Part shown: one piece after another, positions 1 to 29,312 of the stretch
Layout: each line of letters opens with the position of its first letter
How positions within the stretch are numbered: the first letter of the stretch is position 1
Source: a virus
Virus record (IMG/VR): IMGVR_UViG_3300029787_000230
Span: 1-29,312 of that record
Length of the DNA: 29,312 bases
Direction: 5' to 3' (one strand)
Position numbers and translations under genes: made by a program
The notes under the pieces: model-generated
Database searches by the model: none
Told to the model about the DNA's origin: nothing
What the model saw: only the letters and a program-made list of their open reading frames with translations

Positions 1-282
1 GAAGCTGTTGAAGCATTGACTGCTAAGAAACAGCTCGAGGAGCAACGCTATGAGCTACAACAGTTTATTAAGTTTACGCATGGTACTCACGCATGGAATG
101 AACTTCTTAAAATGGAAGGTGACATACGCAAGCGTAGACAAAAAGAGATATATGATAGGCAGATATTTAGACAAAAGGTAATTACCATTGTTGCATTGTT
201 TATTGTTTTATCTGTTGGCATAACTATACTAGGATTATTCGTATACGGATTGGTGCAACTCGATAGAGGAAACATAGGCTGA
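1..282 (+). CDS. Small membrane protein, 5' end outside window
   Basis: The frame is open from the first base, so the gene probably starts upstream; the first in-window start is a TTG at 16. The visible part has a charged, helical N-terminal half (many K, R, E, Q) followed by one strong membrane segment at about residues 55-80 counted from the TTG, then a short polar tail. That is a cytoplasmic-helix plus single-anchor layout. Its stop overlaps the next ATG by one base (TGATG), and it leads a lysis-type cluster, so a role at the membrane during lysis is possible. I do not recognise the family; the context is suggestive only. Confidence 0.7.
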   Translation, partial: EAVEALTAKKQLEEQRYELQQFIKFTHGTHAWNELLKMEGDIRKRRQKEIYDRQIFRQKVITIVALFIVLSVGITILGLFVYGLVQLDRGNIG

Positions 283-479
283 TGAACCCAGAAACATTAG
301 ACAAGTGGCGAATCCTCCCACGCTTGATGATGCTAGCTATGACCTGTGTTTACATTCGGTGCATCGAGTGGGCATTGAGTCAGCCTGACCTTACCACTCA
401 ACAGGCTGGCTTGGTGTCCGTTGTAACTGGTGCTATGACTGGTGCATTTGCTATCTGGTTAGGAAAGGAATCAAGTTAA
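282..479 (+). CDS. Small two-helix membrane protein, holin-like
   Basis: A 65-residue protein with two hydrophobic stretches, about residues 12-30 and 43-60, joined by a short polar loop (SQPDLTTQQ). It ends in a short charged tail. The size and two-helix hairpin topology fit small phage holins or holin helpers, which make or regulate membrane lesions that release the endolysin. It is translationally coupled to the gene before (TGATG) and the gene after (TAATG), and the endolysin gene lies about 0.6 kb downstream. Closely similar small proteins occur in marine phages as far as I recall, usually unnamed. The holin assignment is inferred from topology and position, not from a diagnostic motif. 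Confidence 0.7.
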   Translation: MNPETLDKWRILPRLMMLAMTCVYIRCIEWALSQPDLTTQQAGLVSVVTGAMTGAFAIWLGKESS

Positions 480-643
480 TGAAAGCTCTATACAATAAGT
501 TATCTGACAAACAGAAGAAGACTATGGAGAAACATAGTAAACATCATTCTAAAAAACATATGATGGCAATGGCTAAGATGATGGTGAAAGGAACCTCGTT
601 TAGTTCTGCTCACAAAAAAGCATTGAAAGAAACTGGTACATGA
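479..643 (+). CDS. Small basic His/Met/Lys-rich protein
   Basis: A 54-residue ORF starting MKALYNKLSDKQK and ending in KKALKETGT. Its start overlaps the previous stop (TAATG) and its stop overlaps the next start (ATGA). It is extremely rich in lysine, histidine and methionine (EKHSKHHSKKHMMAMAKMM), has no membrane segment and is strongly cationic, which suggests nucleic-acid or membrane-surface binding. The tight coupling on both sides is the main reason for calling it real. Similar tiny Lys/His-rich proteins recur in marine phages, but I know of no function for them. Confidence 0.65.
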   Translation: MKALYNKLSDKQKKTMEKHSKHHSKKHMMAMAKMMVKGTSFSSAHKKALKETGT

Positions 644-1005
644 TATTCAAAGCACTACAACTTGTAGGTGGTATGGCATCTACATGGATAGAATCCAAAG
701 CTGAGTCACAAAAACTTAACCTGGAGATAAAAAAGAAGCAGTTGACTGGAGATATCGACTGGGATTTGGAGGCTATGAAAGGTTCACAGTCTTCTTGGAA
801 GGACGAATACCTTGTAATTTTATTTAGTATACCTCTTATTCTTTGTTTCTGTGGTTCTTGGGGGAGAGATATAGTAGAACAGGGCTTCAGAGCCTTAGAG
901 ACAATGCCTGAGTGGTATCAGGTGACTTTAGGTTGTATTGTAGCCGCCAGCTTTGGAGTGCGTTCAGTAACCAAATTCTTTGGGCTACGAAAGAATGGGA
1001 AATAA
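640..1005 (+). CDS. Putative holin
   Basis: A 121-residue protein with a charged helical N-terminal half (residues 15-50), then two membrane segments at about 57-73 and 93-112, and a short basic C-terminal tail (FFGLRKNGK). The motif around the first segment, a tryptophan and charged residues leading into a Pro-containing hydrophobic helix, resembles phage and gene-transfer-agent 3-TM holins, which form the membrane pores that let the peptidase reach the cell wall. The endolysin follows at 1076, which supports the role. The start overlaps the preceding stop (ATGA). The exact holin family is not certain, and a structural or superinfection role cannot be excluded. Confidence 0.65.
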   Translation: MIFKALQLVGGMASTWIESKAESQKLNLEIKKKQLTGDIDWDLEAMKGSQSSWKDEYLVILFSIPLILCFCGSWGRDIVEQGFRALETMPEWYQVTLGCIVAASFGVRSVTKFFGLRKNGK

Positions 1006-1075
1006 TTGGGATAAACGTCGTGAGAATATTCGCATACATAGGGATTGGGATATTAGAAACTTTAGGAGAGAAAAT

Positions 1076-1543
1076 ATGGCATTTAAATTATCACAACGGT
1101 CAATGGATAAACTGGATGGAGTACATCCTGACCTTGTTAAGGTTGTTAAGAAGGCGATTGAGTATACGGATGTAGACTTTGGAGTTATCTATGGTGTCCG
1201 TGACCTAGAAACTCAGAAGAAATTATATGACGCTGGCAAATCTCAGACGATGGCTAGTAAACATTTGCTTCAAGAGGATGGTTACTCACACGCTGTTGAC
1301 CTTATGGCTTATGATGGCAGTAATCCATCTTGGGATATTGTGGATTACGATAACATTGCTGATGCTATGCGTAAGGCTGGCAAAGAAGTTGGTGTTGATT
1401 TAGTTTGGGGTGCGGCATGGCACAAGTTACTAACAATGTCACCGGATAGTGCAGAGGATTTGATGAATGACTACATCGACACAAGAAGAAAAGAATCAAG
1501 AAGACCGTTCATCGATGGACCTCACTTCCAACTCCACACCTAG
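1076..1543 (+). CDS. M15-family peptidase endolysin
   Basis: A 155-residue zinc peptidase of the M15 type (D-Ala-D-Ala carboxypeptidase or L-Ala-D-Glu endopeptidase, CwlK/phage lysin class) that would cut peptidoglycan cross-links at lysis. Visible ligands are H63 in SKH, D75 in SHAVDL and H150 in GPHFQL. The usual SxHxxGxAxD box is interrupted by a few extra residues between SKH and the Gly, a variant I have seen in marine phages. The frame is open 96 bases further upstream, but AGGAG at 1064-1068 is correctly spaced for the ATG at 1076 and the upstream residues look non-coding. No signal peptide is seen, so export depends on a holin, for which 640-1005 is the candidate. Confidence 0.9.
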   Translation: MAFKLSQRSMDKLDGVHPDLVKVVKKAIEYTDVDFGVIYGVRDLETQKKLYDAGKSQTMASKHLLQEDGYSHAVDLMAYDGSNPSWDIVDYDNIADAMRKAGKEVGVDLVWGAAWHKLLTMSPDSAEDLMNDYIDTRRKESRRPFIDGPHFQLHT

Positions 1544-1622
1544 TCAGCTAGCTTTTGACTTTGATGATTACGATGGGCCACCAGAGTTTTGGTTGAAATA
1601 CTTATGGTCACTTCTTCCCTAG
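1515..1622 (+). CDS. Possible tiny protein overlapping endolysin end
   Basis: An ATG inside the last 30 bases of the peptidase gene opens a different frame of 35 residues beginning MDLTSNSTPSQL. It has an acidic middle (DFDDYDGPP) and an aromatic/aliphatic C-terminus (EFWLKYLWSLLP) that could form an amphipathic or membrane-touching helix. It overlaps the last bases of the convergent minus-strand gene. Support is its position at the end of a lysis cassette, where overlapping small lysis genes are common, and its non-random composition. Against it, there is no clear ribosome site and the length is close to chance. Confidence 0.35.
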   Translation: MDLTSNSTPSQLAFDFDDYDGPPEFWLKYLWSLLP

Positions 1623-1871
1623 TTTATCAAGAACGTCTTCTTCAAAATGTTTTATGAAGGCTTTATTTATTTTGTCTGCTCGTTTTGATGTTCTTTCATT
1701 GAGAACTTTCTCACTGTAATGGTCTTTCCATTTTTTTTCTTCTCTGGAGTTAAGAAGAATATCAGCAACAGCTTCTCTTACTTCTTGCCTGATTCTTTCT
1801 CTGAATTTTTTATTGTCGAATAGAGCATATCCTAATGCTCCTACAAAAAACTTTTCACTTACTTTTTCCAT
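1608..1871 (-). CDS. Hypothetical protein, charged helical
   Basis: An 87-residue, highly charged, probably all-helical protein starting MEKVSEKFF. The N-terminal 18 residues are mildly hydrophobic (FFVGALGYALF); the rest alternates basic and acidic residues with no cysteine or known motif. AAGGA lies about 9 bases before the ATG. The start lies within the 3' end of the 58-residue ORF upstream, and the gene converges with the plus-strand lysis block, making it the last gene of the leftward early transcript. I do not recognise the family. Confidence 0.6.
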   Translation of the reverse strand: MEKVSEKFFVGALGYALFDNKKFRERIRQEVREAVADILLNSREEKKWKDHYSEKVLNERTSKRADKINKAFIKHFEEDVLDKLGKK

Positions 1872-2031
1872 TGCTTTTTCCTTTTGTTTTACTTCTATCT
1901 TCGTTTTGTTTTTTAATTTTCATCATTAGGTCTACAGTTTTCTTTTTAAATACTCTTGTATTGCGTTGATTTACATCAGGCTCTACTGCTTTTAGCTTTA
2001 GCGTTTCTATATCTATTTTCTTAATTTCCAT
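1855..2031 (-). CDS. Small basic hypothetical protein
   Basis: A 58-residue ORF starting MEIKKIDIETLKLKAVEPD and ending in KTKGKSNGKSK. It is lysine-rich, with a central RNTRVFKKKTVDLMMKIKK segment. AAAGGA lies upstream of its ATG, and it overlaps the genes on both sides (start inside the 72-residue ORF, stop inside the 87-residue one), in keeping with the chained overlaps of this block. It has no recognisable domain. Strong positive charge suggests nucleic-acid contact, but this is only a guess. Confidence 0.5.
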   Translation of the reverse strand: MEIKKIDIETLKLKAVEPDVNQRNTRVFKKKTVDLMMKIKKQNEDRSKTKGKSNGKSK

Positions 2032-2231
2032 ACGTTTGTCCTTTCTATGTATAGAGCTATAATATCTTCAAAGTTATTTGGTTTGCGAGGTGGTATATTT
2101 GTATGGATGTTATACGTTTCAAAACATCTATTCTCATTGTATACTTGCTGGCTTATTCTTTCACATTCTCTTGCAGATTCAAGGTCGAGGGTGAGCATGA
2201 GAATGATAGTGTGGGTCATCTTTTCTATCAT
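2013..2231 (-). CDS. Hypothetical protein
   Basis: A 72-residue ORF starting MIEKMTHTIILMLTLDLES with a GGAG site about 6 bases before the ATG. The first 20 residues look like a buried beta strand rather than a signal peptide. The rest is polar with two cysteines. It is the first gene after the hairpins at 2251-2339 in the leftward direction, so it may be separately controlled from the SSB-like gene upstream. No family recognised. Confidence 0.6.
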   Translation of the reverse strand: MIEKMTHTIILMLTLDLESARECERISQQVYNENRCFETYNIHTNIPPRKPNNFEDIIALYIERTNVWKLRK

Positions 2232-2250
2232 AGTTATCTCCGCTGTTAAA

Positions 2251-2294
2251 AGCTAGGAGGTCTGGCAAACAGAGCAGTAAAAGACCCCCTAGCT
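2251..2294 (-). terminator. Rho-independent terminator candidate, leftward
   Basis: Arms 2251-2262 and 2283-2294 pair over 12 positions. On the minus-strand RNA the single imperfection is a G-U pair (it would be an A-C mismatch on plus), and the stem is followed directly by UUUU. The loop is long (20 nt), so termination may be partial. It separates the SSB-like gene from the three small genes beyond. Confidence 0.5.
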
Positions 2295-2295
2295 T

Positions 2296-2339
2296 GTTCT
2301 AGGATGTAGTTATTTTGGAGAAAACTATTTCCCTAGAAC
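2296..2339 (-). other. Hairpin at the end of the SSB-like gene
   Basis: GTTCTAGG (2296-2303) pairs perfectly with CCTAGAAC (2332-2339), with an inner TAGTT/AACTA helix. The right arm contains the stop codon of the SSB-like gene. With the adjacent stem it makes a tandem hairpin, which could stabilise the 3' end of the upstream mRNA or help terminate it. Confidence 0.45.
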
Positions 2340-2710
2340 GGTATTTCATCATCTTCTATCTGTTTGTCAACATCATTATCACTCGACATTGCATTTTTAT
2401 CTGTCAACTTCATAGATAAGATGTTGCCTTTTTCTGTTTGCTTTACCCAAGCGGCAACTCTTTTTTCTCCAGTAGATATTTCAGCTACACCAGTAAAGGT
2501 AGGTGCGTTTGGAGTATCACTACTGTTATCCCATAGCCTCCCAACCTTGATGTATATATCTCGGATTGTTGTACCATCAGGCATTACATCTTTGATCATA
2601 GCGATACGTTTGGTTTCGCCTTCATCGTTTAGGCTACCAGTACCAACTAATATTAGCTGGTCGCTTTTGCTACTGAAGATAGCTCCAGTGTTAGTGTTAT
2701 CGTATTCCAT
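2333..2710 (-). CDS. SSB-like single-stranded DNA-binding protein
   Basis: A 125-residue protein from the ATG at 2710, chosen because GGAGG precedes it closely; a longer in-frame reading to 2800 runs through the coding end of the annealing-protein gene. The N-terminal part has an NTGAIF motif, the middle a VAAWVKQTEKGNILSMKL segment typical of small OB-like phage proteins, and the C-terminus is acidic and ends DDEIPF. That closely resembles the SSB tip (DDDIPF) which recruits partner enzymes. It sits directly downstream of the annealing protein and in the same transcript as the exonuclease, so ssDNA handling in replication or recombination is likely. The OB fold itself is inferred, not demonstrated. 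Confidence 0.6.
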   Translation of the reverse strand: MEYDNTNTGAIFSSKSDQLILVGTGSLNDEGETKRIAMIKDVMPDGTTIRDIYIKVGRLWDNSSDTPNAPTFTGVAEISTGEKRVAAWVKQTEKGNILSMKLTDKNAMSSDNDVDKQIEDDEIPF

Positions 2711-2720
2711 ATTACCTCCG

Positions 2721-3272
2721 TTAGAATGGATTGTTATCAGTCTTGCCATTATCAGCGTTGTGTTTGTTGTCGTGCTTACCCAGAAACACATCAGCATCAC
2801 AGCCTAAATGAGATAGACCTTTAGTTAAGGCATCAGTCAATGCCATCTTTCCAGCGTCTTCGGCTGGTCGTTTCATATCTTTGTGCCAGAAAGTTCTGCT
2901 ACCAGCAATAGGTCCGAATGTATTCTCTGGTAGATCTGTCCAGATAGTCACTTTCGCAACAATAAGAATCATATCGTTCGATGATGGGTAGTCATACTCT
3001 ACGTTGTATCCCCAGCCAACACCTACTGGACCAAACATCTTTGTCATCTTCATGATCTGATACTGAGGATCAATAGACGTAAAGCTTCTCTGACCGAAAG
3101 AAACTTTCTTTAGATACTTGAGTTCGGATGGTGCAAGCGAGTTCCATACATCCATGTGTGCTTTTCTTTTCATAAGCTTTTCATGTTCTGATTTTTCTCT
3201 TTGGTATTCTGCTTCTTCTTTCAGAACAACCCCTCCTATTTTTATCTCGTTTTTTTTTGGTTTATCTGACAT
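2721..3272 (-). CDS. Single-strand annealing recombinase (Rad52/Erf-like)
   Basis: A 183-residue protein. The core from about residue 40 to 170 has the pattern of phage annealing proteins: WNSLAPSELKYLKKV, then SIDPQYQIMKMTKMFGPVG with GWGYNVEY, then a charged PAEDAGKMALTDALTKGLSHLG helix and a DVFLG end. These proteins coat ssDNA and anneal it to complementary strands, working with a 5'-3' exonuclease; a YqaJ-type exonuclease is encoded two genes upstream in the same transcript. The C-terminus ends TDNNPF, a weak echo of the SSB tip of its neighbour. AGGAGG precedes the start and the previous stop abuts it. Assignment to the Rad52/Erf superfamily is by pattern; the exact family needs a profile search. 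Confidence 0.65.
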   Translation of the reverse strand: MSDKPKKNEIKIGGVVLKEEAEYQREKSEHEKLMKRKAHMDVWNSLAPSELKYLKKVSFGQRSFTSIDPQYQIMKMTKMFGPVGVGWGYNVEYDYPSSNDMILIVAKVTIWTDLPENTFGPIAGSRTFWHKDMKRPAEDAGKMALTDALTKGLSHLGCDADVFLGKHDNKHNADNGKTDNNPF

Positions 3273-3494
3273 TTAAACTTCCTCCTTCTCTTTTTCTGCA
3301 TTTAATCTAGCCATCTTGGCAATCATTCTTATATCTTCTGGACGCATTTTAAATTTTTCAAACTCTTGCAACTTAAAATGTCCATTGCTTTTAACTATCA
3401 TAGTAAAATCATCATCTTCATGAATCTCAACTCTGTTTATTGTAAGCCACTTGCCTGACCATATGTCGTCATCTATTTTTCTTTTACCTTTCAT
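3273..3494 (-). CDS. Hypothetical protein between exonuclease and annealing protein
   Basis: A 73-residue ORF starting MKGKRKIDDDIWSG with AAAGGAGATATC before the ATG. It has mixed charge with a strand-rich middle (WLTINRVEIHEDDDFTMIVKS) and a C-terminal charged helix ending EKEKEEV. It sits within the recombination operon, overlapping the exonuclease gene by 4 bases and abutting the annealing gene, so a helper role is plausible. No family recognised. Confidence 0.65.
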   Translation of the reverse strand: MKGKRKIDDDIWSGKWLTINRVEIHEDDDFTMIVKSNGHFKLQEFEKFKMRPEDIRMIAKMARLNAEKEKEEV

Positions 3495-4321
3495 GATATC
3501 TCCTTTACTTTTATTGTTCTTCTTTTGTCGGTTACATTTACAGATAATAAATCACAATCCATCTGGTAAACATCAGGTGGTATGTGGCTCATCAATCTCT
3601 TCTTGGCTGATTCGTTCTTTCTTGCTGACTCGAGTGTGTCAACATAGTCATGTGCATCAGACATAAACTCATTACTCTCGTTCATATTTAGCTTGACCTT
3701 TCTATCAATCGCGATGCTTGAGATATCTAGGGTCTCCGCATCACGATTGTTAGGAGGTCGCTTGTCTTCAACATGTTTCCAAAACTTTCGTATCTGTGCT
3801 AGCATTGTAGCAAAATATACTGGGTCATACCCAACGTGCTTAGACTCCCATTTAGAGTTGCCAAAGATAACAGATAAGTAACAACCATCAGCTCTCATGT
3901 CCTCTTCTCCACAATACATTTGATGTAGATACATATACAATTGAATTTGTGGCATATATCTTTCTATGATCTCACCCATGTTTGTAAATGCGTTTGTATG
4001 TTTTGCTTCTACTATAAAGCTAGTACCTTGCTTCGTCTTTACCATCATATCAGTTGTGCCTTTAAGCGGCACACCATCTCCAGTAATTGTAAGCGTTGTT
4101 TGGTAATGACTTGTAGCACCTGATAGTTGGAATCCAGGTTCATGCTCTTGCTTCCACCAGTCGAGATTGAAACGTTCTGTGTGTATACCGAGTTGAACAG
4201 CAAGAACATCAGTCAAGTCTTTGCTTTCTACCAGTCCTACTTTCTCTTGGTAGAGGTCTGCCCACTCTCCATTCATAATTCTGATGGCATCTGTGCCACC
4301 GATAAATCCTTGTCGATCCAT
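3491..4321 (-). CDS. YqaJ-type viral exonuclease
   Basis: A 276-residue PD-(D/E)XK nuclease of the YqaJ/lambda-exonuclease class, expected to resect double-stranded ends 5'-3' and hand ssDNA to the annealing protein. Motifs seen: FIGGTDAIRIM at residues 7-17 with LYQEKVGL at 23-30, the conserved acidic residue E49 in GIHTE, the catalytic D91 in KGTTDMM, and E105-x-K107 in FIVEAKHT. YMPQIQLYMYL at 122-132 matches the glutamine helix of the family. AAGGAG precedes the ATG. The C-terminal third is polar and less conserved. Length fits the family. Confidence 0.85.
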   Translation of the reverse strand: MDRQGFIGGTDAIRIMNGEWADLYQEKVGLVESKDLTDVLAVQLGIHTERFNLDWWKQEHEPGFQLSGATSHYQTTLTITGDGVPLKGTTDMMVKTKQGTSFIVEAKHTNAFTNMGEIIERYMPQIQLYMYLHQMYCGEEDMRADGCYLSVIFGNSKWESKHVGYDPVYFATMLAQIRKFWKHVEDKRPPNNRDAETLDISSIAIDRKVKLNMNESNEFMSDAHDYVDTLESARKNESAKKRLMSHIPPDVYQMDCDLLSVNVTDKRRTIKVKEIS

Positions 4322-4354
4322 AGTTTTCTCCTTATTTATATGGCGATTGTAGTC

Positions 4355-4840
4355 TCACTTCTGCAACTGGTCAATAAAATAATCAAACTTATCGAGATAA
4401 TATTTTCTCCTTTCAAGCTCTGGTTTGACTAGTCCGTATACATCTGAGTAGGGTGGTAGTATACGAAATGTTTTGATAGACATGTTGTAGATATGCATGA
4501 TGCAGTCGGCTGGTATCTCCATTAAACTCTCGATCATAATATCCACACGTTCACTGCACTCATCCATACTGGTTTCATACGGACGCTGAAACAAATATTT
4601 CCAGCGACTAAATAGCTGGCGTACTTTATCCGGTCTGTGTGGTGTTAGGTATGCTTCGATGTTTGCTTTGGCGGCAAGTGCATCGGCTAGCTTCGAACAG
4701 CTGACATCCAGTACGCGTATGTCAACAGAACCCAAAGCATTTAGCTCTCGGACAAGTTGATCATTTGCTTTTGTTGGTGAACGGAAAGAAAGAAGAGTAG
4801 CTACGTTGCCACTCTCCCCAATTGATACGACTTTAGACAT
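4355..4840 (-). CDS. Hypothetical protein, possibly replication-linked
   Basis: A 161-residue soluble protein. The C-terminal part (SLMEIPADCIMHIYNMSIKTF, then LPPYSDVYGLVKPELERRKYY) follows a pattern seen in several phage and prophage proteins near replication genes. In these a short helical domain ends with an aromatic-Pro-Pro motif and a 'P-E-x-x-R' helix. I recall similar C-termini near helicase-loader or replication-inhibitor genes, but this is weak. AGGAG precedes the start, and the stop of the resolvase-like gene overlaps it by one base, so the two are co-translated. Confidence 0.6.
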   Translation of the reverse strand: MSKVVSIGESGNVATLLSFRSPTKANDQLVRELNALGSVDIRVLDVSCSKLADALAAKANIEAYLTPHRPDKVRQLFSRWKYLFQRPYETSMDECSERVDIMIESLMEIPADCIMHIYNMSIKTFRILPPYSDVYGLVKPELERRKYYLDKFDYFIDQLQK

Positions 4841-5172
4841 TAGTTCTCCTTACTTATTATTTTTTTAAATGTTGATTCCCATACTCGGTCACTAATTATT
4901 ACACAGTATCGAGGGTCGCCAGTCTTACGCTTACAGACTGCCATGTCTCTATCCTCTAATAGATTGAAGACGTTTGGAAACGAACTCTTGTCTCGATACT
5001 TTACTTCTACAAAGAGAACCTGACCATCAATCTCGATAGTCAAGTCCCCTTTGTATTCACCACCTAGACTGCCCGATAGTGGTTGCTTCTTTGTTTTTAT
5101 TCCTAGACTATTCCATAGCTTTAGAAACCACCTTTCGTGATAGCTTCCTTTTGCTTTACTTTTGCTAACCAT
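4840..5172 (-). CDS. Holliday-junction-resolvase-like PD-(D/E)XK nuclease
   Basis: A 110-residue compact nuclease. Visible elements are E13 in GSYHERWF, D43 in YKGDLTIEI and E56-x-K58 in LFVEVKYRDK, the order and spacing of archaeal-type (Hjc-like) resolvases and small VRR-NUC-like enzymes. Basic residues around 25-30 (IKTKKQPLSG) could contact DNA. Such enzymes cut branched intermediates made by recombination or replication before packaging, consistent with the exonuclease and annealing genes downstream. GGAGG lies 6 bases upstream of the ATG, inside the end of the zinc-ribbon gene. Confidence 0.75.
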   Translation of the reverse strand: MVSKSKAKGSYHERWFLKLWNSLGIKTKKQPLSGSLGGEYKGDLTIEIDGQVLFVEVKYRDKSSFPNVFNLLEDRDMAVCKRKTGDPRYCVIISDRVWESTFKKIISKEN

Positions 5173-5351
5173 GTGTCCTCCTCATAACATTTCATGCAGA
5201 TAAGACTGCTCTTGTATAGAAAGACTACAAAGTATTGAGTTGATTGACCACAGGCATCGCATATACGAGGCGATCTTACCTCTTCACCTTTACTTTTTTT
5301 GGAGCGTCGCAAGCTGGTCAATAGCTCGTTCAATCTTGATAGCAGTTGCAT
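5121..5351 (-). CDS. Small zinc-ribbon-like protein
   Basis: A frame encoding up to 76 residues with two CxxC pairs, CDAC and CMKC, about 20 residues apart, the layout of a treble-clef or zinc-ribbon. The C-terminus overlaps the resolvase-like gene by about 50 bases. The start is doubtful: the ATG at 5351 lies deep inside the HTH gene with only a weak ribosome site, and a shorter form from an internal TTG is possible. The knuckles could bind DNA or host RNA polymerase, but function is unknown. Confidence 0.5.
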   Translation of the reverse strand: MQLLSRLNELLTSLRRSKKSKGEEVRSPRICDACGQSTQYFVVFLYKSSLICMKCYEEDTWLAKVKQKEAITKGGF

Positions 5352-5481
5352 AGCGTAGCTCTGTGCCTTTCAGTTGTCTGTAGTATGTAGTCTTTGATAG
5401 ACCAGCCCAGTTAAAAGCATTACGCAAAGTGACCTTCTGATTCTCTGATTGAATTGTCAGTTGTTCCAAATAACTTTTCAT
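5290..5481 (-). CDS. Small helix-turn-helix protein
   Basis: A 63-residue frame whose core VTLRNAFNWAGLSKTTYYRQLKG fits a helix-turn-helix, with the recognition helix around SKTTYYRQL. It is followed by YATAIKIERAIDQL, as in Cro/XRE-like phage regulators. Written this way it overlaps both neighbours by about 60 bases. A TTG a few residues before the HTH is preceded by AAGG and could be the true start, giving a shorter protein. It may regulate the early block, but the target is unknown. Confidence 0.5.
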   Translation of the reverse strand: MKSYLEQLTIQSENQKVTLRNAFNWAGLSKTTYYRQLKGTELRYATAIKIERAIDQLATLQKK

Positions 5482-5812
5482 AGAGTCTAGATCTACTACG
5501 TTTTGCTTGTAATAACAAGTGTCTATTGATTGTTTTGTTACCTAATCCGGTAATGTAATATTTTCTAATTAGACCTGGACTTTTTTGATTTGCATATAAC
5601 ACTCTTTCTATGTCTTGCATTTGCACAGAGACTACTAATCCGTAGCGATACTCGAGCTGATGTAGTGTGCCGCTGATTGTTCCTTGCTTAAGATCAGGTA
5701 ACTCTTTTTGAATAGTTCTATTTGTAATTCGTGGTGGTTTTGGGTTTGACTTGTCGTGATATAGCTTTATTGTTGCCAGTATACGAACTTGATTAGACGT
5801 AAGTTTTCTCAT
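5420..5812 (-). CDS. Winged-helix DNA-binding protein
   Basis: A 130-residue protein from the ATG at 5812 (MRKLTSNQVRILATI), preferred over an in-frame start at 5845 because AAGGA precedes it and the upstream start lies inside the hairpin at 5831-5857. It has the features of a winged helix: helices TSNQVRILATIKLYH and ITNRTIQKELPDL, a recognition helix KQGTISGTLHQLEYRYGL, then a strand pair VVSV..YYITGLG. This is the MarR/phage-replication-protein fold type. The C-terminal helix is basic (KRSRSRLYEKL). A likely transcription or replication regulator in the leftward operon. Confidence 0.6.
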   Translation of the reverse strand: MRKLTSNQVRILATIKLYHDKSNPKPPRITNRTIQKELPDLKQGTISGTLHQLEYRYGLVVSVQMQDIERVLYANQKSPGLIRKYYITGLGNKTINRHLLLQAKRSRSRLYEKLFGTTDNSIRESEGHFA

Positions 5813-5830
5813 GATAGTATCCTTCAAACT

Positions 5831-5857
5831 GGGGAGGCTTGTCACCTCCCCTTTTTT
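5831..5857 (+). terminator. Perfect rho-independent terminator facing plus
   Basis: GGGGAGG (5831-5837), a 7-nt loop, CCTCCCC (5845-5851) and then six T residues (5852-5857). In the plus direction this is a textbook intrinsic terminator; on the minus RNA there is no U-run after the stem. It lies between two minus-strand genes, so it would stop transcripts opposing the early operon. Confidence 0.8.
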
Positions 5858-5858
5858 G

Positions 5859-6038
5859 TTATGCTTGCATTGCTCTTTCCGTTAAGTCTTCAATAACTAA
5901 ATCCATTAGAACTTCCATTGGAACATTAGTTGTTTTGATACCTACTTCATCGCAATAGTTTAGAAGGTCAAGGCAACGCATTGCGTTTACCTTGTCCTCG
6001 ATGTTTTCTATAATGATAGTATTAATTGGATGTGACAT
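5859..6038 (-). CDS. Hypothetical protein
   Basis: About 59 residues from the second of two adjacent ATGs (MSHPINTIIIENIEDKV), chosen for its spacing from GGAAG. An in-frame start at 6068 would extend far into the gene upstream. The protein is acidic, helical and soluble (MEVLMDLVIEDLTERAMQA). No motif is recognised. It is the last gene before the winged-helix gene. Confidence 0.55.
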   Translation of the reverse strand: MSHPINTIIIENIEDKVNAMRCLDLLNYCDEVGIKTTNVPMEVLMDLVIEDLTERAMQA

Positions 6039-6279
6039 CATCACTTCCATAATGAATAGTTCTACCATCTGTTTCTTCTTCGTTCGGAAGATTCAACTCG
6101 TTTCGGATGTCATCTACAAAGTTGAACTTGTCAACTACACAACGTAATGATTTGAATATAGCACCCAAGTCATACCGAGTATCAAAAGAAGGGAAGCGTT
6201 CCTCATCATTTGATAGTGCCTCATAGTACAGCATGTCTGCTCTGAGTCTTTGTTCAAGTGTTTGTGTTTTCTTTACCAT
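6022..6279 (-). CDS. Hypothetical protein
   Basis: An 85-residue acidic protein starting MVKKTQTLEQRLRADMLYY, with mixed helical content and an acidic linker (NEEETDG) near the end. Its start overlaps the previous stop at 6279, and its end overlaps the following gene. No family recognised. It belongs to the run of four unknown small genes between 5859 and 6948. Confidence 0.6.
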   Translation of the reverse strand: MVKKTQTLEQRLRADMLYYEALSNDEERFPSFDTRYDLGAIFKSLRCVVDKFNFVDDIRNELNLPNEEETDGRTIHYGSDDVTSN

Positions 6280-6611
6280 TAGAATAGTTCCTTCTGTTGT
6301 GGCTCATCGCCTAGTTTATATTTTAAGCTGGACAGAAACTCCTCATCGGTTATTGGTGTGTCGCAATGAGTTGTGCCGCCGTAATGTTCTGAACGTCGTG
6401 ACATCATATACGAACGATACCCAGTTTCTGTCAGCGGACTCTTTACTTTATTACCATTTACATCGGTTACATTGAGTTCGAAGTGGTCTACTACATAGGG
6501 CATTCCTGACTCGGAGTACCCTAAGTAGTCACGACAAACTCGTACATCGTGTGTCAACGAGTGCCACACAAATGTTCCTACATTTTCATAAGACTTGTGC
6601 ATACTTTGCAT
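6279..6611 (-). CDS. Hypothetical protein
   Basis: A 110-residue protein whose middle (YVVDHFELNVTDVNGNKVKS) looks like a beta hairpin. It contains a polar TGYRSYMMSRRSEHYGG stretch and ends EPQQKELF. Either of two close ATGs (6611 or 6602) could serve as start; AAGGA is nearer the first. It overlaps the winged-helix gene upstream by 26 bases. I cannot assign a function. Confidence 0.6.
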   Translation of the reverse strand: MQSMHKSYENVGTFVWHSLTHDVRVCRDYLGYSESGMPYVVDHFELNVTDVNGNKVKSPLTETGYRSYMMSRRSEHYGGTTHCDTPITDEEFLSSLKYKLGDEPQQKELF

Positions 6612-6948
6612 AATCCTTTTGCCAGAATGGTTTCATCTTTGGAGCTGATGGTTGACCAGCTAGTTCGGCATTGTCTTGTAGCTGTAGCTCTGATTCATAC
6701 TGCTTACGAAACATATACTTTGCAAAGTGAACTTTGTTTTTTGTTTTGTAATGAGTATATCCTGTTTGTCTTATTGCTATGATGTCTGCTCCGTTTACAT
6801 TTAGATCATGTATTCTTGATGCGAGTCTCCGACAACCGAAATCCATAGCATCTTTATCTGTGATTGATCCATGTAATCGTATATATGCTAGAACTAATCC
6901 GCATTGAGTATCAGCTCTTGGTTCAATAAAGTATTGTTGATTGCTCAT
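6586..6948 (-). CDS. Winged helix-turn-helix protein
   Basis: A 120-residue protein whose N-terminal 60 residues fit a phage winged-HTH domain: TQCGLVLAYIRLHGSITDKDAMDFGCRRLASRIHDLNVNGADI, where SITDKDAM and RRLASRIHDL form the HTH and IIAIRQ..YTHYKTK the wing. The remaining half is polar and probably flexible. Proteins of this type are common, poorly studied regulators in phage early regions. GGAG precedes the ATG and the stop of the previous gene overlaps it (TAATG). Confidence 0.65.
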   Translation of the reverse strand: MSNQQYFIEPRADTQCGLVLAYIRLHGSITDKDAMDFGCRRLASRIHDLNVNGADIIAIRQTGYTHYKTKNKVHFAKYMFRKQYESELQLQDNAELAGQPSAPKMKPFWQKDYAKYAQVL

Positions 6949-7310
6949 TACATTATCTCCGTTGTGAATTCTAAATCTTTTACTGGTGAGTCAGGTCCAC
7001 TTTCAATATGAATATCAAGAGTACGACATAGCTCCGGTGCATACACACGTTCCAAAGATTTGATTACGTTTTCTTTTTTGTCGTAGAATTTTATTGTGTA
7101 ATCATCAGCCCAAGTTAGATCAACATCGACTCGACCTTGATGCTTGAAGCCATTGGTCTGCATCTTGATACCAGCTCTACGTTCTTTAGTTTCTGGTAAC
7201 GCAAAGCAATTGTGACCAACAATAACTCCCCAACAGTTCATTGCATTGGGATCTGCATACTGAATTTGCTTCAGTATTTCTTTTGCATAGGTAAATGTTT
7301 CGTCGTTCAT
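6948..7310 (-). CDS. Hypothetical protein, first gene after promoter
   Basis: A 120-residue protein starting MNDETFTYAKEIL. The ATG at 7310 is chosen because GGAG sits 8 bases before it; an earlier ATG at 7322 lies at or before the predicted transcript start. The middle is strand-rich (GRVDVDLTWADDYTIKFYDKK), suggesting a small beta-rich domain. Being first behind a strong promoter, it may be among the most expressed early products. No family recognised. Confidence 0.65.
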   Translation of the reverse strand: MNDETFTYAKEILKQIQYADPNAMNCWGVIVGHNCFALPETKERRAGIKMQTNGFKHQGRVDVDLTWADDYTIKFYDKKENVIKSLERVYAPELCRTLDIHIESGPDSPVKDLEFTTEIM

Positions 7311-7327
7311 AGCTTTCTCCATTTATG

Positions 7328-7356
7328 ATTATAATTAAATTAAGTAATAAAATCAA
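7328..7356 (-). promoter_or_regulatory. Sigma70-type promoter, leftward
   Basis: On the minus strand a TTGATT -35 box (7351-7356) is followed after exactly 17 bases by a perfect TATAAT -10 box (7328-7333). The predicted start is close to 7321, leaving a leader of only about 11 bases before the start at 7310. It would be read by host RNA polymerase and serve the operon from 7310 leftward. Confidence 0.65.
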
Positions 7357-7369
7357 CTAGTTAAAATGT

Positions 7370-7402
7370 CGTGTCCTATTTAATCGTATTTATTAGGACA
7401 CG
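7370..7402. promoter_or_regulatory. Inverted repeat CGTGTCCTA/TAGGACACG
   Basis: A perfect 9-base inverted repeat, arms 7370-7378 and 7394-7402, separated by 15 AT-rich bases. It lies just upstream of the promoter at 7328-7356, where an activator or repressor dimer could bind. The half-site TAGGACAC recurs at 10911 before a plus-strand gene, arguing for a shared regulatory element. An alternative is two divergent phage-type promoters. Confidence 0.5.
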
Positions 7403-7409
7403 GTACAAC

Positions 7410-7652
7410 TTATGCGGCGATTAATCCTGTCTTCTCCAAGTAATATAATAAACCCATCGCCATTGCATCTGCAAATCTTGTATACAATCTACTGCTACCA
7501 TCTTCTGTATCTATTACTTCATACATGGTATGTGATTTCCATATCTGAATGTCACCATCTTTCTTTAATCTAAAATATTCTACTGATTCACAGTTGCCAT
7601 CATACATACGATCCACTGCCCAGTATAATTTTATGTCGTTTGATTTTAACAT
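7410..7652 (-). CDS. Small hypothetical protein
   Basis: An 80-residue protein from the ATG at 7652 (MLKSNDIKLYWAVDRM), chosen because AAGGAG precedes it; the frame stays open into the structured RNA region upstream but that part looks non-coding. The first half reads as a beta meander (YFRLKKDGDIQIW...MYEVID) and the second as a helix (RFADAMAMGLLYYLEKTG). Function unknown. It is isolated between the RNA region and the inverted repeat. Confidence 0.6.
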   Translation of the reverse strand: MLKSNDIKLYWAVDRMYDGNCESVEYFRLKKDGDIQIWKSHTMYEVIDTEDGSSRLYTRFADAMAMGLLYYLEKTGLIAA

Positions 7653-7680
7653 AGTCTTCTCCTTTTTAATTATGTCAGTC

Positions 7681-7994
7681 CGAAGAACACAGGCCTTTCC
7701 AAGCGTCAAGGTCGGCGAAGCCGCCGAAGGGAAACCTTTACGCGAGATGGAAAGAGCTGTGTTATCGGAAACTTTTTTCATTGCATGTTGCATTGTTTCA
7801 TTTGGTCAGAAGTCGTGAAGCAATCTCGCGCCAACACCTAGTCAACCAAATGGGTCACCGAAGGTGATTAGTTAGCGCGATAGCATATATTTCGCGTAGC
7901 GTATATGACACGCTGTTGGTTTGGCAGTTTGGGGTTTGGCATTGGGAAACCTACAGCGTACAACTCCCAGCCGACGAAGGAGGCTGGGAGTTGT
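7681..7994 (+). ncRNA. Structured non-coding RNA candidate, about 0.3 kb
   Basis: This gap between minus-strand genes is filled with complementary segments. A long hairpin stacks AACACAG/CTGTGTT (7686/7757), CTTTCC/GGAAAG (7695/7749), GCGT/ACGC (7703/7740), AAGGT/ACCTT (7708/7734) and CGGC-GAA-GCCG (7713-7723). Next come TCGCGC/GCGCGA (7826/7875) crossing CATTTGGT/ACCAAATG (7799/7845), which is a possible pseudoknot; a GGTCACC-GAA-GGTGATT hairpin with two G-U pairs; CATATA/TATATG; ACGCTGT/ACAGCGT; and a 13-bp perfect stem at 7960-7994. The G-U pairs work only in the plus-strand RNA. No promoter or clear terminator is seen, so exact ends are uncertain. Frames crossing it lack ribosome sites. 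Confidence 0.6.
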
Positions 7995-8001
7995 GACAAT
8001 C

Positions 8002-8121
8002 TTAGATTGCAAACAATAAGATTGTGAGAAGTATTAGACCACCGAAGATCAAGAGTGCTGATAAGGTGTCTAGTAGTTTCCAGAGTATGGATTTATTGCG
8101 ACGATCATATCGTGTGTACAT
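8002..8121 (-). CDS. Tiny single-span membrane protein
   Basis: A 39-residue ORF starting MYTRYDRRNKS with a strong AGGAGG 6 bases before the ATG and a TAATG overlap with the preceding gene's stop. A basic N-terminus is followed by one membrane helix (about residues 20-38, LSALLIFGGLILLTILLFAI) that ends the protein. The basic N-terminus predicts N-in topology. Coupling, ribosome site and clean topology make it credible despite its size. A role in modifying the host membrane early in infection is possible but unproven. Confidence 0.65.
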   Translation of the reverse strand: MYTRYDRRNKSILWKLLDTLSALLIFGGLILLTILLFAI

Positions 8122-8465
8122 TAGCTACCTCCTTTTTTTCTTGAATGAATCATGTTTAGTAAGAATTGTTCGAAGTGTTCGACGACTGAGCCTAGCGCAT
8201 ATCCGATGTTCAATGCTTCATACATGTCTGTACCTGTTTCTTGTTGGTCTTTTATGTAAGCTTGAAATTTGTCCTGATGTGCGCGATGAGCTGTGAGTTT
8301 TAACATGTAACGCAATGACTCTTCGAATCTTGGAATCATGTATGCGATGTCTTCACTGGTTGCATGTCCTTTGCGTCCGATCTGTTGATCCATTGATTTG
8401 AGTGCAAACATACAATCTTGTAAGTTCTCAATAGCTTCGTCGTAATTCTTATCTGATATATACAT
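8121..8465 (-). CDS. Hypothetical helical protein
   Basis: A 114-residue, almost entirely helical soluble protein starting MYISDKNYDEAIENLQDCM. It has histidine-rich (KLTAHRAHQDKF) and acidic stretches and a basic C-terminus (HSRKKGGS). It is coupled to the tiny membrane protein downstream by TAATG and lies about 60 bases behind the 245-residue early gene. No family recognised; it could be a helical-bundle partner of one of its neighbours. Confidence 0.65.
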   Translation of the reverse strand: MYISDKNYDEAIENLQDCMFALKSMDQQIGRKGHATSEDIAYMIPRFEESLRYMLKLTAHRAHQDKFQAYIKDQQETGTDMYEALNIGYALGSVVEHFEQFLLNMIHSRKKGGS

Positions 8466-8523
8466 TGTAATCTCCTTTGTGTGAGAGCCACTCTTTTTAT
8501 CGAGTGACTCTCGTTGATGTAAC

Positions 8524-9261
8524 CTACAGTTCTAGTTCTGTAGAAGCTTGAGCTTTGAGACCAAGAGTCTTTTTGATCTGATTAGCCTTTGCTGTTTGAT
8601 CTTCCTTTACCTTAGTGGCAAAGTGTTGCTCAACCTTTTTGATAGTCTCAGGCTTGATGTAGATGTCACCATCGTTTAGTTTCATGAACCATGATTCCAT
8701 CCAAGCTTGAAACATCTTCATTTTTACAACTGTCTCTGAGTTGTAGTTGATTCGATCCTGTCTGTGATTAGCTTGAACGTCATCGAGTTTATCATCAGCC
8801 AATGAAGTGTTCAGGTTGTCCTGATCTTTCATGATCATCTGCTCAAGTCCAGTGATGGAGTTATAATTATCCATGCCAGTTGAGTTCCATAGATACTTTG
8901 GAAGTAATCTTTTGAAACCATATTGACCGATAGGAACCATCTCGTCAGATTCAACGTACTCGTCATCGCCGACACGCTTTTTATGAACATGAACTTTGTT
9001 ACCAGCTGGATCTGCATCGACGTCAAACTGAAGGTCATGTGGATTGTACCATTGACCCTCTCCTTCAAAGAACCACTCGATGTGTGCAAGCGACTTGCCG
9101 ATGTCCATGTCTGCGAACTGCTGATCCAGATCTTTACTCTTGGACTTATGCATCTTGTCCAATGATGGAGCGATGAACTTGGTACGAAAACTAGACAATT
9201 GAGTAGTACCAAATCTCAAGAGCTTTTCACATTCAGTTACAATCTTTGTTATATTAGACAT
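8524..9261 (-). CDS. Early protein of unknown function
   Basis: A 245-residue soluble protein starting MSNITKIVTECEKLLRFG with GGAG before the ATG. It has mixed alpha/beta composition; the middle is rich in aspartate and tryptophan (EWFFEGEGQWYNPHDLQFDVDADPAGNKVHVHKK). The C-terminal third is lysine-rich and helical (KVEQHFATKVKEDQTAKANQIKKT). No nucleotide-binding, nuclease or HTH motif is evident. It is the first gene of the leftward early block, next to the large RNA, so it may be the earliest expressed product and a candidate host-takeover protein. Confidence 0.7.
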   Translation of the reverse strand: MSNITKIVTECEKLLRFGTTQLSSFRTKFIAPSLDKMHKSKSKDLDQQFADMDIGKSLAHIEWFFEGEGQWYNPHDLQFDVDADPAGNKVHVHKKRVGDDEYVESDEMVPIGQYGFKRLLPKYLWNSTGMDNYNSITGLEQMIMKDQDNLNTSLADDKLDDVQANHRQDRINYNSETVVKMKMFQAWMESWFMKLNDGDIYIKPETIKKVEQHFATKVKEDQTAKANQIKKTLGLKAQASTELEL

Positions 9262-9294
9262 TACTGTCTCCTTTTAAGTTAAGTTAAAATTTAA

Positions 9295-9324
9295 TTAATA
9301 CGTACACTATTTAATCAAAAACAA
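9295..9324 (-). promoter_or_regulatory. Weak leftward promoter candidate
   Basis: On the minus strand TTGTTT (9319-9324) and TATTAA (9295-9300) are separated by 18 bases in a very AT-rich stretch ahead of the gene starting at 9261. The GATTAAATAG string within it also occurs upstream of the stronger promoter near 7376-7386. Boxes are only partial matches, so this is tentative. Confidence 0.35.
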
Positions 9325-9733
9325 TGTCCAATCCAGAACGTGAACCGATGGATGGATACAGGATTCCGACAAGGGAAACACGATGAGACGACCTGCCTGT
9401 CGAAGAGATGTTTCCAAGATATCCTAGGTCGGTCGGTATGGAGGGGATATCTTCTGTGTCGGAACGGCGAGCGAAGCGTCTTGCGCCGCTGAGAGAAAAT
9501 CTCCCAGAGCTCTCAGCTATAGCAACAGATACATTTTCTCCAGTCCTTTATCTATCCACCCCTCTTGGGGTCTTGATCGGTTTACGTTATGGGGAAGCGC
9601 ATAGCGTAGAGCGATTGCGCTGGGCAATTGGATGGTCTTTTTTTTTATTGATGCCACGCTGAGTCGTTAGGTGAGTAAAGGCTGGTTCTTCACAGTCTTT
9701 ACTTGCCGACCTCTTTTGAGCCTCCTCCTGATC

Positions 9734-9788
9734 TGCGTCTATCAGCAGATCGAAAGCTGTAGAGATTTTGTGCATGCGTCTATCGGCA
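9734..9788 (+). repeat. Twin hairpins with matching loops
   Basis: TGCGTCTATCAGCA (9734-9747) and TGCGTCTATCGGCA (9775-9788) differ at one position. Each is the loop plus closing pairs of a hairpin: stem 9730-9736/9745-9751 and stem 9766-9777/9786-9797. The outer parts of the stems are unrelated in sequence, so the loop and closing pairs appear to be the selected element. Confidence 0.6.
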
Positions 9789-10117
9789 TGTGCAAAAACC
9801 TACAGATTGCATGCGACCACAGAAGTCTTTGCTGGAGGAGGTGAATTAGAGGGAACGGTGGATGTCCAGAACAATAACGGACAGAGCAATGTGGATGTTA
9901 GGCATGTCGTCTTCATCATGCCTTGCACCACATACAGCGGTAGGATGTCTGAATGATCAAACTTTTCAGTCTGAAGTTTGTCGACTGCCGTTCGAGTACG
10001 GTATCGCATTATCAATGCAATTGATTCGTGGTGTGCTGACGAGACAGCACGTCCGATACAACGCGGCAGAGAGTGAGCCTCACAGCGTATTTTACTGGCT
10101 CTTGCCAGCTTGAACAC

Positions 10118-10153
10118 GAGTGTTTAAAATAGGATGGGATGTCACTCTTTTTT
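10118..10153 (+). terminator. Candidate terminator of the large RNA
   Basis: GAGTG (10118-10122) pairs with CACTC (10143-10147), directly followed by six T residues (10148-10153). The stem is short and the loop is 20 nt, so strength is doubtful. The position, just after the last helix of the large RNA and before the small terminase, fits a 3' end. Confidence 0.35.
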
Positions 10154-10211
10154 GTAGAATGTGAAAATAAGAGGTTGACAGACAGACAGAAAATACGGCA
10201 CAGTTGACGGC

Positions 10212-10580
10212 ATGACACTTGTAAAGATAACCGAGAAACAGAAGAAGCTGGTTGATACGTTAGTAGCAAAAGGCTGTAGCATTAAACAGGCAAGTGATGA
10301 AGCTGGGTACGCAAAGGGTGAATCAGGTAGGGTTACTGCTAGCAAGGCGTTGAAGATACCACATGTGCAACAGTACATGATGCAAGCAATAGCAGAGAGT
10401 ATGGGTATTAACGCTACGAAAGCACTGAACAAGATTGTACAGCTATCAAGTAATGCCAAGTCTGAATACGTAAGCCTTGAAGCTAGTAAGGATATACTTG
10501 ATAGAGCTGGCTTTAAAGCACCAGATAAAGTAATGCATAGTCATGTTGGTAATGTAAATGTAAAGATTGATTTGTCTTGA
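10212..10580 (+). CDS. terS: Terminase small subunit
   Basis: A 122-residue protein. The N-terminal pattern (ITEKQKKLVDTLVAKGCSIKQASDEAGYAKGESGRVTASKALKIPHVQQYM) is that of small terminases. The helix-turn-helix-like SIKQASDEAGYA and the following A-x-x-L-x-x-P-x-V motif mark the DNA-recognition domain. The C-terminal part is the likely oligomerisation and large-subunit contact region. It recognises phage DNA and loads the packaging motor encoded at 12092. No good ribosome site is seen. A TTGACA box lies at 10175-10180 without a convincing -10. It is separated from the large subunit by about 1.5 kb of small genes. Confidence 0.75.
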   Translation: MTLVKITEKQKKLVDTLVAKGCSIKQASDEAGYAKGESGRVTASKALKIPHVQQYMMQAIAESMGINATKALNKIVQLSSNAKSEYVSLEASKDILDRAGFKAPDKVMHSHVGNVNVKIDLS

Positions 10581-10612
10581 TGCTTCTCTGTATACCATAC
10601 GAGCTAGTGAAA

Positions 10613-10648
10613 GTATTTGCTTGTGACGCTTGCGGAGCGCGCAAATAC
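10613..10648 (+). other. Stable hairpin in 0.37-kb gap
   Basis: GTATTTGC (10613-10620) pairs perfectly with GCAAATAC (10641-10648); inside, CGCT (10627-10630) pairs with AGCG (10636-10639) around a 5-nt loop. A second hairpin, ATATTG/CAATAT (10657-10662/10674-10679), follows. The rest of 10581-10952 shows a possible 37-residue ORF, a TGTGATCACA palindrome (10834-10843) and the TAGGACAC element. Possibly a small RNA or a terS 3' structure; no T-run follows. Confidence 0.45.
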
Positions 10649-10716
10649 ACAGATATATATTGTCGTTGGCTTGCAATATCCTACTAACGCAGTGGGGGGT
10701 AAAAATTGGCAAGGCA

Positions 10717-10830
10717 ATGACACGTAATGGTCTAGCTCTCACATTTATATTGAAAAAAGCTCGTTACTGTTTTATAGGTAGAAGATCAAGCTTGAGAGGA
10801 GAGAGTTTGTATGCTGAATACTTGGCATGA
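10717..10830 (+). CDS. Possible 37-residue basic peptide
   Basis: An ATG preceded by AAGG opens a frame MTRNGLALTFILKKARYCFI ending SLYAEYLA. It has arginine/lysine pairs and aromatic residues, and a moderately hydrophobic N-terminal part. It lies in an otherwise empty gap. No family is recognised, and the length and spacing are close to chance; kept because composition is not random and the ribosome site is acceptable. Confidence 0.25.
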   Translation: MTRNGLALTFILKKARYCFIGRRSSLRGESLYAEYLA

Positions 10831-10900
10831 CATTGTGATCACAGTTCATCAAAAGGCAGTCTGAGAAATCTTTAGAACATTGCAACTATAGCATAGGCTC

Positions 10901-10918
10901 AGTTTATATTTAGGACAC
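10901..10918 (+). promoter_or_regulatory. TAGGACAC element ahead of late genes
   Basis: AGTTTATATT followed by TAGGACAC (10911-10918), 35 bases before the ATG at 10953. It matches the half-sites of the inverted repeat at 7370-7402, including AT-rich bases on the 5' side. It could be a phage promoter core or a regulator site. A TTGCAA box lies upstream at non-ideal spacing. Confidence 0.4.
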
Positions 10919-10952
10919 TCTCTCTTCACCTAAAAGGATAGGAGCATAAAAT

Positions 10953-11285
10953 ATGAGAGTTGGAGTTATGGTAGCTGGTCTACTTAAAAAGTTATTGCAA
11001 ACAAAACAGAACGTAGATAGTCTTTCTGAAGAGGAGATAGTCGATGGCAAAGACACCACTGTGGCAACGCAAGGGAGGAAAGAATCCAAAGGGAGGGCTA
11101 AACGCGGCGGGTCGAAGGTCAGCAAAAGCCCAGGGAATGAATCTCAAAGCACCAGTAAAGTCAGGGGACAATCCTCGAAGAGCAAGCTTCCTTCAAAGAA
11201 TGGGAAACATGAAAGGGCCGGAAAAGGATTCAAAGGGAAACCCAACGCGTCTTCTTCTAAGTCTAAAGGCATGGGGAGCAAGTAG
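10953..11285 (+). CDS. ORF overlapping the DUF6321-like gene
   Basis: A 110-residue frame starting MRVGVMVAGLLKKLLQTKQ with a good GGAG site. About the first 36 residues (to EEEIVDGKDTT) look like real protein: a hydrophobic/basic helix followed by an acidic one. From 11044 on it shares 240 bases with the DUF6321-like gene in another frame, and its residues become a Ser/Lys/Gly low-complexity string that may be a by-product of that gene. Either a genuine overlapping gene or a short leader peptide gene with a run-on tail. Confidence 0.4.
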   Translation: MRVGVMVAGLLKKLLQTKQNVDSLSEEEIVDGKDTTVATQGRKESKGRAKRGGSKVSKSPGNESQSTSKVRGQSSKSKLPSKNGKHERAGKGFKGKPNASSSKSKGMGSK

Positions 11286-11361
11286 TAAAGCTGATGCTCG
11301 AGCAAAAGGCAGAGCTATAAGTAAACGAAACGAAGCTAAGAAAAAGAAAGGTACAGCATGA
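11044..11361 (+). CDS. DUF6321-like basic protein
   Basis: A 105-residue, very basic protein starting MAKTPLWQRKGGKNPKGGLN, followed by GRRSAKAQGMNLKAPVKSGDNPRRASFLQRMGNMKGPEKDSKGNPTR in overlapping conserved blocks. I recognise this as a family common in marine phages (DUF6321 from memory), with no known function. AGGAG lies 7 bases before the ATG. The Lys/Arg-rich, Gly-rich composition suggests nucleic-acid binding, perhaps in packaging or in the virion, given its place between the two terminase subunits. Its stop overlaps the next start (ATGA). Confidence 0.8.
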   Translation: MAKTPLWQRKGGKNPKGGLNAAGRRSAKAQGMNLKAPVKSGDNPRRASFLQRMGNMKGPEKDSKGNPTRLLLSLKAWGASSKADARAKGRAISKRNEAKKKKGTA

Positions 11362-11495
11362 AACATACAATGGGATCTATTCGCGGAAAGAAGAATGGTA
11401 ATGGTTTATCTGCCAAGCAAAAGACTTTACCAAAAGATCTTCAAGATAAAATTATGAAGTCAAAAAAGAAAAAGAAACCTTTATATAAGGCGTAG
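11358..11495 (+). CDS. Small lysine-rich protein
   Basis: A 45-residue ORF starting MKHTMGSIRGKKNGNGLSAK and ending MKSKKKKKPLYKA. It starts inside the preceding stop (ATGA) and is followed within 3 bases by the next start. It is strongly cationic with no predicted membrane segment. The coupling and the run of similar basic genes support it. Function unknown; nucleic-acid binding is the obvious guess. Confidence 0.6.
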   Translation: MKHTMGSIRGKKNGNGLSAKQKTLPKDLQDKIMKSKKKKKPLYKA

Positions 11496-11498
11496 GTT

Positions 11499-11666
11499 AT
11501 GGCAGTAAACGCGGCTGGTAACTATACCAAACCAAAGATGCGTAAGGCATTATTTAATTCTATAAAAGGTAGAGCTGTTCAAGGTACAGCCGCTGGCAAA
11601 TGGTCAGCAAGAAAAGCACAACTCCTGGCTAAACTTTATAAGAAACGCGGTGGTGGTTATACCTAA
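11499..11666 (+). CDS. Small basic protein, 'GQWSARKAQL' family
   Basis: A 55-residue ORF starting MAVNAAGNYTKPKMRKALF with a C-terminal AAGKWSARKAQLLAKLYKKR block ending GGGYT. I recognise this pattern from many marine phage genomes (I believe DUF5872), always as a small basic protein of unknown function near terminase or structural genes. It overlaps the next gene by TAATG. Charge suggests DNA or RNA contact. Confidence 0.7.
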   Translation: MAVNAAGNYTKPKMRKALFNSIKGRAVQGTAAGKWSARKAQLLAKLYKKRGGGYT

Positions 11667-11908
11667 TGAAGAAGTCACAGAGAAGTCTTAAGTCTTGGGG
11701 AGAGCAAGATTGGCAAACGAAAAGTGGCAAGAAGTCTTCCGTGACTGGGGAAAGATATTTACCAAAGAAAGCAATCAAAGCTCTTACAGCAGAAGAGTAC
11801 GCACGAACCACAGCAGAGAAAAGAAAGGCAAAGAAAAAAGGGAAACAATTTTCTTCTCAACCCAAAGCGATTGCAAAAAAGACAGCACTCTATAGGAGAT
11901 TTAGTTGA
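11666..11908 (+). CDS. Conserved basic phage protein
   Basis: An 80-residue protein with the conserved run SQRSLKSWGEQDWQTKSGKK, then GERYLPKKAIKALTAEEYARTT and GKQFSSQPKAIAKKTALYRR. This exact block order is familiar from cyanophage and other marine phage genomes, where it has no assigned role. It is very basic throughout and soluble. Its start overlaps the preceding stop (TAATG), and its stop overlaps the TTG start of the next gene. Confidence 0.75.
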   Translation: MKKSQRSLKSWGEQDWQTKSGKKSSVTGERYLPKKAIKALTAEEYARTTAEKRKAKKKGKQFSSQPKAIAKKTALYRRFS

Positions 11909-12105
11909 CGTTCATAAATAAACTAAAACCAGAAGAACACAGAAGCCTTAGACAAAAAGTAAAAGAGATTCACTTTCAATACTTCGATGAGAAGCATGGA
12001 GCTTCCTTCGTCACTAATAAAATGCTAGATAACATTATTGAAAACTTAGGTGAGAAAGTTGCCCAGCAAATGATTAAACAAGCTGTGGATAATGACAGAC
12101 TTTAA
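11905..12105 (+). CDS. Small helical protein before large terminase
   Basis: A 66-residue protein read from a TTG at 11905, with AGGAG about 7 bases upstream; no ATG is available. It is helical and moderately basic (KLKPEEHRSLRQKVKEIHFQ), with a conserved-looking C-terminal helix (IIENLGEKVAQQMIKQAVD). It overlaps the large terminase start by 14 bases, so the two are probably co-translated, and a packaging-related role is possible. No family named. Confidence 0.6.
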   Translation: MTFINKLKPEEHRSLRQKVKEIHFQYFDEKHGASFVTNKMLDNIIENLGEKVAQQMIKQAVDNDRL

Positions 12106-13612
12106 ATATAAACCTGACGGTACTGTACTTAAAAATTTTATGAAGGATGATAGTTTCTTTCGAGGCATCCGAGGCCCAGTTGGTTCTGGTAAATCTGTTG
12201 GTTGCTGTGTTGAAGTATTCAGAAGAGCATTAGAGCAGAAGCCAAATGAAGATGGAGTTCGTAAATCACGATGGGCTGTTATAAGAAATACCAATCCCCA
12301 GCTAAGAACAACTACGATAAAGACATGGTTAGACTGGTTTCCCGAATCGGATTGGGGTAACTTTCACTGGTCTGTTCCTTATACTCACCACATAAAAGTG
12401 AATGATCTTGACCTTGAAGTTATCTTTCTGGCTCTCGATAGACCAGAAGATGTGAAGAAACTTTTATCACTAGAGCTTACTGGTATATGGATTAATGAAG
12501 CAAGAGAGATTCCCAAGAGTATTGTTGATGCTTGTACTATGCGTGTTGGTAGATTCCCAAGTATGCGAGAGGGTGGTGCTAGTTGGTCTGGTGTTATCTG
12601 TGATACTAACGCACCAGAGGAAGATCACTGGTGGGCAATCATGTCAGGGGAGGTTCCTATTCCAGATCACATTCCTCGAGAACAGGCTACCATGTTGGTA
12701 AAGCCTGACAACTGGAGATTCTTTGCCCAGCCTCCAGCGATGAAGGAACATATAAATGATAGAAAAGAAATAACTTCTTATTCTCTGAATAAAGATGCTG
12801 AGAACAAAAAAAATATTCTTGGTACGTACTATACAAATTTAATCCGAGGTAAGACTAAGAACTGGATTGATGTCTATGTAATGAATAGGTTAGGTTTGAT
12901 TCAAGAAGGCAAGCCAGTTTATCCTGACTTTCTTTCTGAAACTCACATAGCTGATGAAGAAATACCTATTGCTATCGGTATACCTTTATATGTTGGTATT
13001 GATTTTGGTTTGACTCCTTCTGCTGTGTTTGGGCAAAAGGTTCGAGGTCGATGGTTGGTACAAGCTGAGATTGTTGCTGTTGATATGGGTGTAGTTCGTT
13101 TTGCAGAGTTGCTTAGACAAGAGATAGCTACACGATTTAATGGTCTTGATGTTTATATATATGGTGACCCAGCTGGTGACTTTAGGGCGCAAACAGATGA
13201 ATCAACTCCCTTTCAGATATTAAGGGGAGCTGGATTAAAAGCTGTGCCAGCTCCTAGTAATAGTGTTGATCTTAGGTTGGAATCTGTTTCTTCTCAACTC
13301 ACTAAGATGGCAGAAGGGTTGCCAGCATTTATGATAGATAGAAGATGTGTTACATTGATAAAAGGTTTTCAAGGTGGCTATTGTTATAGACGCATGCAAG
13401 TATCAGGAGAACGTTATGATGATAAGCCTGATAAAAATATGTACTCACACATACATGATGCCTTGCAATATATGATGTTAGGTGCTGGTGAAGGACGTAG
13501 TTTGATGTCTGGTCAGAAACCAATCAAGGCTTTCAATGCAAGAAAAGGCTTTGATATTTTTAGAAGATCGCCTAATAATAAGAAAAGTAGTTCATTTTGG
13601 AATAGACTATAA
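12092..13612 (+). CDS. terL: Terminase large subunit
   Basis: A 506-residue packaging ATPase/nuclease. The ATPase domain shows Walker A GPVGSGKS at residues 28-35, an arginine-rich WAVIRNTNPQLRTTT at 61-75, and a Walker B-like strand GIWINEAREI at 131-140 with the acidic residues. The nuclease domain begins with VGIDFGLTP (D304) and continues with YGDPAGD (D359). A histidine/aspartate motif, YSHIHDALQY (D456), near the C-terminus completes a likely RNase H-type metal site. It pumps DNA into the procapsid through the portal encoded at 13920 and cuts the concatemer. Length is normal for the family. Confidence 0.92.
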   Translation: MTDFKYKPDGTVLKNFMKDDSFFRGIRGPVGSGKSVGCCVEVFRRALEQKPNEDGVRKSRWAVIRNTNPQLRTTTIKTWLDWFPESDWGNFHWSVPYTHHIKVNDLDLEVIFLALDRPEDVKKLLSLELTGIWINEAREIPKSIVDACTMRVGRFPSMREGGASWSGVICDTNAPEEDHWWAIMSGEVPIPDHIPREQATMLVKPDNWRFFAQPPAMKEHINDRKEITSYSLNKDAENKKNILGTYYTNLIRGKTKNWIDVYVMNRLGLIQEGKPVYPDFLSETHIADEEIPIAIGIPLYVGIDFGLTPSAVFGQKVRGRWLVQAEIVAVDMGVVRFAELLRQEIATRFNGLDVYIYGDPAGDFRAQTDESTPFQILRGAGLKAVPAPSNSVDLRLESVSSQLTKMAEGLPAFMIDRRCVTLIKGFQGGYCYRRMQVSGERYDDKPDKNMYSHIHDALQYMMLGAGEGRSLMSGQKPIKAFNARKGFDIFRRSPNNKKSSSFWNRL

Positions 13613-13623
13613 GGAGATTGAAT

Positions 13624-13920
13624 ATGTGTTTTGGTGGAGGTGGCAGTAGTGCGCCAGAGAAAACAAGTCCAGTTGTTGATCAGGAACAAAAAGAAAAAGA
13701 AAAGGTAGAAAAAGAAAAAACTATCGAGCGGCGGCAAGAAGAAAAAGAACGTACTATTGCCCAAGAGCAACCAATTAAAACATCTCTTACTTATGAAACT
13801 GGACCAAAAACTGGACAAACAGTTATGAGAGGAAGCCGAGGTCGTAGGGCTTTATATACTTCAAATCGTGGTGGTGTAGGGTATAGAAGTCCAATGGGTG
13901 GTGGAGGAATGTACGGATAA
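13624..13920 (+). CDS. Glycine-rich/coiled linker protein before portal
   Basis: A 98-residue protein from the ATG at 13624 (MCFGGGGSSAPEKTS), chosen because AGGAG precedes it at 8 bases. It has a Gly-rich N-terminus with one cysteine, a highly charged helical middle (QKEKEKVEKEKTIERRQEEK), then a basic Gly/Arg-rich tail ending MGGGGMYG. It overlaps the portal start by one base. Similar 'MCFGGGG' proteins stand between terminase and portal in other T7-like marine phages; the role is unknown, possibly a minor head component. Confidence 0.65.
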   Translation: MCFGGGGSSAPEKTSPVVDQEQKEKEKVEKEKTIERRQEEKERTIAQEQPIKTSLTYETGPKTGQTVMRGSRGRRALYTSNRGGVGYRSPMGGGGMYG

Positions 13921-15473
13921 TGCATGATGAAGAAATCATAGATTCCTTTCTTAAGAAATACGATAAAGCAAAATCAGTAAGACAAAGATGGGAAAGTCTT
14001 TTTGATGAGTGCTATGAGTATGCATTACCAATGCGTCAGACTTTTGGAACAAACAGTATTGGCGAAAGAAGAGATGATAAGATATTTGATGAGACTGCTG
14101 TTGTTGGAGTTCAGGAGTTTGCATCAAGACTTCAGGCTGGATTAGTTCCTAATTTTGCTCGATGGGCTGACTTTACTGCTGGTAGTGAGATACCAACAGA
14201 ACAAAGAGATGCAATAAATAATGAGCTTGAAGAGGTAACTGATTATGTCTTTGAGGTTATTCAGAACTCAAACTTTGGTCAGGAGGTTCACGAATCGTTT
14301 ATGGATCTTGCTATTGGTACTGGTGTTCTTCATGTCGAAGAGGGCGATTCTATTAACCCTATTAATTTTACTGCTTTGCCTTTACCTCATGTCGTTCTTG
14401 ATGTTGGTCCAGATGATAGGATTGATCATGTTTATAGGGAGAGGGACATTAGGTATTCTGACATAATGGTTCTCTACCCCAAGGCAACTATTAACAATCG
14501 ATTGCAATCTGTAATGACTGCTAATCCAGATGGAAGAACAAAGGTACTTGAGATAATATGTAAGGATTATTCTCAGATGAATGAAGACGCATACTTCTGT
14601 ATCATATTTGATATCAATACAAAGTGTATGCTAAAGTACGAAACGTTCAAAGGTACTGGCAGTAATCCGTTTATATGTTTTCGCTGGAGTAAAGACCCCG
14701 GTGCAATCTATGGTCGAGGTCCACTCATCAACGCATTGAGTGCAATTAAAACTACTAACCTGACAATAGAATTAATATTAGAAAATGCACAGATGGCTAT
14801 ATCTGGTGTGTATCAAATGGATGACGATGGTGTTATTAATCCTGATACAATTAACCTTGTGCCTGGAACTGTAATACCTAAAGCACCAAACTCTGCTGGA
14901 CTACAGCCAGTTAAAGCGGCTGGATCATTTGATGTAGCGAACATTATTCTTTCTGATATGAGACTGAATATTAAGAGAGCATTGTACAATGACATGCTTG
15001 GTAATCCAGATAGAACACCAGCCAGTGCAACAGAGATAGCAGAACGTATGGCTGATTTATCAAGACGTATTGGTTCTGCGTTTGGTCGATTGCAAGCTGA
15101 GTTAGTACAGCCAGTATTGCAAAGAGTTGTGTATATATTAAAGAAGCAAGGTCGTATTGAAATACCAACAATCAATGGTAGGTCAGTCAAAGTCCGTTCC
15201 GTTTCACCACTATCGCAAGCACAAGCCAATCAAGATATTACATCAATCAATAGATTTCTAGAGATGATAGGTGTTCGATTCGGTCCTGAACTAACAAATG
15301 TTTTAATTAATTCTGAAGAGACAGCAATATATCTTGCTAAAAAGTTTGGCATACCAGAGTATTTATTAAGAGACTTAGAAGAACGTAAACAAATAATTGC
15401 TATGGCACAACAGTTACAACAACAACAAACAATGATGCAACAACAAGGAACTATGGATGAACAAGCAAACTAA
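13920..15473 (+). CDS. Portal (head-tail connector), T7 gp8-like
   Basis: A 517-residue protein with the typical N-terminus of podovirus connectors (YDKAKSVRQRWESLFDECYEYALPMRQ) and FDETAVVGVQEFASRLQAGLVPNFARW. A central stretch contains GRGPLINALSAIKTTNLTIEL, and ATEIAERMADLSRRIGSAFGRLQAELVQPVL forms the long helix lining the channel. The C-terminus is a glutamine/methionine-rich tail. Twelve copies would form the ring through which DNA enters and to which the tail tubular proteins attach. Position after terminase and before scaffold matches the family. Confidence 0.9.
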   Translation: MHDEEIIDSFLKKYDKAKSVRQRWESLFDECYEYALPMRQTFGTNSIGERRDDKIFDETAVVGVQEFASRLQAGLVPNFARWADFTAGSEIPTEQRDAINNELEEVTDYVFEVIQNSNFGQEVHESFMDLAIGTGVLHVEEGDSINPINFTALPLPHVVLDVGPDDRIDHVYRERDIRYSDIMVLYPKATINNRLQSVMTANPDGRTKVLEIICKDYSQMNEDAYFCIIFDINTKCMLKYETFKGTGSNPFICFRWSKDPGAIYGRGPLINALSAIKTTNLTIELILENAQMAISGVYQMDDDGVINPDTINLVPGTVIPKAPNSAGLQPVKAAGSFDVANIILSDMRLNIKRALYNDMLGNPDRTPASATEIAERMADLSRRIGSAFGRLQAELVQPVLQRVVYILKKQGRIEIPTINGRSVKVRSVSPLSQAQANQDITSINRFLEMIGVRFGPELTNVLINSEETAIYLAKKFGIPEYLLRDLEERKQIIAMAQQLQQQQTMMQQQGTMDEQAN

Positions 15474-15723
15474 CATCAGCGGTCTTGATGGATTCCCTAG
15501 GGGAACAGAAGATGAACAGAATATATCTTTAAATTTTGTTTCTCTGTTTTCATCACCAGCTGGTAAGGCAGTATTAAAGTATTTAAGGAGTGTAACTATA
15601 GAAGCTGTGCATGGGTCAGCTGTAACTGATGAGGTATTGCGTCATGCAGAAGGCAGTCGATATATAGTTGGTTTAATCGAAAGACGTATTCAACATGGAC
15701 ATAAGGTGAAATCAAATGAGTGA
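15457..15723 (+). CDS. Bbp19-like phage protein
   Basis: An 88-residue protein starting MNKQTNISGLDGFPRG with AAGGA 7 bases before the ATG, inside the portal's 3' end. The conserved core is NFVSLFSSPAGKAVLKYLRS followed by HAEGSRYIVGLIERRI, matching small Bbp19-like proteins found between portal and scaffold genes in podoviruses. Function is not established. Its stop overlaps the scaffold start by 8 bases. Confidence 0.7.
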   Translation: MNKQTNISGLDGFPRGTEDEQNISLNFVSLFSSPAGKAVLKYLRSVTIEAVHGSAVTDEVLRHAEGSRYIVGLIERRIQHGHKVKSNE

Positions 15724-16441
15724 AGAACAAACACAAGAAGCGCAACCACAGGAAGAACAGCAAACTATTGAAGTACCTCAAGAGTATGCAGATGAAAGAC
15801 CAAAGTGGCTTCCTGAAAAATTTAAAACTCCTGAAGATCTAGCAAACTCTTACGCAAGTCTTGAGAGTAAGTTTGGACAAAAAGAAGAAGAAATTCGTAA
15901 TACAGTTATGAAAGAGATAGAGGATAAGGCATACTCCGAACGCCCAGCTACTGCTGGTGACTATGTTGTTCCTGAAGTTATTGATGCTGAAGAGGCTGTT
16001 GATAATCAATTGCTTGATTGGTGGGCTGATCATTCTTATGAGAATGGTTACTCTCAACAAGAGTTTGAAGCTGGCATACAAAAGTTTCATGAAGCAACAA
16101 CTGGTGGATATAACGCTGATACAGAAATGCAACAGCTAGGTGATAATGCTCAAGAACGCGTTGAAGCTGTAGGACTATTTGTTGAAAAAACATTTAATGA
16201 AGATACGCGAACAGCTATTGATGATCTTTGTGCAACAGCAGAGGGTATCAAAGCTATGGAAATAATTATGCATAATTTGAAGGAAACAACTGTATCAGGA
16301 AATTCTCAACCTACTGCAACCCTTAGTGATGATAAACTTCGAGAGATGATGAATGATCCTCGATACTATAGTCCTAACCAACGCGACCCAGCCTTTGTCA
16401 AAATGGTTGATGAAGGATTTAGAAAGATGTATAACAGATGA
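15716..16441 (+). CDS. Scaffolding (capsid assembly) protein
   Basis: A 241-residue acidic protein. The N-terminus is Gln/Glu-rich and unstructured (EEQTQEAQPQEEQQ), followed by the marker PKWLPEKFKTPEDLANSYASLESKFG seen in many phage scaffolds. Then come helical acidic regions and a C-terminus (LREMMNDPRYYSPNQRDPAFVKMVDEGF) that probably binds the capsid protein. It assembles the procapsid and is then lost. AAGGTG precedes the ATG, and gene order portal-scaffold-capsid is as in T7. Its stop overlaps an ATG in another frame, discussed under the GNAT gene. Confidence 0.85.
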   Translation: MSEEQTQEAQPQEEQQTIEVPQEYADERPKWLPEKFKTPEDLANSYASLESKFGQKEEEIRNTVMKEIEDKAYSERPATAGDYVVPEVIDAEEAVDNQLLDWWADHSYENGYSQQEFEAGIQKFHEATTGGYNADTEMQQLGDNAQERVEAVGLFVEKTFNEDTRTAIDDLCATAEGIKAMEIIMHNLKETTVSGNSQPTATLSDDKLREMMNDPRYYSPNQRDPAFVKMVDEGFRKMYNR

Positions 16442-16472
16442 CCAAAAAAAAAGTAAAGAAACCGATAAAGTA

Positions 16473-16997
16473 TTGACTTATATTAGAAGAGGCAACCTTG
16501 AGTTCAGACCATGCGTTGTATCTGATATTGATGTTATTCTCGATAATATGCGTCTTCCTGATATCCGAGAGTGTGCATTGGTTGGGGTAACTCCAATGAT
16601 TGCACTTAGAGTTCCCTTTGAAGAAAATGATTCAAGAGGTTTTACCATAACACATAATCGTAAACCTATTGCGATGTGTGGTGTAACATCGATGGATAAG
16701 TATATGCATACTGGGAAGATATGGTTTCTCGGTACTGATAAGGTCGATGATATATGGAAATCCTTTTATAAACATAGCAAACTTATACTTAGTTTTCTCG
16801 CTATTGGTTATGATATTGTAGAAAATTATGTACCAATTGATCATGTGAAAACTATTAGATGGCTTAAATGGATAGGATTTAAGGTAGAAGATCAAGAATA
16901 TTTTATACATGATCATGAGTTTGTACGAGTTTTCTATTGCAATTTAAATAAATTTGAGTCTAATAATAGATTAAGTGAAAGACCCGTACTGCATTAG
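16473..16997 (+). CDS. GNAT-like protein (T7 gp13-like), unusual start
   Basis: From a TTG at 16473 the frame encodes 174 residues resembling GNAT acetyltransferase-like phage proteins and T7 gp13. Features are LEFRPCVVSDIDVILDNMRL at the start, a GFTITHNRKPIAMCGV strand pair, GKIWFLGTDKV, and ENYVPIDHVKTIRWLKWIGF. The acyl-CoA loop is not obvious, so catalysis is uncertain. There is no good ribosome site for the TTG. Instead an ATG at 16438, coupled to the scaffold stop, starts MTKKK over an A9 run; that frame stops at once, but a -1 shift at A9 joins this gene. It sits between scaffold and capsid, unlike T7 gp13. Confidence 0.75.
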   Translation: MTYIRRGNLEFRPCVVSDIDVILDNMRLPDIRECALVGVTPMIALRVPFEENDSRGFTITHNRKPIAMCGVTSMDKYMHTGKIWFLGTDKVDDIWKSFYKHSKLILSFLAIGYDIVENYVPIDHVKTIRWLKWIGFKVEDQEYFIHDHEFVRVFYCNLNKFESNNRLSERPVLH

Positions 16998-17079
16998 AGA
17001 AGCCCTCTATGGACAACTTCGTTGAAAATTGCACAGGATAATCTGAAACGTAATTGAAACTTTAACTTAGGAGCTAATA

Positions 17080-17895
17080 ATGGCAAGTACAATTGACACA
17101 GCCTTTATTAAACAGTTCGAGTCAGAAGTTCACCTTGCTTATCAGCGTATGGGTTCTAAGCTACGGAACACTGTACGAATGGCAAACAATGTGACTGGAA
17201 GCGTTGTACGTTTTCAGAAGATTGGAACTGGAAGTGCGAGTACCAAGTCCAGAAATGGTCTTGTGACTCCAATGGAATTAGCACATACAACTGTCGAGGC
17301 GACTATGAGTGACTTCTATGCCGCAGAATATATCGACAAATTGGATGAGCTAAAAATAAATATCAATGAGAGACAAGCAGTTGCGACTTCAGCGGCGGCG
17401 GCTCTTGGTCGTAAGACTGATGAGATTTTGTATACAGCAATGGACGCTGGTGCAAACTCAACTCAGATACATGACACAAGTAGTGCTGTTGAGAAGGCTG
17501 ACTTACTGTCACTCTTTGAAACCTTCGGTACTGCAAACATCCCAGAGGATGGTGGTAGATATCTTGCAATGCATCCAAAGGGTTTTGCTGATCTGTTTAA
17601 TATAACAGAGTTTGCATCATCTGACTTTGTGGGTGAGCAGAATCTTCCATTTGCTGGTGGTATGACAATGAAGTCTTTCTTAGGATTTCAAATCTTTTCA
17701 ACTGCGGCTATCACCGCTGGAAAGAATATGGCATATCATACAACATCTGTTGGTCTTGGTATTAACTCTGATGTTCAAACGGAACTTAACTATGTTGCCG
17801 AAAGAGCATCTCATCTTGCAACGTCTATGATGTCAATGGGTGCTGTTGTTATTGATGACAATGGTATCTATGAAGTCTTAGATAATAACTCATAG
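17080..17895 (+). CDS. Major capsid protein
   Basis: A 271-residue protein starting MASTIDTAFIKQFESEVHLA with AGGAG 7 bases upstream. Conserved parts are HLAYQRMGSKLRNTVRMANN, GRKTDEILYTAMDAGAN near the middle, and a C-terminal HLATSMMSMGAVVIDDNGIYE strand. It matches a capsid family widespread in marine podoviruses, probably with an HK97-type fold. It would form the icosahedral shell on the scaffold encoded upstream. The 82-base gap before it contains only a short CAAC-TTC-GTTG hairpin and no convincing promoter. Confidence 0.9.
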   Translation: MASTIDTAFIKQFESEVHLAYQRMGSKLRNTVRMANNVTGSVVRFQKIGTGSASTKSRNGLVTPMELAHTTVEATMSDFYAAEYIDKLDELKININERQAVATSAAAALGRKTDEILYTAMDAGANSTQIHDTSSAVEKADLLSLFETFGTANIPEDGGRYLAMHPKGFADLFNITEFASSDFVGEQNLPFAGGMTMKSFLGFQIFSTAAITAGKNMAYHTTSVGLGINSDVQTELNYVAERASHLATSMMSMGAVVIDDNGIYEVLDNNS

Positions 17896-17906
17896 GGGGT
17901 ATTGAA

Positions 17907-18170
17907 ATGGCTTTTAGTGCTACAGGATTATCTCGGTTAGCTGGTGCATCAAACATTAACTTGTGGGCTTACACAACTACAGACGCTATTGCTACTGTAA
18001 ATACTGCTGGTTATTTTAATGATGCTGCAAATATGCTTGCTATTAGAGATGTTATAATTGTTGCTGATACAAACACTCCTACAACTAGTTTTGTAAGTGT
18101 TTTATCAAATACTGGTACTGTAGTAGATGTATCTGATGGTACAGCTATTGCTGAAACAGACAGCGACTAA
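17907..18170 (+). CDS. Small head protein, decoration candidate
   Basis: An 87-residue protein starting MAFSATGLSRLAGASNINLW, with a beta-rich pattern and a conserved-looking WAYTTTDAIATVNTAGYF. It is followed by DVIIVADTN and SVLSNTGTVVDVSDG. A run of Gs precedes the start, 12 bases behind the capsid gene. Homologous-looking small proteins directly follow capsid genes in related phages and are thought to be head-associated. Decoration or head-completion is inferred from position only. Confidence 0.65.
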   Translation: MAFSATGLSRLAGASNINLWAYTTTDAIATVNTAGYFNDAANMLAIRDVIIVADTNTPTTSFVSVLSNTGTVVDVSDGTAIAETDSD

Positions 18171-18757
18171 TGACTTCAACTGCGGCAGATAGCGCAATAG
18201 ATATTTCGAGTCGCGCTCTTATCTTGATAGGAGCTGAACCTATTACTTCGTTTACTGATGGTACAACGGAATCATTGGTAGCCTCGAGTCTTTATGAAGA
18301 TATCTGCCGTAGTGCTTTATCAAATACACGCTGGAGATTTGCATCAGATCAAGCAGTATTAAATAGATTGACTGATGCTCCAACTGGTAGATATGATCTT
18401 GCTTATCAGCTTCCTTCAGGAACACTGATTGTACATGCTATAACTGTTAATGATAGTTTAGTGCAATATCAGATATATGGTGATATGGTATTTGCTGATA
18501 CCTCTACTCAAGATTCTGTTATTGCAGACTTTACATTCCGAGCAAGAGAAGAAGACTTTCCAAGTTATTTTACTGTTGCTCTTGAGTATTCTTTAGCTTC
18601 TGCTTTCGCTACATCTATTGCAAGGGATGCAAGTCTTATGCAACTAATGACACAGATGGCAGATAGAGCAATGCTCAAAGCACGTAATATTGATTCACAA
18701 CAACAAACAACTAGGACGATACCACAAACAAGATTCAGTGCATTTAGGAGAAGCTAA
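18170..18757 (+). CDS. Tail tubular protein A (T7 gp11-like)
   Basis: A 195-residue adaptor. The signature is the N-terminal SRALILIGAEPITSFTDGTTESLVASSLYEDICRSALSNTRWRFA in overlapping blocks, then RYDLAYQLPSGTLIVHAITV. The middle carries a small beta insertion and the C-terminus helices (FTVALEYSLASAFATSIARD). It forms the ring between portal and nozzle. Start and stop overlap their neighbours by one base. Confidence 0.85.
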   Translation: MTSTAADSAIDISSRALILIGAEPITSFTDGTTESLVASSLYEDICRSALSNTRWRFASDQAVLNRLTDAPTGRYDLAYQLPSGTLIVHAITVNDSLVQYQIYGDMVFADTSTQDSVIADFTFRAREEDFPSYFTVALEYSLASAFATSIARDASLMQLMTQMADRAMLKARNIDSQQQTTRTIPQTRFSAFRRS

Positions 18758-21021
18758 TGCAAAAAGCAAAAGTAGCCCTAACGAACTTTCAGTTTGGAGA
18801 GATTAGTCCTAGTCTTATTTCACGAACAGATACAAAGGTATACACAAACTCTGCTCAAAAGATTGAGAACTTTTTTTTAAGAGCAGAAGGTGGTGTAATT
18901 AAAAGAGCTGGTCTTTCAAAGATATATGAGTTTGATACATCTATAGACACTGCAAAAGTCCAGCAACATAGGCTGGTTCCATTTATATTTTCCGATGATG
19001 AACGGTATATTGTTTCTCTGGAGCATCAGAAGATAAGAGTATTCTCAATAGATACAAGTAATAATGTTACTTTGGCTACTACACTTACAGCAGATTCAAG
19101 TAGTGCTACTATACCGATAACAAATCTAAACATGCATGAAGTAACTTACGCTCAGTCTGGTGACGTAATGTTTATTGCTCATCAAACATTTATGGTGCGT
19201 AAGCTTGTGCGTACTGGTTTAACATCATTTCAAATGGAGACAAAGACATTTGATACACAGTCTGCTGGTGCAAAGATTTACCAACCATACTTTCAGTTTC
19301 AAGACTTAGGTGTAACACTTGATCCTTCTGCTAGTTCTGGTAATGGTGTTACTCTCACAACAAGTGCTTCGTATTGGGATACTACTGGATCACAGTCAGG
19401 TGGTAACTATCCAGATTCAAAGCATGTTGGTATTACAATTAAATATCATGATCAAGAAATAACAATAACATCTGTACAGTCAGCTACGCAAGCAACTGGT
19501 AATTGTCTTGCTACTCTTAAGAAAAGACTTAAGGTTGATTCTTTTCGGACTGATAACGGCGTGGCTACAGTCACAGTTACATTAGTAAATCATGGATTCT
19601 CTGCTAGTGATGCATTTACAATAACAAATGCAAATACTGTTGGAGGTATATCTGCTAGTAATCTAAATGGATCAAGGACTGTTGCTGAAGTAATTGATGA
19701 TAATACATTCACATTTACCGCTGGTGGTAATGCAAATGATTCTGTAGCTGGTGGTGGTACTCCCTTTCTCGAAACTCATGCTGTGGCTACAAACTGGTCA
19801 GAGCAATCATATTCTGAGTTAAGAGGATATCCTGGAGCAGTAACCTTTCATCAAAATAGATTATGGTATGGTGGCACTATTTCTCAACCTGATGGATTGT
19901 GGGCAAGTAAGTCAAATGAGTTTTTTAATTTTGATATTGGTGATGGTTCCGATAATGATTCTATTGATATTCGTGCGGCAATCGGAGAAGTAAATACAAT
20001 CAAACATCTTGTATCTAACAGAGACTTGCAAGCGTTTACATCTACTGATGAATTTATTGTTCCAGCTTTTGTTGAGAAGCCTACAACCCCTACAAATGCT
20101 ACAATCAAAAGACAAACACCTTTTGGTTCTTCTTTCGTTAGACCCTATGTGTTTGATGGTGCTACTGTTTATGTGCAAGGTTCTGGTGAGATAGTAAGAG
20201 AGATGCTCTTTGATGATGGACAAAATGCTTATACTGGACAACCGATATCAAGCCTTGCCTCTCATTTAATTAAGAATCCAATACAAGCCAGCACTCTTGC
20301 TGGTGGTATTGATCGAGCTGAAAGCTATTACTTTCTTGTTGATGCTGATGGAACGCTTGGTGTTTTTAATTCTAATAGGGGAGAACAGCGTTATGGCTGG
20401 ACACAGTTTACAAGTCAGGGAACATTTCATTCTGTTTGCACAGTAGATACAAGAGTGTATGCTGTATTAAAGTTTGATAAAGGAGATGGAACAAATAAAT
20501 ATATTCTCTGTGAGTTTAATACTAGCTTTAATACTGATATGGCTAAAACATATTCTGGTAGTAACGGAGTCTTCTCCGTCAGTTCTGATTTTGCAAACGG
20601 TGCAGTCCTTGATGTGGTCAGTGGTACTCATTATCTTGGTCAGTTTACTGTGGCTAGTGGGAACATCGATGTATCGGCTGTGGACAATACTCTTTCATCA
20701 GCAGAGATAGGGTTTAAGTTTGATGTTAATCTGAGGACAAATCCAGTTGATGCCCTCACTGCTGTTGGTCCATTGAGTGGAGAACCGAGAAGCATGAACA
20801 AGGTTATTGTTGATTTAAGTAATACTTTGTCTTGTTCTGTTAACTCAAATAATTTAATTATACGTCAGGTTACAGACGACTTAAGCCAAGCTCGAACACC
20901 AGTAACAGGTAAAAGAGAGTTTAGGCTACTTGGTTATTCAAAAGATCCTCAAGTTAGTATTAGTCAATCTGCACCTTTATCATTACAAGTAAATTCAATT
21001 ATAGCGGAGGTTACATTCTAA
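18757..21021 (+). CDS. Tail tubular protein B (T7 gp12-like nozzle)
   Basis: A 754-residue protein. The N-terminal pattern FQFGEISPSLISRTDTKVYTNSAQKIENFFLRAEGGVIKRAG, seen here in overlapping segments, is diagnostic for gp12-like nozzle proteins. Near residues 360-385 ELRGYPGAVTFHQNRLWYGG and WASKSNEFFNFDIG are the typical propeller motifs, and an internal insert around residues 255-335 is beta-rich (VTLVNHGFSASDAFTITNA). The C-terminal third is beta-rich. It forms the tail tip through which DNA and internal proteins exit. Slightly shorter than T7 gp12. Confidence 0.87.
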   Translation: MQKAKVALTNFQFGEISPSLISRTDTKVYTNSAQKIENFFLRAEGGVIKRAGLSKIYEFDTSIDTAKVQQHRLVPFIFSDDERYIVSLEHQKIRVFSIDTSNNVTLATTLTADSSSATIPITNLNMHEVTYAQSGDVMFIAHQTFMVRKLVRTGLTSFQMETKTFDTQSAGAKIYQPYFQFQDLGVTLDPSASSGNGVTLTTSASYWDTTGSQSGGNYPDSKHVGITIKYHDQEITITSVQSATQATGNCLATLKKRLKVDSFRTDNGVATVTVTLVNHGFSASDAFTITNANTVGGISASNLNGSRTVAEVIDDNTFTFTAGGNANDSVAGGGTPFLETHAVATNWSEQSYSELRGYPGAVTFHQNRLWYGGTISQPDGLWASKSNEFFNFDIGDGSDNDSIDIRAAIGEVNTIKHLVSNRDLQAFTSTDEFIVPAFVEKPTTPTNATIKRQTPFGSSFVRPYVFDGATVYVQGSGEIVREMLFDDGQNAYTGQPISSLASHLIKNPIQASTLAGGIDRAESYYFLVDADGTLGVFNSNRGEQRYGWTQFTSQGTFHSVCTVDTRVYAVLKFDKGDGTNKYILCEFNTSFNTDMAKTYSGSNGVFSVSSDFANGAVLDVVSGTHYLGQFTVASGNIDVSAVDNTLSSAEIGFKFDVNLRTNPVDALTAVGPLSGEPRSMNKVIVDLSNTLSCSVNSNNLIIRQVTDDLSQARTPVTGKREFRLLGYSKDPQVSISQSAPLSLQVNSIIAEVTF

Positions 21022-21458
21022 TGTTTCAAGTTTTAGGTTTTATTGGTTCTATCTTAAGTGCAAGTGCAACTGTAGCAAAAGGTGAGGAAATAAAAAGGCA
21101 AAAGGAAGCTGAAGCGGCTCAACTTGAGCAAGAAAGATTCCAACGCAAGATACAAACAATGGAGGCACATAATGATATTCTTGATGAGTTTGATGATGCT
21201 GTTGAAGTAAATGAATCATTATTTGGATTTATGAATAGAGATGATGATAATTCTTTAAGAGCATTTCGTGAATCGCAAGAAGCTATAGCTGGTGAAGATA
21301 CAAAGCGTATTGATTTTAAAGGTGTTGCTGAAAGAGAGCAATTAAGATTGAGAAAGTTAAGTGCATTAAGAGCTGGTGATGCGGCTTTGAGAGCTTCTCA
21401 ACTTAGTGCGTTAGCAACAGTTGCAAGTGGTGCCGCTGATTTTTATAAGGCTAGTTAA
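21021..21458 (+). CDS. Internal virion protein, gp14-like
   Basis: A 145-residue, helical protein. A short hydrophobic N-terminus (FQVLGFIGSILSASATVAKG) is followed by a long charged helix region (EEIKRQKEAEAAQLEQERFQ) and a C-terminal Ala-rich stretch (ALRASQLSALATVASGA). The small Ala/Gln-rich architecture and position after the nozzle gene match T7 gp14, which leaves the head first and forms a pore in the outer membrane. Sequence similarity to gp14 itself is not obvious, so the call is largely positional. Confidence 0.65.
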   Translation: MFQVLGFIGSILSASATVAKGEEIKRQKEAEAAQLEQERFQRKIQTMEAHNDILDEFDDAVEVNESLFGFMNRDDDNSLRAFRESQEAIAGEDTKRIDFKGVAEREQLRLRKLSALRAGDAALRASQLSALATVASGAADFYKAS

Positions 21459-24448
21459 TGGTTGTTAAATATAAAAGACAAGTAAGAAGTGACTCAATAG
21501 GAGTTATCAGAGCCGATATGTCTGTTGCTAATTCTTTAGCTGAGACTGCAAATGCTATTGGGAGAATGTCGAATGAGGCGTTTAAGATTGCCGCAGTAAA
21601 GTCTGAAGAAAAAGGATTAGAGTATATCTCATCTAAATCTGATTCTGAGTTGTTCGGTATAGATGAAGAAGGCAAGCCAGTTAATCTTGTTGATAAACTT
21701 ATTGCTGACTTACCAGCCAAAGGTTTTGGGATGTCAAGCTCTGCTGTTATTAAGTCAGAGGCAAGACGCAGAGTAAAAGAGATTGCTCTTCAAAAGATTG
21801 AAAGATATGGAACAGAGACCAGAGCTAAGTTTCCTTTTGGAGCAAACAAAGTTCGTGATCTTATGGGTGCATTTGTATCTGATTTAGCCGCACCATTTGG
21901 ACCGGAATACAATCGATTAATAACTGATATAGGCACTAAGTATTCAAGCGGTTTAGTAAATAGTATTCATATCGATTCAACTAATAATGAAATTAAAAAA
22001 GCTGGTAACCTTTTAACTTTAGAAACTCAAAGAGACTTAAGTTTTTCAGCAAGCACTCTTGGCACTGCAAGTATGCTGACTGTTCGCAAAGCTATTGATG
22101 ATATAAAGCAAGGTAAAGATCAATCTCATAATGAAATAACACAACGTATAGATAACTCTTTTAGCATTGGTCAAGCTTCAACTAATGGTGCTAACTATAC
22201 AGAAAAGAAAATCTCCAACATTGCTATGGCAAAGTTTGAGAATAAATTTAGAAAGCATCTCAAGACTGCTGAAGGACAAACACTTGCATACGCTGTGAAC
22301 GCTGAGATATCTGGTAGAGGTAGGCTTGATCTAAAGAGTTTTGATGGGCAACCTCCCGAAGTAAAAGAATATGCAGAACTTCTACAGCATATTGATAATG
22401 CTGGTATGCGATCAGCATTAAGACAAAATCTTCAAAGATTAATTGTTGCTGATAATAGAATCGATGCTTATGCATCAGGTCAATCAAGTGCAGTCGCTAC
22501 ATCTCAAGAAGATCTTATTGATGCTGAGTCTGCAATAATTAAAACAAATCTTTTGAATTTGGGTATAGCAGACAGCAAAGAGTATAATCAATTATCAAGG
22601 GAGCTATCCAATGCGATTGGTACTAATAATATTCCTGAGTTTATTGATATCATTAGTAAAAGAAAAGATGAGATTATTAATGCTCAACGTATTCCAACAA
22701 AAGAAATAAATGGTAAAACTGTAGCTGGATCTAAAGCTATACTTACTGAAGATCAGTCTAAGAAAGCTATTGGATATCTCAATGATTTAGCGGCTGAAAT
22801 GATTTCTACTTATTCTGCTAGTCAGTTTAAATATGTAAATGGAACAGCAGAAACTAGAAAGATCAAAGCTTTAGCTGAGATGTATCGTAGTGGAGGTCGA
22901 GGCTTTATGAAGATGGCAACAAGGTTAGGGTTTACCGATAGACAGATGGCTGTGGCTCAACTTACATCAAATGCGCAAATCAAACCAGTTGGTCCAGCTA
23001 ATATGGAAAGAGATATTGTTGCTGGTTTTGCTAATGACTTTCGTATTGCAATAGCTGTAAAACTTGAGGCTGATGCAAGAAGAGCTGACAATCTACAAAA
23101 GGTAAACAAGACTCAGCAAGAGTTAGCAAGAACTGTACAACGGATGTCTCCTGTTACTCCTGATGGACAACGCAATGACTATAGATTTTTCAAGCCAACA
23201 GATAAAGAAATGGAAGCCGCTGATATATATCTTGAAGGAAAGTTTGAAGGTATTGATTTGCAAAAAGCATATTTTTCCAGTGAGTTTCAAACCAATAGCG
23301 AATTTCGTCAAGAAGTAAATCGAATGTTATTTGAAAAGAATATAATCCCAAAAAGTTTGAAAGAGGTTATTGATTATACATTTGAGGGTAAAGCACAGCC
23401 TTCAGAAGTAAATGGGATAATAGATTTTTTAATTAAAGCAAGTTCTCCAGAGCCAGATACATCAGGCAACTTTGATGAGGTTCATCGGCTTGATGATCTT
23501 GTTGGAAAAGAAAAAATGATTCTTATAAGAGAAGCTTATCGAGCATCACAACTCATTGGATCAAATGACCTTTCCCAAATTATTCGCAACTTTAGCAACT
23601 TCAAACGAGAAGATAGAGGAGCGCAGTATAAAACAATATATAGTGCAGTATTTGGTGAAGCAGATACAGACGATCAAAGAGTAGCTAATATTGATAATAA
23701 ACTTGCTGGTTTCGATTCTATTGCTAATGCTGGTGGGAGAGGGTCACATTTCTTTCGTGTTATTAAAAATGCTTTACCATTCTATATGTATCAACAAGTA
23801 GTTGAAAGGCAAATGAATCCAACAATTGATGATGTAGAGAACTGGGTTGATGGTCTTGTTACAACTCACTTTCCAAAAACAGAAGATTATGTGCTTGATG
23901 TATTTGCGTATGGATCAAAAGATGGTGGTTACAGATCTCCATTTGCATTGGCTAGAATAATGCCAGACCAAGCAATGAGAGAATCTTTTCTTGAGTACGT
24001 TGAGAAAGAGATATTAAAAGTTGGAGACTATACTCTCACTAACTCCAATCATGATCGAGGAGAGCTTGGTGAAAGAGACATTTCATTAACTGAACAAATT
24101 GAAGGATCAAGAGTATTTAGTCCAGGTGTTTCTATAGGTCTTGCTGTAGCTGGGTTGTTCTATGATGCTCCAGAAGTAATAGCTCGTAAAGGTGCAGATA
24201 CAACGGATACAAGTAGAAAGAAAATATGGTTAGCTCCTCAATATGGATCTGCCCAAGCTCCCTTTCTCAACACCTCTGCGCCATTGAATCAGCTCGAAGG
24301 TGCGAGAAACTTAGTGTTCGATGTTGTCTATGCAGAAAAAGGTGAAGTAAAATATCTTGTTGACCAAGATGAGAATAAACAACCTTATGTTGTGCAGTTT
24401 AGCATTGCTGAGTTTCTTGATGACTTCTATGGAAGAATGGTTGAATGA
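21458..24448 (+). CDS. Large internal virion protein, gp15-like
   Basis: A 996-residue, largely helical, charged protein without membrane segments, starting MVVKYKRQVRSDSIGVIRAD. The N-terminal block (MSVANSLAETANAIGRMSNEAFKIAA across residues 20-45) is typical of podovirus ejection proteins, and the middle is rich in basic and polar helices. Position after the gp14-like gene and before the larger ejection protein matches T7 gp15, part of the trans-envelope DNA conduit. I see no enzyme motif. The stop overlaps the next start by 4 bases. Confidence 0.7.
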   Translation: MVVKYKRQVRSDSIGVIRADMSVANSLAETANAIGRMSNEAFKIAAVKSEEKGLEYISSKSDSELFGIDEEGKPVNLVDKLIADLPAKGFGMSSSAVIKSEARRRVKEIALQKIERYGTETRAKFPFGANKVRDLMGAFVSDLAAPFGPEYNRLITDIGTKYSSGLVNSIHIDSTNNEIKKAGNLLTLETQRDLSFSASTLGTASMLTVRKAIDDIKQGKDQSHNEITQRIDNSFSIGQASTNGANYTEKKISNIAMAKFENKFRKHLKTAEGQTLAYAVNAEISGRGRLDLKSFDGQPPEVKEYAELLQHIDNAGMRSALRQNLQRLIVADNRIDAYASGQSSAVATSQEDLIDAESAIIKTNLLNLGIADSKEYNQLSRELSNAIGTNNIPEFIDIISKRKDEIINAQRIPTKEINGKTVAGSKAILTEDQSKKAIGYLNDLAAEMISTYSASQFKYVNGTAETRKIKALAEMYRSGGRGFMKMATRLGFTDRQMAVAQLTSNAQIKPVGPANMERDIVAGFANDFRIAIAVKLEADARRADNLQKVNKTQQELARTVQRMSPVTPDGQRNDYRFFKPTDKEMEAADIYLEGKFEGIDLQKAYFSSEFQTNSEFRQEVNRMLFEKNIIPKSLKEVIDYTFEGKAQPSEVNGIIDFLIKASSPEPDTSGNFDEVHRLDDLVGKEKMILIREAYRASQLIGSNDLSQIIRNFSNFKREDRGAQYKTIYSAVFGEADTDDQRVANIDNKLAGFDSIANAGGRGSHFFRVIKNALPFYMYQQVVERQMNPTIDDVENWVDGLVTTHFPKTEDYVLDVFAYGSKDGGYRSPFALARIMPDQAMRESFLEYVEKEILKVGDYTLTNSNHDRGELGERDISLTEQIEGSRVFSPGVSIGLAVAGLFYDAPEVIARKGADTTDTSRKKIWLAPQYGSAQAPFLNTSAPLNQLEGARNLVFDVVYAEKGEVKYLVDQDENKQPYVVQFSIAEFLDDFYGRMVE

Positions 24449-27400
24449 AAAACATTAACGAAAGATTTTATAACCCAACTCCAACTCTTCAATATCATAA
24501 GGGATATCAGCAAGATTATAATGCAAACCCAACTTGGACAGATACATTAAATGCAAACTTAGGGTATCAGTATAAATCTTTTCTTAATGCAATGTATCTT
24601 GAATCTAAGTATGGAGATGTTGCTTTTGATGATTCTCTGAGTGTCATAAACGAGATTAAAGGTACACAATACGAACAATATTATAATGATCTAAAAGACG
24701 CAAAAAACATGGATCATCTAAACGACATGAAGGTTCAGATCGATAAGATGAAACAACGTAGAGAAGTCCTATCAAACTCCAGTATATGGGCGCAACTTAC
24801 AACTGGATTATTTGATCCATTAAATCTAGTAGCATTACCATTTGGAGGTCCAACGCTTGGTATAGCTCGTTCTGCTTTCCGTGTTGGTCTTGGTGTTACA
24901 GCAACGCAAGCTCCTATCGAGGTTGGTCGCCAGCTCTTTGATCCGACTGCAACTAAAACAGAATCTGCTTTAAATCTTGGTGCGGCTTTCTTTGTGGGTG
25001 GAACTCTTGGTGGGCTTCAATCTGTTGCTGGGAATGTAAGAGCAAATACTATAAATAAAACTATTGCTGAAATAGATGAGTATTCAAAGATTGTTAATAC
25101 TGTTGATCCTGATCAATCTGCAAAGATAGGACAAAGAGCTGATAGAGTTTATGACATTGGTGAGGACGGTTTGCAGATATTTAATATGCGAATGAATGAG
25201 AAACGTTTTACAGATGAACTTGTAGAAGAGTTATCTGATCCTAATAAACTCGTATCCTATTTAAAAAAGAATTATTCAGAAAAACAATTAAGAAATAATT
25301 TAACAAAAAAGAATGTAAGTGCTCTAGCTAAGAAGTTTGAAGGTGAGGTACAAGTTAGAAAGCTAGAAAAGGGTAATGGAGAAATGAAGAATCCATATAA
25401 TCTAGCTGAGAATATGTTTACTCGAAGCTGGTTTTATAGAGGTGTTACTAATCCATACAAACGTGTATTGCAGAATAAAGAGTATAGTCAGGAAACAAAA
25501 CTCGATTTAATTAAACTTATTGGCGATCATGGTACTGCACTCGAAGGTAATTTTATGGGGTATAAAATGCCTCATAGTATTTATATAAAAGCATCGGAGT
25601 ATGAAAGCGAGTGGGTAAAAGCACATGATCAATTGTTATCGATCTATGGTGAGATCACTGGCAAGGGTACACCAGTAGAAGCAAAGATGGATTATAATTT
25701 TGGTCGAAAGAGATACGATCAATGGCTTGAAGATACATGGAAGAAGAGTGTAACTGATAACGCAAACATGACACCTCTTGAAAATAAAGCAAAGGATGTT
25801 TGGAACAAATTCTTTAAGCAGTGGGAAGATAGATTATCTGAGACTGGTCATCTCGCTACAGATGCTAGCTTACGAAGACGAATAGAGAAGTTACGTTTTG
25901 ATTTAACTGATCCAACAAATGGAGTTACTTCTCGTATTACTGAGTTAGAAAATATGAAGAAGCGTAATGCTACTCAAAGCAATGAGCTTGAAGAACTCTT
26001 TATATTAAGAGATAGACTGCGAAGAGAGTTGAGACAAGAGGAGGCATCTCTCAAATCAAAGCTTGGTGAAGATGGGGAACGTAAAGTATTTAAAGATGAA
26101 AACTTCTTTGCAAGATTTTGGAACAAGCAAAAGATTATTGAGCAACGTGAGCAGTTCAAAGAAATATTAATGACTTGGTTTCAAGAGAATCCAAATGCTT
26201 TTGTTTATAATAAGAAAACAAAGACAGTATCATCTACTGAACTATCAAGGAATCCTGATGAGATAAGTAAGAGGGTTGATGAGGTAATTGATATGCTGGT
26301 GAATGAGGGTGATCCTTTTAATCAGATATCGTATGGTTATGGAAAGTCGAAGCACTTTCGACATAGGCTTTTGGATATACCAAATAGTAAAGTGTCTGAG
26401 TTTATTATTGGCAATCCAGTACAAGTTATGATGACATATACAAATAGAACAGCGGCACAGTATGAGTTTTATAAATCATTTGGCTATCAAGATCCTGAGA
26501 TTGTTATAGGTAAGATCATTGCTCGAGAAGCAAAGAATGGTGTTGGTAAAAAATCTTTGGATGCTTTGCGTAGGGATTTTTTGCACAGCTATGACAGGGT
26601 TGCTGGTATTGTTATTCAGAACCCAGAATCTTTAAGCTTAAAGACAGCTCAGATATTGAAAGACTTAGCAACTTTAAATTATCTTGGTAGTGCTGGTTTT
26701 TCTACTTTGCCTGACGCGGCAACTGTGCTTATGCAGAATGAACTTGCTCCTTTATTTAAACAGATGTTTCAAGTGTTGAGTAACAGCAAGGTGCGTATGA
26801 ACGCTATGGAAGGTAGGCTTTGTGGTGAGATGCTTGAGATACTCAAGGGTGATGTGCATCTTAGATTACAAGAAGATATGCTTAATAATCCATTTCAAGG
26901 AACACTGTTCGACACAACAAAAGCAAAAAATATTTTCTTCCAGCTTAACTTGCTGGCTCCAATGACTAGAACATTTAAGATGATGTCTTCTATGGCAAAC
27001 TCTCATACTATTATTGACTATTCAATTAAGCTTGCTAATGGCACAGCAACAGCTAAAGAAACGCAGTGGTTACTGCGTATGGGTATTGATAGAAAAGATG
27101 CGTCAAAGATTAACAATATGCGTAAGAAAGGATTCATTGAAGACTCTGATGGTTTTTATCTTGCAAACTCAGACGCGTGGGACGATCTTGACGCTACTAA
27201 AATCTTTAGACGAACAATGAACGCTGGAATAAAGAATACAGTATTGATGGGTTCACCAGCAGACAAGCCTCTTATAACTGATGGTGTTGTTTATGTTCCT
27301 ATGCGAGTTGCAAGGTTCATGGGCCTTAGTGAAGACCGACGTATTCGAGGATATGCTCGAGTGGAGAACGCAATATTAGGATTACCCTTTCAATTCTATT

Positions 27401-27909
27401 CTTATTCTTTTGCTGCTCTGAATAAAATTACGACTTTATATTCTCAGGGTGCAGTAACAAATAGACTTGTTGGTATCGGTGCATCTATGGCTCTTGGATA
27501 TATGAGCTTGATGATTAAGTATAGAAACAATCCATACATTCTTGATGATATGTCTTTGGAAGATAAGATGCTTAGATCATTTGATACGTCTGGATTGGCG
27601 GCTCTTTACTCTGATATGTATTATACTTCTATACAAACATCACTTGCTCTTGGTGGGCCGGATTTAACTATGGGTCTTGTATCCCCAAAGTTTCCACAAG
27701 AGAAAGATTATATTGATGCGGCAACAGCTCCGTTAGGTGCTGGTGTGAGTGTTTCAACAGATCTCGCAAGAGGTGCGGCTAAGTTTATTACTGGTGACTA
27801 TGGTGAAGGTACGAAAGAATTTCTTGCCAATTTGCCTGGAGCTAGGTTATGGTTTATAAAAGATCAGGTAAACGATATGAGTCGAGCTATTGCTGGAAGA
27901 ATGGATTAA
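24445..27909 (+). CDS. Largest internal virion protein, gp16-like
   Basis: A 1154-residue protein. A hydrophobic Gly/Ala-rich segment at about residues 118-200 (TGLFDPLNLVALPFGGP, then GAAFFVGGTLGG) could insert into the membrane. The rest is mostly helical, with a strongly charged coiled region near residues 480-560 (RRRIEKLRFDL, ELENMKKRNATQSNELEEL). T7 gp16 carries an N-terminal lytic transglycosylase domain; I see no such motif here, so wall digestion must come from elsewhere or from an unrecognised domain. Size, order and the membrane-like segment support an ejection protein that helps carry the genome through the envelope. Confidence 0.75.
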   Translation: MKNINERFYNPTPTLQYHKGYQQDYNANPTWTDTLNANLGYQYKSFLNAMYLESKYGDVAFDDSLSVINEIKGTQYEQYYNDLKDAKNMDHLNDMKVQIDKMKQRREVLSNSSIWAQLTTGLFDPLNLVALPFGGPTLGIARSAFRVGLGVTATQAPIEVGRQLFDPTATKTESALNLGAAFFVGGTLGGLQSVAGNVRANTINKTIAEIDEYSKIVNTVDPDQSAKIGQRADRVYDIGEDGLQIFNMRMNEKRFTDELVEELSDPNKLVSYLKKNYSEKQLRNNLTKKNVSALAKKFEGEVQVRKLEKGNGEMKNPYNLAENMFTRSWFYRGVTNPYKRVLQNKEYSQETKLDLIKLIGDHGTALEGNFMGYKMPHSIYIKASEYESEWVKAHDQLLSIYGEITGKGTPVEAKMDYNFGRKRYDQWLEDTWKKSVTDNANMTPLENKAKDVWNKFFKQWEDRLSETGHLATDASLRRRIEKLRFDLTDPTNGVTSRITELENMKKRNATQSNELEELFILRDRLRRELRQEEASLKSKLGEDGERKVFKDENFFARFWNKQKIIEQREQFKEILMTWFQENPNAFVYNKKTKTVSSTELSRNPDEISKRVDEVIDMLVNEGDPFNQISYGYGKSKHFRHRLLDIPNSKVSEFIIGNPVQVMMTYTNRTAAQYEFYKSFGYQDPEIVIGKIIAREAKNGVGKKSLDALRRDFLHSYDRVAGIVIQNPESLSLKTAQILKDLATLNYLGSAGFSTLPDAATVLMQNELAPLFKQMFQVLSNSKVRMNAMEGRLCGEMLEILKGDVHLRLQEDMLNNPFQGTLFDTTKAKNIFFQLNLLAPMTRTFKMMSSMANSHTIIDYSIKLANGTATAKETQWLLRMGIDRKDASKINNMRKKGFIEDSDGFYLANSDAWDDLDATKIFRRTMNAGIKNTVLMGSPADKPLITDGVVYVPMRVARFMGLSEDRRIRGYARVENAILGLPFQFYSYSFAALNKITTLYSQGAVTNRLVGIGASMALGYMSLMIKYRNNPYILDDMSLEDKMLRSFDTSGLAALYSDMYYTSIQTSLALGGPDLTMGLVSPKFPQEKDYIDAATAPLGAGVSVSTDLARGAAKFITGDYGEGTKEFLANLPGARLWFIKDQVNDMSRAIAGRMD

Positions 27910-27912
27910 AAT

Positions 27913-29312
27913 ATGACAATATCAGTTTCAAATAATACGCCTAGAGTATCGTATGCTGTATCTGAGGGTGCAACGCAGACATCATTTACAGTTAACTTTG
28001 AGTTCTTTGCAGATGCAGACCTAAATGTATTTGTTGATAATGTATTAAAAACAATAACTACTCACTACACAGTATCAGGAGGCAATGGTTCAACTGGTAC
28101 AGTTACAATGAGTGTGACTGGTGCAAGTGGTGGTTCGACAGTTGTTATAACTAGAGACATCGCACTCGAGAGAACTACTGACTTCCCAACTCAAGGTGCT
28201 TTTAATATTACTTCTCTGAATACTGAGCTAGATAAATTAGTTGCAATAGACGCTGATGTTGATGATACAATAGGAAGGTCAATAAGACTACAAGATTCTG
28301 ATGCTTCTGCATCTATGGAGCTACCTCTCAAAGCATCAAGAGTAGGCACAGTATTAGGATTTAATGCAACAACTGGTGCGGCAGAAGCTGGACCAACTAT
28401 TACTGCTGTTCAAAGTTTAGCTGATGTAACTACATCTATTAATCTATTGGGTACTTCTGCTGTGGTAGAAGACATGGGATTACTTGCTACGTCAGCAGTT
28501 ATAGAAGATATGGGATTGTTAGCTACATCTGGAAATATAACAGCAATGGGATTGCTGGGTGTAAGTAGCGTGATTACAGACATGAGTATTTTAGGAACAT
28601 CTGCAATTGTAGAGGACATGGGATTTCTTGGAACAAGTGCCAACGTAACAGCTATGGGTCATTTAGGAACGAGTGCTAATGTAACTGCTATGGGCAAGTT
28701 AGGTAATGACGCTACTGTAGCTGACATGGCAATTCTCGGCACAGATGATGTAGTTGCAGACATGAATACTCTCGCAAATTCTAGCATCGTTGATGACCTA
28801 AATATTTTAGCTACATCCGACATCGTTACTGACATGGCTTTGCTTGCGACATCAGCCAATGTAACCGCAATGGGTCATCTTGGTACATCTGCAAATGTAA
28901 CTGCTATGGGATTATTGGGTACAAGTGCTGTTGTTACCGACATGGGTTTGCTCGGTACAAGTGCTGTTGTTACTGATATGGATTTATTAGCAACATCATC
29001 TAATATTACGAACATGGCAACTTTAGGTGCTAGTGGAGTTGTATCAAATATTGCTACTGTTGCTGGTGCTGTTACAAATGTAAACACAGTTGCTACTAAT
29101 GTAAGTGGAGTTAACTCTTTTGCAGAACGATACAGAATAGCATCATCTGCACCGACAAGTTCTCTCGATGTAGGTGATTTGTATTTTGATACTACTGCTA
29201 ACGAACTAAAGGTTTATAAGTCTAGTGGTTGGTCAGCGGCTGGCTCAACTGTAAACGGAACGTCAGCACGATTTACCTATACGATATCTGGTACACCAAC
29301 AGCGGTAACAGG
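27913..29312 (+). CDS. Tail fibre protein, 3' end outside window
   Basis: The frame opens at the ATG at 27913, 3 bases after the ejection protein, and runs to the end of the window (466 codons visible). The first ~150 residues fit the T7 gp17-type attachment domain: PRVSYAVSEGATQTSFTVNF, a VFVDNVLKTITTHYTVSGG segment, VVITRDIALERTTDFP and NTELDKLVAIDADVDDTIG. Residues 178-381 are 17 copies of a 12-residue repeat. After it comes a GDLYFDTTANELKVYKSSGW element often found at fibre domain borders. The missing C-terminus should hold the receptor-binding tip. Confidence 0.85.
   Translation, partial: MTISVSNNTPRVSYAVSEGATQTSFTVNFEFFADADLNVFVDNVLKTITTHYTVSGGNGSTGTVTMSVTGASGGSTVVITRDIALERTTDFPTQGAFNITSLNTELDKLVAIDADVDDTIGRSIRLQDSDASASMELPLKASRVGTVLGFNATTGAAEAGPTITAVQSLADVTTSINLLGTSAVVEDMGLLATSAVIEDMGLLATSGNITAMGLLGVSSVITDMSILGTSAIVEDMGFLGTSANVTAMGHLGTSANVTAMGKLGNDATVADMAILGTDDVVADMNTLANSSIVDDLNILATSDIVTDMALLATSANVTAMGHLGTSANVTAMGLLGTSAVVTDMGLLGTSAVVTDMDLLATSSNITNMATLGASGVVSNIATVAGAVTNVNTVATNVSGVNSFAERYRIASSAPTSSLDVGDLYFDTTANELKVYKSSGWSAAGSTVNGTSARFTYTISGTPTAVT
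28444..29055 (+). repeat. 17 tandem 36-bp (12-residue) repeats
   Basis: Consensus unit LLGTSAxVTDMG. Units are colinear with no insertions or deletions; leucine at position 2, a hydrophobic residue at 8 and methionine at 11 are the most constant. Several units, for example HLGTSANVTAMG, occur twice, pointing to recent duplication, while synonymous codons vary. The regular spacing suggests a trimeric shaft. Confidence 0.9.

Follow-up and report, generated by a model that had tools for sequence, protein, structure and literature searches.

A probable modular noncoding RNA at a hypervariable locus beside the terminase genes of a phage clade

Introduction

What does a phage keep in almost a kilobase of DNA that lies between its two gene arms? 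The window analysed here is the whole of a 29,312-base virus record, in which a 950-nt gap (9262-10211) separates these arms. The genes left of 9261 run mostly leftward and include a RecE-like exonuclease and a Holliday junction resolvase, among others; those right of 10212 run rightward and encode TerS, TerL, a head-tail adaptor, a major head protein and an internal virion protein. Judged by terminase, the nearest phage in culture is Pelagibacter phage EXVC031P Hodr (TerL 64%, TerS 59%), which suggests that the host is likely Pelagibacter-like and marine, as far as a distant cultured relative can indicate. Elsewhere in the window, a small, very basic DUF6321 protein (PF19846; 11044-11361), kept between TerS and TerL in most relatives, is a possible nucleic-acid binder, and a tail-fibre-like ORF (28300-28950) carries many near-repeats of the LLATSANVTAMGHLGTS type.

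A first-pass annotation had proposed that positions 9361-10153 hold a large ornate RNA. To our knowledge, few classes of such phage RNAs are known, and their functions are still poorly understood. We report that the gap is noncoding, strongly folded and supported by covariation, and that its structures turn over as modules among close relatives. The explanation that we favour overall, with modest confidence, is a free-standing, modular noncoding RNA that would serve as a trans-acting scaffold and probably faces the host.

Results

Coding capacity, composition and fold of the gap

The longest frames inside the gap (105 aa on the minus strand, 83 and 62 aa on the plus strand) are disrupted in most homologues, and most indels among the gap homologues are not multiples of three. 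On these grounds protein coding of the gap was rejected. The first-pass annotation had seen no credible gene in the interval and had named a conserved coding frame as evidence against its RNA; comparison of the homologues revealed no such frame. Its other descriptive claims also held. The GC content of 9361-10153, said to exceed that of the structural genes, is 48.4% versus 37.6%, and the predicted fold contains well over the 15 helices that had been counted by eye. The proposed boundaries are about right as well: homology spans the entire gap, and the RNA likely covers about 9320-10153 (Table 1).

For 9361-10153 the folding energy is -301.7 kcal/mol on the plus strand (z -6.66 relative to dinucleotide-shuffled sequence) and -257.5 kcal/mol on the minus strand (z -5.4), compared with z values of +0.5 to -3.6 for coding controls from the same window. 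The cumulative GC skew of 8001-10400 stops falling and begins to rise around the RNA locus. This turn fits divergent transcription and could also mark an origin.

Table 1. Features of the gap and its two neighbouring genes (window coordinates)
Feature	Position	Strand	Remarks
245-aa ORF, divergent, upstream neighbour of gap	8524-9261	-	no known family
ORF-free gap	9262-10211	+	syntenic in relatives, usually about 300-1200 nt
Conserved AT-rich element TAATACGTACACTATTTAATC	9296-9316	+	kept in closest homologues; single copy in window
Proposed large noncoding RNA	9320-10153	+	fold z -6.66, covariation, strand bias, U-run at end
Hairpin with invariant G-rich loop	9416-9453	+	five different stem sequences in homologues
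15-bp hairpin	9670-9707	+	other stems in its place in homologues
Multibranch domain H1-H4	9710-9852	+	10 pairs with double-sided changes in H1-H3
H1	9710-9713/9849-9852	+	multibranch domain
H2	9721-9728/9834-9841	+	multibranch domain, junction helix
H3	9729-9736/9745-9752	+	multibranch domain; GUCUAUC loop
H4	9770-9777/9786-9793	+	multibranch domain; GUCUAUC loop
Long hairpin domain H5-H7	9879-9950	+	H7 9889-9906/9917-9933; 10 pairs with double-sided changes
H-type pseudoknot	9949-9980	+	one compensatory change per stem
Hairpins H8-H10	9987-10050	+	three most conserved hairpins
3' domain	10070-10153	+	closing helix AGAGUGA 10070-10076/UCACUCU 10142-10148, then U-run
TTGACA-containing TerS leader	10175-10211	+	conserved; separate from RNA
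TerS (terminase small subunit)	10212-10580	+	downstream neighbour of gap; phrog_2538, E 8e-14

Covariation and the functional strand

Homologues were gathered by terminase, neighbour-gene and motif scans, and the resulting alignment (A1) comprised the window and eleven other phages with a homologous RNA, several of them closely related. RNAalifold predicted 113 pairs on this 12-phage alignment, 23 of which showed double-sided changes. We set aside the predicted pairs joining the core to the TerS leader (columns 381-402 with 670-688), which are probably spurious, and removal of the doubtful long-range pairs left a 69-pair core structure that is 99.0% paired across the 12 phages. Within this core, 21 pairs carry compensatory changes on both sides, versus 7.0 +/- 1.9 in shuffles, none of 500 reaching 21, and sliding the partners reduced the number to 0-3. 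The helices thus covary strongly, where an absence of covariation had been named in advance as counting against the RNA. Compensatory changes occur in six of the ten helices counted on the alignment, and pairing of the junction helix H2 is kept through the combinations CCTCCTCC/GGAGGAGG, CCACCCTT/AAGGGTGG and GCACCATT/AATGGTGC.

The conserved helices contain 54 G-U cells, at 12 pair positions, versus 2 A-C cells. With structures derived without G-U pairs, which favour neither strand, the window family has 10 G-U cells to 2 A-C cells, and 12 families together have 81 to 36. This excess of G-U over A-C cells indicates that the plus-strand transcript is likely the functional form of the RNA. The first-pass annotation had listed G-U pairs that fit the plus strand only, and the alignment makes this case more strongly than was claimed.

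Domain architecture of the RNA

The putative RNA would be roughly 0.83 kb long, read rightwards, and would end near 10153 at the U-run 10148-10153; both ends are approximate. The predicted fold consists of semi-independent domains, beginning with a hairpin that carries a G-rich loop, followed by a multibranch domain and a long hairpin domain, then by a pseudoknot and a row of hairpins, and finishing with a closing domain at the 3' end. The AT-rich element ahead of the RNA (9296-9316), which we take to resemble a T7-type phage promoter, may be a promoter, either for the RNA or for the leftward gene.

The G-rich loop of the first hairpin, AGG-N2/3-GG-UY-GG-UNY-GG, is kept in homologues on the stem variants AAGATATCC, AAGATATCG, AACAGGTCTT, AAAATCC and AAAATTC, all of them fully paired. 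Its four invariant GG pairs make it a candidate two-tier G-quadruplex; alternatively, GGUYGG may pair with CCGACC, a conserved sequence that opens the core. Two-tier G-quadruplex motifs number 26 on the plus strand and 0 on the minus strand, with 5.4 expected, an enrichment that is only suggestive and whose count includes homologous copies and the G-tract boxes near TerS. A second loop reads GNCUAUC and has A or G after it; several hairpins carry it, both within individual window-family homologues and across them. It is also found on short stems in the relatives L025, L105 and L063, as a candidate cross-family enrichment; a systematic search for hairpin loops common to several families returned only two short tetraloops.

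The pseudoknot is formed by the stems CUGAA 9949-9953/UUCAG 9965-9969 and CAAACUU 9958-9964/AAGUUUG 9974-9980, and its compensatory changes, one in each stem, are U-A to C-G and C-G to A-U; the covariation test of the pseudoknot used helices 1, 2, 4 and 5 of its five. Because two of its bases are shared with H5, the pseudoknot and H5 may alternate. The 3' domain encloses hairpins at 10095-10108 and 10113-10124 and finishes in the terminator-like U-run. This domain is missing in the shortened homologue L012 and is present in the otherwise different RNA of L006. TerS may have a promoter of its own, as suggested by the TTGACA box that lies between it and the RNA.

The locus in related phages

Gap lengths upstream of TerS were taken from about a hundred relatives and from 58 phages of the Hodr type. 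The slot is occupied in over 100 related phages, cultured Hodr among them, usually by a gap of about 300-1200 nt, with a median of about 380 nt in the Hodr-type phages (n=58). Nearly all of the gaps that we folded were strongly structured (plus-strand z about -4 to -16). The sequences of the slot families are mostly unrelated to one another, and eight of the ten families other than that of the window exceed column-shuffled alignments in the number of double-changed pairs (three shuffles per family); the remaining two, E_L022 and J_L053, have close members and are uninformative. A covariance model of the part from the pseudoknot to H10 matched none of the other gap RNAs, which are therefore not recognisable homologues of that part. 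A core-motif scan of bacterial and archaeal genomes gave three exact matches in unrelated MAGs, which we judged to be chance.

The turnover of the RNA is rapid. TerS is 94-95% identical among the window, L006, L042 and L008, yet their RNA cores are unrelated in sequence. L006 and L031 have the window's 3' domain joined to a different core, and an 80-nt module (CTCATAGACTA ... GTAGGCAATGTT), with its closing stem swapped, is common to the L006, L011, L042, L022 and L008 types. Among the homologues of the window RNA, turnover is faster in the 5' part of the molecule than in the 3' part. The gap is absent in the more distant terminase relatives MEP301 and BcepC6B, so that the slot seems limited to the clade of the window. 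These comparisons suggest that the locus is a hypervariable, modular RNA slot common to the whole phage clade.

Two further observations concern the flanks of the slot. The 245-aa ORF upstream of the gap, which had no match in Pfam or PHROG, ranges from 92% down to about 22% identity among relatives with near-identical TerS, and hence appears to turn over together with the RNA type. Directly before TerS and downstream of the TTGACA box, many relatives (L119, L128, L123, L133, L150, L155, L158 and L114, but not the window) carry two G-tracts (about GGGGGGG, 2-6 bases, GGGGGGG), which are possibly an operator, part of a promoter or a packaging site.

Discussion

The proposed role and its alternatives

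Covarying families in a clade-wide slot, loops kept on swapped stems and modules common to several types argue for a free-standing RNA, as do the precedents of large phage RNAs that are abundant. Some observations argue against it: the RNA lies directly upstream of TerS on its strand, L012 has no terminal U-run, and the terminator-like site at 9612-9645 could split the RNA in two. We propose that the RNA would be expressed during infection and would act in trans; as proposed for GOLLD and ROOL, it would form a scaffold, either an assembly of RNA or a particle of RNA and protein. Domains are swapped or replaced while neighbouring genes are about 95% identical, which suggests that the partner is probably a variable host factor, such as a defence or RNA-handling component, and not a phage protein. 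The host-facing role is the weakest step of this proposal, since it is drawn only from the turnover pattern, which relaxed constraint could also give.

The main rival, which we regard as unlikely, is a cis-acting leader: the structure would be a long untranslated region or attenuator at the 5' end of the late operon, of which TerS is the first gene, and would control that operon. The position of the RNA, directly upstream of TerS and on the same strand in all relatives examined, speaks for such a leader, and homologues such as L012 that end without a U-run are in keeping with it. However, in the window family a closing helix and U-run precede TerS, and a conserved TTGACA box follows the RNA. 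Moreover, the size and domain complexity of the RNA far exceed those of known leaders, and its whole core is replaced while TerS and its proximal leader stay conserved.

The gap may instead encode two RNAs, the first of about 0.3 kb with its end near 9645 and the second, downstream of it, of about 0.5 kb; we give this division about half the weight of the leader. The split would fall at the terminator-like site, where a U-run follows a hairpin near 9637-9645 at a position conserved in homologues, and the faster turnover of the 5' part is consistent with it. Against this, the U-run stands several bases off its hairpin, in contrast to a canonical terminator, and the minimum-energy fold pairs across it.

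A packaging RNA, like the pRNA of phi29 a part or guide of the terminase motor, is slightly more doubtful again. Within the clade the slot always adjoins TerS, but RNA cores that are unrelated beside TerS proteins of 94-95% identity (the window, L006, L042 and L008) indicate no co-evolution with the motor, the RNA has no Rfam match, and the terminase relatives MEP301 and BcepC6B do without the gap. With its fast replacement next to conserved genes, the RNA is more readily read as facing the host than as serving TerS in packaging. Least probable of all is a DNA element (a pac/cos site, an origin of replication or a hotspot of recombination, with inverted repeats that are merely RNA-like): both strands fold better than chance, the site coincides with the point where the gene arms diverge and the skew turns, and modular exchange resembles that of a recombination hotspot, but the bias of G-U over A-C cells (54 to 2, or 81 to 36 when the structures favour neither strand) disfavours it, as does the covariation of the pseudoknot and multibranch helices.

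We return to a free-standing, modular RNA. Tentatively, phages of this clade may exchange and rebuild large RNAs from a stock of structured modules, with constant loops, among them the quadruplex-like G-rich one, on exchanged stems, forming a superfamily that diversifies by domain shuffling in host conflict; such exchange might, as an equally tentative analogy, parallel that of protein effectors at anti-defence loci. The locus adds an RNA class that is common in its clade and has a cultured relative in Hodr, with its smaller structured gap at 12037-12373 beside TerS. Loops fixed on swapped stems and modules moved between different RNAs point at functional parts, and because the RNA turns over beside near-invariant genes, a part of large phage RNAs in host conflict can be tested directly.

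Comparison with known large RNAs

The covariance-model search that the first-pass annotation had recommended, with GOLLD, ROOL, OLE, HEARO and IMES, gave no match. Rfam 15 returned nothing at gathering score for the window and 31 related loci; the GOLLD, ROOL, OLE and HEARO models found nothing in the gap even at E up to 10; IMES and the other Rfam families had no model match in the window or gap; and no known packaging-RNA model matched when the whole of Rfam was searched. The identity of the gap with a known RNA family was accordingly rejected, and literature searches found no description of the RNA. Of the two possibilities raised earlier, a new class fits these results, and membership of GOLLD or ROOL does not. 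Extensive covarying structure together with the lack of coding places the RNA in the general kind of large ornate phage noncoding RNAs; the plus-strand G-U bias and the U-run at the end are only indirect hints of a discrete transcript.

The packaging RNA of phi29 is about 174 nt long. It resembles the window RNA as a structured phage RNA, tied to packaging by neighbourhood; the window RNA is far larger, has no Rfam match and evolves much faster than its terminase neighbour. Phage ICP1 has an ORF-less RNA of about 800 nt, which is its most abundant transcript (PMC7567579). Likened by description, ICP1 shares with the window an ORF-free space of about 1 kb, a large RNA and no tRNAs (in a lytic phage); expression of the ICP1 RNA, near lysis genes, has been shown (PMC7567579), whereas the window RNA is predicted from sequence.

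The nearest kind is that of GOLLD and ROOL, phage-borne, ornate RNAs that form RNA-only cages (PMC12286853). Comparison of the window RNA with them is an analogy of size, phage setting and complexity only. Like the window RNA, GOLLD is large, ornate and located in phages or prophages, and its 5' part is less conserved than its 3' part; ROOL is phage-borne, has a class size of 600-700 nt and contains many helices and pseudoknots (PMC12286853). The window RNA matches neither Rfam model. GOLLD is often near tRNA genes, whereas the window contains 0 tRNA genes, its RNA adjoins the terminase and its core is replaced between close relatives; it also differs from ROOL in its genomic setting, with no tRNA island. 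The best reading is that the window RNA represents an undescribed class within the large ornate phage RNAs, unusual for the shuffling of modules at a fixed locus.
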